The position numbers and the translations under genes were made by a program. Positions 1-64,000 of a DNA stretch of 64,000 nt are shown piece after piece (the first letter of the stretch is position 1; each line of letters begins with the position of its first letter). The notes under the pieces are model-generated. The model was not told the DNA's origin. It saw nothing but the letters and a program-made list of their open reading frames with translations, and searched no databases. Source of the DNA: Rhizobium sp. R711 (GTDB taxonomy: Bacteria; Pseudomonadota; Alphaproteobacteria; Rhizobiales; Rhizobiaceae); contig NZ_LOKZ01000001.1 of the NCBI RefSeq assembly GCF_002211365.1, positions 310,001-374,000 on the forward strand. Direction: 5' to 3'.

Positions 1-432
1 CTGGCGCCGATGCGCGCGCTTGGCATGGCAAAGGCGCAAGCCCGGGAGCGTGCACGCTCACTGCTTGGGCGGGTAAAGATTCTCGAACAGGCGGACAAAT
101 ATCCGCTGCAGCTCTCCGGCGGCCAGCAACAGCGCGTCGCGATCGCGCGGGCGCTCTGCATGCGACCGAAAATCATGCTCTTCGACGAGCCGACCTCCGC
201 CCTCGATCCGGAGATGGTCAAGGAAGTGCTCGATACCATGATCAGCCTTGCCGACGAAGGCATGACGATGGTCTGCGTGACCCATGAAATGGGATTTGCC
301 CGGCAAGTCGCAAACCGCGTCATCTTCATGGCGAGCGGCGCGATCGTCGAAGAGGCGCCTCCCGGGGAATTCTTCACCAGTCCCCGCCATGAGCGCACAC
401 GTAAATTCCTCGGCGAAATCCTGCACAACTAG
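1..432 (+). CDS. Amino-acid ABC transporter ATP-binding protein (3' part)
   Basis: Only the last 143 codons are in the window; the reading frame is open from base 1. The visible part has the ABC signature [15 protein letters not shown], Walker B ([14 protein letters not shown]), and the switch histidine in CVTHEMGFA, followed by the short C-terminus typical of the GlnQ/HisP polar amino-acid ATPases. The missing N-terminus would hold Walker A. It would energise import of a polar amino acid or related amine together with permeases presumably encoded upstream. It lies 16 bases before an oxidoreductase gene, so the two are probably cotranscribed. The substrate cannot be read from this part. Confidence 0.93.
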
Positions 433-448
433 GGATGCGGAGCAATTC

Positions 449-1525
449 ATGTCAGCACCGTCGAAGATGGCTTTCTTGAAAATCGCGGTGATGGGCGCCG
501 GGCTCATCGGCCGGCGCCATATTGAAAGCGTCCTTGCCGAGCCGCGTGCCAGCTTGTCGGCCGTGATCGATCCCTCCAGCGCAGCGCGGGACTTTGCAAA
601 AAGCAAGGAAGCCCCTTGGTTTGCCACCCTTGCCGAAGCAACAGCAGCTCAACGCCTGGACGGGGTCATCGTTGCCACGCCGAACCAACTTCATGTCGCC
701 CATGCCCTCGAGGCCATCGCGGCAGGAATTCCGGTCCTAGTCGAGAAGCCGATTGCCGACAATGGTGACGCTGCTGCCGCCCTTGTTAGCGCCGGTGCAA
801 ATGCTGGCATACCGATCCTGATTGGCCACCATCGCCGTCACAATCCCATGATTCGGGAGGCAAAGCGCGTTCTCGAAAGCGGACGGCTCGGCAAGATCCT
901 GACGGTCCAGGCAACATTCTGGGTCGCCAAGCCAGACGGCTATTTCGATGTCGACTGGCGCCGACAGGAAGGAGCGGGGCCGATCTTCGTCAACTTGATC
1001 CATGATGTTGATCTTTTTCGCTTTTTCTTCGGCGAGGTGGAAGCTGTCCATGCGATGGAGTCAAATTCGGTCCGCCGCCATCCGGTCGAGGACACAGCCG
1101 TCGTCCTGCTGCGCTTCAAAAGCGGTGTGCTCGCAACCTTGAATGCATCCGATGCCGCCCCCTCCCCCTGGAGTTGGGAGATGACGAGCGGGGAGAACCC
1201 GGCGTTTCCGCAACGGGATCAGTTCTGTTACCAGATCGGCGGGACAGCCGGATCGCTGGCCATTCCCGAGCTCACGTTTTGGACCAACATTTCGAAGCCA
1301 GATTGGCTTCAACCGCTTGTCAAAGAAGACGTGCCATTTACTCCGGGCGATCCACTGACAATACAGTTCCAACATTTTTGCGATGTCATCCGCCGCGAGG
1401 CTGAGCCTCTTGTCAGCGGCAAGGAAGGGCTTGCCGCCCTGCGCATCATTGAGGCGATCAAGGCATCGGCGCGGTCGGGCAAGACGATCCACCTGGACAA
1501 AACCCAGGCTCGACGAGGTCACTGA
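449..1525 (+). CDS. Gfo/Idh/MocA family NAD(P)-dependent oxidoreductase
   Basis: A 358-residue protein with the N-terminal Rossmann motif VMGAGLIGRRH, the family EKP motif (VLVEKPIAD) holding the conserved lysine, and a C-terminal alpha/beta domain with a conserved histidine region (LIHDVDLFRFFFGE). Such enzymes oxidise or reduce sugars, inositols and related cyclic polyols. The ATG at 449 follows GATGCGGAGC; an ATG at 467, just before the Rossmann strand, is an alternative start. The stop is one base from the next ATG (1527), so it is cotranscribed with the shikimate-dehydrogenase-like gene. The two together suggest oxidation of a cyclic polyol or quinate-like compound (inference); the substrate is unknown. 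Confidence 0.88.
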   Translation: MSAPSKMAFLKIAVMGAGLIGRRHIESVLAEPRASLSAVIDPSSAARDFAKSKEAPWFATLAEATAAQRLDGVIVATPNQLHVAHALEAIAAGIPVLVEKPIADNGDAAAALVSAGANAGIPILIGHHRRHNPMIREAKRVLESGRLGKILTVQATFWVAKPDGYFDVDWRRQEGAGPIFVNLIHDVDLFRFFFGEVEAVHAMESNSVRRHPVEDTAVVLLRFKSGVLATLNASDAAPSPWSWEMTSGENPAFPQRDQFCYQIGGTAGSLAIPELTFWTNISKPDWLQPLVKEDVPFTPGDPLTIQFQHFCDVIRREAEPLVSGKEGLAALRIIEAIKASARSGKTIHLDKTQARRGH

Positions 1526-1526
1526 C

Positions 1527-2360
1527 ATGATAACTGGAACCACGCGCCTCATTGCTCATCTCGGCTATCCGACAGAGTCTTTCAAAGCTCCGCTGATCTA
1601 CAACCCATATTTCGAGAAAAGCGGCATCGACGCCGTCGTCGTGCCAATGGGTTGCAAGGCTGAAGACTATCCGTCGTTCCTCCGGCTCGTCTTCAGACTT
1701 TCAAATATTCATGGTGCGCTTGTCACGATGCCTCACAAGATGACGACCATGGGACTGATCGACGAGGTGTCCACGAACGCCAAGGTTGCTGGCTCGTGCA
1801 ATGCGGTCAGGCTCGGGCCGGACGGACATCTGATGGGCGACATGTTCGACGGCGAAGGGTTTGTGCGCGGCCTCTTGCGCAAGGGGCGGACGATTACAGG
1901 TACGCAGGTCTTGATCGTCGGCGCCGGCGGTGTCGGGTCGGCGATCGCCGCCTCACTGGCAGGTGCTGGTGTGCGGCGAATGACGCTTTGCGATGACAAC
2001 ACAGCCACGCTCAACGGGCTTAGAAGCCGCCTGGCGATCCATTATCCACAAACTGAAGTGACGGCCGGTTCGAACGATCCAGCCGGTTTCGATATCGTCG
2101 TCAATGCGACGCCTCTTGGGATGCGGAAAGAGGACCCATTGCCACTGGACGTCTCCCGCCTCTCTGCATCCACGTTCGTGGGGGAGGTCGTCATGAAGGA
2201 AGAGATCACGCCACTGCTTGCGGCTGCGCGCGCGCGCGGTTGCCCGTTCCAGGTTGGCACGGATATGTTGTTTGAGCAGATTCCTGCCTATCTGGAGTTC
2301 TTCGGCTTCCCAACGACAACGGCAGATGACCTGCGATCAATCGCACGGCTTCAACGATGA
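1527..2360 (+). CDS. Shikimate dehydrogenase-like protein (AroE/YdiB superfamily)
   Basis: A 277-residue protein with the shikimate-binding N-domain and a Rossmann C-domain (LIVGAGGVGSAIAASL). The family lysine is present in LVTMPHK, and the asparagine in GSCNAV. The usual NTD motif is instead D-M-F-D (GDMFDGEGF), keeping the catalytic aspartate but not the preceding Asn-Thr. A 3' motif (GTDMLFEQIPAYLEFF) matches the end of the family. It is translated directly after the Gfo/Idh oxidoreductase and is likely part of a catabolic operon rather than the housekeeping aroE. Its last 24 bases overlap the convergent gene at 2337-2678. Confidence 0.85.
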   Translation: MITGTTRLIAHLGYPTESFKAPLIYNPYFEKSGIDAVVVPMGCKAEDYPSFLRLVFRLSNIHGALVTMPHKMTTMGLIDEVSTNAKVAGSCNAVRLGPDGHLMGDMFDGEGFVRGLLRKGRTITGTQVLIVGAGGVGSAIAASLAGAGVRRMTLCDDNTATLNGLRSRLAIHYPQTEVTAGSNDPAGFDIVVNATPLGMRKEDPLPLDVSRLSASTFVGEVVMKEEITPLLAAARARGCPFQVGTDMLFEQIPAYLEFFGFPTTTADDLRSIARLQR

Positions 2361-2678
2361 CGACTTGCGCACGGCGCCGAGCCTTGCAAGGACCTCGCCG
2401 GGAATCTGGTAGCGCTTGATAACATCCTTGTCGTTGTGGAGCCCGCAAATCTCGCGCTGGATAAACAGTGCCCAAACGGCTTCAGAGGCTTCGTCGAGCA
2501 GGGTTTGTCGGTCATGCCTCCGGTCTCCCGGCGACCATGCCGCAAGCCTGGCAAGCGCCGCTTCGGCTTTCCTGCCCTGACGGCCCAACGCATCCGCTCT
2601 GGCTGAGGAAAGCTCATAGTCAAGTGAATTCAAGGCACTCGACTGGCCGGAGATTGATCGTGGCGGCCTCAGACTCAC
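2337..2678 (-). CDS. DUF6665-type conserved rhizobial protein
   Basis: A 113-residue soluble protein, rich in Ala, Leu and Arg, predicted mostly helical (region LNSLDYELSSARADALGRQG and following). It resembles the small DUF6665 proteins recalled from rhizobia; the function is unknown. The start follows a purine-rich stretch (GAAAGGAGGCAG, read on the minus strand), a good ribosome binding site. It overlaps the end of the shikimate-dehydrogenase-like gene tail to tail by 24 bases. The family name is from memory of the sequence type. Confidence 0.65.
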   Translation of the reverse strand: MSLRPPRSISGQSSALNSLDYELSSARADALGRQGRKAEAALARLAAWSPGDRRHDRQTLLDEASEAVWALFIQREICGLHNDKDVIKRYQIPGEVLARLGAVRKSSSLKPCD

Positions 2679-3087
2679 AACTGCCTCCTTTCTTGAAATT
2701 TCGGTTCATTCTGATCAGGTCTCGACGTTGCAGGTTTGACGCGTCCGCCAGCGCGCTCGGTTGGCTCTTGTTTCGTCAGCGTGACCTCGCTGCTCTTTCC
2801 AGAACGCCATGTCGCCATTGACAGTTGCCGCCGTCGGAAGAAGCGTCCCGGGGCAGATCGATCTTATCCGTTTCATCGCGGTCATGCTCCGACCACCAAG
2901 TCTAGCGCCGCGGCGCTCTTGAGGAAAGGATTGATCCTGGCCGAGGTTCGTGAACACAGGCGCGCAGGTTTCAGAAGCCACTACAATTCGGATCCTCGCC
3001 GAAGCGAATGGCTCTCGACATCGCTCAGAGCGCGCCATGCAGCGCTCGCTTGCTGAACAGAGCAACCCTTGTCATCGCAAATCGGGC
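2679..3087. other. Intergenic stretch, no gene recognised
   Basis: About 400 bases between the DUF6665 gene and the permease remnant. Several open frames cross it on both strands, but none shows a recognisable domain or a convincing ribosome binding site. It may hold the degraded N-terminal half of the permease pseudogene that follows. Confidence 0.5.
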
Positions 3088-3679
3088 ATTGCATGGCGCG
3101 CCGGTCTGTCAGCGCAGACGCTCCTACTTGCAGGCGTCGCTACCAGTGCTTTTTGCTTTGCAGTGATCGGCATGGTGCTGGCTCAGGGGGACATGCGCAA
3201 CTACATTTTGCTGACCTGGATATCGGGCTCCGCCAATCGCGCCGGGTCCCTTGAAGCCTGCACGGCGATCCTTGCCTTGATCGTTCTGAAAGCGCCGCGC
3301 TACCTGATGACGCGCTGGTTCGCGATCCTGACGCTTGGTATGGGTTTACGCTTGGCACTGGTTTGGCGCGCAGTCTCGGACTTGGCGTGAGATCGACAGG
3401 CTTCCGCTTGCCGCGATCGCAGCGTTGATCACGGGGAGCTCTTCCGACCTCATTGGACCGCTAAGCCTCACCGGCTTGATCAGCACCCCACCTGTCGAAA
3501 CAGGTCGGCTTTCTCCGGGGGGGGGCGATAGCCTGACGGCGGCCATGCTCATCGGCGCAAGCCTACTCGTCCCGGTCGACTGGGTGTGTCCCGCGTGATT
3601 ATCTATCCCTATCAAGTGCCGATGGGCCTGTTCGCCGCCCTGATCGGAGACCCGTATCTTCTTCTGGCTTCTTGGTAGA
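3088..3679 (+). pseudogene. FhuB/FecCD-type iron-siderophore permease remnant
   Basis: Pieces of a FecCD-family ABC permease are read in order but in different frames: LLLAGVATSAFCFAVIGMVL from about 3118, WFAILTLGMG to about 3344, LGTGLARSLGLGVRST in a second frame, then IAALITGSS and IGPLSLTGLI, then AAMLIGASLLVPVDW. After a stop at 3596-3598 the ending VIIYPYQVPMGLFAALIG continues in a third frame to a TAG at 3677. This matches the C-terminal half of FhuB-like permeases. The N-terminal half is missing and at least three frame breaks are present, so it cannot encode a working transporter. No partner binding protein or ATPase lies nearby. Confidence 0.75.
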
Positions 3680-3792
3680 CGGGAAACGCACGCGCCTAGA
3701 CGCGGCTGCATCGAGCTGGATTACATTCCGTAACGCCAACTCGATGCATCCGAGTGTAAGCATAGGATCATCTATCGTCACAAACCGATTGA

Positions 3793-4077
3793 TTATCTGA
3801 CGATTTCGATTACGCGATGCGTATGCGGGTCTACGATCACACGTTGCTTGTTGATCACGGTATAACCGTATGCGTCATTGCTGGGGATGGTGTGTATTTC
3901 GATCGAAGACGGTAGTTCCGTTCCGACAACGACGTCACCATCATAGGTCGCCGGTGGGACGTCCTGTTCAGTGACGTAGGTCCTCACCTCGCCAGGCACG
4001 GTCACCACCGCAGTCTGGGCCACAGCCGTACCGGTTACGAATAGTGCTGCTACCGCAGCTATTGTCAGAGCTTTCAT
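3793..4077 (-). CDS. Small secreted DUF1236-like protein
   Basis: A 94-residue protein with a clear signal peptide (MKALTIAAVAALFVTGTAVA, cleavage likely after AVA). The mature part ends with a domain (YGYTVINKQRVIVDPHTHRV) resembling the DUF1236 repeat found in secreted rhizobial proteins. The start at 4077 was chosen because it gives a standard signal peptide and sits behind GGAGGCAGAC; a frame extension to 4131 would add residues before the signal. Function unknown; periplasmic by inference. Confidence 0.75.
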   Translation of the reverse strand: MKALTIAAVAALFVTGTAVAQTAVVTVPGEVRTYVTEQDVPPATYDGDVVVGTELPSSIEIHTIPSNDAYGYTVINKQRVIVDPHTHRVIEIVR

Positions 4078-4156
4078 GTCTGCCTCCATAAGTGAAAGGG
4101 GAACTCCCCTTCCCGGTGAAGGTTCCCTCACGAATAGGAGCGCTGATTGACCGACT

Positions 4157-5467
4157 TCATTGAAATGTACGGCTCGAACCCTCGTCGGGGGGCATTTCTG
4201 CGGTCAAGAGAAGCTTGTCGATCCTGCGTCCATCAAGGTCGACAACCTCGAACCGCCAACCGTTCATGACGAAACTCTCGCCGACATCAGGCAGATGCTT
4301 CATCTCTTCCAGCACCAGTCCCGCGACCGTCTGATAGTCCCGATCGTCGTCAACCTGAAAGCTCATGAAATCCGCAAATTCATCGATTGGTGTCCAGCCC
4401 GATACCAGGTAGCTGCCGTCGTGACGTCGCACGATCGCCTTTTCTCCAATCGAGTCCTCCTGAACTGCGCCAAGGATTGCCTCCAGGATGTCGCCGGAAG
4501 TGATGACGCCTTCGAAGTGGCCGTATTCATCATAGACCAGCACCATATGGCAGCGTGAGCGACGAATGGCTTGGATTACGTCAAGAGCGCCTGACAGGTC
4601 AGATACGATCGGCACTTCCTGCACAATTGTTGTGATGTCGACATGGCCGGACGAGGCAAGCGCGTCATAGAAATCCTTCGCCAGAAGCACGCCGATAATC
4701 TCGTCTGAGCTGTTCTTGCGCACCGGCAAACGTGCCTGCACGGTCCGGCGCAGTTGATCCCTGATCTCGTTGAAACCGTCCTCGACATCGATCACCTCTA
4801 CATCCCGACGCGGCGTCATTAAGGCCCTGGCATTTCTGTCTGCCAAGCGCATGACACCTGAAATCATCGCGGATTCTTCCGTCTCGATGACGCCGGCGCT
4901 GTGGGCCTCCGCAAGCACGGACTTGATCTCTTCATCGGTCACGACGTCACCGGACTTGCCCGACTGACCAAGAAGACGAAGTATGGTGCGGCCGGAAATG
5001 TCCAGCAACAAGACGAGTGGGGCGGCCATGCGCGACAGGAACATCATCGCCGGAGCGACCTTGCTTGCGACCGTTTCGGGGGCGCGAAGCGCGATCTGCT
5101 TTGGCACCAGTTCGCCGACGATCAATGACAGGTATGTGATGGCGACGACGACCGAGCCGACCCCGAGCGCATCGGCTGCGGCAGGTGACAAGCCGTGTGT
5201 GCCGAGCCAACCTGCCAGTCGCGCGCCGAGCGTTGCACCTGAGAATGCACCCGACAGCACGCCAACGAGGGTAATGCCTATCTGCACCGTCGATAAAAAC
5301 CGCCCTGGCTCTTCAGCCAGTCGCATTGCCATGGCAGCACCGCGACTTCCCTGATCGGCCAGGACTTTGAGACGAGCCGGCCGTGCGGAAACGACCGCAA
5401 GCTCGGACATGGCGAGAACGCCATTCAAGATGGTGAGAATAGCAACGATTGAAATTTCGAGAAGCAA
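4157..5467 (-). CDS. CorC/HlyC family membrane protein (CNNM-type, CBS pair)
   Basis: A 436-residue protein: N-terminal CNNM/DUF21 membrane domain (about residues 1-190, with segments such as VGVLSGAFSGATLGARLAG and YLSLIVGELVPKQIALR), two CBS domains (about 205-330, ALMTPRRDVEVID and MVLVYDEYGHFEGVIT), and a C-terminal CorC_HlyC transporter-associated domain (about 345-425, YQTVAGLVLEEM). The family is linked to Mg2+/Co2+ export or tolerance rather than haemolysis. Inner membrane. It has no obvious operon partner; the next gene on this strand lies 215 bases upstream. Confidence 0.9.
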   Translation of the reverse strand: MLLEISIVAILTILNGVLAMSELAVVSARPARLKVLADQGSRGAAMAMRLAEEPGRFLSTVQIGITLVGVLSGAFSGATLGARLAGWLGTHGLSPAAADALGVGSVVVAITYLSLIVGELVPKQIALRAPETVASKVAPAMMFLSRMAAPLVLLLDISGRTILRLLGQSGKSGDVVTDEEIKSVLAEAHSAGVIETEESAMISGVMRLADRNARALMTPRRDVEVIDVEDGFNEIRDQLRRTVQARLPVRKNSSDEIIGVLLAKDFYDALASSGHVDITTIVQEVPIVSDLSGALDVIQAIRRSRCHMVLVYDEYGHFEGVITSGDILEAILGAVQEDSIGEKAIVRRHDGSYLVSGWTPIDEFADFMSFQVDDDRDYQTVAGLVLEEMKHLPDVGESFVMNGWRFEVVDLDGRRIDKLLLTAEMPPDEGSSRTFQ

Positions 5468-5682
5468 AAATTCGAACCCTGTTGTGTCGAAACTAAGCGA
5501 AACATAGGCATTCTCCCGCAGAACACCAGCGCCAAGCGATCGCGGTCACCGTTTCTTTTACTTCCTTGAAGATTGGCTGTGCAGGAGATCGGATCGCTTC
5601 AAAAACGCCAGCGCGCACTTCGTGGGCTTTGGGATCAACGCCTTTCCGGCGGCGTAACCACACGATGATCGTCCCGCTCTCC

Positions 5683-6261
5683 TTAAGTGCCCGGGCGAGC
5701 CAAGCGCTTTGCCATTACCCGTCGCAAAGCATATGCACTGAGCGGAACAAGGATTGCAACGCAGGCCAGCGCGATCAACACATGCAGGTGAAGCTGTAGC
5801 CGTCCAAGCAGGACCTCGACGGCCTCTCCGGCGAAAAACCCGATCGCGGTTATCAGGGCGCCCCAAATCAGCGCCGCAATGGCATTGAGTATGACGAATC
5901 TTAGCGCCGAGACATTGGAGACACCGATCGCAACAGGGCTGATCGTTCGGATGCCATAGATGAAGCGAAAGGCGAGAATGAAGCTTGTCGGATAGACTTC
6001 GAGGAACTGCGTCACCCTCGCAATTGGTTCCGATCCAAGCAGCCGCTGAACATAAAACCAGTTCGTGGCGTAGCGACCGGCCAGAAAAAAGGACTGATCT
6101 GCGGCAAACGATCCAAGGCTTGCAGCCAGCGCGACCTGCCAATATGGAATGAGTTGCCGATGGGCAAAAACCCCACCCAAAAACGCGGCCGTTTCGCCTT
6201 CCACCGCAGCTCCGAGAAAAACCGCAAGCAGGCCATATTCACCAATCAGTCTTTCCAGCAA
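5683..6261 (-). CDS. DedA family membrane protein
   Basis: A 192-residue inner-membrane protein of the DedA/SNARE-associated family: several hydrophobic segments, the motif FRFIYGIRTISPVAIG with conserved arginine and glycine residues, and the opening LLAVFLGAAVEGETAAFLGG with the acidic residue typical of the family. A TTG start at 6261 is chosen because GGAGG lies 8 bases ahead; the frame is open further upstream but without membrane sequence. Family members act in membrane lipid carrier recycling and envelope homeostasis. It is divergent from proC across about 280 bases. Confidence 0.85.
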   Translation of the reverse strand: MLERLIGEYGLLAVFLGAAVEGETAAFLGGVFAHRQLIPYWQVALAASLGSFAADQSFFLAGRYATNWFYVQRLLGSEPIARVTQFLEVYPTSFILAFRFIYGIRTISPVAIGVSNVSALRFVILNAIAALIWGALITAIGFFAGEAVEVLLGRLQLHLHVLIALACVAILVPLSAYALRRVMAKRLARPGT

Positions 6262-6540
6262 ATGTCTGACCTCCGGTGGCGAACACTTCGCAACCTGCCC
6301 TGAAATGTGTGCCGGGGGCAAGCGTAACGAGCACACTATCGATAACTCGGTCCCGGCCAAGTTGTTTCGATTATGCTAGACGCCAGTGCCAACGACACGC
6401 TCGCAACGACCTGGAATGCGTTGGCTCATGCACCTTTGACGGTGAGATTGCCTTGCAGCCCATATTGCGCAGCGCTATCGCGAATGTGGAGAACAAGCGC
6501 AAATTCGGCTGCGTTCAAATGCTTGGTGAGGAGAAACCGC

Positions 6541-7320
6541 GTGCCTGTAGACAAAATCGGCTTCATCGGAACTGGAACCATCACAGACGCCATGGTCAGA
6601 GGCCTGCTAAGCAAGCCTGCCGCGGTCTCACGGGCAACGATTTCGCCCCGTAACGCCGAGATTGCGCAGCGGCTGGCTGATGACTTTGCGGAGGTTGCAA
6701 TTGCATCCGACAACCAGGCCGTCATCGACGCGAGCGAGATGATTGTCCTGGCCGTGCGCCCACAGATTGCAAAGGAGGTTGTGAGCGGACTGACGTTCAA
6801 AGAGGGGCAATCCGTTCTCAGTGTCATTGCCGCAATTAACCGCCGCACGCTGCTTGAATGGATCGCGGCAGATGTTCATCTCGTCCAGGCAATACCACTG
6901 CCTTTCGTTAAGGATCGTGAAGGAGTGACCGCCATATTTCCGCCGGACGCCGACGTTTCGGCACTCTTTTCGCTTCTTGGCACGGCTGTCGAATGCGAGA
7001 CCAGAAAGGAGTACGACCTTTTGGCTGCGGCGAGTTCATTGATGTCCACCGTCCTCAAAATCATGGACGTCTCGGCGGCGTGGCTGGAGGAGCAAGGGCT
7101 CGCCAAAGGCAAGGGACGCGACTACATCGCACCACTTTTTGCGAGTCTTTCGCAGACGGCGTTGCGTTCCAACACGATTCCGCTCGAAGCGCTCAGCGGC
7201 CAGTTTGCGACAACAGGCGGCCTGAACGAACAGGTTATGGCCGACTTTCATGAAAACGGCGGGCCAGATGCCCTGACCCTGGCGCTAGACCGGGTCCTGA
7301 CAAGGATAAAGGGCGCCTAA
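6541..7320 (+). CDS. proC: Pyrroline-5-carboxylate reductase family protein
   Basis: A 259-residue protein with the N-terminal NAD(P)-binding motif IGFIGTGTITDAM and the ProC C-terminal helical dimer domain (region TTGGLNEQVMADFHENGG). The family reduces pyrroline-5-carboxylate to proline. A GTG start at 6541 is chosen since GAGGAG lies about 9 bases upstream and the Rossmann strand follows directly; the frame stays open upstream without homology. It lacks a proB/proA neighbour and differs from housekeeping ProC, so a related imine substrate is possible. The 3' end overlaps the convergent regulator gene by 4 bases. Confidence 0.82.
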   Translation: MPVDKIGFIGTGTITDAMVRGLLSKPAAVSRATISPRNAEIAQRLADDFAEVAIASDNQAVIDASEMIVLAVRPQIAKEVVSGLTFKEGQSVLSVIAAINRRTLLEWIAADVHLVQAIPLPFVKDREGVTAIFPPDADVSALFSLLGTAVECETRKEYDLLAAASSLMSTVLKIMDVSAAWLEEQGLAKGKGRDYIAPLFASLSQTALRSNTIPLEALSGQFATTGGLNEQVMADFHENGGPDALTLALDRVLTRIKGA

Positions 7321-7865
7321 AAGGTCGGCGGCGTGCAGGCACTGATGACCTCGCAGGCAACAGGTCCAACGCAGCGGAAGCGATGCGGCCTTCGGCTTTC
7401 GAAGTAATAGGCATCTCCCGGTCCAAGGATCCGCCGCTCGTCGTCGACAGTCACCTCGAGTCGCCCGGAAAGGACAATTCCTCCCTCTTCTCCTTCGTGC
7501 ACGAGCGGAACCTTGCCGGTGTCGGAGCCCGGCTGATAGCATTCCTTCAGGATCTGCAAGCTCCGGCCGAACAGGCTGTCTCCAACCTGGCGGTAGGAGA
7601 TTGCCCCTTTGCCGATCTCGACGAGCTCCTCGGCCGCATAGAATGCCTTTCTTGGCCGTTCCGGTTCGAAGGCGAAGAATTCCGCCAGACCGATGGGAAT
7701 GCCGTCGAGGATACGCTTCAGTGCCCCGACGGAGGGATTGGAAGAATTCGACTCGATCAGCGAGATCGTCGAGTTCGTGACGCCGGCGCGCTTGGCCAGT
7801 TCTCGTTGCGAGAGATTATGCGTCATCCGGAGATGACGAAGGCGGTTGCCGATATCGACGGACAT
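7317..7865 (-). CDS. Cro/C1-type HTH and cupin transcriptional regulator
   Basis: A 182-residue regulator. Residues about 5-60 form a Cro/C1 helix-turn-helix (LRMTHNLSQRELAKRAGV, then SNSSNPSVGALKRIL); residues about 100-175 form a cupin domain (VLSGRLEVTVDDE, GDAYYFESRRPHRF). This is the PuuR/MmfR-like architecture often controlling polyamine or amino-acid catabolism. Start ATG 7865 is preferred over 7886 since it opens directly into the HTH. It is divergent from the omega-aminotransferase gene (8004), its probable target. Confidence 0.88.
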   Translation of the reverse strand: MSVDIGNRLRHLRMTHNLSQRELAKRAGVTNSTISLIESNSSNPSVGALKRILDGIPIGLAEFFAFEPERPRKAFYAAEELVEIGKGAISYRQVGDSLFGRSLQILKECYQPGSDTGKVPLVHEGEEGGIVLSGRLEVTVDDERRILGPGDAYYFESRRPHRFRCVGPVACEVISACTPPTF

Positions 7866-8003
7866 AGCGCGTTTCACCTGTTGCAAATACTAAACATATT
7901 CCGCTCAGGTTTCTAAATTTCAAGTGCTTACGGGCAATCAGAAAAGGACTTGTTCCCTGACGGAAATCACTGAACATGTCGCCATGAAAAAACGGAGACG
8001 ACA

Positions 8004-9341
8004 GTGGTGGACCAGATCAGCATTTCCAACCGGCCTTCCCTCGATAATTTCTGGATGCCGTTTACGGCAAACCGCCAGTTCAAGGCCACCCCTCGGCTCC
8101 TGGCCTCGGCTGAAGGCATGTATTACACCGACATCGACGGCAACAAGGTACTGGACGGTACGGCTGGCCTTTGGTGCGTCAATGCCGGCCATGGCCGCAA
8201 ACGCATCGCGGACGCCGTTGCCCGCCAATTACAGGCGTTGGACTTTGCTCCAACATTTCAGATGGGCCATCCGGTCGCCTTCGACTTCGCCGAAAAGCTC
8301 GCAAAGATCGCGCCAGGCGGACCTTCCGCAAAACTTGATCGTGTGTTCTTCACCGGCTCCGGTTCGGAATCGGTCGATACAGCCTTAAAGATTGCGATCG
8401 CCTATCAGCGCGCCATTGGTCAGGGCACGCGTACACGCATCATCGGCCGCGAGAAGGGCTATCACGGCGTCGGCTTCGGCGGCATCTCTGTCGGCGGGCT
8501 TGTCAACAACCGTCGCGTGTTTCCGCAGATTCCCGCAGACCATATGCGCCATACCCTCGACATCGAGAAAAACGGCTTCTCGCAGGGGCTGCCTCAGCAT
8601 GGCGTCGAGCTCGCAGACGATCTGGAGCGCCTCGTCGGCTTGCACGGCGCCGAAACAATCGCCGCCGTCATCGTTGAGCCGATGTCCGGATCGGCAGGTG
8701 TCATCCTGCCGCCAAAAGGATATCTTGAGCGCCTGCGCGCGATCGCCGACAAGCATGGCATTGTCCTGATCTTTGACGAGGTCATCACCGGTTTTGGCCG
8801 GCTGGGCACGCCATTCGCCACCGACTATTTCGGCGTTATTCCCGATCTCGTCACCACAGCCAAGGGCCTGACGAATGGCGCGATTCCGATGGGAGCAGTC
8901 TTTGCGAGCCGAAGCATCTACGACGCATTGATGGCCGGGCCAGAAAACCAGATCGAGCTCTTCCACGGCTACACCTACTCCGGCCACCCGGTCGCTAGTG
9001 CCGCCGGCATTGCGACATTGGAAATCTATGAGGAGGAAGGCCTCTTGACGCGCGCCGCATCCCTGGCCGACAGATGGCAGGATGCTCTTCACTCCCTGAA
9101 GGGGCTACCGCATGTCGCCGATATTCGCAACCTCGGGCTCGTCGGCGCGATCGAGCTTGCGCCACGCGAGGGCGCACCAGGAACACGCGCCTATGACATC
9201 TTCGTGGACTGCTTCAGGAAAGGGCTGCTGATCCGGGTAACTGGCGATATTATCGCGCTTTCGCCGCCCCTGATCATTGAGACGGACGAAATCGACAGGG
9301 CCGTCGCCATTGTGGCGGATGCCCTGAAGCGCGCGGCTTAG
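8004..9341 (+). CDS. Omega-amino acid--pyruvate aminotransferase (class III)
   Basis: A 445-residue class III PLP aminotransferase. The family Asp and PLP-lysine motifs are visible (LIFDEVITGFGRLG about residue 255, TTAKGLTNGAIPMGAVFAS about 285), as is the N-terminal WMPFTANRQFK typical of beta-alanine/omega-amino-acid:pyruvate transaminases. GTG start at 8004 follows CGGAGACGACA. It would move an amino group from a terminal amine or beta-alanine to pyruvate. The divergent cupin regulator 138 bases upstream fits control by an amine or amino-acid signal. Confidence 0.9.
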   Translation: MVDQISISNRPSLDNFWMPFTANRQFKATPRLLASAEGMYYTDIDGNKVLDGTAGLWCVNAGHGRKRIADAVARQLQALDFAPTFQMGHPVAFDFAEKLAKIAPGGPSAKLDRVFFTGSGSESVDTALKIAIAYQRAIGQGTRTRIIGREKGYHGVGFGGISVGGLVNNRRVFPQIPADHMRHTLDIEKNGFSQGLPQHGVELADDLERLVGLHGAETIAAVIVEPMSGSAGVILPPKGYLERLRAIADKHGIVLIFDEVITGFGRLGTPFATDYFGVIPDLVTTAKGLTNGAIPMGAVFASRSIYDALMAGPENQIELFHGYTYSGHPVASAAGIATLEIYEEEGLLTRAASLADRWQDALHSLKGLPHVADIRNLGLVGAIELAPREGAPGTRAYDIFVDCFRKGLLIRVTGDIIALSPPLIIETDEIDRAVAIVADALKRAA

Positions 9342-9508
9342 CGGCCATGTTGCAAGCGTTTCTGTTTGGCGACCAACAGCCAGACAGAAACGACGGGATT
9401 TGGTCAACGAAGAGTTCCACCACCGCCGCAAAAGGTCCTCGAACAGTTTGCTTTTTGATCCCGCCGGGATAAGGATCCCTGCGTGTGATCAAGGAGTTTT
9501 CCATATCG

Positions 9509-10186
9509 ATGTCGAAACCCCGGTTGAGACGGGAAGCAGATCTCCTTCTGCATCGTGGAACGAGGGCTGCCAGCAGCGATTATCGCGTGAGCCGCGCGCG
9601 CAGGCCTGCCGCCGTGCAGCGCCTGATCGGTGCGTTGGGCAACATCATGTTGTCCGATGCGGCTCCCTTGATGGAAAAATTCGTTGCCGGGAAGGTCTTT
9701 CACCAGCTGCAGGAGCCAGGTGCGATCGCGACAAAGCCCGCCACGCCCGTGCCATTGGGACCGCAGTTGCAGTTTGCACTGCGCAGTCTCGCCTCCAAAG
9801 GTGAGCCTTTCGCAGAAGTGGCTGCCGCCATCGGCGACGTTGCCAAGAGCCTGGAATGGGTTGCGAGCAAGACCGGCCCGTTTGCCAGCATCAACATAGA
9901 GCATACCCATGCGCATGCGGTAGTGGCGGGCATTTCAGGCATAGAGGAGCGGGACGACGTCGCTCTCGGCCTGACGATCATGGCGCCCTACAGTCGTTTC
10001 CCGGATCACATCCAGTATCGCTCTCGCGTTTTTCTGGCACTATCCGACTGCGAGTTTTCCTGTGACGACAAGGGATGGCAGCGCGCTTCCATAGGCTCCA
10101 TTTTCTTCAATGAAGCGGGCCACACCGTGGCGATGCGGTGCACTGCGCGACCTCTTCTGGCCGCCTGGTGCCACGTTGAAAGATAG
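9509..10186 (+). CDS. Cupin protein related to DMSP lyases, altered metal site
   Basis: A 225-residue protein whose C-terminal half resembles the cupin lyase family of DddQ/DddL-like enzymes: DDVALGLTIMAPYSRFPDH, then VFLALSDCEF, a Trp, and GHTVAMRCTARPLLAAWC. In the family the first metal cluster is a histidine-rich stretch followed by Glu and Tyr; here the same place reads DHIQYRSRVF (about residues 166-175), so one His remains while other His, the Glu and the Tyr are replaced. The late His (GHTVAM) is kept. ATG 9509 is chosen; a GTG at 9485 is an alternative. Lyase activity is doubtful. Confidence 0.6.
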   Translation: MSKPRLRREADLLLHRGTRAASSDYRVSRARRPAAVQRLIGALGNIMLSDAAPLMEKFVAGKVFHQLQEPGAIATKPATPVPLGPQLQFALRSLASKGEPFAEVAAAIGDVAKSLEWVASKTGPFASINIEHTHAHAVVAGISGIEERDDVALGLTIMAPYSRFPDHIQYRSRVFLALSDCEFSCDDKGWQRASIGSIFFNEAGHTVAMRCTARPLLAAWCHVER

Positions 10187-10217
10187 CCGATCGCCTCGCT
10201 GATTTGCCTATTGACGT

Positions 10218-12107
10218 TTGCGCGCCAAATCTTTGAATGGCAAAGGCCATTCTAGAGAGGACAAACTCCTGCGCGGCAGCGATAAAAATCCCGGATCTGG
10301 CGAGATGGCCGATCGCATTTATGGTGAAGGCTGGCAAGCAAGCGGCCTTGGTCCGCCGTCTTCATGGCCGCTCTGTCTGAAATCAGCCATCGACATCATG
10401 CTGCCGTCCCAAGCTCAGATCGTCATCTTCTGGGGCAAGGATTTCGTTGCCTTTTACAACGATGCCTATGCCACCACCATCGGGAGCAAGCATCCTCAGG
10501 CCCTCGGCCGCCCCGCGCGCGAAAATTGGAGCGAATTGTGGAGTGATTTGAAACCGCTCCTACGGCGTGTCCTCGATCATGGTGAAACGATGGTCGCAAA
10601 GGACCGACCGTTTTATATCGAGCGGCACGGCTATCCGGAGACCGTCTACTTCGATATTTCCTATTCGCCGATCAGGGACGAGGTCGGCAAGGTTCGCGGA
10701 GTGTTCTGCATCGTCTGCGAAACGACGGAGCGCGTGAAGTCCGAAACAGCACTGCGCGACAGCGAGGAGCGGTTTCGCGCAATCTTTTCGCAGTCGGCAG
10801 CGGGAATCGGTCAGTCGGATCTGGCGGGAAGATTCCTGCTCGTCAACAGACGTTTCTGCGAAATCAGCGGCTACTCGGAAGCCGAGCTCTTAAAGATGCG
10901 GGTACAGGACATCACGTTTCCCAAGGATCTCGACGACTACGCTCGTGCCTTCAGGACAATGCTTGACGCCGGACAGAGCTTTGAGATCGAAAAGCGCTAC
11001 GTTCGCAAGGACGGTAGCTTGGTCTGGGTAGCAAATTCGGTCTCTCCGATGCGCGACACGAATGGCGACCTCCGCCAGGCTGCCGCCGTCGTCGTCGATA
11101 TCACGGAACGCAAGCGTGCCCAGGAGGTTGAGCGTCGTCTTGCCGCGATCATCGCCTCGTCCGACGACGCCATTCTCAGTACGGATCTGAACATGAGGAT
11201 TTCGAGCTGGAACAGCGGAGCCGAAAAGCTCTACGGCTATTCGGCCGAAGAAGCGATCGGCCACTCCGTGGTATTGCTCGTTCCCGATGACCGGATTGAA
11301 GAGGAGCCGGCAATCATCCGGCAGGTCAGCGCCGGTCTAAGAGTTGATCCCTTCGAGACCAAGCGGCGGCGCAAGGATGGTCGCCTGGTCGACGTGCTGC
11401 TCAGCGTTTCACCGATTTTCGACGCTTATGGCAGGATCGTCGGAGCCTCGAAAATAGCGCACGACATCAGCGCTCGAAAGGAGGCCGAACGGCTTCAAAG
11501 CGTTCTGGTCGGCGAACTCAATCATCGCGTGAAGAACGTGCTCGCAACCGTGATGGCGATCGCGCGACAGACGCTCGGGCGCGAGAAAGCCAACAGAGCA
11601 GGCGTAGACGCATTCGAGGCACGTCTCGCCCTGATGTCGAGAGCGCATGACCTTCTGACGCATGGCAATTGGGAGCAGGCAGAGCTGGAAACGGTCGTCA
11701 GACAAGCGCTGTCGCCTCACCAACAGGACAGATTTATGATCTCGGGGCCGAGCATTCAACTTGCGCCGCGCGCCGTTGTGTCAATTTCGCTGGCACTGCA
11801 TGAACTGGCGACGAACGCCGCAAAGTATGGAGCGTTGTCGGTGCCGGAAGGCCGGGTTTCAATCGCATGGTCCTTAACGAGAGGTGAGCCTGTGAGGTTG
11901 GGACTGGAATGGCGCGAAACGGGGGGACCGAAGATTACCGAGCCCTCGCGCAAAGGTTTCGGTTCGCGCCTGATCGAAGACCTCCTGGCAGCCGAATTGA
12001 AAGGCGAGGTGAAGATCACCTATGATCAGACCGGCGTGATCTGCGTTGTCGACGCCCCCGTCGGCGCTGGATCGGATTATGATCGCTCGGTCTTGTCTCT
12101 GCCGTGA
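10218..12107 (+). CDS. PAS-domain sensor histidine kinase, HWE family
   Basis: A soluble kinase of up to 629 residues: an N-terminal PAS/GAF-like region (about 45-170, IVIFWGKDFVAFYNDAYATT), a PAS domain (about 180-300, with ITFPKDLDDYARAFRTML), another PAS (about 305-425), then the HWE kinase core: phosphoacceptor ELNHRVKNVLA (about 434), HELATNAAKYGAL and the W-x-E motif LEWRETGG. HWE kinases are common in rhizobia and often act in light, redox or general stress signalling. No transmembrane segment or response regulator is seen nearby. The start is uncertain: TTG 10218 or a later ATG such as 10305. Confidence 0.88.
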   Translation: MRAKSLNGKGHSREDKLLRGSDKNPGSGEMADRIYGEGWQASGLGPPSSWPLCLKSAIDIMLPSQAQIVIFWGKDFVAFYNDAYATTIGSKHPQALGRPARENWSELWSDLKPLLRRVLDHGETMVAKDRPFYIERHGYPETVYFDISYSPIRDEVGKVRGVFCIVCETTERVKSETALRDSEERFRAIFSQSAAGIGQSDLAGRFLLVNRRFCEISGYSEAELLKMRVQDITFPKDLDDYARAFRTMLDAGQSFEIEKRYVRKDGSLVWVANSVSPMRDTNGDLRQAAAVVVDITERKRAQEVERRLAAIIASSDDAILSTDLNMRISSWNSGAEKLYGYSAEEAIGHSVVLLVPDDRIEEEPAIIRQVSAGLRVDPFETKRRRKDGRLVDVLLSVSPIFDAYGRIVGASKIAHDISARKEAERLQSVLVGELNHRVKNVLATVMAIARQTLGREKANRAGVDAFEARLALMSRAHDLLTHGNWEQAELETVVRQALSPHQQDRFMISGPSIQLAPRAVVSISLALHELATNAAKYGALSVPEGRVSIAWSLTRGEPVRLGLEWRETGGPKITEPSRKGFGSRLIEDLLAAELKGEVKITYDQTGVICVVDAPVGAGSDYDRSVLSLP

Positions 12108-12132
12108 TCTCCTTGGCGGCCCGCCGCCATGC

Positions 12133-12417
12133 CTATGCGGTGATTTGGAATCCCGCGGGTACGGTATTTAACGATGCCGCGTGCACCTCGACAGCAACGA
12201 CAGAGGCGCCGGGTGGTCCTTGCCAGAACTCCTTCAACATCGCTGAAACAGCCGCATCCTGACCGGCGATGAGAGCGCTCACGGAGCCATCGTCTTCATT
12301 TCGAACCCAACCCGCCAGGCCGAGCGCTTCAGCCCTCGCCCGTGTCCAGACACGAAAGCTGACGCCCTGAACCCGCCCGGATATCCGCACCAGCATCGCC
12401 TTGGGATCGTCGTCCAT
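12133..12417 (-). CDS. acyP: Acylphosphatase
   Basis: A 94-residue single-domain protein of normal family length. The phosphate-binding loop GRVQGVSFRVWTR contains the catalytic arginine, and the catalytic asparagine lies in GLAGWVRNEDDGSV. It hydrolyses acyl phosphates such as carbamoyl or acetyl phosphate. ATG 12417 follows AGGAGG with a 5-base gap. It is convergent with the histidine kinase gene, 25 bases away. Confidence 0.92.
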   Translation of the reverse strand: MDDDPKAMLVRISGRVQGVSFRVWTRARAEALGLAGWVRNEDDGSVSALIAGQDAAVSAMLKEFWQGPPGASVVAVEVHAASLNTVPAGFQITA

Positions 12418-12619
12418 GCGTGCCTCCTGTGCACCTGCCTTTCCAGCAATCTGGCGCATCCGGAAAGAATTCAAGCATGGCTTTCACGCCGCAGTAGGTC
12501 GCCCTGATCTGCATCGCTCCAAATTGCTGAATTTTTTATGCCCGCAAGGCACCGACCGCTGGACCGCAGCGAACGATGCGCTACATTGATAAGTGCTTCA
12601 ACTTGAAGGGATCTCGATC

Positions 12620-12913
12620 ATGCGCAGGCTTATCGCAGTGACTTCAGTGCTCCTCGTCAGTTTCGTCGGTTCAGCCTTTGCGCAAGCAAGTATGGGGATG
12701 GACAGCAGCGGCCGATTTGACGGTTCGCCGCCACTTGGGACCGCGCCCGACAGCGATGGAACCGGTGGTGGAGGGCTCTCTATCCCGATCGACTTTGGCG
12801 CCACCAGTTCGACTTCCCGTTCGATCCAATGGACAGGTTGCCCCGAGGACCAGCGCGCAGCAGCGCGCGGCCGGACCAACACGCTCACAAATCAGGCGTG
12901 CCGCAACAATTGA
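12620..12913 (+). CDS. Small secreted protein of unknown function
   Basis: A 97-residue protein with a signal peptide (MRRLIAVTSVLLVSFVGSA, cleavage near AFA-QA). The mature part is Gly/Ser/Thr-rich (SDGTGGGGLSIPIDFGATS) and carries two cysteines (TGCPEDQ and NQACRNN) that may form a disulfide. ATG 12620 was chosen for the signal peptide. A factor-independent terminator follows 18 bases after the stop, so it is probably monocistronic. Confidence 0.65.
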   Translation: MRRLIAVTSVLLVSFVGSAFAQASMGMDSSGRFDGSPPLGTAPDSDGTGGGGLSIPIDFGATSSTSRSIQWTGCPEDQRAAARGRTNTLTNQACRNN

Positions 12914-12930
12914 AGGAGACCGGCATGACG

Positions 12931-12969
12931 CACCCCGCGCCAGCGAATTGGCGGTTCGCGGGGTGTTTT
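12931..12969 (+). terminator. Factor-independent terminator
   Basis: A perfect 9-bp stem, CACCCCGCG (12931-12939) with CGCGGGGTG (12957-12965), followed by TTTT (12966-12969). It ends transcription of the small secreted protein gene. Confidence 0.85.
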
Positions 12970-13011
12970 GCCTGTGCTAGGGGGTACGTGTAACGAAAGG
13001 CACGGACAGAC

Positions 13012-13683
13012 ATGCTCCCCTGGATCCAACTCGATAGCGCCGCCATTCCTGGTGAAAATGGTGAATTGCGTCTCAAGCAGAGAGGCAATGAATTCTCGAT
13101 CATGCTCGGCTCGAACGAGCTTATGAACAGCCGCCTGAGCGGCTCTGAGGAAGCGCTCGCAACGCTTTCGCAAGACAGGATCAAGGAACATACACGCCCC
13201 AGGATACTGATCGGCGGCCTCGGCATGGGCTTCACACTTCGCGCTGCCCTGTCCGTTTTGCCAGACGATGGCTTAATCATCGTTGCCGAACTGGTTCCAG
13301 CCGTTGTGCAATGGGCCCGCGGCCCGATGTCGCAAGTGTTCCAAGGCTGTCTCGACGATCCCCGCGTTGCCATCCATGAGGGCGACGTTGGCGAACTGGT
13401 AGGTCGAAGCAAGGCCCATTTCGACGCCATCTTGCTCGACGTGGACAATGGTCCCGACGGCCTTACCCGCTCCTCCAACGATCGTCTCTATGATTTCGCC
13501 GGCCTGCGCGCCGCGCGCAATGCGCTTCGACCCGGAGGCGTTCTCGCCGTCTGGTCATCTGGACCGGACGCATCCTTCACCCGGCGGCTTTGTGACTGCG
13601 GCTTTGCCGTCGAGGCTGTCAGTGTGCGCGCCAACGGCAAGCGCGGCGGCGCGCGTCATGTCATCTGGCTGGCCATCAAATAG
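13012..13683 (+). CDS. Spermidine synthase-like methyltransferase-fold protein
   Basis: A 223-residue protein with the spermidine-synthase/SAM-fold: glycine-rich loop RILIGGLGMGFTLRAAL (about 62-78), acidic ribose-binding strand IIVAELVPAVVQWA, and the DAILLDVDNGPDG strand. It is shorter than true polyamine aminopropyltransferases (about 280-300) and lacks part of the N-terminal barrel. It may be a small methyltransferase-fold protein. The convergent aldolase gene ends 1 base from its stop. Confidence 0.75.
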   Translation: MLPWIQLDSAAIPGENGELRLKQRGNEFSIMLGSNELMNSRLSGSEEALATLSQDRIKEHTRPRILIGGLGMGFTLRAALSVLPDDGLIIVAELVPAVVQWARGPMSQVFQGCLDDPRVAIHEGDVGELVGRSKAHFDAILLDVDNGPDGLTRSSNDRLYDFAGLRAARNALRPGGVLAVWSSGPDASFTRRLCDCGFAVEAVSVRANGKRGGARHVIWLAIK

Positions 13684-13684
13684 A

Positions 13685-14479
13685 TCAGCCTGCCTGAACT
13701 CGCCGTGCGGCGGCGATCGCACTGGCAGCACCGGACCGCAGCTGCTGTGTGTCGGCTCCGGCGATGACGAGATCAAAACCCATCTTCAACAGTTCGCCTG
13801 CCCGCTCACCATTGCTGCCAAAAACGCAGGCGAATTTGCTGTGCGCCCGGCAACGGGCTATCAGATGCTTGAGAACACCGTCAACCTCGGCCGTGTCAGG
13901 CGCCACTTTCGCGCCAGCCGACAGTGCGATCGACAGATCGGATGGGCCGACAAAGATGCCATCTATGCCATCTATCCGCATGATTTCGTCCGCACCTTCA
14001 AGGGCGGCACGGGTCTCGATCATGGCAATCGCCACCGTCTTTTCGTTGGCGTTCGCGAGATATTCTGCCGCGCAAAGCCCGGTATGATTCATCGCCAGTG
14101 TCGGGCCCCAGCTGCGCTCGCCGATTGGCGGATATTTTGTCGCTTTCGCGAAAGCCTCAGCGTCCGACACCGAGTTGATCATCGGCGCAATGATGCCCGA
14201 CGCGCCTGCATCGAGAAGCCGCGATGCGGATGCGAAATCGCCGACCGGTATTCGGGCGAGCACGGCCTTGCCGGCGAGCCTGCCCTGACCGACGCCAATG
14301 GCGGCCGATCCGATATCCCAGACACCGTGCTGCATATCCAGCACGATGGCATCAAAAGCCTCTTGCGCCAAATGATTAACGAAAAGCGGATCGGCAATGC
14401 CGATCCACGCGGATATCAACCCGCCCTTTCCGCTTCGGATCCGCCCTGCGAGGTCGTCGATCGTCGTTGCGCCACTCAT
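13685..14479 (-). CDS. HpcH/HpaI family aldolase (class II)
   Basis: A 264-residue TIM-barrel aldolase: VLDMQHGVWDIGSA near residue 48, metal ligands in AMIETRAALEG (Glu) and IFVGPSDLSIAL (Asp). Family members cleave 2-keto-3-deoxy acids or 4-hydroxy-2-oxo acids to pyruvate and an aldehyde. It is the last gene of a three-gene minus-strand operon (amidase 16763, isomerase 15361, aldolase), 18 bases after the isomerase gene. ATG 14479 follows AAAAGGAGATAGC. Confidence 0.9.
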   Translation of the reverse strand: MSGATTIDDLAGRIRSGKGGLISAWIGIADPLFVNHLAQEAFDAIVLDMQHGVWDIGSAAIGVGQGRLAGKAVLARIPVGDFASASRLLDAGASGIIAPMINSVSDAEAFAKATKYPPIGERSWGPTLAMNHTGLCAAEYLANANEKTVAIAMIETRAALEGADEIMRIDGIDGIFVGPSDLSIALSAGAKVAPDTAEVDGVLKHLIARCRAHSKFACVFGSNGERAGELLKMGFDLVIAGADTQQLRSGAASAIAAARRVQAG

Positions 14480-14497
14480 GCTATCTCCTTTTGTGGT

Positions 14498-15361
14498 TCA
14501 GCCAGCCGCGCGCTGCCTTTCTTGATGAAAGTCTTCGATGAATGACTTTTCAAGCAGGATGCCATCCCACTCCTCGGCAAAGAATGGCGAATCGTAAATC
14601 AAGGTAAAGGGTCCGCCGTAGCCTGCGGAGCGGCACGCTTCCAGGCATTTGCGATAGTCTTGCCTGTCGAGCCCCGATCCGGTGAAGTGGGCCTTGGCGT
14701 GGCAGAGTTCCGCACGACGCATGATGTCGCAAAGCCCTGCATATTTTTCTGGCGCAGCCCAATTGCCAAGATCGCCATTTAGACCAACTTTCCCTTCCAA
14801 AGTATCGAGCAGCCAGTTCGTCTGTTTGGGGAAAGCCAGAAGATCGAACCAATTTTCGGTGACGACACGAATGCCGCTATTGTCAGCCTGCTTCGCAAGC
14901 CAGCCAAGATGGTCCGCTGATCGCTCAAGGTTGTCTGCCGTGGGCGCCTGCTTGCCGGCAATCACCCGCATGTTCCTGGCGCCAAGCGCTTGGGCGATCG
15001 CAATCCAGCTGGCGATCCAGCGAATATCGCGCTCGCAGGTTTCTGGATGGCTTGGATCCCCATCTTCGACAAGCAGCGTCTGCAGCAGAATATCAGCCTC
15101 CTGGAGGGCGCCACGCATCTCAGCGAGATAGGCTGGTTGGAGGCTTGGCAGATGAAACGAGCATATCTCCAGCCGCCCGATGCCCCGCTTGGAAAGTTGT
15201 GCCGGTATCTCGGTCAGCAGGCAGCGCCCCGGTCCATATGGTTCCTTGGGCGCGGCACTCTTGTCCGGATCCGGGCTATAGGGATAGACAGCCCCTAGCA
15301 GCCGATGCAGCGACCACGTCGAAACAGCAAAACGCCCACCTTCCAAATCGCCTACAGTCAT
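14498..15361 (-). CDS. Sugar phosphate isomerase/epimerase (TIM-barrel, AP endonuclease 2 fold)
   Basis: A 287-residue xylose-isomerase-like TIM-barrel protein. The barrel strands include RLEICSFHLP, VVTENWFD (Glu ligand), LNGDLGNW (Asp) and ELCHAKAHF (His), spaced as in the IolE/IolI-type metal sites. ATG 15361 is preceded by GGAGGAGAAC, so an open frame extending to 15694 is not used. Its location between an amidase and an HpcH/HpaI aldolase suggests a small catabolic pathway for an amide- or sugar-derived acid; the substrate is unknown. Confidence 0.85.
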   Translation of the reverse strand: MTVGDLEGGRFAVSTWSLHRLLGAVYPYSPDPDKSAAPKEPYGPGRCLLTEIPAQLSKRGIGRLEICSFHLPSLQPAYLAEMRGALQEADILLQTLLVEDGDPSHPETCERDIRWIASWIAIAQALGARNMRVIAGKQAPTADNLERSADHLGWLAKQADNSGIRVVTENWFDLLAFPKQTNWLLDTLEGKVGLNGDLGNWAAPEKYAGLCDIMRRAELCHAKAHFTGSGLDRQDYRKCLEACRSAGYGGPFTLIYDSPFFAEEWDGILLEKSFIEDFHQERQRAAG

Positions 15362-15392
15362 GTTCTCCTCCCCAGGCGCAAAAACGACCGTC

Positions 15393-16763
15393 TCAAATGA
15401 ACTCTCCGCGGATAACCTCCTCAGCCGAAAGCGCCGCACTGAGGAGCGCTTCGTCGCGCTTGCCCACAGCAGAAAGCAGGAAGCCCGCCGGCATGTTGGC
15501 ATCTCCCGTTCCACAGGGGATCGATATGCCGCACCAATCGAGGAAATTGCCAAGCATGGTATTGCGTAGCGTCTTGCCGTTGGTTGCGAAAAACAAATCG
15601 TCGTCGGCTTCAAGGGGCGAAATTGGCGGCGCCACATGAGCAACGGTCGGAAAGGCAACAAGGCTTTCGCCCACAAGGCGCTCGACGTCGGCAATCAAGG
15701 CTTCACGCGCCGCGAGGATCGCAAGATAGTTCGAAAGCGTTGTTTTTTCGCCGAGTCTTATGCGCATCACGACCCGGTGATCCATCTCGGCGGCTCGGGG
15801 CGAAGCCAGCCGTTCACGGTGAAGCGCAAAAGCTTCTGCTGTGACCATGGCCCCCTGTGTCGCCATGAGCGCCAGGATTTCATCGAAAGCCGGGATCTTG
15901 ATCCGGCTGATCGATGCGCCCTCGGCTGCGAGCCAATCAACCGCTGTCTCGAAAGCTGCGAGGACGCCGGCTTCTGCTCCATCGAACACGACGTTTTCGG
16001 GGATCACGATATCGAGCCCCTTGAGCGGACGGGCGACAATTGAAGGCAACGCTGCGCCGCGCATTCCGGCGTCGACCCAAACAGCATCCTGAACGGTTCT
16101 TGAGAGCGGTCCAAGCGAGTCCAGGCTTTTCGCCAGCGGGTAGACGCCCGCCATCGGGTAGCGGCCGCGGGTAGCCTTGTATCCGACAATGCCGTTGAAG
16201 GCGGCAGGGATGCGCACCGAGCCTCCAGTATCCGTCCCCATCGCCACCGGAACGAGGCCGGCGGCCACCGCAACGCCGGCACCGGAAGACGAACCGCCTG
16301 GAATTCTTGGAACATCGCTGCTCAGCGGGTTGTGCGGTGTCGCGTAGTGCGGATTGATGCCGAGCCCGGAGAAGGCAAATTCGCTCATATTGGTACAGCC
16401 AATCGAGACCATGCCCGCTTGCTTCAGCGTTGCCACGACTGCCGCATCTGCCTCAGCCGCCTTACCACTTGCCAGAACGCTCGAGCCGGCCGTCGTGATC
16501 CGATTTTTGATATCGAAAAGGTCCTTCCAGGCAATTGGCACGCCATCCAGCATGCCGCGCGAGCGACCCTCCTTCAGTCGTTTCGACGAGGCTTTCGCTT
16601 CGTCTCTGGCGCGAGCCTTCAAAATAGTCGTGAACACCGCCCGATCGGCATATGCTTCAATGCTCTCGATCACCGCTTCCGTCACCTCGATCGGATCGAC
16701 AGCTGCCGTTTGAATGAGACCGGAAAGCTGCGCGACGGACATTGCGCCAAATGTTTTCGTCAT
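15393..16763 (-). CDS. Amidase signature family protein
   Basis: A 456-residue amidase. The Ser-Ser-Lys triad is visible: lysine in GVPIAWKDLFD (about residue 78), and the Gly/Ser stretch PGGSSSGAGVAVAAGLVPVA (about 150) with MGTDTGGSVRIPAA supplying the two serines. It hydrolyses a carboxamide to acid and ammonia. ATG 16763 gives the usual family N-terminus. It is first in the operon with the isomerase/epimerase (31 bases between stop and start) and the aldolase. Confidence 0.9.
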   Translation of the reverse strand: MTKTFGAMSVAQLSGLIQTAAVDPIEVTEAVIESIEAYADRAVFTTILKARARDEAKASSKRLKEGRSRGMLDGVPIAWKDLFDIKNRITTAGSSVLASGKAAEADAAVVATLKQAGMVSIGCTNMSEFAFSGLGINPHYATPHNPLSSDVPRIPGGSSSGAGVAVAAGLVPVAMGTDTGGSVRIPAAFNGIVGYKATRGRYPMAGVYPLAKSLDSLGPLSRTVQDAVWVDAGMRGAALPSIVARPLKGLDIVIPENVVFDGAEAGVLAAFETAVDWLAAEGASISRIKIPAFDEILALMATQGAMVTAEAFALHRERLASPRAAEMDHRVVMRIRLGEKTTLSNYLAILAAREALIADVERLVGESLVAFPTVAHVAPPISPLEADDDLFFATNGKTLRNTMLGNFLDWCGISIPCGTGDANMPAGFLLSAVGKRDEALLSAALSAEEVIRGEFI

Positions 16764-16986
16764 GGGGTATCCACACTCTGACTGACCTTCCGAACTAAGC
16801 CGAATTTCCGCGGCGAGCCAAGCCCTTAAAGTCAAATCAAACCGATTGGTTCGATTTTATGAACACAGCGTTTGTGTATCCGGTCTTCCATCGGAGCTTG
16901 CGAAAACACACATGGCCTTTGCGTGTTGTTTGCCGGCCTGAGGACGGCGATATGCCGGTGCACGCATCAGTGTAGGAGCAAACAAA

Positions 16987-17295
16987 ATGACAAAAGGCGA
17001 GAGTTGGAACACGGCGCGTGGCGAGGCGGTGCACCACAGCGCGACGGATCACGTGTTGAAGGGCACGGGTGAACGCGAATATGCCGAGCATGTGAATTCC
17101 CACAAACCTTCCATATCAGAACGCCTCATTGTCCTTGCGGCCTTCACGCTTCTTGGCGCTGCGGGGCTCACGGTGCATTTTACAGCACCGATGGCATCGG
17201 GCCTGGACAAGGCGACCGTTGGTTCGATCTCCGACTCGTTGCCCGCGGTCGATTATTGCCGTGAGCACAGCCCCTATCCGGACAGATCCTGCTGA
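16987..17295 (+). CDS. Small single-pass membrane protein, unknown
   Basis: A 102-residue protein with one hydrophobic segment (LIVLAAFTLLGAAGLTVHF, about residues 47-65) after a hydrophilic N-terminus, and a C-terminal tail with two cysteines (DYCREHSPYPDRSC). ATG 16987 follows TAGGAGCAAACAAA, a fair ribosome binding site. Not recognised as a named family. The region upstream (16764-16986) holds the promoter for this gene and the amidase operon. Confidence 0.55.
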   Translation: MTKGESWNTARGEAVHHSATDHVLKGTGEREYAEHVNSHKPSISERLIVLAAFTLLGAAGLTVHFTAPMASGLDKATVGSISDSLPAVDYCREHSPYPDRSC

Positions 17296-17365
17296 GGGAT
17301 CTGCCACGACCGGGCATGGACAACCCTGCGCCGCGATATAGTTATGCGCAAGGGGAGAATTGTCG

Positions 17366-17800
17366 ATGCCCGATGAGATCGATTACAGTCTGGAGCGTTT
17401 TAAAGAGGCGCAGAAGGGCACCTATGAGAAGGCGCTCTCAGAATTGAAAGACGGACACAAGCGCTCCCATTGGATGTGGTTCATTTTCCCTCAGATCGCC
17501 GGCCTCGGCTCCTCGTTGATGGCAGAAAAATACGCCATCCGCTCAGCGGAAGAGGCCGCAGCCTATCTTGCAGATCGCGTTTTAGGCAGCAGGCTGCTGC
17601 GCTGTGTCGATGCCGTTCTTGCCATTAAGGGCAAATCCGCACACGACGTCTTTGGCTCTCCTGATGATATCAAGCTGCGCTCTTCCATGACGCTCTTTGC
17701 GGCGATCAGCGAACACGGATCGCCGTTTCACAAGGTGATTGACCGGCTCTATCACGGAGAATTCGACAATCGTACCATCCAGCTTCTCAATGCCAAGTAG
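17366..17800 (+). CDS. DUF1810 family protein
   Basis: A 144-residue protein spanning the whole DUF1810 domain (RFKEAQKGTYEKALSELKDG, HWMWFIFPQIAGLG, AAYLADRVLGSRLLRC). Members are small soluble proteins present in many bacteria; the biochemical role is not known. ATG 17366 is chosen because AGGGGAGA lies 8 bases upstream; a TTG at 17360 is too close to that site. Confidence 0.88.
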   Translation: MPDEIDYSLERFKEAQKGTYEKALSELKDGHKRSHWMWFIFPQIAGLGSSLMAEKYAIRSAEEAAAYLADRVLGSRLLRCVDAVLAIKGKSAHDVFGSPDDIKLRSSMTLFAAISEHGSPFHKVIDRLYHGEFDNRTIQLLNAK

Positions 17801-17995
17801 CCGGCGCTCGGGCGCTGCGGCGTCTCGGCGCGGTTGAGATCTCATTGATCCGCGCTCCCGCTTGCTGATCGGTGCCGATCCCTTCGTCACCGAAATAACC
17901 GCGTGCCTCGAGGGGCTCACGCTTGAGCTGAAGTTCGGCACGCTTGGCATAAAGACGATGAAGGGAGTTTTGGCTTACGCGGTCAACCGATGCCA

Positions 17996-18619
17996 TCATG
18001 CAAAAGCAGTGATGGCAGCGTTGCAGGCCTTGGAGAAATGATTGCAACAGGTGTCGTTGCCCATGGCTTGGCGTGTGACGCGAGCGCCCTCCAGAAGAAG
18101 TGTCAGCGTATCGGCCAACAGCTTTGCTTCGCGCGCACCGGCGGCAAGACAGAGCGCTTCCAGCCTGTCGCGTTGCTCTGCCTTGTGGCGTTCGATCACG
18201 CCGTAGGCCGGATGCCCCTCACCCTTCAGCTCGATGGCTGCGTTGGCGAGATCACAGCCAACATGCTCGCCGCAAAGGCTTTGCGTGCGCGCTTCGATCC
18301 ATGCCCTGAGCTGCCCCTTCGGGTCGTCTGGATGGGCCGTCTCAAGATCACGCCAGATCGCCTCGGCCTTCTCCGAAGCACGGCGCAGCGTCTCGCAGAC
18401 CAATTCGTCCTTGGAGCCGAAATGGCGGTAGAGCGTCATCTTGTTGGTAAGCGCGGCATCCGCGATCGCATCCACGCCAATGCCGCGAATGCCGTGCTCA
18501 CGAAAAAGCTCGGCGGCGGTCGAGACGATGCGCTCCCGTGGCGGGATTTTCTCGTCAGTATTTGCGGGAGAATGCAGGCTCAACGATTCTGATTTTTTTG
18601 CGGACAAGGTCCTTGACAT
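17996..18619 (-). CDS. TetR/AcrR family transcriptional regulator
   Basis: A 207-residue regulator with the TetR HTH at about residues 28-75 (RERIVSTAAELFREHGIRG, IADAALTNKMTLYRHFGSKDEL) and a ligand-binding C-domain. A cysteine pair (NDTCCNHF) is near the C-terminus. The start codon lies next to palindromic sequences at 18635-18664 that are probably its own operators. The divergent target is the small gene at 18747. The inducer is unknown. Confidence 0.9.
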   Translation of the reverse strand: MSRTLSAKKSESLSLHSPANTDEKIPPRERIVSTAAELFREHGIRGIGVDAIADAALTNKMTLYRHFGSKDELVCETLRRASEKAEAIWRDLETAHPDDPKGQLRAWIEARTQSLCGEHVGCDLANAAIELKGEGHPAYGVIERHKAEQRDRLEALCLAAGAREAKLLADTLTLLLEGARVTRQAMGNDTCCNHFSKACNAAITAFA

Positions 18620-18634
18620 CCATGTGACCGATCG

Positions 18635-18664
18635 GTAACAAATGCATTGTTACTTACCGGTAAC
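18635..18664. promoter_or_regulatory. Probable TetR operator pair
   Basis: Inverted repeat GTAACA (18635-18640) with TGTTAC (18648-18653), immediately followed by the perfect palindrome TTACCGGTAA (18655-18664). It lies between tetR (start 18619, minus strand) and the small gene at 18747. A TTGACA (18613-18618) with TAACAA 17 bases on is a possible plus-strand promoter running into the operator. Binding is inferred from position and symmetry. Confidence 0.65.
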
Positions 18665-18746
18665 ACCACTCCTCGCGGAAGTCAACGTCGTTGACTGGCG
18701 CGGTCGGAATGGAACACGGGCTACAGCCCACGAAAGGAGGCAAACC

Positions 18747-18953
18747 ATGAGCAAGACCAGACAAGACCTGACCATCGCCGAAGCCCTTCGCGACCCCCTG
18801 ATCGCCATGGTACTGCGCGCCGACGGTGTGAAACTCGACGATTTCAGACGTCTCCTCGAGACCGCCGCCAAGAAGCGCGAACAGCGGGTCTCTCCAGTGG
18901 GCAAATTTATGAACGCGATCTCCAACCCAGCTGCCATGTGCAGCTATTGCTGA
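18747..18953 (+). CDS. Small protein of unknown function, TetR-linked
   Basis: A 68-residue protein (helical segment LDDFRRLLETAAKKREQRV) ending in a cysteine-containing tail AAMCSYC. The start follows AAAGGAGGCAAACC, a strong ribosome binding site. It lies alone behind the TetR operator region and ahead of a terminator. Not recognised as a named family; a stress-induced small protein is possible but unproven. Confidence 0.7.
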   Translation: MSKTRQDLTIAEALRDPLIAMVLRADGVKLDDFRRLLETAAKKREQRVSPVGKFMNAISNPAAMCSYC

Positions 18954-18979
18954 CGTTTCGGGTGCTTCCCTGCCCCTGT

Positions 18980-19014
18980 GAGAACCGTCGCTGATCAAGC
19001 GGCGGCTCTTTTCG
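18980..19014 (+). terminator. Factor-independent terminator
   Basis: Stem CCGTCGCT (about 18985-18992) with AGCGGCGG (about 18998-19005, one G-T pair), with outer GAG/CTC pairing, followed by CTCTTTTCG. It closes the small gene at 18747 and lies just before the convergent sigma factor gene. Confidence 0.65.
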
Positions 19015-19024
19015 TTTGAGGCGC

Positions 19025-19903
19025 CTACTCGCAAAGCAGGTCATACTTCAAGTTGCCGAGATATTCGGGGTCGGCGAGAGCATCGATCGCAGCAATCTTT
19101 TCCCCATCGAAGGTAAGAAGCAGGACGACGCGCAGTTGTCCTTCGACTGCGACCACGAGCCCGAATTCCTTATCGATCATTGCTGGCTGTGCTGCCTGGG
19201 CACGTCCCTTGAAAGTGTCTGCAACGGCATCTGCCCCGCGAAGCTCGCGAACAGAAGGATTATACTGCATTGCCGCAGCATCAGGGGTGAAGACGACCTG
19301 CGGATCGAGGATCGAGAGCAGCGCCTTGATGTCGCCGAGGCGCGAAGCCGCCAGGAACGCGTTGACGATCTGCTTCTTTCGCGCGGCGTCCGCCTCCGGC
19401 ACATCTGTCCTGCCCTGCACCCGGCGGCGGGCGCGGCTTGCGAGCTGGCGAGTTGCCGCCGATGAGCGGCGAATGATCGGCGCGATGTCGTCGAAAGGCA
19501 GATCGAACATATCGTGCAGCACGAAGGCGACGCGCTCGGCGGGCGCCAACCTCTCAAGGACGACCAGGAGCGCCAGCCCGACGGAGTCGGCAAAGGCCAC
19601 CTCCCGCTCCGGATCGACCGCCCCGGAGGGGCCGGCGACGCGCTCATGAACGGGGAGATCAAATGGCTCTTCCCGCCTCGTCTTTCTTGAACGCAGCATA
19701 TCCAGGCAGATGCGTGCCACGACAGTTGTCAACCAGCCGCCGACATTGTCGATCGTCTCAGCATCCGAACGGCCGAGCCGAAGCCAGGCCTCCTGAACGG
19801 CATCGTCGGCCTCTGCGCGGGAACCAAGCATGCGATAGGCGACGGCGCTAAGATGCGCCCTGTTCGCTTCAAATTCTCCCGTCACCCAGTTCTTCTCGAT
19901 CAT
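19025..19903 (-). CDS. ECF41-type RNA polymerase sigma factor with SnoaL-like C-terminal domain
   Basis: A 292-residue sigma factor. Region 2 is at about residues 10-75 (HLSAVAYRMLGSRAEADDAVQEAWLR begins it), region 4 at about 110-165 (APAERVAFVLHDMFDLPFDD, then SSAATRQLASRARRRV), and a fused C-terminal SnoaL-like domain at about 175-290 ends in ADPEYLGNL. This layout and a neighbouring carboxymuconolactone-decarboxylase gene define group ECF41, in which the fused domain replaces an anti-sigma factor. The DGGGR-type motif of the group reads PDAAAMQ here. ATG 19903 follows GGAGGAATGTGACA. It probably drives its own promoter and that of the facing gene. Confidence 0.9.
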   Translation of the reverse strand: MIEKNWVTGEFEANRAHLSAVAYRMLGSRAEADDAVQEAWLRLGRSDAETIDNVGGWLTTVVARICLDMLRSRKTRREEPFDLPVHERVAGPSGAVDPEREVAFADSVGLALLVVLERLAPAERVAFVLHDMFDLPFDDIAPIIRRSSAATRQLASRARRRVQGRTDVPEADAARKKQIVNAFLAASRLGDIKALLSILDPQVVFTPDAAAMQYNPSVRELRGADAVADTFKGRAQAAQPAMIDKEFGLVVAVEGQLRVVLLLTFDGEKIAAIDALADPEYLGNLKYDLLCE

Positions 19904-19930
19904 TGTCACATTCCTCCAGCCTGTTTCGTC
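19904..19930 (+). promoter_or_regulatory. ECF41-type promoter for the carboxymuconolactone-decarboxylase-like gene
   Basis: TGTCACA (19904-19910), a 16-base spacer, then CGTC (19927-19930): an exact match to the ECF41 promoter consensus. It points to the gene at 20016, giving a leader of about 80 bases. Its -35 begins directly before the sigma factor start codon on the other strand. Confidence 0.85.
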
Positions 19931-19938
19931 AACTCCAT

Positions 19939-19965
19939 GACGGACGAAACCCGGCTGATGTGACA
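19939..19965 (-). promoter_or_regulatory. ECF41-type promoter for the sigma factor gene
   Basis: On the minus strand TGTCACA (19965-19959), a 16-base spacer, then CGTC (19942-19939). It points to the sigma factor gene (start 19903), so the sigma factor probably controls itself. It faces the plus-strand promoter, with only 8 bases (19931-19938) between the two -10 elements. Confidence 0.85.
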
Positions 19966-20015
19966 AAGCACGACCGGCAGCGTCAGTCTGGAGAAAGACC
20001 GCAAGGAGACATGTG

Positions 20016-20474
20016 ATGCAAGCAAGAATGGGAAATCCAGCCCTCGTCGTTCCAGAAGCGATGCAGGCGCTCCACGTACTCGGGACGATACCGGCCAAAT
20101 CGGGCCTGTCGCCGATTCTTTTGGAACTCGTCAATCTGCGTGCCAGCCAGATCAATGGCTGCAGCGTCTGCATCGACGGCCATCCGCGCATCGCCAAGAA
20201 GGCCGGCGAAACCGATGAACGGCTGTTTGCCGTCAGTGCCTGGCGCGACACGCCATACTTCACGCCGGCCGAACGTGCAGCCCTTGCACTGACTGAGGCG
20301 GTGACCCGCGTCAGCGATCGTGCAGACCCCGTACCCGACGACATCTGGGACGAAGCCACGCGGCATTTCAGCGGCAAGAGCCTGGCAGCCCTCGTCATCG
20401 CCATCGCCAACATCAATGTCTGGAACCGTCTGAACATCGCTACCCGGCAGATCGCCGGGGAGTGGAAGCCGTAA
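20016..20474 (+). CDS. Carboxymuconolactone decarboxylase/AhpD-like protein
   Basis: A 152-residue alpha-helical protein with the AhpD-type redox motif (INGCSVCIDGH, CxxC followed by His) at about residues 49-59. Such proteins act as alkylhydroperoxidase-like peroxidases or decarboxylases. ATG 20016 follows AAGGAG by 7 bases. The gene faces the ECF41 sigma factor and has an exact ECF41 promoter, the standard partner arrangement of this sigma group. A strong terminator follows. Confidence 0.92.
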   Translation: MQARMGNPALVVPEAMQALHVLGTIPAKSGLSPILLELVNLRASQINGCSVCIDGHPRIAKKAGETDERLFAVSAWRDTPYFTPAERAALALTEAVTRVSDRADPVPDDIWDEATRHFSGKSLAALVIAIANINVWNRLNIATRQIAGEWKP

Positions 20475-20482
20475 AACGGTAT

Positions 20483-20511
20483 CGGACCGCCCTCGTGTCG
20501 ATGGCGGTCCG
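20483..20511. terminator. Bidirectional terminator
   Basis: Perfect 9-bp stem CGGACCGCC (20483-20491) and GGCGGTCCG (20503-20511) between convergent genes. Plus-strand context is followed by A-rich sequence; the minus strand is followed by TTTT a few bases on, so it best serves the rhaDI transcript. Confidence 0.75.
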
Positions 20512-20539
20512 ACAAAAAGCCTTGTGAAAAGCTTGAGGA

Positions 20540-21832
20540 TCAGATGATGCCGCCACCGCCGGCAGACGAAGCCGGGCGCAAGGCGGCAACCTTCCCGCGA
20601 TAGCCGCTTTTGCGGTAGGTGGCGACCGGATCGATCGCACCACCGGCACGGCGGCGCGCTTCCGCGAGAATCGGCTCGACGTCCAAGCGGTAAGCGCGCT
20701 TCAGGGTTTCGCTCGCCATCAGCGCGTCGTTTTCGTCCTGATAGCCGGCCAGTGCCTTGCGGTCGACAAGGAGGGCCTGCGCATAGGCGCGGCGAATTTC
20801 GTTGGCACTGTTGATCAGGCTTTCGATCGGATCGGTGACATTGTGCGACTGGTCGATCATATGAGCGGGGTTGAAGTCGTTGACGCCGCGCTCGTCGGCA
20901 TCGACGAGCTCGTTGAAGACCAGGAACAGGCGATAAGGCTCGATCGCGCCAGCATCGAGGTCGTCGTCACCGTATTTGGAGTCATTGAAATGGAAGCCGC
21001 CGAGCTTGCCGAACTGGATCAGGCGGGCAACGATCATTTCGATATTGGTGTTCGGCGCATGATGACCAAGGTCGACCAAACACTGCGCCTTGGGGCCAAG
21101 CGTCTGGGCAATCAGGTAGTTGGTGCCCCAGTCCTGCACGACCGTAGAATAGAAGGCCGGCTCATACATCTTGTGTTCGGAAAACAGCTTCCAGTCATCC
21201 GGCAGTGCCTTGTATATATCGGCCATGGAGGCGAGATAGCGCTCGAAAGCCTTCGTAAAGCTGCTCTGGCCGGGGAAGTTTGAGCCGTCGCCGACCCATA
21301 CGGTCAGCGCCTTGGAACCGATCGCCTTGCCGATCTCGATGCATTCGACGTTGTGGTCGACCGCTTGTGCACGCGTCGCCGCATCGGTGTGGCTCAGCGA
21401 ACCATACTTGTAGGAATGCTTCTGTCCCGGCGCATCGGAGAAGGTGTTGGAGTTCATCGCATCGAAGCCGAGGCCAAGCGCGTCGGCCTTTGCCTTCAGC
21501 TCCTTGGCGTCAGCCTTGTCCCAGGGAATATGCAGCGAAACATTCGGCGTTGCCCGCGTCAGTTCGTTGATCACGGCGCAGTCGTCCAGCTTGTCGAAAA
21601 TGCCGCGTGGTTCACCAGCACCGGGGAAGCGGGCAAAGCGTGTGCCGCCTGTGCCGACGCCCCACGAGGGAACGGCGATGAAGAATTCCGATACCTTTCT
21701 TGTTATCGCCTCGATGTCGATGCCGCGACGAGAAAGATTTGCGCCAAGCGCTTCGTAATCGGACGTCAGCGTCTCCGCGCGCGCATCGTTTTCCTGCGCA
21801 ATGACATCCTGCGCGATTTTGGACTCGGCCAT
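20540..21832 (-). CDS. rhaI: L-rhamnose isomerase (rhizobial RhaI)
   Basis: A 430-residue TIM-barrel sugar isomerase of the rhamnose catabolism type found in rhizobia and Pseudomonas rather than the E. coli RhaA type. Metal/substrate residues are seen in LFSEHKMYEPAFYS (Glu), CLVDLGHHAPNTNIEMI (Asp, His) and LGGFHFNDSKYGDDDLDAG. It converts L-rhamnose to L-rhamnulose. ATG 21832 has GGGAGG just upstream; the frame is open further upstream but that part belongs to rhaD in another frame. It is cotranscribed after rhaD (64 bases, with a strong hairpin between). Confidence 0.93.
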   Translation of the reverse strand: MAESKIAQDVIAQENDARAETLTSDYEALGANLSRRGIDIEAITRKVSEFFIAVPSWGVGTGGTRFARFPGAGEPRGIFDKLDDCAVINELTRATPNVSLHIPWDKADAKELKAKADALGLGFDAMNSNTFSDAPGQKHSYKYGSLSHTDAATRAQAVDHNVECIEIGKAIGSKALTVWVGDGSNFPGQSSFTKAFERYLASMADIYKALPDDWKLFSEHKMYEPAFYSTVVQDWGTNYLIAQTLGPKAQCLVDLGHHAPNTNIEMIVARLIQFGKLGGFHFNDSKYGDDDLDAGAIEPYRLFLVFNELVDADERGVNDFNPAHMIDQSHNVTDPIESLINSANEIRRAYAQALLVDRKALAGYQDENDALMASETLKRAYRLDVEPILAEARRRAGGAIDPVATYRKSGYRGKVAALRPASSAGGGGII

Positions 21833-21862
21833 GAATTCCTCCCGAGAATGTGGAAATGGGCA

Positions 21863-21884
21863 CGGCGGGCGATTGCGCCCGCCG
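21863..21884. other. Intercistronic hairpin between rhaD and rhaI
   Basis: Perfect 9-bp GC stem CGGCGGGCG (21863-21871) and CGCCCGCCG (21876-21884) with a 4-base loop, 12 bases after the rhaD stop. No T-run follows on the minus strand, so it more likely stabilises or processes the rhaDI mRNA than ends it. Confidence 0.7.
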
Positions 21885-21896
21885 CCTTGGCTTAAT

Positions 21897-23993
21897 TCAG
21901 CGCGGGAAGCTCTGCGCGTTGCCGGCATCGACATTGATGATATTGCCGGTGGACTTGGCGGAAAGATCGGACGCCAGGAAGTATATTGCTTCGGCAATGT
22001 CTTCCGGGAAGACATTGAGCTTGAGCATGGAGCGCTTGCGATAATGTTCCTCCAGCTCGTTGATCTCGATCTTCGACGAGGCCGCGCGCTGTTCGCGCCA
22101 CTCGCCGCTCCAGATCTTTGACCCGCGAAGAACGGCGTCCGGGTTGACGGTATTGACGCGAATGCCGGCTTCTGCGCCTTCCAGTGCGAGGCAACGCGCC
22201 AGATGGATTTCCGCGGCCTTGGCCGTGCAATAGGCGGCAGCGTTCGGCGAGGAGGCCAGACCGTTCTTGGACGCAACGAACACGACGTTGCCGCCGAGGT
22301 TCTGCCTGCGGAAGAGGCGGAAGGCTTCGCGCGACACCAGGAAGTAGCCGGTCGTCAGGATGTCGATGTTCTTGTTCCACATCGAAAGCTCAGTGCTTTC
22401 GATCGGAGCAGACGATGCGATACCCGCGTTGGACACCAGGATGTCGACGCCGCCGAATTCGACGCAGGCTTCCGCGAAGGACGAAATCACCGCGTCTTCC
22501 TTGGTCACATCGAGCTTGACGCCGTAAACGGCATCTGCGCCGAACTGCTTGGAAAAATCGGCCGTCGTGCTATCAAGCGCGTCCTGGTCGATGTCGGCCA
22601 GAACCACGCAAGCACCCTCGCCGATCAGACGGGCAGCCGTTGCGCGGCCGATGCCGCCAGCGCCCCCGGTCACGAAGGCAACCTTGCCAGCAAGGCTCTT
22701 GGGCCTTGGCAAACGCTGGAGCTTGGCTTCCTCGAGCAGCCAGTATTCGATGTCGAAGGCTTCCTGCTCGGGCAGGCCCTGATATTCGGAGACCGTCGAA
22801 GCACCGCGCATGACGTTGATGGCGTTGACATAGAACTCGCTGGCAATGCGGGCCGTGGCCTTGTCACGGGCAAACGACAACATGCCGACGCCAGGAACAA
22901 GGAAGATGACCGGGTTCGCGTCGCGCATGGCGGGCGAATTGGCATGCTTGCAGTCGTTGTAGTAGCGGGCGTAATCGGCGCGGTAGTCTTCCAGTGCCTT
23001 GTCGAGACCGGCCACGATCGCGTCAACGTCAGGCTTTGCCGGATCGAAGTCGACGATCAGCGGGCGGATCTTGGTGCGCAGGAAATGATCCGGGCAGCTG
23101 GTGCCGAGCGCGCCAAGGGGCTGCAGGTTCTTCGAATTGACGAATTCAAGCACGGCGTCCTGATCGTCGAAATGACCGAGCTTGCGCTCCGTCTTGCCGA
23201 TCCGGCCACGTATTTCAGGCATCAGGCGGGCTGCAATGGCGCGGCGTTGCTCAACCGGCAGGCTCTGGGCAGCAGCACCACCGAAGATCGTCTTGCCTTC
23301 AGTCTTTTGCGCAAACCAGACAATCGCCTTGTTGATGATCTCGAGCGTCAGCTCATAGCAGGATCTGGCATCGTTTGCCCAGGTAAAGAGACCGTGGCTT
23401 TCGAGGACAACGCCCTTCGAATGCGGGTTCGCCTTGACGAAGGCTTCGAGATCAAGACCAAGCTGGAAGCCCGGGCGACGCCACGGCAGCCAGCCGATCT
23501 CGTTGCCGAAGATCTCTTTCGTCAGCTCCTTGGAGTTCTTGGAGGCAGCAATCGCGATGATGGCATCCGGATGCATGTGGTCGACATGGGTGAAAGGCAC
23601 GAAACCATGGAGCGGCGTATCGATCGAGGCGGCGCGGCTGTTGAGGTTGTAGGTGCAGTGCGGCAGGAAGCCGACCATGCGGTCTTCGTCCTCGACACCT
23701 TTGTAAATACTCTTCAGCGAATCCAGCTTATCCTGGTAAAGGGTCGCAAAACCGTCGAGCTTGATGGTACCGACGTCGCCGCCCGAACCCTTGACCCAGA
23801 GAACCTTGACCGTCTCGCCGGTCAGAGGATCGGTTTCCATCACCTTGGCAGAGGTGTTGCCGCCGCCATAGTTGGTGATGCGCTTGTCGGCGCCAAGCAG
23901 ATTCGAGCGATACAGAAGCTTGCCAGGCTCATCGAGGGCTGCCGCGTATTCTTCGTCCCAACGATTATCAAGAAGCCGGACGGTTGCCGCCAT
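21897..23993 (-). CDS. rhaD: Bifunctional rhamnulose-1-phosphate aldolase/short-chain dehydrogenase
   Basis: A 698-residue fusion. Residues about 1-420 are a class II aldolase (metal histidines in FTHVDHMHPDAIIAI, nucleotide region TNYGGGNTSAKV); residues about 430-698 are a short-chain dehydrogenase (FVTGGAGGIGRATAA, VSNAG, YCTAKAAE with the Tyr-x3-Lys pair). It cleaves L-rhamnulose 1-phosphate to dihydroxyacetone phosphate and L-lactaldehyde, and the SDR half oxidises the lactaldehyde. ATG 23993 follows GGGAGGATGAC. It is transcribed divergently from rhaR through the operator region 24081-24153. Confidence 0.95.
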   Translation of the reverse strand: MAATVRLLDNRWDEEYAAALDEPGKLLYRSNLLGADKRITNYGGGNTSAKVMETDPLTGETVKVLWVKGSGGDVGTIKLDGFATLYQDKLDSLKSIYKGVEDEDRMVGFLPHCTYNLNSRAASIDTPLHGFVPFTHVDHMHPDAIIAIAASKNSKELTKEIFGNEIGWLPWRRPGFQLGLDLEAFVKANPHSKGVVLESHGLFTWANDARSCYELTLEIINKAIVWFAQKTEGKTIFGGAAAQSLPVEQRRAIAARLMPEIRGRIGKTERKLGHFDDQDAVLEFVNSKNLQPLGALGTSCPDHFLRTKIRPLIVDFDPAKPDVDAIVAGLDKALEDYRADYARYYNDCKHANSPAMRDANPVIFLVPGVGMLSFARDKATARIASEFYVNAINVMRGASTVSEYQGLPEQEAFDIEYWLLEEAKLQRLPRPKSLAGKVAFVTGGAGGIGRATAARLIGEGACVVLADIDQDALDSTTADFSKQFGADAVYGVKLDVTKEDAVISSFAEACVEFGGVDILVSNAGIASSAPIESTELSMWNKNIDILTTGYFLVSREAFRLFRRQNLGGNVVFVASKNGLASSPNAAAYCTAKAAEIHLARCLALEGAEAGIRVNTVNPDAVLRGSKIWSGEWREQRAASSKIEINELEEHYRKRSMLKLNVFPEDIAEAIYFLASDLSAKSTGNIINVDAGNAQSFPR

Positions 23994-24080
23994 GTCATCC
24001 TCCCATGTAAAATTTTCCGGAGGCGCGAACGAACTCCAGCGCCCCTTTGCGGTGACGGTATCGCTCATCAAAATAGACAT

Positions 24081-24153
24081 TGTCAATCGAAAACGATCAA
24101 ATTCGATTATGCTGCAGCGCAATATGAAATTTTATGATCGTTTTTGATTGACA
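24081..24153. promoter_or_regulatory. Divergent rhaD/rhaR promoter region with RhaR operators
   Basis: Two 18-bp elements in opposite orientation: GTCAATCGAAAACGATCA (24082-24099) and TGATCGTTTTTGATTGAC (24135-24152), matching at 17 of 18 positions when one is reverse-complemented. TTGACA occurs at the outer end of each: minus strand 24086-24081 toward rhaD, plus strand 24148-24153 toward rhaR. Both probable -35 boxes are thus inside the operators, as expected for DeoR-family control. Confidence 0.75.
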
Positions 24154-24194
24154 CATTCTCACAACTGCGAAATAAGCAAGCCAGGAGGAACCCC

Positions 24195-25004
24195 ATGCAC
24201 GAACGCGAACGCCATCGCATCATACTGAGCGCCGTTCAGGAAAAGTCAGTCGTCACGATCCAGGATATTTCCGAGTTGACCGAGGCTTCCGAGGCGACGA
24301 TCCGGCGGGATATCGCGGCCCTTCACGTGCAGGGAAAGATCCGCCGCGTGCGCGGGGGCGCCGAAGCCGTGCATCCGCCGCAGCTTGGAAATCTCGCCGG
24401 ACGCCCCTTCCGGGTTTCGGAATCGGTCAACATCGATAAAAAGCGGTCAATCGCGCGGGCAGCCGTCGATCTATGCGATCCTGGCGATGCCATCATCATC
24501 AATGGCGGGACGACGACGTTCCAGATGGTGCACTATATGGCCGCCCATCGCATGCAGGTGATGACCAACTCTTTTGCGATCGCCGAGCACCTGGTGAAGC
24601 ACTCGAAGAACACGGTGACGGTGCCCGGTGGCGTCATCTACCGCGAGCAGAGCCTGATCCTGTCGCCCTTCGACAATGATGCGATCCGCAATTTCTATGC
24701 CCGCCGCTTCTTTATCGGCGCACAGGGCGTCGGGCCACTCGGTGTCATGGAAGCCGATGCGCAGATCATTCAAAGCGAGCAGAAGCTGATGCACCAGGCC
24801 GATGAACTCGTCGTCATGGTCGATTCCAGCAAGTTTCACCGCCGGTCGAGCCTTATTCTGTGCCCGCTCGACCGCGTTTCGACTGTTATCACGGACGACG
24901 GCATTGCCGAGGGCAGCGTGCGAATGATCGAAGATGCGGGCATCAAGCTCGTCATTGCGAGCGCGGTCTCGCAAGCGAAGGAGGATTCCTCGTCGGTCGC
25001 CTGA
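24195..25004 (+). CDS. rhaR: DeoR-family regulator of rhamnose catabolism
   Basis: A 269-residue DeoR-family regulator: N-terminal HTH about residues 8-60 (TIQDISELTEASEATIRRDI) and a DeoR sugar-phosphate sensor domain (NGGTTTFQMVHYMA, FIGAQGV, VVMVDSSKFHRRSS). ATG 24195 follows CCAGGAGGAACCCC. It is first in the rhaRSTPQUK operon and divergent from rhaDI, so it likely controls both through the paired operators. By analogy with R. leguminosarum RhaR it is a repressor responding to a rhamnose intermediate. Confidence 0.93.
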   Translation: MHERERHRIILSAVQEKSVVTIQDISELTEASEATIRRDIAALHVQGKIRRVRGGAEAVHPPQLGNLAGRPFRVSESVNIDKKRSIARAAVDLCDPGDAIIINGGTTTFQMVHYMAAHRMQVMTNSFAIAEHLVKHSKNTVTVPGGVIYREQSLILSPFDNDAIRNFYARRFFIGAQGVGPLGVMEADAQIIQSEQKLMHQADELVVMVDSSKFHRRSSLILCPLDRVSTVITDDGIAEGSVRMIEDAGIKLVIASAVSQAKEDSSSVA

Positions 25005-25055
25005 GTGGCGCCGTCAGGATGTAGTCAAGTCTTATCAACGTGGGAGGATGAAAGC

Positions 25056-26051
25056 ATGAAACTCGTAAAGACATTGGCAGTGGGCGTCGCCTTTGCCGTC
25101 GCCTTGATGGCAGGCGCTGCAAGCGCCAAGGATGTCAAGATCGGTCTCGTTGTGAAATCGCTTGGCAACGGCTTCTTCGAAGCCGCCAACAAGGGCGCGC
25201 AGGAAGCAGCCAAGGAACTCGGCGGCGTGGAAGTAATCTACACCGGCCCGACGTCGACGACGGCAGAAGGCCAGATCGAAGTCATCAACTCGCTGATCGC
25301 TCAGGGGGTTGACGCAATCGCCATTTCCGCCAACGATCCAGATGCAGTCGTTCCGGCTCTGAAGAAAGCCAAGCAGCGCGGCATCAAGGTCATCTCCTGG
25401 GATTCCGGCGTTAATAAGGATGGCCGCATCCTGCAGTTGAACCCGTCGTCCAACGAGCTGATCGGCAAGATGTGCCTGACACTCGCCAAGGATCACCTCG
25501 ACGGCGGCAAGGGCGACTTTGCGATCCTGTCGGCCACGACAACGTCCACGAACCAGAACATCTGGATCGACCAGATGAAGAAGCAGCTCAAGGACTTCCC
25601 CGGGCTCAATCTGGTAACCACCGTTTACGGCGACGACCTTTCGGACAAGTCCTACCGTGAGGCCGAAGGCCTGCTGAAGTCGAATCCGAACGTCAAGGTT
25701 ATCGTCGCTCCGACGACGGTCGGCGTTCTGGCCGCTTCCAAGGTTGTTGAAGACAAGGGCCTCGTCGGCAAGGTCTACGTGACTGGCCTCGGCCTGCCGT
25801 CAGAAATGGCCGGCGCGATCAAGTCGGGTGCGACGAAGGAATTTGCCATCTGGAACCCGATCGACCTCGGCTACTCGGCAACGCAGATCGCCTATCACCT
25901 CGTCAAGGGTGACGCGACCGGCAAGCCGGGCACGGAGATCGAAGCTGGCCGTATGGGCAAGATCAAGATTGGCGAAAACGGCGAAGCCGCAATGGCCGAT
26001 CCCTTCGTCTACAATGCCTCGAACATCGACCAGTTCTCGAAGGTCTTCTAA
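25056..26051 (+). CDS. rhaS: Rhamnose ABC transporter periplasmic binding protein
   Basis: A 331-residue periplasmic-binding protein of the CUT2/RbsB type with a signal peptide (MKLVKTLAVGVAFAVALMAG, cleavage near ASA-KD). The two-lobed domain shows the family loops (VVKSLGNGFFEAANKGAQE, ISANDPDAVVPALKKA). ATG 25056 follows GGGAGGATGAAAGC. It captures rhamnose in the periplasm for RhaTPQ. A perfect hairpin lies 22 bases after the stop, which may raise its expression above that of the membrane genes. Confidence 0.94.
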   Translation: MKLVKTLAVGVAFAVALMAGAASAKDVKIGLVVKSLGNGFFEAANKGAQEAAKELGGVEVIYTGPTSTTAEGQIEVINSLIAQGVDAIAISANDPDAVVPALKKAKQRGIKVISWDSGVNKDGRILQLNPSSNELIGKMCLTLAKDHLDGGKGDFAILSATTTSTNQNIWIDQMKKQLKDFPGLNLVTTVYGDDLSDKSYREAEGLLKSNPNVKVIVAPTTVGVLAASKVVEDKGLVGKVYVTGLGLPSEMAGAIKSGATKEFAIWNPIDLGYSATQIAYHLVKGDATGKPGTEIEAGRMGKIKIGENGEAAMADPFVYNASNIDQFSKVF

Positions 26052-26073
26052 GGCCTCGCCCATGCAAGCAAAA

Positions 26074-26095
26074 CCCGGCGGCACATGCCGCCGGG
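26074..26095. other. Intercistronic hairpin between rhaS and rhaT
   Basis: Perfect 9-bp stem CCCGGCGGC (26074-26082) and GCCGCCGGG (26087-26095) with loop ACAT, followed by CCCTTCC without a T-run. It is placed as mRNA-stabilising hairpins are placed after binding-protein genes in ABC operons. Confidence 0.75.
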
Positions 26096-26118
26096 CCCTT
26101 CCAATTGAACACTGGTAG

Positions 26119-27660
26119 ATGCTGATGAACACTGCCCTTCAACAGCCCGTCGCGAGCGCCAAGGCGGATGACGCACCCGCAATTCTCGAGATGCGTGGTA
26201 TTTCGCAGATCTTCCCCGGCGTGAAGGCGCTCGATAACGTCAGCATCGCGCTCTATCCTGGCAAGGTCACCGCGCTGATCGGCGAAAACGGCGCCGGCAA
26301 ATCGACGCTCGTCAAGATCCTGACCGGAATCTACCGACCCATCGAGGGCGAGATTATCGTCGATGGCAAGCCAACGGCTTTCGCCAATGCGCAGGCCGCC
26401 ATCGATGTGGGCGTTACCGCCATCCATCAGGAAACCGTCCTGTTCGACGAGCTGACGGTTGCGGAAAATATTTTTCTCGGCCACGCGCCGCGCACGAAGT
26501 TTAGAACGATCGACTGGAAATTGATGAACAGTCGCTCGAAGGAATTGCTGCATTCGCTTGAAAGCAATATCGATCCGACGATCCGCTTGAAGGATCTTTC
26601 GATTGCTCAGCGCCATCTCGTCGCCATTGCCCGTGCGCTCTCCATCGAAGCCCGCATCGTCATCATGGACGAGCCGACAGCAGCGCTGTCGCGCAAGGAG
26701 ATCGATGACCTTTTCCGGATTGTCGAGGGCCTGAAGGCACAGGGTAAAGCGATCCTGTTCATCAGCCACAAGTTCGACGAGCTCTATGAGATTGCCGACA
26801 ACTTCGTGGTGTTCCGCGACGGTCGTGCTGTTGGCCACGGCCAACTCAAGCAGACGCCGCAAGACGAGATCGTCCGGCTGATGGTCGGCCGGGACGTCGA
26901 GAACGTGTTTCCGAAAATCGACGTGGCAATCGGCGGCCCGGTCCTCGAAGTCGAACGATACTGTCACCAGACCGAGTTTCGCGACATCTCCTTTATCCTC
27001 CGCAAGGGCGAAATCCTCGGTATCTACGGGCTCATCGGGGCGGGTCGCTCCGAACTCTGCCAGTCGCTGTTCGGCATCACCAGGCCTGCGTCCGGCACGC
27101 TGAAGCTTGAGGGACGGTCGCTTGCGGTCCGCTCGCCGTTTGACGCTATTCGCGCCGGCATCGTCTATGTGCCAGAAGAGCGCGGTCGTCACGGCCTGGC
27201 GCTGCCCATGCCGATTTACCAGAACATGACGCTGCCATCGCTGGCGCGCACCTCGCGCAAGGGTTTTTTGAAGGCGGCCAACGAATTTGCGCTCGCCCGA
27301 AAATATGCCGAACGGCTGGATCTGCGCGCCGCAGCACTCTCGGTTCCCGTCGGAACGCTGTCGGGCGGCAACCAGCAGAAGGTGGTGATCGGCAAATGGC
27401 TGGCAACATTGCCCAAGGTGATCATTCTCGATGAACCGACCAAGGGCATCGACATCGGCTCCAAGGCCGCAGTGCACGGCTTTATCAGCGAGCTTGCCGC
27501 CGAGGGCCTGTCGATCATCATGATCTCGTCGGAACTGCCGGAGATCATCGGAATGTCAGACCGCGTCCTGGTGATGAAGGAGGGGCTGGTTGCCGGTCTC
27601 TTCGAACGCAAGGATCTGAAGCCGGAAACGCTGGTTCGCGCTGCGACCGGCAATGCTTGA
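26119..27660 (+). CDS. rhaT: Rhamnose ABC transporter ATP-binding protein (two ABC domains)
   Basis: A 513-residue tandem ATPase of the RbsA/CUT2 type. Domain 1 has Walker A GENGAGKST (about residue 56) and Walker B IVIMDEPTAALSRKE. Domain 2 has the degenerate Walker A GLIGAGRSELC usual for the family, the signature LSGGNQQKVVIGKWL and IILDEPTKGIDIGSKA. It powers RhaP/RhaQ. The name follows the R. leguminosarum locus and is not the RhaT symporter of E. coli. ATG 26119 or 26125 may be used; the 3' end lies 10 bases before the likely rhaP start. Confidence 0.93.
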   Translation: MLMNTALQQPVASAKADDAPAILEMRGISQIFPGVKALDNVSIALYPGKVTALIGENGAGKSTLVKILTGIYRPIEGEIIVDGKPTAFANAQAAIDVGVTAIHQETVLFDELTVAENIFLGHAPRTKFRTIDWKLMNSRSKELLHSLESNIDPTIRLKDLSIAQRHLVAIARALSIEARIVIMDEPTAALSRKEIDDLFRIVEGLKAQGKAILFISHKFDELYEIADNFVVFRDGRAVGHGQLKQTPQDEIVRLMVGRDVENVFPKIDVAIGGPVLEVERYCHQTEFRDISFILRKGEILGIYGLIGAGRSELCQSLFGITRPASGTLKLEGRSLAVRSPFDAIRAGIVYVPEERGRHGLALPMPIYQNMTLPSLARTSRKGFLKAANEFALARKYAERLDLRAAALSVPVGTLSGGNQQKVVIGKWLATLPKVIILDEPTKGIDIGSKAAVHGFISELAAEGLSIIMISSELPEIIGMSDRVLVMKEGLVAGLFERKDLKPETLVRAATGNA

Positions 27661-27670
27661 GGTAATCGGA

Positions 27671-28672
27671 ATGTCCAGACTCCTGAAAAAACGCGAAACG
27701 CTGCTCTTCGTCATCATCGCGGTCATGGTGGCGGTCTTCTCGACAAGAGCCCAGGATTTCGCAACGCCCGGCAACCTCGCTGCAATCTTCAACGATACGT
27801 CGATCCTTATCATCCTTGCGCTGGCGCAGATGACGGTCGTTCTCACCAAGTCGATCGACTTGTCGGTTGCCGCAAATCTTGCCTTTACAGGCATGGCCAT
27901 TGCAATGATGAATGCCGCCTACCCCGGCCTGCCGCTCATCCTGCTCATCCTTGCGGCTGTCCTGATCGGCGCCTGTCTCGGCGCGATCAATGGTTTCCTC
28001 GTGTGGGCGCTTGAAATTCCGCCGATCGTCGTCACGCTCGGTACGCTCACCATCTATCGCGGCATGGCCTTCGTGCTGTCGGGTGGCGAATGGGTCAACG
28101 CGCATCAGATGACGCCGACGTTCCTCAACGTTCCACGTACCGTTGTCCTTGGCATGCCGGTTCTCAGTTGGGCCGCGATCATCGTCGTCGCCTTGATCTA
28201 CATGCTCCTGAAGTACACACAGTTTGGCCGCTCGACCTATGCCGCAGGCGGCAATCCGACGGCAGCCGTCTATGCCGGCATCGATGTCGGCTGGACGAAG
28301 TTCCTCGCCTTCGTTCTCTCTGGCGCTCTCGCCGGCCTTGCAAGCTATCTCTGGGTATCGCGCTATGCGGTCGCCTATGTCGATATCGCCAACGGCTTCG
28401 AACTCGACAGCGTTGCCGCCTGCGTCATTGGCGGCATCTCCATTGCCGGCGGCGTCGGGTCGGTCGTCGGCACGGTGCTTGGCGCCCTGTTCCTGGGCGT
28501 CATCAAGAATGCGCTTCCCGTCATCGGCATCTCTCCGTTCACGCAGTTGGCGATTTCGGGCACCGTCATCATTCTCGCCGTCGTCTTCAACGCACGACGC
28601 GAGCGCAATCGCGGCCGCATCATCTTGCGCGACAAGGCCGCCGCAGAGATCCCGGCAGAGGTGGCAGCATGA
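27671..28672 (+). CDS. rhaP: Rhamnose ABC transporter permease
   Basis: A 333-residue CUT2-family permease with about 8-10 membrane segments and the conserved loop GLASYLWVSRYAVAYVDIAN, then FELDSVAACVIGGISIAGG (the family AxxxGG motif). ATG 27671 is chosen as GAGG lies 8 bases upstream; an in-frame ATG at 27653 would overlap rhaT. It forms the membrane channel with RhaQ. Its stop overlaps the rhaQ start (ATGA). Confidence 0.93.
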   Translation: MSRLLKKRETLLFVIIAVMVAVFSTRAQDFATPGNLAAIFNDTSILIILALAQMTVVLTKSIDLSVAANLAFTGMAIAMMNAAYPGLPLILLILAAVLIGACLGAINGFLVWALEIPPIVVTLGTLTIYRGMAFVLSGGEWVNAHQMTPTFLNVPRTVVLGMPVLSWAAIIVVALIYMLLKYTQFGRSTYAAGGNPTAAVYAGIDVGWTKFLAFVLSGALAGLASYLWVSRYAVAYVDIANGFELDSVAACVIGGISIAGGVGSVVGTVLGALFLGVIKNALPVIGISPFTQLAISGTVIILAVVFNARRERNRGRIILRDKAAAEIPAEVAA

Positions 28673-29682
28673 GTACCGCCGTTTCCACCCCGAGCGAAAA
28701 GCGCGTCATTCCCGATCGCCTCGGCACACCGTTCAAGCGCGTCATGTCAAGCTGGGAAGTTCTGCTCTTCGGTGTGGCCGTCCTGATCTTCATTTTCAAT
28801 TCAGTGGCATCCCCCTACTTCCTGGATGCATGGAACCTGTCGGACGCGACCTTCAACTTCACGGAAAAGGCGATGATCGCCTTTGCCATGGCGCTGCTCG
28901 TCATTGCCGGCGAAATCGACCTTTCGGTTGCCGCCATTATTGCGCTGGCCTCCACCGCAATGGGAGCGGCCGCACAGGTCGGTGTCGGGGCACCCGGCCT
29001 CGTCGGCATCGGCATCGGGGTCGGGCTGGTGTGCGGCATGTTCAACGGTTTTCTCGTCTCTGTCATGAAGCTGCCGTCGATTGTCGTGACGATCGGCACG
29101 ATGAGCCTGTTCCGCGGGATTTCCTATATCGTTCTCGGCGATCAGGCCTATGGTGGCTATCCGGAAAGTTTCGCCTTCTTCGGCCAGGGCTATGTCTTGT
29201 GGGTCTTCTCATTCGAATTCGTGCTCTTCATCGTGCTGGCGATCGCCTTTGCGATCCTGCTGCATGCCACGAACTTCGGCCGTCAGGTCTACACGATCGG
29301 CAATAACGATTTCGCCGCCCGCTTTTCCGGCATCCCCGTCGAGCGCGTGAAATTCATTCTCTTCGTGCTGACCGGCGTCATGAGCGGCGTTGCCGCCGTC
29401 TGCCTGACCTCGCGGCTAGGCTCTACCCGTCCCTCGATTGCCCAGGGCTGGGAACTTGAGGTCGTCACCATGGTCGTGCTCGGGGGTGTCTCAATCCTCG
29501 GCGGTTCGGGCAAGATCGGCGGTGTCGTCATTGCCGCCTTCGTCATGGGCCTTGTCACCTTCGGTCTCGGCTTGCTGAATGTCCCCGGCATCGTCATGTC
29601 GATCTTCATCGGCCTGCTTTTGATCATCACCATCGCGATCCCGATCATCGCCCGCCGCATCAAAGCCATGAGTTCCAAATGA
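28669..29682 (+). CDS. rhaQ: Rhamnose ABC transporter permease
   Basis: A 337-residue CUT2-family permease, paralogous to RhaP. Hydrophobic segments include [20 protein letters not shown] and [18 protein letters not shown]; the loop [20 protein letters not shown] is the family signature. It begins with the ATGA overlap at the end of rhaP, implying translational coupling, and its own stop overlaps the rhaU start the same way. Confidence 0.94.
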
Positions 29683-29999
29683 TACAGGAAAAGCACGCCT
29701 TCAAGATGACGCTCAATCCCGGCATGGAAGCCGAGTACAGGAAGCGGCATGACGAAATCTGGCCGGAACTTGTCGAACTGCTGCATCAATCCGGCGCCAG
29801 CGATTATTCGATCCATCTCGACCGCGAAACGAATACGCTTTTTGGCGTCCTGACGCGTCGCGGCGATCATACGATGGCGAGGCTGCCCGATCATCCTGTC
29901 ATGAAGAAGTGGTGGGCGTACATGGCCGACATCATGGCAACGAACCCGGATAATTCTCCTGTCCAGAGCGATCTCGTCACTGTCTTCCATCTGCCATGA
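29679..29999 (+). CDS. rhaU: L-rhamnose mutarotase
   Basis: A 106-residue protein of the RhaU/RhaM family: [20 protein letters not shown]-like opening with the catalytic histidine in RHDEIWPEL and the closing tryptophan pair in [12 protein letters not shown]. It interconverts the alpha and beta anomers of L-rhamnose. It overlaps both neighbours by 4 bases, so it is translated within the transporter-kinase operon. Confidence 0.95.
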
Positions 30000-31372
30000 T
30001 ATCGAACTTAAGACGCATCGCCGTTTTGGATATCGGCAAGACCAATGCCAAGGTGGTGGTCCTCGACGGCGCGACCGGGGAGGAGGTCGCGGTTGCAAAA
30101 ACCCCAAATAGGGTCCTCACGGACGGCCCATATCCACACTACGATATCGACAAGCTCTGGTCCTTTACGCTGAACGCCCTTGGCTCCTTCGCCAAAGAGC
30201 CGGGCTTTGACGCCATCTCGATCACAACGCATGGAGCCTCGGCGGCACTTCTCGACGAGGCCGGCAATTTGGCCATGCCGGTCCTCGATTACGAGCATGA
30301 ATATCCCGCCGACATCTCAGAGGCCTATAGGCGGCTGCGCCCCCCCTTCGAAGAAACCTTTTCGCCGCATCAGATGATGGGGCTGAACATCGGTGCGCAG
30401 CTGCACTATCAGAAGTGCGCCTTTCCCAAAGACTTTGCCAAGGTGGCAACGATCGTCACCTATCCCCAATACTGGACGGCACGGCTGACCGGTGTCGCGT
30501 CGAATGAAGTCACCTCTCTCGGCTGCCATACCGACCTCTGGAACCCGCGTGAGAGCTGTTATTCCTCGCTTGTCGATACGCTTGCTATTCGCAATCTGAT
30601 GGCGCCGATCCGCTCGGCCTTCGATCCGCTCGGGCCAGTTCTGCCTCATATTGCAGAAGTGATCGGCCTTGCCAGGGACGTCCCTGTTTATTGTGGCATT
30701 CACGATTCCAATGCATCACTTCTGCCGCATCTGATTGATCGCATAGCACCCTTCGCGGTGGTCTCGACAGGCACATGGGTGGTCAATTTCGGGGTCGGCG
30801 GAAATCTCGGCCATCTTGATCCCAGGCGCGACACACTTGCCAATGTGGACGCCTATGGCCGTGCTGTCCCTTCATCCCGGTTCATGGGTGGACGCGAATT
30901 TGAAACGATCTCGGGTGAAATTGGGCAGGTTGAAACGCAAGAGATTGCCTCAGCAATCGAGCGTGTCGTCGAAAAAGGCATGATGCTGCTTCCGAACGTT
31001 GTCTCCGGCTCCGGACCGTTTCCCGGCAAAAGCGCGCGCTGGATCAACGCACAGGGCGCGAGTGGAACCGAGCGGTATGCGGTGCTGTGTCTCTATCTGG
31101 CATTGATGAACCAGGCCTGCCTCGATCTGATCGGCGCGCAAGGCCCGATCATCGTCGAAGGGCCGTTTGCGCTCAACGATACCTACCTGATGGTGCTGGC
31201 CGCCTTGACATGCCGCGATGTCATCGCCATCCCCGGATCGACTGGCACGAGCCAGGGTGCTGCGCTCTTGACCGGGATCAAGCCGCCTTCCGGCACCGAG
31301 CGAAAGGTGCTGCCGAGCGCGATACCGGGGCTCGAAACCTACCGCAAGGCTTGGCATGCCCCGGTAGCATAA
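29996..31372 (+). CDS. rhaK: Rhamnulokinase family sugar kinase (FGGY)
   Basis: A 458-residue FGGY-family kinase: N-terminal ATPase motif [15 protein letters not shown], sugar-binding loops ([13 protein letters not shown]), and the C-terminal glycine-rich nucleotide motif [14 protein letters not shown]. It is the kinase of the rha operon; in R. leguminosarum the RhaK protein is also needed for transporter activity, a known feature of this locus. ATG 29996 overlaps the rhaU stop. Confidence 0.93.
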
Positions 31373-31452
31373 CCGTCTTTCCATCAGACCCCCTCGCCCC
31401 GGCTTCCCGTTCGCGATAGGCTCGCCACTCAAAGCCAAATGGAGGAGACCTC

Positions 31453-32220
31453 ATGGCAGCTTCAGCCGCCGCCCCCTTTGATCCACGCGCGCTTGCTGCA
31501 AAGCTGCACGGTCTTCGCCGTTCACGCAGCCAGGCGCCGACGGCGGATTTTGCGCTACCTGCCGATCTTAGGCATGCTATGGACGCGCAGAATTTTCTCG
31601 TCGCCGATGAGGCGATCGAAAGCAACGCCTGGAAAGTGACCGTCTCGCCCGATGGGCAGGCGGTGACGGCACCGCTGCATCCCTTTGTGCAGGCGGATTC
31701 GGGGGCACGCATTCCCTGGCAGCGCGGCACCAGGTTCGAGGCAGAAATCGCTGTGCGCCTTGGTCGCGACCTGCCGATCCGTCGCGACGGCAGCTACAGC
31801 CGCGCCGACATCGTTGATGCGGTCGACGCCGTTCATCTCGGCGCGGAACTTCTCGCAAGCGCTGTCGAGGAGAGCGGCAGGATCTCGTTCCTGCTCTTCC
31901 TGGCCGATCGGCTCGGAAACAGCGGATATGTGCTTGGTCCTCGTGTGGAAAAGCCGGTCCTCGATAGCGCAGGCGGCACGCCGCTCAAGGTGACTTTTAA
32001 CGGCCAGCCGATCTTCGACGCACCAGCCCAGCATCCGAAGGGTGATGTGCTGACGTGGCTCTTGGACTACGCCAACGATGGTTTGCGGCCGAACACGTCG
32101 CTGAGAGCCGGCGCCCTCATCACGACAGGCACGCTTTGTGGCGCCATCGAACTCGTCACGCCTGGGCATCTTGAAATTGCTTTTGGCAATGCTGCTCCTC
32201 TCCGCCTGATCCTCGTCTGA
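31453..32220 (+). CDS. 2-keto-4-pentenoate hydratase/FAH-type hydratase
   Basis: A 255-residue protein of the MhpD/HpcG hydratase branch of the FAH superfamily: acidic metal residues in TRFEAEIAVRLGRDLP and VHLGAELLAS, and the late motif ALITTGTLCGAIELVTPGHL. ATG 31453 follows AAATGGAGGAGACCTC. It lies 80 bases after rhaK with no terminator visible, so it may be cotranscribed. Such enzymes hydrate 2-oxo-4-pentenoates; a role with rhamnose is not established and it could serve another pathway. Confidence 0.85.
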   Translation: MAASAAAPFDPRALAAKLHGLRRSRSQAPTADFALPADLRHAMDAQNFLVADEAIESNAWKVTVSPDGQAVTAPLHPFVQADSGARIPWQRGTRFEAEIAVRLGRDLPIRRDGSYSRADIVDAVDAVHLGAELLASAVEESGRISFLLFLADRLGNSGYVLGPRVEKPVLDSAGGTPLKVTFNGQPIFDAPAQHPKGDVLTWLLDYANDGLRPNTSLRAGALITTGTLCGAIELVTPGHLEIAFGNAAPLRLILV

Positions 32221-32936
32221 GTGAGTGTGTAGGGAGCCACAAAAAATGTGCCAAAGCCACATCTGCCTCCGGATTAAGTTCGAGATCGAGCAGACCTCCA
32301 TCCACTAGAAGCCGTTGTCGACCTCGACGTCCACCGTGCCTTCGGATAGCTTGGGAGTCGGTCGGATTCGATGATCCGAGTCGCAGGTTGATTACCGAGT
32401 ATTGAACCGGAGGACGTCATGTCGTTGTAGAAAGACGGCCGGGCGCGGATCGAATAACGATCAGGTCGTAATCGCAGCTCTCGGACGTTTTTCTATCATA
32501 CAGGCGCGGTGCTGTCGTCATCCCAAGCATGAATGAGTTACCCGGGGTTGACACTTCCGCTCATGGCGCTTGTCGTCGTCCATATTTTGCTCGCCAGCCA
32601 AGCCAGGTCGTGGGGATAGCCGTAGCCAGGAGACGTAATTTCCGCGCCAGTGGCGCTTTCCGGCCGACACAAGTCGTCGCCCGGGTCTCGAAGTGCGGCT
32701 TGCGTCGGCCCGGCTGATCGTCCAACTGGGCTTTGTGCCCTCGCCGTTGCGATCCATACTGAGGCGACCGATTCCGACGGCGCTGACGCAACAGAAATTT
32801 CCCCATCAAAATAGGCACATACACGATCGGCATCCTAAAGCATGTCAAAGTGTATTTCCGAGAGAGAAACATTAGTCTAAGGTCATGTACACCGGATCAG
32901 GAGCCGGTAAATGTATGATTTTTTGGGGGAAATCGA
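32221..32936. other. Gene-poor stretch, probably degraded sequence
   Basis: No convincing gene on either strand. On the minus strand near 32445-32490 a short frame reads YDLIVI followed by a glycine-poor stretch, faintly like the start of an FAD/NAD-binding domain, but it is cut by stops. This fits the decayed character of the 32-45 kb region. Confidence 0.5.
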
Positions 32937-33143
32937 ATGTCACACAAAGTGGCCTCGCAAAAACGCGCATTGTCTTCAAATGATCTAAAGATGCTGGATG
33001 GTTTGCTCAAGGAATGGTGCGAGAGCCGCCATTTCGGCATTTTGGACTCGGAAACTCAGGAGGCGGCGCGCGAGCTGGTCACGTGGTTTGAATTCGGTGT
33101 CGGTAGACCTCATCAACTGCGGGAGCTGCTTTCAACTCTCTGA
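32937..33143 (+). CDS. Small conserved rhizobial protein, unknown
   Basis: A 68-residue soluble protein (ALSSNDLKMLDGLLKEWC, then EAARELVTWFEFGVGRPHQL). The ending with a W-[FY]-x-F-G pattern resembles small rhizobial proteins of unknown function recalled from other genomes. ATG 32937 is preceded by GGGGGAAATCG. Codon third positions look coding. No function can be given. Confidence 0.6.
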   Translation: MSHKVASQKRALSSNDLKMLDGLLKEWCESRHFGILDSETQEAARELVTWFEFGVGRPHQLRELLSTL

Positions 33144-33624
33144 TCGAATCTAACTGGGGACCCGCGGATCTCTTTTGAATTCGGCTAACTTCGAAAATTC
33201 AAATTTAGGGTAGTGGGTGAACACCAGTTGCGCCTCTGCGACCCGCACCTTCATATCCATTTCCATCTAGCGTAACCTTTTTCCAGGCGCGGCTGGTTGG
33301 CACGTTAGGAATCCGAAAATTTCGGTAGGGGCGGTGGCATCCATCGTGAACGAAGTCGCCAGGCTCATTTTTAGAACTCGACAGCATCAAGCGCGGTTGC
33401 AACCAGGCAGAGTCGTTTTCGTCCGAACGCATGAAGGGTTTGACGACCTCGGAAACATATCAATGCCTGACATTGCCGACGCAACTTAAGACGGCCGAGC
33501 CGGCCCGGGCGAGTTTCAAGCCCGTGTTCGGCAGGCTGCGGTCCAGTGCCTCGCCACAACGGTCCTCTTGATGTTTCTCCATCCCCCATATGGCCGTATA
33601 GAAGCCACCCAGGACACGGCAGAG
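33144..33624. other. Intergenic stretch with possible remnants
   Basis: About 480 bases without a supportable gene. On the minus strand around 33260-33360 a short frame (TEIFGFLTCQPAAPG) loosely recalls the core of SOS-associated YedK-type peptidases, but too little remains to assign it. Confidence 0.45.
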
Positions 33625-34974
33625 TTAGATCGACTTCAAGTACTCGATGAGGTCGCTTTTTTCCTCGGCGCTTAGATTCAGCTTCAAATGATCATTGTAG
33701 TGCTCAACGACGGCATCGAGTGTGGCGAACCGGCCATCGTGGTAAAAGCCGCCCTTGTGGACCTTGTCCAGACTCCAAAGGGCTCTCAGCGGCGCTGTCC
33801 GGTAACGCCCGTCCGGCGATCGCTTCGCCTGGAAATCGTCAATCCCAATCTCTTCCGCCGTATGCAGGTTCCAGCCAGGCTCCGTGAAGAGCGGCGGCAC
33901 ATGACAGGTGGCACACTTGGCCTTGTCATTGAAAAGTGTTTTTCCCTTGTCTGCCGCGTCGCTGTCGAATGTTCCATCTGGTGGCCGTGGAGTTGGCAGC
34001 GAGAGCTGGTAGAAGTGAAGCGCCGGCAGTTTGGCGGTAATCCGGTCTTCTGCGTCCTGCTTGTGGCCTTGCTTTGTCCTGGCAGCGACCGGATACTTTT
34101 CGGCGTCGTCCAGACGCGGATCGTAGAATGCACCCTTACCATGCATTTCAAGATTACCAACATACGCGTTCCAGTAGCTTATGGAACCCCAGGCCCCGGT
34201 CCAGGTATGGTTGTTTACGCCCGCTAGTCCGAATGCGGGGGGATTAAGCGTGGCTGACGTCTTGCCGTCTGGTCGGAACGCCTTTCCATCGAGATTGAGT
34301 TCGGCGTCGAATTTGCCGGGGCCCCAGGCCTCCACCGCCTTCCTCACGTCCGCTTCCGACAGCTTCAGCATCTCGGTTAGCGCCGTCAGGTCGGGCGCCA
34401 GCGCAACGATCGCACCGATATTCAGGTCGCGGTTAGGCCAGCCATCCAGCCGATGGCCGATGCCGGGGGCATAAGCGTCGTCGACCGTCGAATGGCACAC
34501 TGCACACTGGATGCCGACCGACGTCAGTGTCTTTCCGTCTTTGTCAAAGAACCCGGTCAAGCCAACAACGGCGTTGGCCTTCAGCAGAAGAAGCGTACTA
34601 GCCGGATCGGCGAGATCGACTTCGCTTTTACCGAGCGCTGCTGCAACATCCTTTGGGATAGCGTTGAGATCAACTTTCAGGCCAAGCTCCAGAGCCTTCT
34701 TGGGGCTGAGGCCTGGTCCCGTACCGCCGAGCTTCTCGCCGGCGATCGCATCATGAAGTTTCAGTTTGCCGCCCCAAAAATCCTCGCTACCGAACGTGTC
34801 GTATCGGAATGTCTGGCGCCCGTCCCGCAGATATCGGCTGGCTTGATCGGCCGCCGCCTGGTCGAAATCTTTACCGCTGACAGAGCCGGTTTTGCTCGTT
34901 TGCGCGGCCGGGATCATCATCGAAGAGAGAAGAAGAAGAAAAAGGGCTATAATACCCTTAGAGGGCAGATACAT
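33625..34974 (-). CDS. Di-heme c-type cytochrome, cytochrome c peroxidase-like
   Basis: A 449-residue exported protein: signal peptide (GIIALFLLLLSSMMIPAAQ), one heme-binding motif CAVCH at about residues 157-161 and a second, CATCH, in the C-terminal cytochrome domain (GKTLFNDKAKCATCHVPPLF), ending with a class I cytochrome helix. It resembles the di-heme cytochrome c family near MauG/CcpA. ATG 34974 follows GGAGGGGTGTTT; a GTG at 34980 is an alternative. Periplasmic electron transfer is expected; no partner genes are adjacent. Confidence 0.85.
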   Translation of the reverse strand: MYLPSKGIIALFLLLLSSMMIPAAQTSKTGSVSGKDFDQAAADQASRYLRDGRQTFRYDTFGSEDFWGGKLKLHDAIAGEKLGGTGPGLSPKKALELGLKVDLNAIPKDVAAALGKSEVDLADPASTLLLLKANAVVGLTGFFDKDGKTLTSVGIQCAVCHSTVDDAYAPGIGHRLDGWPNRDLNIGAIVALAPDLTALTEMLKLSEADVRKAVEAWGPGKFDAELNLDGKAFRPDGKTSATLNPPAFGLAGVNNHTWTGAWGSISYWNAYVGNLEMHGKGAFYDPRLDDAEKYPVAARTKQGHKQDAEDRITAKLPALHFYQLSLPTPRPPDGTFDSDAADKGKTLFNDKAKCATCHVPPLFTEPGWNLHTAEEIGIDDFQAKRSPDGRYRTAPLRALWSLDKVHKGGFYHDGRFATLDAVVEHYNDHLKLNLSAEEKSDLIEYLKSI

Positions 34975-35274
34975 AAACACCCCTCCGCCGCCGACGTTGC
35001 GCCTGCACCAGGTTCACGTCGCAAACCCAATTCTCATCATTATATGCCGCATCCCTAATGTATCAATGATTTCCTTTTCCGCGCCACTTGGAGGTTTCCT
35101 CTAGGATTTCTCAGCGAATGAAGCAAAAGCCTCGCCGGAGATCAGTGGCAAGTGTCGGGTAGCACGGCACGTTCCTGGCGCGGGCGGCAAAATCTTGTTG
35201 CTTGAGTAGCTTGTAGACCATCAGGCACTTTGTTGTCTGATAGACAGGCTAAAGCGTGGGCGGTATGGTTGTGC
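34975..35274. other. Intergenic stretch next to insertion sequences
   Basis: Contains the upstream region of the cytochrome gene and the junction into the IS1380 remnant. No gene is supported; the flank of the IS remnant could not be matched to an end repeat by eye. Confidence 0.45.
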
Positions 35275-35523
35275 ATCCCTTTGGAGGAAGCACGCCTGTT
35301 ATCCCAGGCAAGCGCCCAGGCGGCTCGCGTCTTCCGCGACTTCCTGTGGTCGACCAAGGACAGTTGGACACGCCGACGGCGGGTCGTGGCCAAGGCTGAG
35401 TGGACCACACTGGGGGCCAATCCGCGCTTTATCGTCACCTCCCTGAAGCCAGAGCGCTGGGCGGCACAGACGCTCTACGAGGATCTCTACTGCGCGCGCG
35501 GCGACATGGAGAACCGCATCAAG
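35275..35523 (+). mobile_element. IS1380-family transposase remnant, 5' segment
   Basis: A frame reads RVFRDFLWSTKDSWTRRRRV, then AEWTTLGANPRFIVTSLKPE and LYEDLYCARGDMENRIK, which matches the central to C-terminal part of IS1380-family transposases. It stops matching exactly after the lysine codon AAG at 35521-35523, where an IS110-family element begins. The rest of the reading frame resumes at 37077. The N-terminal half of the transposase is not found upstream. Confidence 0.85.
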
Positions 35524-35601
35524 ATCCTATGGGGTGGATAGCGACCTGCGCTGTGGCAAAGTGAGGTTGCTAAGTGAAACACCGTACCCTGGAGGCCGAG
35601 C

Positions 35602-36762
35602 ATGCCCGTTGCAGCTGAACGACCCGAAACGCCGAACGCTATCCATACCGATCTTGGCGCAATTTTCGTCTCATTGGAACTCAGCCGGTCGAAATGGCTG
35701 ATCACCTCGCTGTCGCCGGGTGGCGGCGAGAAGATGTCCAAGCATGCGGTGGCGGCCGGCGATGTCGCCGGCATGCTGGCGCGGTTTGCCGAACTCAACA
35801 GGAAGGCCCAGGCGCGGACCGGGCGGTGTTATCCGATCATCGCCATCCAGGAGGCCGGGCTCGACGGCTTCTGGATCCACCGCGTGCTGCGGGCCGAGGG
35901 GATCGAAAGTCATGTCGTCGATCCGGCATCGATTGCAACCTCGCGCCGGCGGCGCAGGGCCAAGACCGATAAGATCGACGGCGAGGCGTTGGTGCGCGCG
36001 CTGCTCGCCTATAAGAGGGGTGAGCCGCGCGTGTGCGCGATGCTTCAGGTGCCGACGCCCTAGGAGGAGGACCGTCGCCGCATCTCGCGTGAGCGCAAGG
36101 CATTAACCAACGAGCGCGTACGCCACGCCAACCGCATCAAGGGTCTGCTTTTCAGCCAGGGCGTGTCAGGCTACGAGCCGATGCGCCGCGACCGGCGCAA
36201 ACGGCTGCAGGCGCTGAAGACCGGCGACGGCCGTCCGCTGCCGGCATATCTGAAGATGCAGATCGGCCGGGAACTTGACAGGCTCGAGCTGCTGCTCGAG
36301 CAGATCAAGGCGGTTGAGGCCGAACGCGATGCCATGCTTGCTGCCGCTGAGGCTGTCTCGCCGGCACCGGCGATGCTGCTCAATCTGAAAGGCATCGGGC
36401 CGGAGTTCGCCACCGTCCTGTGGTCGGAGGGGCTGTCGCGTCACTTCGGCAACCGACGCCAGGTTGCCGCCTATGCGGGCCTTGCGCCGACGCCCTGGCA
36501 GAGTGGCTCGATCGATTACGACCAGGGGGTTTCGAAAGCCGGCAATGCAAGGCTACGCACGACGCTGATCCAGCTGGCCTGGCTGTGGCTACGCCATCAA
36601 CCGCACTCGGCGCTCTCCTTGTGGTTCGAGGACCGGGTCAAGAATGGCGACCGCCTCAAGAAGACGACGATCGTCGCGCTCGCCCGCAAGCTGCTCGTTG
36701 CACTGTGGAAATATGTCAATGCCGGCGTCGTCATCGAAGGGGCAGTGATAAAGGCGGGCTGA
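35602..36762 (+). pseudogene. IS110-family transposase gene with in-frame amber codon
   Basis: A 386-codon frame interrupted by one TAG at 36061-36063. Before it lies the DEDD/RuvC-like domain (AIFVSLELSRSKWLITSL, IIAIQEAGLDGFWIHRVL, then KTDKIDGEALVRALLAY); after it, the coiled region and the C-terminal serine domain (LKGIGPEFATVLWSEGL, VAAYAGLAPTPWQ, GVSKAGNARLRTT). Related transposases read TPEEEDRRR where this one reads TP-stop-EEDRRR, so one glutamate codon has become TAG. No frameshift or deletion is present. Without readthrough the transposase would be 153 residues and inactive. Confidence 0.88.
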
Positions 36763-37076
36763 CTGGCACCTGCCGAACGTTAGACCTATTCCCATCCCCA
36801 GGGCCTGATCAGTCCTGACGGATCCAGGTAGGGCGGACCGGTGGCATTCCTGGCTTCACAAGCCGACATCAAGAATGGTCCCGCCCTCCTGAGCCCTTGC
36901 CCGCCGCAAGCGGGATATTGGTGCAGCCGTCCCGTGCGGCGACCGGATGTGAGGTTGATCAGGCTCGGATGTCGAGCCGCGTCATGCAATCGGGCTCAGA
37001 CCATGGATGCCGCAAACAAGGAAACCTGCCAATGTCACCGTGACGCTACTGCTTGACTCAAACATCCCCATGTGAG
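36763..37076 (+). other. IS110 right-end non-coding region, candidate bridge-RNA locus
   Basis: About 314 bases between the transposase stop and the right boundary of the element. It contains stem-loops CCCGC (36900-36904) with GCGGG (36910-36914) and GGCTCG (36962-36967) with CGAGCC (36973-36978). In the IS1111 branch of IS110-type elements the structured bridge RNA is encoded in a long right end like this. The assignment is by position and length only; guide loops were not identified. Confidence 0.4.
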
Positions 37077-37250
37077 GAATGCCAACTCGATCTCTACGCC
37101 GATCGCACCAGCGCCCACACCATGCACGCCAATCAACTGCGGCTCTGGTTCGCCTCGCTGGCATACGTCCTGATCTGCGCCCTGCGCCGCCTTGGCCTTG
37201 CCCATACCCGGCTTGCCGAGGCGACCTGCGGCACGATCCGGCTGAAGCCG
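37077..37250 (+). mobile_element. IS1380-family transposase remnant, 3' segment
   Basis: Continues the interrupted frame: ECQLDLYADRTSAHTMHANQ, then LRLWFASLAYVLICALRRLG and LAEATCGTIRLK, the C-terminal region of IS1380-family transposases. Homology ends after GTIRLK at about 37247, where related proteins continue, so this end is truncated too. Confidence 0.85.
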
Positions 37251-37717
37251 ATGGAGTGGTAAGGAACGCAGGGCGTTTTTCGAGTACGCGGCTGAATTTC
37301 TCTCTGCGGTAAGGACGGAGTACGCATCAAACGTCTCTTCCTTGTTGACGATAACCGGCTAAGAGCGTCCGTATTGTTCGGCTGAAGTCTGAAGGCCGTC
37401 TCAAGCTCAGTACAGGAATGCTGGCCAGACTTTTCGTAAGCGAGCAAGTACCCGAGGAGCCAATCCTCATGGGGCATCGGTCGCATCCAGTTGCACGGTC
37501 CCGATGGGCCAGCTCCAACCTCCGACCGGATCTCTTCTGGAGGCTCGATTGCTGTGGCCCGTAGCTGCCAGTGCAACAAAGCAAGCCAGCGCGAAGCCTG
37601 GGCATACTGGTTCACTTGAAAAGCGCCACCTCCCAAAAGGGCGACAGAAGCGGGCATGCCCGGGAAATTGTCGTTATCGTCTGCATAAAACTTACGCCAC
37701 TGCGGGAGCGCCTCGTC
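37251..37717. other. Stretch after the IS remnant, no gene assigned
   Basis: About 470 bases. A minus-strand frame (37657 to about 37270) reads LLGYLLAYEKSGQHSC and ETAFRLQPNNTDALSRL, which weakly recalls a repeat protein, but it runs into the IS1380 remnant and has no clear start signal. Treated as unassigned, possibly a gene cut by the IS. Confidence 0.4.
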
Positions 37718-38491
37718 TCAGGCGACTGACCATCCACCGTCCACCAGCAGGTTCGCGCCGGTGATCAGGCTCGCAGCCGGCGATGCAAGGAAGACAACGG
37801 CACCCACCACATCATCGGTTTCACCGATCCGGCCGAGTGGAATGTGACCGATCGTGGCGTTGCGATTGTCGGCGTCGGACAGAAAAGATGCTGTACCATC
37901 CGTGTGGATGAACGTCGGCGAAACGGTATTGACGGTGATATTATAGCGTGCCCATTCGGCTGCAAGACAGCGCGTGAGGTGATTAATTGCCGCCTTGCTC
38001 ATGCAATAGATTGCCTCACCGCGCAGTGCCACAGTACCCGCCTGTGAGCTGATGTTGATGATCCGGCCCGCATTCCGCATGATCATGTGGCGACCGACTG
38101 CCTGCGTCATCAGAAAGGTACCCTTGATGTTCACATCGAGTATCTCATCAAGGTCCTTCTCCTCAACGAGTTCCGCGAGATTGCCCGGAGCCACACCGAC
38201 GTTGTTGACGAGGACGTCGATCCGGCCGAAGGCCGTCAGCGCCGCGTCGACAGCCTGTGCGATATGGGCCTTGTTGGGAATGTCCAGTTTGACAGGGAGA
38301 ACCTTTCGTCCCGCACCCTCGAGCTCGGCAACCAGGCCGACCGCGGCCGCGACATCGCGGACCCCCAAAACAATGTCGGAGCCTGCTGCGGCACAGGCAT
38401 GCGCACAAGCTCGACCAATGCCCCGGCTTGCTCCCGTCACCAAAGTCACCTTGCCCTCGAGGCTGAAGTCCGGCGCCTTCTTCTGCATCAT
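37718..38491 (-). CDS. Short-chain dehydrogenase/reductase
   Basis: A 257-residue classical SDR: cofactor motif VTGASRGIGRACA (about residues 18-30), NNVG at about 91-94, catalytic Ser in INISSQAG and YCMSKAA with the Tyr-x3-Lys pair, and the C-terminal GANLLVDGGW. An NAD(P)-dependent alcohol or polyol dehydrogenase. ATG 38491 or the next codon 38488 may be the start. The gene is isolated between IS debris and a non-coding stretch, so the substrate cannot be inferred. Confidence 0.9.
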   Translation of the reverse strand: MMQKKAPDFSLEGKVTLVTGASRGIGRACAHACAAAGSDIVLGVRDVAAAVGLVAELEGAGRKVLPVKLDIPNKAHIAQAVDAALTAFGRIDVLVNNVGVAPGNLAELVEEKDLDEILDVNIKGTFLMTQAVGRHMIMRNAGRIINISSQAGTVALRGEAIYCMSKAAINHLTRCLAAEWARYNITVNTVSPTFIHTDGTASFLSDADNRNATIGHIPLGRIGETDDVVGAVVFLASPAASLITGANLLVDGGWSVA

Positions 38492-39003
38492 CGTGGCCTC
38501 CGTCGATTAAACGCTATTTATGGCAGCGTCGGCGTGCAGAAACCAGATGTTCAATGCACGCTGAGCGGCGTCCCTTGGGCCAATCGCGATATTCAAGGGC
38601 CGGCAGAGAGAGATTGAGCACCCAGCGTTACTTGGGCGTGCGCGCGCAAAAAACAGTTGGGACATTAAAACCGGTCTTTGAAATCAACTGATTACATAAC
38701 GCGATCAAAAATGCGCGTGACGCCGCCTACGTGAGGGAGAAAGAGGGCTTGTGCGAGCTCGTCCTCGGGAATGAGGCCGTCCTTGGACGACCACGTCGAT
38801 GAATGGAGTTGCGCCAGGCCCGCGCTCTTTCACGGCAAGCGGGAACCTTCGTGGTTCGTCATGAAACGCAGGCGTTTTTTTTCGATTATGCAGCAGATGC
38901 CACATTCGTGATACGAGGCATTTGCATTACTCCTGAAACTTCAATGCAACGGCATCATTTACGCCTCGGATTTAGAAGATGAACTACGGATGCAGTCGCA
39001 ACA
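38492..39003. other. Intergenic stretch, no gene recognised
   Basis: About 510 bases upstream of the SDR gene. Short frames are present on both strands but none has domain similarity together with a ribosome binding site. Confidence 0.45.
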
Positions 39004-39195
39004 TTGTCCGTGGACGCGACGATCACTGCTCGCGGCCAAACCACCATTGCGGCGTCGAGAAAGAGGCGCGCTTCAAGCTCCTGTTGCGACTTGCTAGAAG
39101 CGGGAGACCCGCCCGACGACTTGGATAAGTTGGTGAAGGCAAGTAAAAATCCAACAGATGTTGTCGCCGACCTGAAGGCTCTCGCGGGCCAATAG
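39004..39195 (+). pseudogene. Possible AbrB-type antitoxin remnant
   Basis: A 63-codon frame from a TTG start begins SVDATITARGQTTIAAS, which matches the N-terminal strand of SpoVT/AbrB antitoxins (TITxxGQxTIP). The next residues (RKRRASSSCC) do not fit the fold, suggesting a frame shift. The end (LDKLVKASKNPTDVVADLKA) could be an antitoxin tail. No toxin gene or good ribosome binding site is seen. Confidence 0.3.
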
Positions 39196-39318
39196 CCCAT
39201 GCCAGGGCTCTACCGATTTTAGTAGATACCCCTATACGCTTCTTCGCAGGCCGGACCTTCGCAACCTATATCATACTTCCGCGTTTTCCCCGCTCGAGTT
39301 CTTTCTTTGGAGGATGTA

Positions 39319-39471
39319 ATGATCCGCAAGCTGAAATCCGGCGCGTATCGACTCTATTCGCGCAAGGCTGATCCCAAGACCCATAAACGCAGAAACCTCG
39401 GCACATTCAAATCACGCGAGGAGGCCGAAAAACACGAGCGCGAGGTGCAGTATTTCAAGCGTCATGCCTGA
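39319..39471 (+). CDS. 50-residue basic protein of the MIRKLKSG type
   Basis: ATG 39319 with GGAGG 5 bases upstream encodes a 50-residue basic protein (MIRKLKSGAYRLYSRKADPK, then TFKSREEAEKHEREVQYFKR). This closely resembles small proteins recalled across rhizobia and related bacteria, with the same KRRNLGTF core. The many Lys/Arg residues suggest nucleic-acid contact, but no function is known. Confidence 0.85.
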   Translation: MIRKLKSGAYRLYSRKADPKTHKRRNLGTFKSREEAEKHEREVQYFKRHA

Positions 39472-39590
39472 ACAACGGCTGTTTTAGGGTCCGCGAAAAG
39501 TCGCCTGAGGAGGCAATTTTCCAAAAACGCTTGGCGATGGAAAGAAGGTGGCAGTTAGCAGGACCTACGCAAGCTCGCCAGGACGCCGTC

Positions 39591-40997
39591 TCACGATAGG
39601 GCGAAAATCCTGACCTCCCGTCCTATGCCGTGAAGTTCCGCCATTCGGGAGACTGATGCGATGCCGCTGTCTCGCAGGATCTCCGAAACTTGCGCATCTT
39701 CGACAATCGCCTCCGTCGTCAGGATCACATTGGGATCAGCAAGGCCCTGCACGCGAGAGGCGATGTTGACAGTCTGGCCGAAGTAGTCCTGCCGATCGTT
39801 CAAGTTGACTGCGAGGCATGGTCCCTCATGGATACCGATCTTCAGCAAAAGATCGTCGCTACCATGTTCGGCATTTAACCGCAGCATCGCGTCGCGCATC
39901 CGAAGCGCCGCCGCCACCGCGCGGTCCGGAGTTGGAAAGGTCGCCATTACGGCATCGCCTATCGTCTTGACGACTGCTCCCGCCTCCGTAGCGACGATCT
40001 CGTGAAGAACCCTGAAATGCGCGCGCACCAGATCGAAAGCGGCAAGATCTCCGACCCGCTCGTAGAGTGCCGTCGAGCCTCTCAAGTCAGTAAAGAGGAA
40101 AGTCAGGCTTGTGATCTTGAGCCGCTGGTCGACGTCAAGCGTGTCGGTCCGGTAGATGTCACGGAAGCTCTGGTTTGTCAGTAGACGCTTGGCTGTCAGA
40201 AAAGGTCGCCTGCGACCCAGTAGATCGTGCAACTCGTCTCCTGCGACGCAGACATTCGGTAGCACTCTGCGATCGGTGTGGTTTTCGAGGGTGAGCCGCA
40301 GGGTTCCGGGGCGAAGGGCAAGCGTTTCGTTCGGTGCATGCCCGTAACTGATGCCCATTGAAAGGTTCTGACGCTCGTTGGTGGGTTCACCATTCACGTC
40401 GAGGAATTGCGCCAAGTGTGTTACCGCATCGAAGATGATGACGAATCGCGCTGGCAGTTGCAGTGAGACGAAAGCCTTCTCGCCTGGATTCAGCTCGATC
40501 ATCTCCAACAAGATACTGGCAAATCTTTCTTCGAAGTTCTCCGGCAGGTCGACGCCAGAGCTGAAAAAGATTTGGCGGTAATATTCAAGGGGGGGTAGAC
40601 GATCGGGTTCGTGGGCAGCAATCCTGCGTACTCTCGGACTTACCGTGAACGTTACCTCGACCATTTCGTCGAGGGTTGGCTCGTAACCGGCTGCGCATAG
40701 CGCGCAATGGTAGATTTCCCGGTCGACGGCTTTGAGAGTTGTGCCCGTGTCAAGGACGCCGCCACATCCTGGGCAAAGAACATTCCAGGTCATCTCGAAT
40801 GCGCCTATGCGGGCTGCATGCAGAAGCGCCGCAATCACTTTCTCTTCATCGAGATGATGCCCATCAGCAAAGGCCAGCGCATTGATGCGATTGAGATCGC
40901 GATCCGACCCACGCAGGACGACCTTTTCGATGCAGTCAACCGTCTGCGGGTCAGCCGCCTGTCGCAGGGTGGCAAAAAGCACGTCCACTTCACTCAT
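39591..40997 (-). CDS. Adenylate/guanylate cyclase with DUF5939 N-terminal region
   Basis: A 468-residue class III cyclase. The N-terminal part (about 1-290) contains a zinc-ribbon-like pair CPGC and CALC (about residues 76-106) and the DUF5939 region (RRPFLTAKRLLTNQSFRDIY). The C-terminal cyclase domain (about 300-465) has the metal aspartates in TFLFTDLRGSTALYERVGD and KTIGDAVMATF, and the N-x3-R transition-state pair in QTVNIASRV. Cytoplasmic, with no membrane segment. ATG 40997 is chosen as the start; it has only a weak ribosome binding site. Confidence 0.88.
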   Translation of the reverse strand: MSEVDVLFATLRQAADPQTVDCIEKVVLRGSDRDLNRINALAFADGHHLDEEKVIAALLHAARIGAFEMTWNVLCPGCGGVLDTGTTLKAVDREIYHCALCAAGYEPTLDEMVEVTFTVSPRVRRIAAHEPDRLPPLEYYRQIFFSSGVDLPENFEERFASILLEMIELNPGEKAFVSLQLPARFVIIFDAVTHLAQFLDVNGEPTNERQNLSMGISYGHAPNETLALRPGTLRLTLENHTDRRVLPNVCVAGDELHDLLGRRRPFLTAKRLLTNQSFRDIYRTDTLDVDQRLKITSLTFLFTDLRGSTALYERVGDLAAFDLVRAHFRVLHEIVATEAGAVVKTIGDAVMATFPTPDRAVAAALRMRDAMLRLNAEHGSDDLLLKIGIHEGPCLAVNLNDRQDYFGQTVNIASRVQGLADPNVILTTEAIVEDAQVSEILRDSGIASVSRMAELHGIGREVRIFALS

Positions 40998-41321
40998 TAG
41001 ACAGGTCTCTGTGCGCGTAACTACGACGGACGACGCGATCAGAGCGATTATACCACGGAACTTCCTGATGGAAATCTCCACGCCTGGAGGCTTGTCGCGT
41101 TCCCGATCTCGTTACCTGGATCGTCTGAATTTGCCACGGTCGTATGCAGTCGCGGATGCTGGACCTGAACCGTCCGCCCTCGCGTTTCGGGCTCGGTGAA
41201 CCTTGCTGTGGCGCTTTCTGGTTCGTCCAAATTGGGGCAGATAACGGCCTGTTCGCGCGACCCGCGCTATTGAATACCGCGAGCGCTCCGCTACTTGCCT
41301 CCTTCTCGAAGGGAGACGGCC
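40998..41321. other. Intergenic stretch between divergent genes
   Basis: About 320 bases between the cyclase gene and the small gene at 41322. Holds their promoters presumably; no clear operator or gene was seen. Confidence 0.45.
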
Positions 41322-41546
41322 ATGCAAGACACCGATCTTCTCATTCTCTCCAGGGCCGTGCAGCACTGGTACCTGTACTACGACATAGATCCGGATGACC
41401 AAGCATCGACCCTGCTTAACCGTGCAGCAATCGAACTTTTCGACCAAGGGCATCGCTCGGTGGAAGGCATCGCGACGATGTTGATCGAAAATTTCGTTGG
41501 CCCGTGGCCGGTGACGATGAACGCGCAGATGTCGAACACGATGTAG
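41322..41546 (+). CDS. Small conserved rhizobial protein, unknown
   Basis: A 74-residue protein (DTDLLILSRAVQHWYLYYDI, then LLNRAAIELFDQGHRSVEGI). The start follows GAAGGGAGACGGCC. It looks like a real, small, soluble helical protein resembling others in rhizobia; the function is unknown. It is convergent with the L,D-transpeptidase gene. Confidence 0.65.
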   Translation: MQDTDLLILSRAVQHWYLYYDIDPDDQASTLLNRAAIELFDQGHRSVEGIATMLIENFVGPWPVTMNAQMSNTM

Positions 41547-41699
41547 CCCGCCGCTGAGGCAAAGCTGCTCGTTTATAAATCTGGACGTCCTTCCAGGCGC
41601 AAGGACTGAAGAGATCACGACTGCCGCGGTAAGGCCCACCAAAATTCCTGTCGACGTGAATGCCGGAAAGATCATACTTCATGCAGCGCCTCGGGCGAC

Positions 41700-42677
41700 T
41701 TATTCAGTAAACTCGACAACGACCCCCGGCCTGACCATCGCAGCTAATTCCTCGACGTCCCAGTTCGTCAGGCGAACACATCCATGCGACCCCACCTTGT
41801 CGATGAGGGAGGGCTCTGGCGTGCCGTGAATTCCATAAGTGGGCTCGGTCAAATCGATCCAGACTGTTCCCACAGGATTATTGGGACCACTTGGAAGCTT
41901 CAGAAGCTTGGTGTTCGTCCCCTGCTGGAAGTTCACTTTTGGATTGTAGATATAAGGGGGCATTCGTGCGACGCCCTTGACTTTGTGTTTCCCGGAGGGG
42001 GATGGAGTCTCGTCACTACCAATAGTGGCGGGATAGGCAGCAAGCAGCGATCCGTCCTCCGCAAATGCCAGAACTTGCCCCGCGCGCCTGTGTGCCTCGA
42101 TCCGCTTGACGGTCCCTTTCTTCGCCTCGCCAGGTGCCGCAACCAACACGGTTGCTCCCACTGAAAATGCTGAGCCGGGATTCAGTGCCTTGAGAAGGTC
42201 GACATCCATGTGAAACCGCTCTGACAATTCTTCATCGACGCCAGTGTACGCAAGGCGCTTCATCTTGGCCTGTTTGGCGTAGTCCTTTGAAATGCGATCG
42301 ACGAGTCCCTTGGCATCATCTGGGGAGATCACGTACGGCTCGATAACGGGTCGCCGATCTGAAAGTCGCTGGACGACGTCGGGATCCAGCTTTCCATCCA
42401 TCGGTAGGTGCTGCATGGCCTCAAAGCCCGCGATCGCCTTGGTGAGGTTTTCCCCATTGTGACCGTCAATTACACCGGGAGAGGACCCGGCGCGATCGAG
42501 AAGTATCTGGAGACGGATAATAGCAGGGTCCGGTCGAACGGAATCATGTGACGACGGCCTGAGAGAAATAGTGTTTAACGCGGCATCGTTGATGACAGCC
42601 GCCTCCAGCTCCCGGGCACTTGTAGCGCCAGCCAGGGCAACTGCCAGTGAGGCCGCGAGTGCGATCGCTTTCTTCAT
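41700..42677 (-). CDS. L,D-transpeptidase (YkuD family)
   Basis: A 325-residue exported protein: signal peptide (MKKAIALAASLAVALAGATS), a peptidoglycan-binding-like segment (RLQILLDRAGSSPGVIDGHN, residues about 55-95), and a C-terminal YkuD domain with the catalytic motif SHGCVRLTN preceded by GIHGTPEP. It forms 3-3 or protein cross-links in peptidoglycan. ATG 42677 gives the standard signal peptide; ATG 42683 is an alternative. Rhizobiales have many such paralogues. Confidence 0.92.
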   Translation of the reverse strand: MKKAIALAASLAVALAGATSARELEAAVINDAALNTISLRPSSHDSVRPDPAIIRLQILLDRAGSSPGVIDGHNGENLTKAIAGFEAMQHLPMDGKLDPDVVQRLSDRRPVIEPYVISPDDAKGLVDRISKDYAKQAKMKRLAYTGVDEELSERFHMDVDLLKALNPGSAFSVGATVLVAAPGEAKKGTVKRIEAHRRAGQVLAFAEDGSLLAAYPATIGSDETPSPSGKHKVKGVARMPPYIYNPKVNFQQGTNTKLLKLPSGPNNPVGTVWIDLTEPTYGIHGTPEPSLIDKVGSHGCVRLTNWDVEELAAMVRPGVVVEFTE

Positions 42678-42927
42678 GAGCATGAAATCTGACGCGAGCC
42701 AATTTGTTCCAGACTGCGGGTCGATATCGTTCAGGCGATGGGATGGCGGGCCTCTCCCGGTCGATTTTGGAGGCGGGATCTCAAAGGCAGTCAGCCAATA
42801 CTGAACGGGACATTCTCCGAGATGCCAAACGACGACGCTCGATGACCTGTCAGAAACGTTGGTGCAGCACTTGCCTCACATCCGGGATGAGCCTGGATGA
42901 CATAGGCCCGCTCAAGCAAGTCACGTC

Positions 42928-43056
42928 TTAAAGACCCGAAATGGGATCTCCAAGGGCGCTCGCGCGAGCGATCTCAAGAAAAGCAAGCACCGCGGTTGCA
43001 GCGATAAACCTGCGCCAGCTGCGCCAAAGTCTCCACCTCTCGTCTTCATCAGCCAT
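42928..43056 (-). CDS. Possible 42-residue membrane-anchored small protein
   Basis: ATG 43056 opens a 42-codon frame (MADEDERWRLWRSWRRFIAA, then TAVLAFLEIARAS) with one hydrophobic helix after a Trp/Arg-rich head. It starts 14 bases after the stop of the methyltransferase gene, so translation could follow from it. There is no clear ribosome binding site. The remaining stretch to 42684 shows no gene. Confidence 0.3.
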   Translation of the reverse strand: MADEDERWRLWRSWRRFIAATAVLAFLEIARASALGDPISGL

Positions 43057-43070
43057 TATCGAGCGACAGT

Positions 43071-43916
43071 CTAGCGCGTTCCGACAATGACAGTCGCGGT
43101 TGAACGAAGTTGCACCTGGCCATCCTGAGTTGACTGTCGCGCCAGTGCCAGAACGTCGTTGCGGATTTGCGCTTGCGTCGCTGCGTCGGCTCTCGCAAGC
43201 CCCGCCACAACGGGTGCTGCGATGTCCGTCATGAAATCCCAATATCTTTCCGGTGACTCGTGGGTCATGATGGACGAAACTTCCTCCTCGCTTAGATCTG
43301 TCAGACCGGCCTCTTCGAAGGTGGCGCGCATCAACCCAGACGGGGCGCAACGAAATAGCCCAGGCGATCCGGGGGGCGACGCAGGTATATCCACATGCCG
43401 AGTGATCGCGGACATGATCGTCGTTGCCCAGGGATTGTTCTCAGGTCCACTCCACACGGCCGCGCAAACGCGCGCGCCAGGCTTTGCCACGCGTGCGAAT
43501 TCCCGAGCCGCGAGTGCCATATCGGGAAAGAACATGAAGCCGAACCGGCATAGAATACTGTCGAAACCTGCATTGGGAAAAGGAAGCGCGTTTGCATCGC
43601 AGACTTTGGTCTTAAAATTCGTCAGGCCCCGGCGAGCCGCATTCTCAGCGGCTACCGCCAGCATACGCTCGGAGAGATCCGTTACCGTCACATTCCCATG
43701 CGGCAGCATCGCTGCCGCGGTGAGCCCGGGTTCGCCCGTTCCCGCGGCAACGTCAAGCACATGCGCGTCGTTGCGCAAGTTCGAGAGCCTGAGCATCGCA
43801 TCACCAAACGGGGCAAGCCAGCCAAGGACCAGTTCGTCCCATTTCCTCCATCCGGTGGAAAAACGATCCCATGTATCGCGTTGCTGATCGCGGATCTCAT
43901 CGAAGCTTCCAGGCAT
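43071..43916 (-). CDS. Class I SAM-dependent methyltransferase
   Basis: A 281-residue methyltransferase with motif I VLDVAAGTGEPGL (about 53-65), the acidic post-I strand VTVTDLSERMLAVA, and the motif FDSILCRFGFMFFPD. It resembles ubiquinone/menaquinone methyltransferase-type (UbiE-like) enzymes, with a small-molecule substrate. ATG 43916 follows GGAGGGACGGGC, so a longer frame reaching 44108 is not used. Confidence 0.9.
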   Translation of the reverse strand: MPGSFDEIRDQQRDTWDRFSTGWRKWDELVLGWLAPFGDAMLRLSNLRNDAHVLDVAAGTGEPGLTAAAMLPHGNVTVTDLSERMLAVAAENAARRGLTNFKTKVCDANALPFPNAGFDSILCRFGFMFFPDMALAAREFARVAKPGARVCAAVWSGPENNPWATTIMSAITRHVDIPASPPGSPGLFRCAPSGLMRATFEEAGLTDLSEEEVSSIMTHESPERYWDFMTDIAAPVVAGLARADAATQAQIRNDVLALARQSTQDGQVQLRSTATVIVGTR

Positions 43917-44109
43917 GCCCGTCCCTCCCTCAGTGATTGAAATTCCCTCATCGGATTGCCCACTATGAACCGTGTGGACCAAGTTACAATCAAATTGAGG
44001 TGGCCACAGGATGCACGCTGCCCAGATCGAGAACACACCGTCATGCCGCCAAATGGTGATTTGAGGAACAAGCGCTGCTCGCTTCTCGGTCCCAAGCAGC
44101 CATCCCATC
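43917..44109. other. Short intergenic stretch before the Lrp remnant
   Basis: Promoter region of the methyltransferase gene and the probable degraded start of the Lrp/AsnC-type remnant. No other signal was found. Confidence 0.4.
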
Positions 44110-44430
44110 GCACAATGGCCAGGAATGATAAAATGTCCAAGAGTTGTGGCCGTGCAGCTCTGATGGAACTTCCTTCGATCTCCAGCCGTCCAGCGTCGGA
44201 TGAAGATGATGACAGGCCGGCGACATCCAGGCCAAACGTGGCCACCGTCGATCCCGCCTCGCTGGACACTCCATTACGATCTTCGTTGAAGTCGAGGTCA
44301 TCAGCGAGATGGCGGACAAGATCGAGCCAAGCGCGAGTTCGCGTCGACCGTGGAAATCCAGCAGTGCTATTATGCCACCGAGGAAGTGGACTTTGTGCTT
44401 ATGATAATCGTGGCGAACATGGCCGAGGTT
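44110..44430 (+). pseudogene. Lrp/AsnC-family regulator remnant
   Basis: Pieces of a leucine-responsive-type regulator lie in order but in different frames: SPAVQRRMK (recognition helix) near 44180, NVATVDPASL near 44235, HSITIFVEVEVISEMADKIE near 44268-44330, then EFASTVEIQQCYYATEEVDF and VLMIIVANMAE to about 44422. Together they follow the order HTH, linker, ligand-binding (RAM) domain. At least three frame changes are needed, so the gene is dead. Confidence 0.6.
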
Positions 44431-44730
44431 CCGTGGTGCGGATTAAGGGCCGGATTGGATGTGTACATTCGATCACCTGACCACTCGCAGTGGCGCAAAG
44501 TTGCCGTCAATGATGCCTCCGAAAATTGCGGGCAGCCGCGAGCGAGTTCGAAGACGTTGCCGGGCAAGGCCGCCGTCGCAAGCATCGTCTCGTATAGCCA
44601 ACCGGCGTAACAATTCGGCACCAGGCGGCATGCAGGCGCACAGATATTACGTGATGTTACAGGCCACACGGCAGGCCACGTGCTAGCGTTCAGCTTTGAA
44701 GAGCCCTCTCCTAAGCGATAGCTGGAATGC
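44431..44730. other. Stretch after the Lrp remnant, no gene assigned
   Basis: About 300 bases. Likely contains the degraded end of the Lrp-type gene; no ribosome binding site with a convincing frame was found. Confidence 0.4.
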
Positions 44731-45216
44731 ATGATAAAACGTAATGTCCCTTTTCTTCTCCTTCTCCTGATAAGTTACGGACACCCGAACGGCGTGATGA
44801 TGACGGCGGTGCCAGTCTCGGATTCGGTTCCCCCAAGGTCCAATGTCGAGATGCTTGTTGCGTCGAGAGCAGAGATCACAGCCTGCCAGTACGGCAAGGA
44901 AAGCACGAATTATTCGCGCACCGGCCTAGAGCACGCTCTGCGCATGCTGGCCACCATTTTGGGTCGCTCGATGAGAACCGGGCTCGCCATGGAATCGCTC
45001 CGACAAATGAGGATACGTGATGGCCACGTGAATTCGAAGATTCACAATGTGATCCTCACCTCTCAAGATATCAATATCCAGGTCTTCGCCAAGCAGTATG
45101 TGGAGATCGGCAAAGCACATCCAAAGTTTACGATCTTCGTGTCCCAGGATGGCCACGGCCGGCCGACGAAACGATCTGAAGCAGCAACAACTGACGCAGC
45201 AGGAGATTCAGCATGA
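44731..45216 (+). pseudogene. Truncated DUF900-type alpha/beta hydrolase
   Basis: An open frame of 161 codons contains the middle of a DUF900-family hydrolase: KESTNYSRTGLEHALRMLAT, then SMRTGLAMESLRQMRIRDG, KIHNVILTSQDINIQVFA and AHPKFTIFVSQD. The nucleophile elbow, normally AHSMG, reads GRSMR, and the stretch before it is shortened. The C-terminal half that would carry the catalytic His is missing. The first 40 residues (hydrophobic MIKRNVPFLLLLLIS) look unrelated. The stop overlaps the mscS start by 4 bases, so it may still act as a leader for mscS. Confidence 0.6.
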
Positions 45217-47150
45217 AATGGTTTCTGTCTTTCGTCGCCAGTCTCTTCTTGGCCTTCAATGCCTTAGCGCAAACCCCGACGACTGTGGTCCCACAAGCGA
45301 AGATCGACGAACTCGTGCGCCTCCTGCAGGACCCCGATGTGCAGGCGTGGCTCAACAGCCGAAAAGAGACCGGCGCATCCGGGGCGAGCGCTGCTGCATC
45401 GACGGGGACCTCGCATCTGGCCAAATGGGAAGCCGCCGCGCGCGCGCGCGTCAGCGAAATTCTGGCTGCGATACCTTCAATCCCGACGGAAGTGGGAGCG
45501 GCCGCGACCCGCGCACGGCACGATGCCACAAGCAGGGGCTATGCACCGGTCTTCATCATATTTGGCGGGCTGGTCGCGCTCGGCCTGCTCGCCGAGGGAC
45601 TGTATCGCAGACTGGCTGCGCCCAGCGCGACCCTCCATGGCCGGCTGGCCCCGGTTGGCATTTTCGCAGGCGCCATGGCGATCGTATTCTTCGCGGTGGA
45701 ATGGCCGCCTCTCGCCCGTGTCACTTTGCTTGCCTACCTCGGCGCATTCATCCTGTTTCGCCTGGCGCTCACATTTCTATCCGCCGCCGGTATCCGGGCG
45801 TCTTTGCGCGCACGGTTGACGATCCTCATCGGGATTGTTTGCTTCGCCGTTGCCACGGCAGCCGCCGGAGAGGCCCTTGGCGTCCCACCGCTCGTCTCGG
45901 CCGCGCTCAGCTACTGCTTTTCGGTTGTCGGACTGCTTTTCGCGATCGAGGCTGTGTGGGCTACATCACAGCGACCTCGACCGTGGAAAGCGGCCGTGGC
46001 GGCTTTCCTCGTCCTGTTGTGGGTCATCTGGTGTCTCGACATGAGAGGCCTTTTTTGGATCGGCATCTACGTGCTCGTGCTGCCGGCGATACTCAATGCC
46101 GTTGGACGCGCGGCAGCGTCCTTCACCCCTGATCCCGGCAGCCTGCGTGGTGTCTTGATCGTCCGGGGTGCACGGGCTGCGGTTATCGCACTCGCGGTCG
46201 GATGGCTGGCGCTTGTTTGGCATCTCAATCCGGACACGTTGGGTCAGCGCGATCCGATCATCGTCGCCTTGTTCTATGGCGGCCTGAAAAGCGTTCTGAT
46301 CCTAGTGGTGGCGGACTTGCTTTGGCAACTGGCCAGAGGCTGGATCGACCGAACGTTGCAAGGGGCGAGCGATACCACGTCGCTTGCGCCGGCCGACGCG
46401 GCCCGACGTGCGCGGTTCCGCACGCTTCTTCCGATCTTTCGCAATGCGTTGGCTGTCATTGTAGCGGTGATGGCGGGTTTGATCGTGCTGGCACAGATGG
46501 GCGTGCAGATCGGGCCGTTGATCGCGGGAGCTGGGATTTTTGGCGTCGCCATCGGTTTTGGCTCGCAGACGCTCGTCAAGGATGTGATCAGCGGAGTGTT
46601 CTATATGCTCGACGACGCCTTCCGCGTCGGGGAATATATTCAGGCCAAGGACTATAAAGGGACCGTGGAGGGTTTCAGCCTGCGATCGGTACGCCTTCGT
46701 CATCATCGAGGGCCGGTGTTCACGGTTCCGTTTGGCGAGCTGGGAGCTGTCGAGAACATGAGCCGCGACTGGGTCATCGACAAGTTCAGGATCACGGTCG
46801 GTTTCGCCACGGATATAGAAAAGGCACGCAAGCTGACCAAAAAGATCGGGGCCGAGCTGAAGGATGATCCGGAACTCGGAAAACTTTTCATCGAGCCCTT
46901 GAAAATGAAAGGTGTCGAGGAGTTTGGCGACTACGGGATAGTCTTGAGCTTTGCCATGACCACGGTTCCAGGCATGCAGACCTACATCCGCCGCAAGGCC
47001 TACGCCAAGATTCGCGAGGTGTTCCTGGCAAACGGGATCGCTTTCGCTCAACCAACGGTGCAGGTCGGAGGGGATGACAAGGATGGTGGCGCCGCCGCCG
47101 CCCAAGCGATCCGCGCGCAGCAGGCCAGCTCCGCGACCCTGGTGAAGTGA
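45213..47150 (+). CDS. MscS-family mechanosensitive channel
   Basis: A 645-residue protein: signal peptide (MKWFLSFVASLFLAFNALAQ), a periplasmic segment, about ten membrane helices between residues 110 and 460, then the MscS pore helix and beta domain (GIFGVAIGFGSQTLVKDVIS, DAFRVGEYIQAKDYKGTVEG, FTVPFGELGAVENMSRDW) and a C-terminal alpha/beta region. The length is typical of the long MscS-type (YbdG/YnaI-like) channels. It guards against osmotic downshock. The start overlaps the preceding hydrolase remnant. Confidence 0.92.
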   Translation: MKWFLSFVASLFLAFNALAQTPTTVVPQAKIDELVRLLQDPDVQAWLNSRKETGASGASAAASTGTSHLAKWEAAARARVSEILAAIPSIPTEVGAAATRARHDATSRGYAPVFIIFGGLVALGLLAEGLYRRLAAPSATLHGRLAPVGIFAGAMAIVFFAVEWPPLARVTLLAYLGAFILFRLALTFLSAAGIRASLRARLTILIGIVCFAVATAAAGEALGVPPLVSAALSYCFSVVGLLFAIEAVWATSQRPRPWKAAVAAFLVLLWVIWCLDMRGLFWIGIYVLVLPAILNAVGRAAASFTPDPGSLRGVLIVRGARAAVIALAVGWLALVWHLNPDTLGQRDPIIVALFYGGLKSVLILVVADLLWQLARGWIDRTLQGASDTTSLAPADAARRARFRTLLPIFRNALAVIVAVMAGLIVLAQMGVQIGPLIAGAGIFGVAIGFGSQTLVKDVISGVFYMLDDAFRVGEYIQAKDYKGTVEGFSLRSVRLRHHRGPVFTVPFGELGAVENMSRDWVIDKFRITVGFATDIEKARKLTKKIGAELKDDPELGKLFIEPLKMKGVEEFGDYGIVLSFAMTTVPGMQTYIRRKAYAKIREVFLANGIAFAQPTVQVGGDDKDGGAAAAQAIRAQQASSATLVK

Positions 47151-47257
47151 ACGCGCGAGAAATGGGCCTGTTGCGATGCGACAGCAAGACGGAAGCACTG
47201 CGGGCCAACACGGGCGGCAACGCCCTGTGGCTTGGTCATGATGCGGACGAGCCTTTT

Positions 47258-48997
47258 TCATCCGTACAGGTAGCGTGGGAGCCATAGGGTCAGACCCGGC
47301 CAGAAATACATGATTACCATGCAAAGAATGACGATCAGCATGTATGGCATCATCCCCGCGAAGATCTGGTTCAAGGTGACGTGAGGGGGCGCAACGCCCT
47401 TAAGGTAATATGCCGACATAGCAACGGGCGGCGACAGGAACGCCGCCTGCAAATTGACGAAGACGAGCACGCCCCAAAGTATCGGATCAATGTTGAAGTG
47501 CCTGAGCATTGGCAGGAAGATCGGGACGAAAATGATAATGATTTCGGTCCATTCGAGTGGCCAGCCAAGAATGAAGATGATCGCCTGCGACAGGATCATG
47601 AACTGCACGGGCGTCATATCGAGCGCCAGCACCCACTGCTCGATAAGCGCCTGGCCGCCGAGAATGGCGAACACGGCGGAAAAGAGTGCCGAGCCGACGA
47701 AGAGCCAGCAGACCATCGCCGTGGTCTTCGCAGTCAGGAACACCGCCTCTTTTGTGCGTTTCCAATTGAGCGTCCGAGCCTGGAATGCCAGAAGGAAGGC
47801 TCCGGCGGCGCCGACCGCAGCAGATTCGGTGGCCGTCGTGATGCCGAACAAGATGACCGCAAGCACGACGATCGTCAGGATCGCGAGCGGCATGACGGAC
47901 GAAGCCAGTAGCTTTACAACCTGCAGCCGCTCGGCATTCATTTTCCTGTAGTAGCGTACAAGTACCGCCGCCGCGATGAGAGCAATGATGCCGAATGTCA
48001 GGTAGAAACTGGTTGACGGCCCGTCTACCACCGCCGGGCCGGCATCGGCTGCGGGTTCGCCGAGCTCTTCCAGCCCTTCAGGCGCTAGCGTCGTCGATGC
48101 CTGCGGGTGGATGACGACATACCACCAAACAAGAGCCAGGGTGGAGGCCGTCAGGCAGAACGGCACGAGCGCGGCACAGGCATTCTTGACTAGCTTCCAA
48201 AAGGTTAGCGGTCCATTGCCCGTCTCGATCGCCATTGCCTTTGATGGCGAGATTAACGCGCGAAAAAGCCCGACGAGCATGTTGTTCGAATAGAGCACCT
48301 GAAAGCGCCGCATCCAGGCTTCCACCGGAACCCTCGTCTGCTCCTCCGGCAAGGCTGGCGCGATCTTCGGGCTGATCATCGCCCAGGAAAGAACGTAGAA
48401 GAGATAGAGAAGCGCCAGGAAGAAGCCCGGAAACATCGTGGCGGCATAGAGCTTGACGACCGATTGTCCCGCGACGGCGGCGTAGACGATGATCATCACC
48501 GATGGCGGGATCAAAATCCCCAATGTTCCCCCGGCAGTGATCACTCCGGAGGCAAGCTTGACGTCATAGCCGGCGCGCAGCATCGGGCTCATCGCGATAA
48601 CGCCCATCAAAACGACGACAGCGCCGACGAGGCCGCTGGCGATCCCCCAGAAGGTGCATATGATCAGCGTCGCGACGGCGAGTGAGGCGGGTACCCGCCG
48701 GAAAGAAAGCTGGATGCTGTAGAACATCTTATCGACCAACGCACCGCGCTCCATCACGTAGCCCATCAGCACGAAAAGCGGGATGGAAACGAGCACGTCA
48801 TTGGTCATCGCGCCATAGGTGCGCTGGACCATCAGGTCAAAGACGCGATTGTCGATCCAGTGCTCGGCCGGATTGTAGAATGCATAAAAGCCGAAGAGCA
48901 TGCCAAGCCCCATCAGCGTGAAGGCTGTCGGGAACCCCATCACGATAACGACCACGATGAGAGCCAGCATCGTCAGTCCAAGGAAGGGATCGCTCAC
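47258..48997 (-). CDS. dctM: TRAP transporter large permease subunit with extra middle segment
   Basis: A 579-residue DctM-family membrane protein, about 140 residues longer than the usual 430. The two TRAP halves are recognised by VGAVVVLMGVIAMSPMLRAG, GVITAGGTLGILIPPSVMII and, late, EWTEIIIIFVPIFLPMLRHF. Between them (about 220-380) is an added region with further hydrophobic helices (ACAALVPFCLTASTLALVWW) and a soluble acidic linker. It forms the sodium-coupled channel. It overlaps the dctQ stop by 4 bases. Confidence 0.93.
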   Translation of the reverse strand: MSDPFLGLTMLALIVVVIVMGFPTAFTLMGLGMLFGFYAFYNPAEHWIDNRVFDLMVQRTYGAMTNDVLVSIPLFVLMGYVMERGALVDKMFYSIQLSFRRVPASLAVATLIICTFWGIASGLVGAVVVLMGVIAMSPMLRAGYDVKLASGVITAGGTLGILIPPSVMIIVYAAVAGQSVVKLYAATMFPGFFLALLYLFYVLSWAMISPKIAPALPEEQTRVPVEAWMRRFQVLYSNNMLVGLFRALISPSKAMAIETGNGPLTFWKLVKNACAALVPFCLTASTLALVWWYVVIHPQASTTLAPEGLEELGEPAADAGPAVVDGPSTSFYLTFGIIALIAAAVLVRYYRKMNAERLQVVKLLASSVMPLAILTIVVLAVILFGITTATESAAVGAAGAFLLAFQARTLNWKRTKEAVFLTAKTTAMVCWLFVGSALFSAVFAILGGQALIEQWVLALDMTPVQFMILSQAIIFILGWPLEWTEIIIIFVPIFLPMLRHFNIDPILWGVLVFVNLQAAFLSPPVAMSAYYLKGVAPPHVTLNQIFAGMMPYMLIVILCMVIMYFWPGLTLWLPRYLYG

Positions 48998-49662
48998 GTC
49001 TTGATGTCTCCATCCCGAGCCCGTTGCCGGGCCGCCCTGTCGATATCCTGAGCACGCCCGATCGCGGCGTCGCGTGTCTGCGCATCTACATGCTCGCTGT
49101 GGGCAAGCTGCTCGGCGACGACGTCAATCTCTTCCACATCCTTGAGGCGGGCGGGCCATTGGCCGGTTCTCAGGCAGACGATGCAACGCGTGATCTCGGC
49201 CAGCCCCTGAAGCATGACGAGCGCGCCCGCTATCGGAATAACGGTCTTGAAATAATAGATCGGCGGGCCTTCGGCTGTAACCGTCGAATGCTCGCCGATC
49301 CGCCAGGATAGCGCCGCATAGTCATAACCGGCATAGATGAGCGCGGCGACGCCGGGCAGGAAGAACAGGATATAAAGAATGAGATCGAGGGTCGCCTGAA
49401 TTCGAGGGCGCAACGAGCTGTAGAGAAAATCGCCGCGGACATGAGCGTTTTGTGCCAGCGCATAGGCTCCGGCCAACATGAACAGGGTGCCGTACAACAT
49501 GTTGGTGGCGTCGAATATCCACGCCGTCGGCATGTTCATGATGTAGCGCTTGAACACTTCGGTGCACACGAGCGTCATCAGCGCGATGATCAGCCAGGCC
49601 ATGGCTTTGCCGACCCATATGCTGATCGCGTCGACCCTGATGAGAAACTGCTGAACGCCCAC
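48994..49662 (-). CDS. dctQ: TRAP transporter small permease subunit
   Basis: A 222-residue DctQ-family protein with four membrane helices (WLIIALMTLVCTEVFKRYIM, LYGTLFMLAGAYALAQNAHV, LDLILYILFFLPGVAALIY, AGALVMLQGLAEITRCIVCL) and a charged C-terminal tail. It pairs with DctM. It lies 62 bases after dctP with a strong hairpin between them. Confidence 0.92.
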   Translation of the reverse strand: MGVQQFLIRVDAISIWVGKAMAWLIIALMTLVCTEVFKRYIMNMPTAWIFDATNMLYGTLFMLAGAYALAQNAHVRGDFLYSSLRPRIQATLDLILYILFFLPGVAALIYAGYDYAALSWRIGEHSTVTAEGPPIYYFKTVIPIAGALVMLQGLAEITRCIVCLRTGQWPARLKDVEEIDVVAEQLAHSEHVDAQTRDAAIGRAQDIDRAARQRARDGDIKT

Positions 49663-49700
49663 GGCTGCCCCCGAGATCGCCGACCATCTTCGTCAAGAAA

Positions 49701-49724
49701 CATCATCGCTGACCAGCGATGATG
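49701..49724. other. Intercistronic hairpin between dctP and dctQ
   Basis: Perfect 10-bp stem CATCATCGCT (49701-49710) and AGCGATGATG (49715-49724), starting directly after the dctP stop codon. On the minus strand TTTCTT follows, so partial termination is possible. It probably lowers dctQM expression relative to the binding protein. Confidence 0.7.
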
Positions 49725-50867
49725 TCATAGGTCCTTCGCAACTCCATTGCGGCCGAAGTAGTGATCGAAGGCTATCCGGCGGTTGACAAGGGTGTCCTGC
49801 TCCCAACGCGTTGCGCGATCTGCAAAGGCGATCTGGGACTCGATGACCTCCTTAAACAACGGGTTCTCCGCCGCCTTCTTCTTCACAACCTCGTCGTAGA
49901 TTTCCAGTTGCCTTTTGAGGATCGCCTCCGGCGTCTTGTAGAACTTGACCTTGTCGACCGTCTGCATCTCGAAATAGTCTTTGGAATAGCGGTCGATCGC
50001 CTTCCAGTGCATGTCCTGGGAAGCTGCCTCTGTTGCGTTGGAGACGATCGCCTTCATCTGATCGGGCAAAGCATCGTATTTCGTCTTGTTGAACAGCACC
50101 TCGAACTGCTCGGCATTCTGGTGAAAGCTCTGCAACATGCAGATTTTGGAGACGTCGGGAAAGCCGAGGGCCCGATCGGACGAAGCGTTGTTGAATTCGG
50201 CCGCGTCCAACAGCCCGCGGTCCAATGCCGCGACGATTTCGCCACCTGGCAGGGCGTTGACCGCGGCACCGAGGCCGGTGAAGACATCAATGGAGATGCC
50301 GACGGTGCGAAATTTCAATCCCTGGAAATCCTCGATCTGGGCCACCGGCTTCTTGAACCAACCGAGCGGCTGTGTCGGCATAGGGCCGTAGAGGAACGAA
50401 ACGACATTCGCCCCGATCGATTGATAAAGCTTTTCGAGTATCTGCTTGCCACCGCCATATTTGTGCCAGGCGAGCAACATGTTGGCATCCATAGCAAAGC
50501 CTGGTCCCGATCCCCACAGCGCAAGGGCCGCCTGCTTGCCATAATGGTAGGAAACCACGCCATGCCCGCCATCGAGCGTTCCTTTGGAGACAGCGTCGAG
50601 CAGACCGAAGGCCGGCACCACTGCACCTGCCGGCAGCACTTCTATTTTGAGATCGCCGCCGGTCATGTCAGTGACCTTTTTTGCGAAATCAAGCGCGAAT
50701 TCGTGAAAGATGTCCTTCGACGGCCAGGTGCTTTGCCAACGCATGTTGACTGGCCCCTGCGCCGCGACGACGCTGGGAGCTGCGACCATCGCCCCCCCGG
50801 CCACGACTGCGCCGCTTAAGAATTTGCGACGCGAGGTCTTTGTCTTGACTTGGGATGTCGGTCTCAT
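49725..50867 (-). CDS. dctP: TRAP transporter substrate-binding protein
   Basis: A 380-residue DctP-type binding protein with a twin-arginine-like signal (SRRKFLSGAVVAGGAMVAAP). The ligand-binding arginine region is seen in FQGLKFRTVG, followed by GGEIVAALDRGLLDAAEFNN, which is typical of the keto-acid/chloroaromatic subgroup of TRAP binding proteins. It delivers a carboxylate to the DctQM permease encoded downstream. ATG 50867 follows GGGAGGAAAAG. Confidence 0.92.
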   Translation of the reverse strand: MRPTSQVKTKTSRRKFLSGAVVAGGAMVAAPSVVAAQGPVNMRWQSTWPSKDIFHEFALDFAKKVTDMTGGDLKIEVLPAGAVVPAFGLLDAVSKGTLDGGHGVVSYHYGKQAALALWGSGPGFAMDANMLLAWHKYGGGKQILEKLYQSIGANVVSFLYGPMPTQPLGWFKKPVAQIEDFQGLKFRTVGISIDVFTGLGAAVNALPGGEIVAALDRGLLDAAEFNNASSDRALGFPDVSKICMLQSFHQNAEQFEVLFNKTKYDALPDQMKAIVSNATEAASQDMHWKAIDRYSKDYFEMQTVDKVKFYKTPEAILKRQLEIYDEVVKKKAAENPLFKEVIESQIAFADRATRWEQDTLVNRRIAFDHYFGRNGVAKDL

Positions 50868-51267
50868 CTTTTCCTCCCAAAAGCACGGGCCTCAAAGCCC
50901 GATGCGGTTTTTTCCATATCCTGCTCATAAGCCTGTGTTTTAGTGCCTGATGATACTCCCGCGTAAGCCCTAAGCAAAGCTCGCCGATCGCTTGCAAAAT
51001 TGGCGGCGGATCCAAGGCAATGGAGGCCGATCCGGCTGGTGGATGCGGTCTGGACGACGAGCGTATCGACCTGTTTTGCCCGGAACTCGTGATGGCTGAC
51101 GGTGTGAACCGATGAGCGTCGCTCGTTGAAGTTGGGCCTTCATGAAAGAGTTTGGCGAAATCACTTGCGTTCGGGCATCACTTCAGGACATTTTGGCTGA
51201 TCTCGACGCCCGAGAGGAACTTTGAGGCATTCTGAGGCATTCTTGATCATCTCCGTGGGAGGACGTC
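50868..51267. other. Intergenic stretch before the TRAP operon
   Basis: About 400 bases between the divergent dctP and the secreted protein gene at 51268. A small hairpin GGGC/GCCC lies near 50885-50900 in the dctP leader. The decamer TGAGGCATTC occurs twice in tandem near 51225-51245. No gene was recognised. Confidence 0.5.
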
Positions 51268-51774
51268 ATGAAGTGCTGCCAACGTGCGGGGGTGACCGCG
51301 CTTTTCTGCCTTGTCAGCGCAGGCGCATATGCCGATGAGGCTCCTTTTCTCCAGTCGCTTTCCGGCGAGTGGACGGGCGGAGGCATGATGAAGCGCACGA
51401 CCGCCTCGTCCCCGATCAACCTCAGTTGCAGTTTCAAGACACAGGCGAATGGCGAGGCGCTTTCGATGAAGGGTACGTGCCGCGGGATGATCGTCATTAC
51501 AAGACCGGTGTCGGCCAATATAATCGTTAGCGGTACTCAATATGCCGGCAGCTACGTCGGCCCGTCAGGAGGCGTATCTGGCCTTCATGGAAGCCGACGC
51601 GGCGATGCCATCAATCTCGCGGTACGCTGGTCAAAGGTTATAAACGGCGACCGAAGCGCCAACATGACCATCCAGCGTGTCGATGCCAACGCGATCCGGA
51701 TCCGAACGGTCGACCAGGACCCGGCATCCGGCCAGCAAGTGGTGACTAGCGAGATCAACCTGCAGCGTGACTAG
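51268..51774 (+). CDS. Secreted conserved protein of unknown function
   Basis: A 168-residue exported protein with a signal peptide (CCQRAGVTALFCLVSAGAYA) and a mature beta-rich domain (LSGEWTGGGMMKRTTASSPI, then GTCRGMIVITRPVSANIIVS). The pattern of an LSGxWxGxG opening and a final beta-strand block resembles small lipocalin-like proteins of rhizobia. ATG 51268 follows GTGGGAGGACGTC. Function unknown. Confidence 0.8.
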   Translation: MKCCQRAGVTALFCLVSAGAYADEAPFLQSLSGEWTGGGMMKRTTASSPINLSCSFKTQANGEALSMKGTCRGMIVITRPVSANIIVSGTQYAGSYVGPSGGVSGLHGSRRGDAINLAVRWSKVINGDRSANMTIQRVDANAIRIRTVDQDPASGQQVVTSEINLQRD

Positions 51775-52107
51775 GCGACGTTTTAGCCCTCGAAGACTAT
51801 CCCTACACCACTTGCCGAACCGAAGCCTGTGGCGGCGTTGGTTTGAGGAAGCCGACTAACATCAGGACGATCGTCAACCCGAAGACAAGGCCATCTCGAC
51901 CAGGTTCAACCCTTCGACGACTCGTGGATGAGGGCGTAGCCTGGCAACGAGCGCATGTTGCTATCAGGCATCAGGTCATTCAGCTCCGTACGCGTTGAAT
52001 TTGATCATTCCGCAACCCGCTAATACAACCTCTCGTCCTAGCCGCGGTGCAAACCTATATAGATGAAAAAATGCCGGTGATTTTTGCCGGCTGAACCGGA
52101 GACATGC
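51775..52107. other. Intergenic stretch with a possible small membrane remnant
   Basis: On the minus strand near 51810-51890 a frame reads GLVFGLTIVLMLVGFLK, a single hydrophobic helix without a usable start, perhaps the end of a decayed gene. No function can be given. The cbpA-like promoter lies at the right side. Confidence 0.4.
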
Positions 52108-53022
52108 ATGAGCCGCGATCCATACGAGCTTCTCGGCGTGAACAAAGACGCCACGCAGAAAGAGATTCAAAGCGCATTTCGTAAGCTCGCCAAGAAACTC
52201 CACCCTGATCTCAACCCTGGCGATAAGAAGACAGAAGAGCGATTCAAAGAGATTTCCGCCGCCTACGAACTTTTGAGCGACGAGGAAAAACGCGGACGCT
52301 TCGATCGCGGCGAGATCGACATGAGCGGCGCCGAGCAGCAGCAGCGCCACTACTATCGCGACTATGCCTCAGCTGCCAACGCCGGCAATCCTTACCACAA
52401 CAGTGCGGGTTTTGCCGATTTTGGCGACAGCGACGACATCTTCTCGAGCTTCTTTTCGCGACGGGCACGCGGCGGTGAATTTCGCGCACAAGGCCAGGAC
52501 CGCCATTACTCGATGGAGGTGGATTTCCTTGGCGCCATCAACGGCACGAAAACGCAGATCCGCTTGCCGGATGGGCCGGCGCTCGACCTGCAGATCCCAC
52601 CGGGAACGCGTGACGGCCAGACGCTCAGGCTTCGAGGCAAAGGCGAGCCCGGCATCGGCGGCGGTCCATCCGGAGATGCGCTTGTCGAAATTCGCGTGCG
52701 CTCGCATCGCTTCTATATTCGTGATGGCGACGACATTCGCTTTGATCTGCCGATTACACTCGCAGAGGCGGTGCTCGGTGGCAGGGTGCGTGCGCCGACG
52801 CCCTCGGGTCCTGTCAACCTTACATTGCCGCCGCACTCGAACACCGGGAAGATCCTGCGCCTGAAGGGCAAGGGCGTTGCGAAGAAAGGCGGCGGCGCTG
52901 GCGACATCTACATCTCGCTGAAAGTCGTGCTGCCGGACGCACCCGATCAGCAACTGAGCGATTTCATGACCGGCTGGGCGGCTGGCAAACAGCAAGATCC
53001 GAGAAAGGACATGGGAGAATAG
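52108..53022 (+). CDS. cbpA: J-domain chaperone, CbpA-like (DnaJ without zinc finger)
   Basis: A 304-residue co-chaperone: J-domain (residues 4-68) with the HPD motif at 32-34, a Gly/Phe-containing linker, and two C-terminal substrate-binding beta domains (YSMEVDFLGAINGTKTQIRL, IPPGTRDGQTLRLRGKG, LPPHSNTGKILRLKGKG). It lacks the cysteine-rich zinc-finger region of DnaJ, as in CbpA/DjlA-type proteins. It stimulates DnaK. ATG 52108 follows CCGGAGACATGC. The CbpM-like gene follows 2 bases after its stop. Confidence 0.92.
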   Translation: MSRDPYELLGVNKDATQKEIQSAFRKLAKKLHPDLNPGDKKTEERFKEISAAYELLSDEEKRGRFDRGEIDMSGAEQQQRHYYRDYASAANAGNPYHNSAGFADFGDSDDIFSSFFSRRARGGEFRAQGQDRHYSMEVDFLGAINGTKTQIRLPDGPALDLQIPPGTRDGQTLRLRGKGEPGIGGGPSGDALVEIRVRSHRFYIRDGDDIRFDLPITLAEAVLGGRVRAPTPSGPVNLTLPPHSNTGKILRLKGKGVAKKGGGAGDIYISLKVVLPDAPDQQLSDFMTGWAAGKQQDPRKDMGE

Positions 53023-53024
53023 CC

Positions 53025-53357
53025 ATGGATGATCTTGAATTTCGCCGTTTCCTGAAGATCGATGTGAGGGTGCTTGAGGTCTGGGTCGAACAGGGATGGC
53101 TATTGCCACAGATGCGTGACGGCGCTCGCAATTTTCGCGATACCGATGTGGCCCGCGCGCAGCTCATCCTCGATCTGACGCGGGACATGGGCGTCAACGA
53201 CGCCGGCGTCGACCTCATCATGGATCTGATAGATCAGATCCATGGGCTGCGTGGAACGCTTCGGGAAATGCTCGCGGCCATGGAGGAGCAGGACGAGGAG
53301 GTGAAGCGCAGGCTGCGCGGCAAGCTCGATGAGCTCTGTGGCATCCACGGCCTCTAG
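53025..53357 (+). CDS. cbpM: CbpM-like chaperone modulator (MerR-type HTH)
   Basis: A 110-residue protein: N-terminal MerR-like winged helix (LEVWVEQGWLLPQMRDGARN, RDTDVARAQLILDLTRDMGV) and a C-terminal helical dimer part (LREMLAAMEEQDEEVKRRL). It is the usual partner encoded behind CbpA and modulates its J-domain. The start is 2 bases after the cbpA stop, behind GGAGAATAGCC. Confidence 0.9.
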   Translation: MDDLEFRRFLKIDVRVLEVWVEQGWLLPQMRDGARNFRDTDVARAQLILDLTRDMGVNDAGVDLIMDLIDQIHGLRGTLREMLAAMEEQDEEVKRRLRGKLDELCGIHGL

Positions 53358-53409
53358 CCGATAGCCGTAAGCGCCATCGCCGGACCTGATTGCCTGACGG
53401 AGATGAAAA

Positions 53410-53898
53410 ATGACCGAGAAACAGCAGGATCACGACCACAGCCATCGGACCGACTGGCGCGAGCATGGCGTAAAGGTCATTCCGGGCAATTCGCTCGACC
53501 CCAATACCGCGCAGACACCGGGCATGAACCGGGCGACGGCGATCAATCACGCACGTGCCGGGGCCGAGAAGATATGGGCCGGTACCGTTACCATCCATGC
53601 GAATGCGAAGACAGGCGCCCACCACCACGGTGATCTCGAAAGCATCATCTATGTGGTGGCGGGAAGGGCGCGCATGCGCTGGGGCGAACATCTCGAATTT
53701 GCGGCGGAAGCCGGCCCCGGGGATTTCATCTATGTGCCGCCCTACGTCCCGCATCAGGAAATCAATGCCAGCCGCGACGAGACACTGGAATGCGTCGTCA
53801 TACGATCAGGTCAGGAGCCGGTGGTCGTCAATCTCGATATCGAACCGGTCGAACGGCCGGAGGACGTCGCATGGATCGACCCGATCCATCGGTCCTAA
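53410..53898 (+). CDS. Cupin domain protein
   Basis: A 162-residue single-domain cupin. Metal-site motifs are GAHHHGDLESIIYVVAGRAR (three His, Glu) and FIYVPPYVPHQEINA (His). The length and N-terminal His-rich tail (DHDHSHRTDW) are unusual. It may be a dioxygenase-like or isomerase-like protein of unknown substrate. It lies 52 bases after cbpM and could be cotranscribed; it is convergent with the ROK regulator gene (6 bases). Confidence 0.85.
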   Translation: MTEKQQDHDHSHRTDWREHGVKVIPGNSLDPNTAQTPGMNRATAINHARAGAEKIWAGTVTIHANAKTGAHHHGDLESIIYVVAGRARMRWGEHLEFAAEAGPGDFIYVPPYVPHQEINASRDETLECVVIRSGQEPVVVNLDIEPVERPEDVAWIDPIHRS

Positions 53899-53904
53899 CC
53901 GCCC

Positions 53905-55110
53905 TCAGAGCGAGCCCTTGAGAATGGCGGCAAAGCTCGGATCGAAGGCGCGGCTGATCGGGTCGGCGGCGGCGCCAAGGGCAACGGCCCAGGGATCGGT
54001 GATGCCAAGCTGAAGGCGAGGAATGACGCGGTCGTTGCGATCGGCGATCGACGGCGCCAACGGGTGCATCGCCTCGACCAGACGTCGCGCCAGGGCCTCC
54101 GGCGCACCACCACAGAGTATCACGGTCTGGGGATCAAAGATCGATTCGATGAGATGCACGCTCCAGCGCAGATCCATGACCGCCTCCTCGATCCAGCTCT
54201 TTATTCTCGCATCATCCTTCAGCGCCAGTTCGTTGAGCATCTGATAGAGGTCGGGATCTGACGGATCGATCGCCAGATGCTGGTAGAGCGAAGCAAGCGA
54301 GGCGCGATGTTCAAGCGGCGTCGGGCTGCCGCTTGCCGAAAGCAGGGCCATGCCGATTTCGCCGGCGTTGCCATTGGCGCCGCTGTAAAGTTCCCCGCCG
54401 AGGATCAGACCGGCACCGATGCCGTAACCAAGATAGAGGCAGACGGCATGGTCAAGCCCATGGGCAGCACCGACCATGCGCTCTGCCGTGGCACATGCTG
54501 CCGCGTCGTTCTGCAGGCGAACGCCAAGCCCGGTGCCTGCCGCGAGCGTTTCCTTGAGGGGAAACGTCTGCCATGCGGCCATCATCCAGGGATCGTCGCC
54601 AGCGGTCTCGATCCCGAACGGGCCAGGCATTGCAACACCCAAACCAACCAGCCGCCGCTCCGATTGAGCGACAAGCCCGGCAAGATCGCGGCGAACCGTC
54701 TCAATCAGCCCCAGAATAACCCCTGCACCGCGTGAAGGCCCGTCGGCTGGCAGGTTGGCCTCTGCCCGGGTCAGGACATTGCCGACAAGATCGACGGCGA
54801 TCGCCCGGGTTACATGACGGTCGATCTGCAAACCGATCGCAAACGCCCCTTCCGGCACCAGCCGATAAGGTGTCGACGGCTGCCCCCTGCCCTTGCGGAC
54901 AGCCTGTTGCGCGGTGACCAGGCCTTCCTGTTCGAGTTCGTCGATGATGTTCGACACGGTCTGCTTGGTGAGCTTCGTGGCACGCGCCAGGTCTGCTCGC
55001 GAGAGCGCTCCGTTCATCCTCAGGGCATCCATCATCACCCGCCTGTTGTGGGCGCTGGTGCCTTCGTGATTGGTGCCGCTCTTTGCCCGTATCGGGCGCG
55101 TGTCGTTCAT
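53905..55110 (-). CDS. ROK-family transcriptional regulator
   Basis: A 401-residue NagC/Mlc-type protein: N-terminal winged HTH (LSRADLARATKLTKQTVSNI, residues about 36-75) and a ROK sugar-kinase-like domain (VGLGVAMPGPFGIE, LQNDAAACATAERM, YLGYGIGAGLILGG). The zinc-binding Cys cluster that follows the His in classical ROK proteins is absent (GEIGMALLSASGSPTPLEH). It is divergent from the sugar ABC operon, with a perfect inverted repeat (55153-55173) between them, and probably represses it until sugar or amino sugar binds. Confidence 0.9.
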   Translation of the reverse strand: MNDTRPIRAKSGTNHEGTSAHNRRVMMDALRMNGALSRADLARATKLTKQTVSNIIDELEQEGLVTAQQAVRKGRGQPSTPYRLVPEGAFAIGLQIDRHVTRAIAVDLVGNVLTRAEANLPADGPSRGAGVILGLIETVRRDLAGLVAQSERRLVGLGVAMPGPFGIETAGDDPWMMAAWQTFPLKETLAAGTGLGVRLQNDAAACATAERMVGAAHGLDHAVCLYLGYGIGAGLILGGELYSGANGNAGEIGMALLSASGSPTPLEHRASLASLYQHLAIDPSDPDLYQMLNELALKDDARIKSWIEEAVMDLRWSVHLIESIFDPQTVILCGGAPEALARRLVEAMHPLAPSIADRNDRVIPRLQLGITDPWAVALGAAADPISRAFDPSFAAILKGSL

Positions 55111-55152
55111 TCCGAATTCCCTCTTGACAGCAGTAGAAGATTGAAGAAGAAA

Positions 55153-55173
55153 TAAGTCAAGACAATTGACTTA
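55153..55173. promoter_or_regulatory. Probable operator for the ROK regulator
   Basis: Perfect 8-bp inverted repeat TAAGTCAA (55153-55160) and TTGACTTA (55166-55173) with a 5-base spacer, 43 bases from the regulator start (55110). The right half contains TTGACT, a possible -35 for the ABC operon. ROK proteins bind AT-rich inverted repeats of this size. Confidence 0.7.
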
Positions 55174-55331
55174 ATAAGGAACCGAAGAGTTCCAGGGAAC
55201 GAAAGGAGCCGGGAAACGGCTCTGACGACGCTCTGAGACTGGCTGCTGGCTCACCGGCGCCTTTTTTACAACTGATGGCGGCGAAAGCCGCCCTTGGAAA
55301 ACGGGTGAATGTCAAAAAACTGGAGGCTGGA

Positions 55332-56570
55332 ATGTTGAAAACCTTACACAAGACGCTGCTCGGCGCGGCGTTGATCGGTGCATCCTTTGCGTCGCACGCC
55401 TTTGCCGAGACCACGATCAATGCGCTGTTCATGGCGCAGGCGGCCTATAGCGAAGCCGACGTCCGCGCCATGACCGATGCCTTCTCAAAGGCGAACCCGG
55501 ACGTCAAGGTCAATCTGGAATTCGTCCCTTATGAGGGCTTGCATGACAAGACTGTCCTCGCGCAGGGTTCGGGCGGTGGCTATGACGTCGTCCTCTTCGA
55601 CGTCATCTGGCCGGCCGAATACGCAACCAACAAGGTCCTGGTCGACGTCTCCTCACGCATTACCGATGAGATGAGGAAGGGCGTCCTGCCTGGCGCATGG
55701 ACCACGGTCCAGTATGACGGCAAATATTACGGCATGCCGTGGATCCTGGACACCAAGTATCTTTTCTACAACAAGGAAATCCTTGAAAAAGCTGGCATCA
55801 AGGCGCCGCCAAAGACGTGGGACGAGCTGAGCGAGCAGGCAAAGACGATCAAGGACAAGGGTCTTCTTGCAACGCCGATCGCCTGGAGCTGGTCGCAGGC
55901 CGAAGCCGCCATTTGCGACTACGCAACACTCGTTAGCGCATACAAGGGCGATTTTTTGAAGGACGGCAAGCCCGCTTTCCAGAATGGCGGTGGTCTAAAC
56001 GCGCTGAACTACATGGTATCCAGCTACAAATCCGGCCTAACCAACCCGAACTCCAAGGAATTCCTGGAAGAGGATGTGCGTAAGGTCTTCGAAAACGGCG
56101 ATGCCGCTTTTGCGTTGAACTGGACCTACATGTACAACATGGCGAATGATCCGAAGGACAGCAAGGTCGCAGGCAAGATCGGCGTCGTCCCGGCTCCCGG
56201 CGTGGCGGGCAAGAGCGAGGCATCGGCGGTCAACGGCTCGATGGGCCTTGGCGTCACGACCGCCAGCAAGCATCCGGAAGAGGCTTGGAAATACATCGCC
56301 TTCATGACCTCGCAGGCAACGCAGAACCAGTACGCCAAGCTCAGCCTGCCGATCTGGGCCTCTTCCTACGAGGACCCGGCGGTGACCAAGGGCCAGGAGG
56401 AACTGATTGCTGCAGCCAAGGTCGGCCTCGCAGCGATGTATCCTCGCCCCACGACACCGAAGTATCAGGAGCTTTCGACGGCTTTGCAGCAGGCGATCCA
56501 GGAATCCCTGCTTGGCCAGGCCTCGCCGGAAGATGCCCTGAAGACGGCTGCCGAAAACAGCGGCCTTTAG
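55332..56570 (+). CDS. Sugar ABC transporter substrate-binding protein (CUT1)
   Basis: A 412-residue CUT1-type periplasmic protein with a signal peptide (LHKTLLGAALIGASFASHAF) and a family 1 solute-binding domain (VRAMTDAFSKANPDVKVNLE, GMPWILDTKYLFYNKEILEK). ATG 55332 follows CTGGAGGCTGGA. It starts the operon with two permeases, an SIS enzyme, a PfkB kinase and the ATPase. A strong hairpin lies 11 bases after its stop. Confidence 0.92.
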   Translation: MLKTLHKTLLGAALIGASFASHAFAETTINALFMAQAAYSEADVRAMTDAFSKANPDVKVNLEFVPYEGLHDKTVLAQGSGGGYDVVLFDVIWPAEYATNKVLVDVSSRITDEMRKGVLPGAWTTVQYDGKYYGMPWILDTKYLFYNKEILEKAGIKAPPKTWDELSEQAKTIKDKGLLATPIAWSWSQAEAAICDYATLVSAYKGDFLKDGKPAFQNGGGLNALNYMVSSYKSGLTNPNSKEFLEEDVRKVFENGDAAFALNWTYMYNMANDPKDSKVAGKIGVVPAPGVAGKSEASAVNGSMGLGVTTASKHPEEAWKYIAFMTSQATQNQYAKLSLPIWASSYEDPAVTKGQEELIAAAKVGLAAMYPRPTTPKYQELSTALQQAIQESLLGQASPEDALKTAAENSGL

Positions 56571-56581
56571 GCAATAGAGCC

Positions 56582-56607
56582 GGCCAGACGGCGATTGCCG
56601 CCTGGCC
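56582..56607. other. Intercistronic hairpin between binding protein and permease genes
   Basis: Stem GGCCAG-A-CGGC (56582-56592) with GCCG-C-CTGGCC (56597-56607), one mismatch, loop GATT. It lies 11 bases after the binding-protein stop, as in the other two transport operons of this window. Confidence 0.65.
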
Positions 56608-56643
56608 CCACTTCGACAATCCGATGAAATGAGAGGGCGCCTT

Positions 56644-57528
56644 ATGTCCGGCACCTGGATGACGGCCCGCGCGTGGCTTTTGATGTTGCCGCTGCTTGTC
56701 GTAATGATTGCCGTCATCGGGTGGCCGCTGGTCGACACCGTCGGCCTATCCTTCACCGACGCCAAGCTTGTCGGTACCGCCGGCAGTTTTGTCGGGATCG
56801 ACAACTATGTGAGGATGATCTCAGGTTTGAATTTTCAGCGAACCTTGATTATCACCGGCTGGTTCGCGATCATTTCGGTTGCTGCCGAAATGGTGATCGG
56901 CGTGCTTGCGGCACTTCTCCTCAACCAGGATTTTCGTGGCCGCACGGTGTTGCGCGCGTTGATGATCCTCCCCTGGGCGCTGCCGACAGTAGTAAACGCG
57001 ACGCTGTGGCGGCTGATCTACAATCCGGAATACGGCGCGCTCAATGCAGCGCTGACGCAAATCGGCCTGATCGACGCCTATCGCTCATGGCTCGGTGAAC
57101 CAGGGACTGCGCTTGCCGCTCTGATCGTTGCAGATTGCTGGAAAAACTTCCCGCTTGTGGCCCTCATTGCCCTTGCTGCCCTGCAAGCAGTTCCGCGTGA
57201 CGTCATGGCTGCGTCTCTGGTCGATGGCGCCGGTGCATTCGCGCGATTTCGCTTCGTGATCCTGCCCTATCTCGCCGGTCCGCTGATGGTGGCGCTGGTG
57301 TTGCGCACCATCGAGGCCTTCAAGGTCTTCGACATCATCTGGGTCATGACCCGTGGCGGCCCCGCCAACAGCACGAGGACGCTGTCTATCCTGGTCTATC
57401 AGGAAGCGTTTTCCTTTCAGCGCGCCGGTTCCGGCGCCTCATTGGCCTTGATCGTCACCTTACTGGTAACGCTGCTTGCAGTTGCCTATGCCGCTTTGGT
57501 GCGCAAGAGCGCAGGGAGTGCTGCCTGA
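56644..57528 (+). CDS. Sugar ABC transporter permease (CUT1, UgpA/MalF type)
   Basis: A 294-residue membrane protein with about six helices (LLMLPLLVVMIAVIGWPLVD first) and the CUT1 cytoplasmic loop EAA-type motif (AASLVDGAGAFARFRFVILP). ATG 56644 follows GAGGGCGCCTT; ATG 56629 is an alternative. Its stop codon overlaps the next start by one base (TGATG). Confidence 0.92.
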   Translation: MSGTWMTARAWLLMLPLLVVMIAVIGWPLVDTVGLSFTDAKLVGTAGSFVGIDNYVRMISGLNFQRTLIITGWFAIISVAAEMVIGVLAALLLNQDFRGRTVLRALMILPWALPTVVNATLWRLIYNPEYGALNAALTQIGLIDAYRSWLGEPGTALAALIVADCWKNFPLVALIALAALQAVPRDVMAASLVDGAGAFARFRFVILPYLAGPLMVALVLRTIEAFKVFDIIWVMTRGGPANSTRTLSILVYQEAFSFQRAGSGASLALIVTLLVTLLAVAYAALVRKSAGSAA

Positions 57529-58373
57529 TGGAACGGAAGAGCCCGACCTTCTCAGTCTTCATCTATGCTTGCGCTTTCCTCCTTGGCGCCGTCATTCTGG
57601 CGCCCATTCTGTGGCTCTTCATCATGAGCATTTCGCCGGCAGCCGATCTGGCCGCCAAGCCGCTACGCTGGTGGCCACAGTCAGCTGATTTTTCGCGTTA
57701 CGCCACACTGCTCTCAACCGTGGAAAACAGCGCAGGCGCCGCCTTTACCTCGTCGCTCAGGAATAGCATCGAGGTTGCCGGCATGGCGACGATTGCGGCG
57801 ATCGCGCTGGCCATTCCGGCCGGTTGGGCGGTGTCGCGGACCCCTTCGGTCGGCTGGTCGCTATCAATGGTCATTGCCACCTATATGCTGCCGCCGGTCG
57901 CCCTTGCCGTGCCGCTCTATATGGGCCTGGCCTATCTCGGCATGCTGAACAACGTCTTTGGGCTTGCCCTCGTCTATCTGACCATCCTCGCGCCCTTCAC
58001 GACGTGGCTGATGAAATCCGGCTTCGACTCCATTCCGAAGGAAATCGAAGCGGCAGCCATGATCGACGGCGCGGGCCTGTTCCAGACCTGGAAAATCATC
58101 ACCCTGCCGCTCGCCATGCCGGTCGTCGCAACCTCGGCGCTGTTTGCCTTCCTCCTCGGGTGGGATGAATTCTTCTATGCGCTGCTCTTCACCTCCGATC
58201 AGCGCGCCAAGACACTCACGGTTGCCATTGCCGACCTCGCCGGTGGCCGTGTCTCCGATTACGGATTGATCGCAACCGCCGGTGTGCTTGCCGCCCTGCC
58301 CCCGGTGCTGGTTGGTCTCGTCATGCAGCGGGCCCTGATTTCAGGGCTTACAAGTGGCGGCGTCAAGGGATGA
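57528..58373 (+). CDS. Sugar ABC transporter permease (CUT1, UgpE/MalG type)
   Basis: A 281-residue membrane protein with about six helices and the EAA-type loop EIEAAAMIDGAGLFQTWKII. It partners the upstream permease. The end GLTSGGVKG is typical of MalG-type proteins. Translationally coupled on both sides (TGATG and ATGA overlaps). Confidence 0.93.
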   Translation: MERKSPTFSVFIYACAFLLGAVILAPILWLFIMSISPAADLAAKPLRWWPQSADFSRYATLLSTVENSAGAAFTSSLRNSIEVAGMATIAAIALAIPAGWAVSRTPSVGWSLSMVIATYMLPPVALAVPLYMGLAYLGMLNNVFGLALVYLTILAPFTTWLMKSGFDSIPKEIEAAAMIDGAGLFQTWKIITLPLAMPVVATSALFAFLLGWDEFFYALLFTSDQRAKTLTVAIADLAGGRVSDYGLIATAGVLAALPPVLVGLVMQRALISGLTSGGVKG

Positions 58374-59392
58374 CAAGGACTATGGAAATCACACGACCAG
58401 CCGGCCTGATGGCCATCGACAGGGAAATGGCGCGCCAGCATGCCGACGCCCTGGCATCTTACGACAGCGCCAAGAAAACAGCTCAGGCCATTGCGGCATC
58501 GTTGAAGAAGACCGGTCGCCTTCTCCTTCTCGGCATGGGCGGATCTCATGCAGTCGGTCGCACGGTCGAACCGCTTTACCGCGCCCGCGGCATCGATGCG
58601 ATCGCTCTCCCACTTTCAGAACAATTGGGGCAGCCACTTTCACTTGAAGGACGAACCGTTCTCGTGACGTCGCAATCCGGCGAAAGTGCTGAGGTGATAC
58701 GCTGGTTCAATGAGACACGGCCAGGCTCTGACACGTTCGGACTGACGCTGGAAGCAGGATCGTTTCTGGCGCGCACGGCCCCTTCGCTGATAGGAGCTGG
58801 GGGGACCGAGCTGGCATTTGCCGCCACCCGCAGCCTCACCGTCTCCTTTGCCCTGCACCTGGCCGTGCTGGCAGCGCTTGGCGAGGATCCTGCAGCCGCG
58901 CTTGCCGCTCTGTCCTGTCCCGAAACGCCAAGTATCGATGCCGCTCTAGCCCCTCTCGATGGCGTAGCGACAGTGGTTACCTCGGGGAGGCGCTTGCAGG
59001 GCCTTGCCGAAGCACTGGCGCTTGGCCTGACGGAACTGTCCCGTCGCCCTTGCTTTTCGCTGGAGGGTGGCCAGCTGCGACACGGACCGATGGAGATGCT
59101 TGGCCAGGAAATCGGTGTCATTCTGTTCAAAGGGCAAGACAGCACGGCCGACCTGGTCACCGCTATGGCGGTATCGGCCGTAGAAACCGGTGCTGCGGTC
59201 GTCATCTTCGATGCATCGGGCAAAACGCCTGTCGCCGGTGCGGTTACCATCGGCTTCAAGCCGGCCTCGGGTCTTGCCGCGATCTTCGCAATGCTGCCTG
59301 TCGCCCAGCGCCTGATGGTTGCCTTTGCCGAGGCGCGGGTCGAAAACGCAGGCACACCCCTGCGCTCGACAAAGATCACCCGGAGCGAATGA
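58370..59392 (+). CDS. SIS-domain sugar isomerase/deglycase (FrlB/AgaS-like)
   Basis: A 340-residue protein with two SIS domains: LLLGMGGSHAVGRTVEPLYR (about 52-71), VTSQSGESAEVIRWF (about 98), and the C-terminal catalytic-type motif EGGQLRHGPMEMLGQE (about 234) with Glu and His as in GlmS/FrlB. Family members act on hexosamine-6-phosphates or deglycate fructosamine-6-phosphates. Its place between transporter and PfkB kinase suggests it splits a phosphorylated amino-sugar or Amadori compound. ATG 58370 overlaps the permease stop. Confidence 0.85.
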   Translation: MTRTMEITRPAGLMAIDREMARQHADALASYDSAKKTAQAIAASLKKTGRLLLLGMGGSHAVGRTVEPLYRARGIDAIALPLSEQLGQPLSLEGRTVLVTSQSGESAEVIRWFNETRPGSDTFGLTLEAGSFLARTAPSLIGAGGTELAFAATRSLTVSFALHLAVLAALGEDPAAALAALSCPETPSIDAALAPLDGVATVVTSGRRLQGLAEALALGLTELSRRPCFSLEGGQLRHGPMEMLGQEIGVILFKGQDSTADLVTAMAVSAVETGAAVVIFDASGKTPVAGAVTIGFKPASGLAAIFAMLPVAQRLMVAFAEARVENAGTPLRSTKITRSE

Positions 59393-60321
59393 TGCGTCCG
59401 CTTGCCGTTATCGGAAACGTCAATGTCGACCTCATTCTCGGTCCCGCGGCCCCCTGGCCGACGGCTGGTACCGAGATCATCGTCGACCATGATGAACTGC
59501 GCGTGGGTGGAGCTGCCGGCAACAGCGCGCTTGCCTGGAACGGCCTCGGCGTCCCGTTCGAGATTGCAGCCAATGTCGGCAACGACCAGTTTGGCCGATG
59601 GCTGAGCGAGGCTTTCGCCGAGCGTGCCGCAAACTGGCCGGTGCGCCCGGAACAAACGACACTGTCCGTCGGCATAACGCACCCCGATGGAGAACGTACC
59701 TTCTTCACCACCCGCGGGCACCTGCCGCGCTTCAGCCTGGGTGACGTCTTGGCCGCTCTTGACGGCACGAAGCTGTCAGGTGGCTATGCATTGCTCTGCG
59801 GCTCATTCCTGACGGACGATCTGACACGCGAATACGACGCTTTCTTCGACTGGGCGGACCGGCAAGAAATTTCGGTTGCACTCGATACAGGCTGGCCTCT
59901 CGACGGCTGGACGACCAAGAACTGTGATGCCACGCGACGCTGGCTGTCTCGCTGCGCAATCGCCCTTCTCAACGAGGTGGAAACCACCATGTTTGCCGGC
60001 CTCGACGACCCCGCCACAGCAGCAGCCGAGATCCGATCGCATATGCCTGATGGCGCAATCGTCGTTGTCAAACGCGGTCCGGATGGGGCGCTTGCGATCG
60101 GCGCTGACGGTCAATGCATCCAGGTTGCGGCTCCCTCGGTCAAGGTCGTCGACACGATCGGCGCCGGTGACGTCTTCAATGCCGGCTTTCTTGCTGCCTT
60201 GGCAAAAGAGGAGCCGCTCGCCGCCTGCCTGAAGGCGGGCACCGTAGTCGCCTCGCGGGCCATTTCCACCCTTCCCCGCAGCTACGGCGAACCATCAGCA
60301 TCCAAGGAAACTGCTCAATGA
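59389..60321 (+). CDS. PfkB-family sugar kinase (FrlD-like)
   Basis: A 310-residue ribokinase-fold kinase: N-terminal LAVIGNVNVDLILGPAAPWP, the substrate loop GGAAGNSALAW, and the C-terminal DTIGAGDVFNAGFLAAL with the catalytic aspartate. It would phosphorylate the imported sugar before the SIS enzyme acts, as FrlD does for fructoselysine. ATG 59389 or 59392 overlaps the SIS gene stop; a much longer open frame upstream overlaps the SIS gene in another frame and is not real. Confidence 0.88.
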   Translation: MMRPLAVIGNVNVDLILGPAAPWPTAGTEIIVDHDELRVGGAAGNSALAWNGLGVPFEIAANVGNDQFGRWLSEAFAERAANWPVRPEQTTLSVGITHPDGERTFFTTRGHLPRFSLGDVLAALDGTKLSGGYALLCGSFLTDDLTREYDAFFDWADRQEISVALDTGWPLDGWTTKNCDATRRWLSRCAIALLNEVETTMFAGLDDPATAAAEIRSHMPDGAIVVVKRGPDGALAIGADGQCIQVAAPSVKVVDTIGAGDVFNAGFLAALAKEEPLAACLKAGTVVASRAISTLPRSYGEPSASKETAQ

Positions 60322-61385
60322 GTGCGCTTGAAATCGTCAATATCCGCAAGACATACGGCGATGTCGAAACGTTGAAGGGCATCGATATTGCGCTCGAAAG
60401 CGGCGAATTTCTCGTGCTCCTCGGCTCGTCGGGCTGCGGAAAGTCGACACTGCTCAACATCATCGCTGGACTGGCCGAGGCAACAAGCGGCGACGTTTTC
60501 ATCGGCGGGCGCTCCGTCCTTGGCGTGCACCCGAAGGATCGCGACATCGCCATGGTCTTTCAGTCTTATGCGCTTTATCCGAACCTGACCGTCCACCGAA
60601 ATATCGGTTTTGGCCTGGAGATGCGCAAGGTTCCCGCCGCCGAGCGCGACCAGGCGGTACGCGATGCGGCCAAACTGCTGCAGATCGAAAGCTTGCTCGA
60701 GCGCAAACCGAGCCAGCTGTCAGGCGGCCAGCGCCAGCGCGTCGCAATCGGTCGCGCACTCGTGCGCAAGCCGGAAGTCTTCCTCTTCGACGAACCGCTT
60801 TCCAATCTTGATGCGAAGCTGCGCATGGAGATGCGCACCGAGCTGAAGCGCCTGCATCAGATGCTTAAAACAACCGTCGTCTACGTCACGCATGACCAGA
60901 TCGAGGCGATGACACTTGCCACCCGCATCGCCGTCATGAAGGATGGACGGATCGAACAGCTTGGCACGCCATCTAAGATTTACGACAAGCCGGCGACCCT
61001 TTATGTCGCCACCTTTGTCGGTGCGCCGCCGATGAACCTTTTGAACGTGACGGCTCGCGGGGGTAAAGTTCAGATCGACGGAAACGACACCGTGCTGCCG
61101 CTGCCGGATGAACTTGAAACCCGACCCCAAGATGGGCAGAAACTGATCGCAGGCCTACGGCCAGAAGCATTTCGCCTTGGCTCGGGCGGGCTTACGATCG
61201 CGGCGAAGTGCGAGGTCGCCGAATTGACCGGCCCGGAGCTTGTTGTCACTGCTATTGCCGGCACGCAACGGATTATGGCCAGCCTGCCGCCGCGCACGGC
61301 TTTGGACAATGGCCAACCTTTGACGCTTTCTTTCGACCGGGCGGCAATTCACCTCTTCGATGCTAAGAGCGGATTGCGCCTATAG
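60318..61385 (+). CDS. Sugar ABC transporter ATP-binding protein (UgpC/MalK type)
   Basis: A 355-residue ATPase: Walker A LLGSSGCGKSTLL (about 34-46), Q-loop VFQSYALYPNLTV, signature LSGGQRQRVAIGRALVRKPE, Walker B VFLFDEPLSNLDAKLR, H-loop VTHDQIEAM, then the TOBE/OB regulatory domain of CUT1 ATPases (about 240-350). It ends the sugar operon. The start overlaps the kinase stop (ATGA), and its 3' end overlaps the convergent oxidase gene by 23 bases. Confidence 0.94.
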   Translation: MSALEIVNIRKTYGDVETLKGIDIALESGEFLVLLGSSGCGKSTLLNIIAGLAEATSGDVFIGGRSVLGVHPKDRDIAMVFQSYALYPNLTVHRNIGFGLEMRKVPAAERDQAVRDAAKLLQIESLLERKPSQLSGGQRQRVAIGRALVRKPEVFLFDEPLSNLDAKLRMEMRTELKRLHQMLKTTVVYVTHDQIEAMTLATRIAVMKDGRIEQLGTPSKIYDKPATLYVATFVGAPPMNLLNVTARGGKVQIDGNDTVLPLPDELETRPQDGQKLIAGLRPEAFRLGSGGLTIAAKCEVAELTGPELVVTAIAGTQRIMASLPPRTALDNGQPLTLSFDRAAIHLFDAKSGLRL

Positions 61386-62550
61386 CGAAGTCAGACGGCC
61401 TGCGAGCAGCGACGAAACGGTTCATGGCGTCGAAGGAGAAGGCGGCGATCGGCAAGCTTGTTTGACCCTCCAGTGCCAGATCGGCGAGGATTTCGCCAAC
61501 CACGCTTGTGAACTTGAAACCATGCCCTGAGCAAGGCGAGGCGACCACCACGTTCGGATTGCCGGGTGCAAGGTCGAGCAGGAAATCTTCGCTCGGCAGC
61601 ATGGTATAGCGGCATGTCACCGCGTTGACGCGCAGCCCGGCGGCCGCCGGCACGCGCTTGGCAATAAAGTTGTCGAGCAGTGCCGTGTCGGCATCGTTGA
61701 CCGCCGGATTGGGCTTGCAGGGATCGATCGGCTCGCGGAAATGCGCATGCCGGCCGACCTTGACGCCATCGACGCCGATCGCCGGGAAGCCGAAGTAGGA
61801 GCCTTCTTCCCCCTCATCCCTCAGGAAGCAAGGCATGCGCTGCGGGCCGGTCAAAAACCCGTCGCGCGGCTGATACCAGGCAACGACCTGGCGGATCGGG
61901 ACAGCATGCTCTTTCAATTGCGGAACGAGTTCGCCAATCCAGGAACCGGTCGCGACCACGACTTTCCTGGCGCGATACTGGCTAAGCGCAGAGCGGATCG
62001 TCACGCCAGCGTCACCCGGTTCAATAGCGGTGACATGCTCGCCGAAGTGAAGAACAGCACCGTCCTCGGCGGCCAGCTTGAGATAGCTCATGACCGCAGC
62101 CTCGGGTCTGAGATAGCCGCCCTGGGGATCGAGGACAGCGATCTCGCCTTTGTCCAGCTGAAAGGCAGGAAACCGACGCGCCATCTCAGCTTTGTCCAGC
62201 ACGTCGTGCTTCAATTGATGCAACTTGCAGGATGCGCGCGTTCCGGCAACGATCTTGCTATCTTCGGCGCCAATTTGCAGGACGCCGGTGATCGTCAATA
62301 TGTCTGCGTGAAGCCGGGCCTCCAAAGCGCGCCAGTTGCGATAGGCACGCTGCAGCAGCGGCACATAGGATGGATCCTCGAAATAACCGAGCCGAATGAG
62401 GCGGCTGTCTCCATGCGAGGAGCCGAGCACATGGGCCGGAAAATAGGCATCGATCCCGATCGTCCTGGCGCCGCGTGCCGAAAGATAGGAGAGTGCCGCG
62501 CTGCCCATGGCGCCAAGCCCGATGACGGCGACGTCAAATTCAGCTGTCAT
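61363..62550 (-). CDS. Sarcosine oxidase-like FAD-dependent oxidase (MSOX/SolA type)
   Basis: A 395-residue flavoprotein: dinucleotide motif VAVIGLGAMGSAALSYL (residues 8-24), VVVATGSWIGELVP, and the MSOX motif CRYTMLPSEDFLLDL whose cysteine (C313) corresponds to the covalent flavin-binding Cys of monomeric sarcosine oxidase. The family oxidises secondary or N-methyl amines and includes fructosyl-amino-acid oxidases. It is convergent with the sugar operon and directly downstream (9 bases) of the lyase-like gene, with which it is cotranscribed. Confidence 0.88.
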   Translation of the reverse strand: MTAEFDVAVIGLGAMGSAALSYLSARGARTIGIDAYFPAHVLGSSHGDSRLIRLGYFEDPSYVPLLQRAYRNWRALEARLHADILTITGVLQIGAEDSKIVAGTRASCKLHQLKHDVLDKAEMARRFPAFQLDKGEIAVLDPQGGYLRPEAAVMSYLKLAAEDGAVLHFGEHVTAIEPGDAGVTIRSALSQYRARKVVVATGSWIGELVPQLKEHAVPIRQVVAWYQPRDGFLTGPQRMPCFLRDEGEEGSYFGFPAIGVDGVKVGRHAHFREPIDPCKPNPAVNDADTALLDNFIAKRVPAAAGLRVNAVTCRYTMLPSEDFLLDLAPGNPNVVVASPCSGHGFKFTSVVGEILADLALEGQTSLPIAAFSFDAMNRFVAARRPSDFAIGAIRS

Positions 62551-62559
62551 GTCTGATAC

Positions 62560-64000
62560 TCACATCAGTTCCGGCGGCGCTTCATGACGGATGAAGGTTA
62601 AAAGTGCCTCTATGTCGCCGGCAAGAGGACGATCGTCGTCATAATGGGCAACGACGTGGCGCACGGCGCGGTGAATTGCGTCCGTCCCCCCGGCGCGGTC
62701 AGCCGTTGATGCAAGAAAGTCGTGCGCCTGGGCTGCGGCCATCAACTCGATTGCGACAATATACTCGGCATTGTCGATCACGGACAAAAGCTTGTTTGCC
62801 GCCGCCGTCGGATGGGCAAGAAAGTCCTCCTGCAGGCCGGAGGTGAGGCCACCATCGGTGGAGGCTGGTGCAGCGAGCCTGCGGTTCTCGTTGCAGAGCG
62901 CCGCTGCGGTGTATTGCGCGATCATGAAGCCGGAATGACTGCCGGCGTCGCTCGCCAGAAACGGTGGCAAGCCGCTGACCAGAGGATTGACGAGGCGGTC
63001 CACGCGACGCTCGCTGATCGCCGATATCTGCGCAAGGGCGATCGCCAGGCTGTCTGAGGCTTGCGAAAGCAAGGGAGCGACGGCGTGAGCCTCCGACGAG
63101 ACGACAGGATGTTCGGGGGTGCCTGAGACCGCCGGATTGTCGGTGACCGAGGCAAGCTCGCGATCGACAACATCAGAGGCAATGTCAAAGACATCGCGGG
63201 CTGCCCCATGCGCATGCGGCACCGAACGCAGGCTCAGCGCATCCTGCATGCGCTTTCCAAGCGCTGCCGCGATCAGACCGCTACCATCCAGGCGCCGCCT
63301 CAAAGATGCTCCGACGGAAGCGATACCGCGCGATGGGCGCAGTGCCAAGACCGCTTCGTCAAAAGCCGCCATCTGGCATCCGGCCGCCTCCAGCGTCAGG
63401 GCGGCGACCGCATCAGCCCAGTCGAGCAGGCGGCTGGCTCGCGCCAATGCGACGCTCGCCAGACCTGTTGCACAGGCCGTGCCATTGACAAGGCTCAATC
63501 CCTCCTTCGCGCCCAGTACGAGTGGCAACAGACCGATCGCACTGAGTGCCTCGCCACCGCTCATGCGCTTGCCAGCCACTGAAGCGGTTCCGGCGCCGAT
63601 GAGGACGAGCGCAGTGTGGGCATTATGCGTCAGGTAGCCGACTGAGCCTTTTGATGGGATATCCGGCACGCAATCCTGTTCAAGAAATGTGATGAGATGG
63701 CGGATAATGTCCGCGCGCACGCCGGAATGGCCGTGGGCAAAATTGGCGATTTGCGCAGCCATGATCGCTCGCACCTCGCGCGCCGCCAACAGCTCGCCGA
63801 CACCGCATGCATGGCTCAAGATGATATTGCGCGACAATCGGCTTTGGGCGGGGCGATCGACCACCGTATCGGAAAGCGCCCCGACACCGGTATTGATACC
63901 GTAGGCACGCATGCCGGTTTCGACGATCCGCTCGACGATTCGGCTAGCATTGTCGACGCGCGCCCATGCCGGCTTAGAAAGTGCAAGTGTCTCCCCGCTT
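62560..64000 (-). CDS. HAL/PAL-family protein lacking the MIO triad (5' end outside window)
   Basis: About 480 codons are visible; the frame runs to the window edge (SGETLALSKPAWARV near it). Family features are clear: the catalytic tyrosine loop YGINTGVG, AKEGLSLVNGTACATGLASV, SVTDNPAV, and QEDFLAHPTAAANKLLSVID. But where ammonia-lyases have GSVGASGDLAPLAH, this one reads GSVGYLTHNAH (about 63650-63616), with no Ala-Ser-Gly to form the MIO cofactor. Normal histidine ammonia-lyase chemistry is therefore unlikely. The gene lies 9 bases upstream of the sarcosine-oxidase-like gene, so both may act on the same nitrogenous substrate. Confidence 0.85.
   Translation of the reverse strand, partial: SGETLALSKPAWARVDNASRIVERIVETGMRAYGINTGVGALSDTVVDRPAQSRLSRNIILSHACGVGELLAAREVRAIMAAQIANFAHGHSGVRADIIRHLITFLEQDCVPDIPSKGSVGYLTHNAHTALVLIGAGTASVAGKRMSGGEALSAIGLLPLVLGAKEGLSLVNGTACATGLASVALARASRLLDWADAVAALTLEAAGCQMAAFDEAVLALRPSRGIASVGASLRRRLDGSGLIAAALGKRMQDALSLRSVPHAHGAARDVFDIASDVVDRELASVTDNPAVSGTPEHPVVSSEAHAVAPLLSQASDSLAIALAQISAISERRVDRLVNPLVSGLPPFLASDAGSHSGFMIAQYTAAALCNENRRLAAPASTDGGLTSGLQEDFLAHPTAAANKLLSVIDNAEYIVAIELMAAAQAHDFLASTADRAGGTDAIHRAVRHVVAHYDDDRPLAGDIEALLTFIRHEAPPELM

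Follow-up and report, generated by a model that had tools for sequence, protein, structure and literature searches.

A mirrored 62-bp element as a probable bidirectional promoter shared by an ECF41-like sigma factor gene and its divergent neighbour

We find that the region from which an ECF41-like sigma factor gene and a gene of the carboxymuconolactone decarboxylase (CMD)/AhpD type diverge contains a 62-bp mirror element, TGTCACA-N16-CGTC-N8-GACG-N16-TGTGACA, at positions 19904-19965 of the window (the whole 64,000-nucleotide stretch of Rhizobium sp. R711 DNA that was analysed). This element is probably one bidirectional promoter of the neighbouring sigma factor, which would use it in two mutually exclusive orientations. 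In other genomes, the lengths and the boxes of such elements are kept while most of their letters drift.

Results

The plus strand from 19904 to 19930 and the minus strand from 19965 to 19939 both read TGTCACA-N16-CGTC, and the two sites face each other, their CGTC boxes separated by 8 bp, so that the sequence bears out the 62-bp facing arrangement described in the first-pass annotation. By motif match, the promoter directed towards the CMD gene (CMD-ward) consists of a -35 box at 19904-19910 and a -10 box at 19927-19930 on the plus strand, and the promoter directed towards the sigma gene (sigma-ward) of a -35 box at 19959-19965 and a -10 box at 19939-19942 on the minus strand. The identity of the two strands described in the annotation is confined to the boxes; the spacers differ. 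The minus strand of the element contains CGTC in two tandem copies, giving a spacer of either 12 or 16. We discarded the spacer-12 reading: relatives in the genus retain the spacer-16 CGTC while most have other letters at the spacer-12 site (for example, CGTT or CATT), and the spacer-16 box is therefore the conserved copy. In shuffles of the window, the motif with a spacer of 14-18 occurred 0.13 times on average, and two matches were reached in 1 of 100. Throughout the 5.79-Mb genome (39 contigs), the exact spacer-16 motif occurs at these two sites only, and a backwards control motif has zero matches. Between 19700 and 20200, no match resembling a housekeeping promoter was found, and there was one terminator-like match compared with 0.6 expected.

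The sigma gene (19025-19903, minus strand; 292 amino acids) starts with an ATG at 19903, directly adjoining the -35 box of the opposite, CMD-ward promoter, and its Shine-Dalgarno-like GGAGGAA (19911-19917, minus strand) lies within the spacer of that promoter. On the other side, the CMD/AhpD-type gene (20016-20474, plus strand) encodes 152 amino acids from the ATG at 20016, with a GTG at 20013 as another possible start, and matches PF02627 at 2.4e-20. The proposed link between the sigma gene and a likely target, through facing promoters with overlapping footprints, is supported. Several features place the sigma factor close to ECF41, namely regions 2 and 4 (Sigma70_r2 at residues 11-74 and Sigma70_r4_2 at 111-161) followed by a C-terminal extension of the ~100 amino acids expected of this group, a neighbour from the CMD, oxidoreductase or epimerase families, and two exact copies of the promoter motif TGTCACA-N16-CGTC. 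Within the extension, SnoaL_2 matches residues 180-268 below threshold (21.5 bits against a cut-off of 27), and the nearest NCBIfam models, NF007214 (SigJ, the best) and TIGR02957, likewise score under their own cut-offs. The WLPEP motif, given as an ECF41 hallmark in the linker between regions 2 and 4 (PMC3426412), is absent from this protein, whose linker reads FDLPVHE. The annotation's two facing ECF41-type promoters stand, but the sigma factor is filed as ECF41-like rather than strictly ECF41. WLPEP is not an absolute mark, as RpoE9 of Sinorhizobium meliloti, classed as ECF41 in PMC6180224, has WLPDP.

In a search of the genome with the sigma factor's sequence, only the protein itself matched at E <= 1e-35 (20 of the 22 candidates scored). 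ECF41 genes are expected to have no adjoining anti-sigma gene; the domain-searched genes flanking this one are a TetR-family gene, the CMD gene and an open reading frame of 68 amino acids (18747-18953) that ends in MCSYC, adjoins the TetR gene and has no Pfam or NCBIfam match. By eye, two similar palindromic stretches, ACCGATCGGT and GTTACTTACCGGTAAC, can be seen at 18624-18664 between the TetR-family gene and this small frame, and are perhaps TetR operators. In Rhizobium plasmid records, the pair adjoins rhamnose catabolism genes such as rhaI (20540 onwards in the window; also L277). The laboratory symbiont Rhizobium johnstonii 3841 (L022/L277) carries the same element.

Start sites can be predicted from the S. 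meliloti RpoE9 promoter, where the mapped start is a G located 9 nt after CGTC (PMC3616915, PMC6180224). On this basis, the CMD transcript would begin at the G at 19939 (plus strand), 9 nt past CGTC and with a 77-nt leader, and the sigma transcript at the G at 19930 (minus strand) with a 27-nt leader. The two predicted starts are 9 bp apart and diverge, and each predicted +1 G would lie across from the final C of the other promoter's -10 box, with the result that both orientations would melt the same DNA. The earlier statement that each promoter lies in the transcribed region of the other holds for these predicted starts, although the two predicted RNAs do not overlap, since they start 9 bp apart and run in opposite directions. 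Two points weigh against our reading here: the positions are transferred from the distant member RpoE9, and the base at +9 in 30 promoters outside facing pairs was G in 16, A in 8, T in 4 and C in 2. We also considered whether ECF41 promoters generally start with GACG and would thereby mirror themselves, and rejected this idea: GACG stood at +9 to +12 in only 3 of these 30 promoters (GAC in 9 of 30), and the S. meliloti RpoE9 promoter reads GGAA from +1 and hence has no mirror -10 box. GACG at ECF41 promoter starts is a partial tendency and not an explanation of the mirror. A literature search covering titles and abstract openings found no published start sites for a facing locus.

We scanned the GTDB collection (84,980 species by its own description) for mirrored elements, leaving the gap between the boxes free from 0 to 30 bp and letting one spacer vary from 15 to 17. 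At least 118 were found, compared with a chance expectation of ~1.4 (257 billion bases, 22 fixed letters, 93 length combinations and equal base frequencies), and a chance origin was therefore rejected. Among the matches listed, 110 of 118 have the exact 16-8-16 geometry; the others are 16-9-16 (three), 16-11-16, 16-8-17, 15-11-16, 16-12-16 and 16-9-15. By organism name, the matches listed belong to Actinomycetota (80), Pseudomonadota (27), Acidobacteriota (6) and Chloroflexota (2), with single elements in Myxococcota, candidate division FCPU426 and Nitrospirota, and the exact geometry is present in six of these phyla, every one but Nitrospirota. A homologue of the window sigma factor has its extrapolated start between -24 and +144 bp from the element edge in 111 of the 118 matches listed, and within -10 to +9 bp in 70 of these 111. 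Closer to the window, a draw of alphaproteobacteria gave sigma matches at E <= 1e-45 in 3 of 240 genomes, its own included, and double elements fitting the search patterns were found in 4 of 199 genomes of the family and 3 of 397 of the order (own genome included).

Seven of the 118 matches listed had no sigma match. Three of them (L013, L048 and L119) sit at the end of the sequence that was fetched; L053 is flanked on one side by a CMD gene and on the other by a frame that, by eye, looks like part of a sigma gene but has no Pfam match; and L044 (gap 11, spacer 15), beside a gene for a MobA-like NTP transferase, is probably a chance match. The remaining two are Acidobacteriota records (L030:2434-3355 and L031:663-1693) in which the exact 62-bp element lies between CMD and DoxX_2 genes with no adjoining sigma match, and autoregulation is therefore not general. 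For the partner genes we surveyed 59 nonredundant loci, 7 of which had no open reading frame, and the other 52 gave 75 candidates with at most two per locus. These comprised CMD (26), NAD_binding_10 (6), NmrA (6) and Epimerase (5), the last three overlapping in kind, glyoxalase (6), PNPOx_N (5), and transporters, DoxX_2 and others with one or two each; the rest had no match, and some are surely false frames.

The letters of the element were compared after setting aside non-exact geometries, loci without a sigma match and elements within 25 bp of an edge, which left 104 loci and, below 70% identity, 59 nonredundant ones. In these exact elements the -10 box is better written CGTCA (A in 88%), mirrored as TGACG (T in 77%), and spacer positions are mostly low in information. 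Pairwise identity at the 40 non-box positions was 40%, compared with 29% in the flanks. The spacing has thus been kept while most other DNA diverged, a pattern that points towards selection for use in both directions.

We also examined a sample that was blind to the geometry, comprising 109 loci (L155-L263) collected by means of the sigma protein alone, with only ~100 sigma residues in 48 of them. The sources were 60 genomes from the phylum of an Actinoplanes (30 loci), 148 genomes of its class (75 further loci) and 119 genomes from the phylum of a Terriglobus (4 loci). Four loci (L161, L176, L182 and L212) from the two centre genomes, which had been picked for carrying the element, were set aside, leaving 105. 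Allowing at most one mismatch per box, 28 of the 105 had a pair (30 in the 109), 22 of them facing and six back-to-back. The gap between facing promoters was 8 in 13 (15 in the 109), 9 in 7, 26 in one and 209 in one, whereas the back-to-back gaps were 0, 9, 9, 12, 17 and 63. The count excludes facing pairs whose gap is below -4; two of these occurred at -15 (L188 and L192), with GTGAC just past the -10 box. Dinucleotide shuffles of the 109 regions gave 0.35 pairs per set, and no facing pair with a gap of 8 or 9 arose in 40 sets. On the other side of the balance, 77 of the 105 blind loci had no qualifying pair. As a separate observation, the sigma-side -10 box is GGTC in all seven facing pairs with a gap of 9 (L158, L162, L173, L177, L242, L247 and L250) and in 3 of 15 with a gap of 8 (L155, L209 and L263); the facing gap and this -10 letter seem to be linked.

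These data bear on the alternative that two ordinary divergent promoters simply overlap because the intergenic region is short, each working alone and the spacing having no function. Such a reading would explain the conservation of the boxes with no interplay at all, back-to-back pairs do occur in the blind sample, and divergent loci with the motif ahead of both the sigma gene and its COE (CMD, oxidoreductase or epimerase) gene are known (Wecke 2012, PMC3426412); of the 55 listed in Table 4 of that paper, 36 have the motif ahead of the sigma gene and 41 ahead of the COE gene. However, chance overlap would scatter the gap, as is seen in the back-to-back pairs, whereas 20 of the 22 facing pairs have a gap of 8 or 9, and the exact geometry prevails among the matches listed in the scan despite the low identity outside the boxes. 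We therefore regard independent, fortuitously overlapping promoters as unlikely, and the same face-to-face spacing that the annotation had proposed to look for at ECF41 loci does recur.

A quick tree was built from 121 sigma proteins, with 50 of its 118 inner branches under 80. One part of it, split off at an SH-aLRT of 99, contained RpoE9, 10 of the 11 blind-set rows with WLPEP and two further rows. No facing element occurs in this part, and the eleventh WLPEP row (L203) was placed among the rest of the tree. Across the 109 loci, the facing state with a gap of 8 or 9 was found in 0 of 11 with WLPEP versus 22 of 98 others, 20 of those 22 being outside the centre genomes. The facing state requires at least 12 changes on the tree without the rows from the pattern scan and at least 21 with all rows; its distribution may reflect either old inheritance with losses or repeated gain.

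Within the genus of the window, a sigma match at E <= 1e-35 was present in 99 of 120 genomes. Among the best 30 genus loci, the best pair was a facing pair with a gap of 8 in 26, and L136, L137 and L140 have such a pair with GGTCACA on the CMD side; nine lower-listed loci (L264-L272) had a gap of 8 in eight and 9 in one. The distant homologues L273-L275 showed one back-to-back pair at 31 and zero facing pairs. Two loci can be viewed as natural mutants: L151, the remaining one of the best 30, carries an additional base in the centre and no longer has the CMD-ward -35 box, and L272 carries an additional base with every box still recognisable. Across 39 genus loci, the CMD-ward -35 box reads TGTCACA in 20, GGTCACA in 11 and CGTCACA in 7 and is lost in 1. 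After reduction of the 39 to 22 nonredundant loci, the mean majority share was 0.99 and 1.00 in the sigma-ward boxes, 0.85 and 0.91 in the CMD-ward boxes, 0.85 and 0.75 in the spacers, 0.77 in the centre, and 0.50 and 0.65 in the flanks. These shares are weak evidence, because the sigma-ward motif served as the anchor of the alignment, two of the loci are displaced by one base on the CMD side, and conservation extends to the spacers.

The variation in the CMD-ward -35 box, intact in about half of the genus loci and changed at its first base in 18, indicates that this half may be weak, and raises the question of whether the sigma-ward promoter alone is active at the window site, with the CMD-ward half a relic. 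The near-perfect sigma-ward boxes in the genus would fit, in an alignment anchored on them. Against this, both halves are perfect in the window, the remaining six bases of the CMD-ward -35 box are kept in 38 of the 39 loci, and CMD-type genes are proven targets elsewhere (PMC3426412); we consider a relic rather improbable.

Much the least probable is that the inverted repeat is foremost a site for a dyad-binding regulator or an RNA hairpin, with the promoter resemblance secondary: the window 62-mer would form a strong fold if it were transcribed in full (z -4.7) and holds an inner repeat, GTTTCGTC/GACGAAAC, but complementarity of the non-box positions across the centre was 0.353 against 0.350 from column composition (sd 0.011) in the 59 nonredundant elements, restricting the mirror symmetry to the promoter boxes, both predicted RNAs begin mid-element so that neither would hold both arms, and the boxes are those of mapped ECF41 promoters, for which reasons we rejected it.

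Discussion

Taken as a bidirectional promoter, the element would work as follows. Holoenzyme containing the ECF41-like sigma factor would bind the site in one of two mirrored orientations. Pointing right, it would transcribe the CMD/AhpD-type gene, and pointing left, it would transcribe the sigma gene itself, amounting to positive autoregulation. The spacing of 8 bp would place each start across from the final base of the other promoter's -10 box, so that both orientations would melt CGTC-N8-GACG, and because this stretch is shared, the two complexes, whose footprints overlap, would be mutually exclusive. One site would thus have two outputs, the split between them being set by the relative strength of the half-promoters. 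With little sigma factor present, an independent trickle would run both ways; with active sigma factor, initiation would be shared and capped with a fixed split, and the sigma factor and its target would be made in a fixed ratio. A role as a switch or in noise control, as suggested in the annotation, is a possibility.

In its parts, the element resembles known ECF41 systems, which share the TGTCACA-N16-CGTC motif and the pairing of a sigma gene with a neighbouring CMD, oxidoreductase or epimerase gene. ECF41 sigma factors of Bacillus licheniformis and Rhodobacter sphaeroides drive CMD genes from such promoters (Wecke 2012, PMC3426412). The -35 box of the window is that of these two 5'-RACE-mapped promoters, whose -10 boxes are TGTT in B. 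licheniformis and CGTC in R. sphaeroides (PMC3426412). In contrast to the window, both mapped promoters precede single genes or operons; the window sigma factor also lacks the WLPEP motif. A word search of the main text of PMC3426412 gave no mention of a facing or overlapping arrangement, or of a fixed spacing, and one of PMC10880074 gave a single mention of ECF41 and none of bidirectional. The S. meliloti RpoE9/SMb20029 promoter has the same -35 box, spacer length and -10 box as the window and a CMD-type target, but is a one-direction operon promoter (PMC3616915, PMC6180224). At hrpL/hrpJ of Pseudomonas syringae, an ECF sigma gene and a target operon likewise diverge from a 'bidirectional promoter region'; there, however, hrpL is read by sigma-54 and the target from a hrp box, so that different sigma factors serve the two directions (PMC5263251). 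A search of titles and abstract openings of openly available papers found no two-way promoter read by one ECF sigma factor. The double motif at divergent loci is known, whereas this search turned up no published account of the facing, locked geometry.

The original paper on bidirectional promoters of Escherichia coli and Salmonella reportedly dates from 2021. In these promoters, starts on opposite strands lie 7-25 bp apart with reciprocal overlap of -10 box and start, and polymerase is unable to bind both ways at once; raised activity leads to competition, and interference lowers cell-to-cell variation (PMC12825309, PMC10268837). The window element is similar in its pseudo-symmetric DNA, with predicted starts 9 bp apart falling in that range; its box symmetry is exact, and an overlap of -10 box and start is predicted from the S. 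meliloti start. It differs in other respects. The E. coli and Salmonella promoters have mainly housekeeping -10 symmetry, by which bidirectional promoters have mainly been recognised, and starts most often 18 bp apart (10 and 23 also being common), whereas here the -35 and -10 boxes are both mirrored, the sigma factor is of the ECF type and one output is the sigma factor itself. For five bidirectional promoters of E. coli, basal activity was too low for competition (PMC12825309), and interference at the window element would therefore be expected only with active sigma factor.

More tentatively, it is possible that a dedicated class of ECF sigma factors has its target and its own gene on one geometrically locked two-way docking site, where shared melting would force a choice between regulator and product; this may provide ratio control and a brake on positive feedback, kept with base-pair precision across phyla. 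Because the sigma factor that would drive both directions is itself one of the products, the element offers a compact natural test of how polymerase competition may shape a feedback loop and its noise, and moving it to a laboratory host would take one sigma gene and two reporters.
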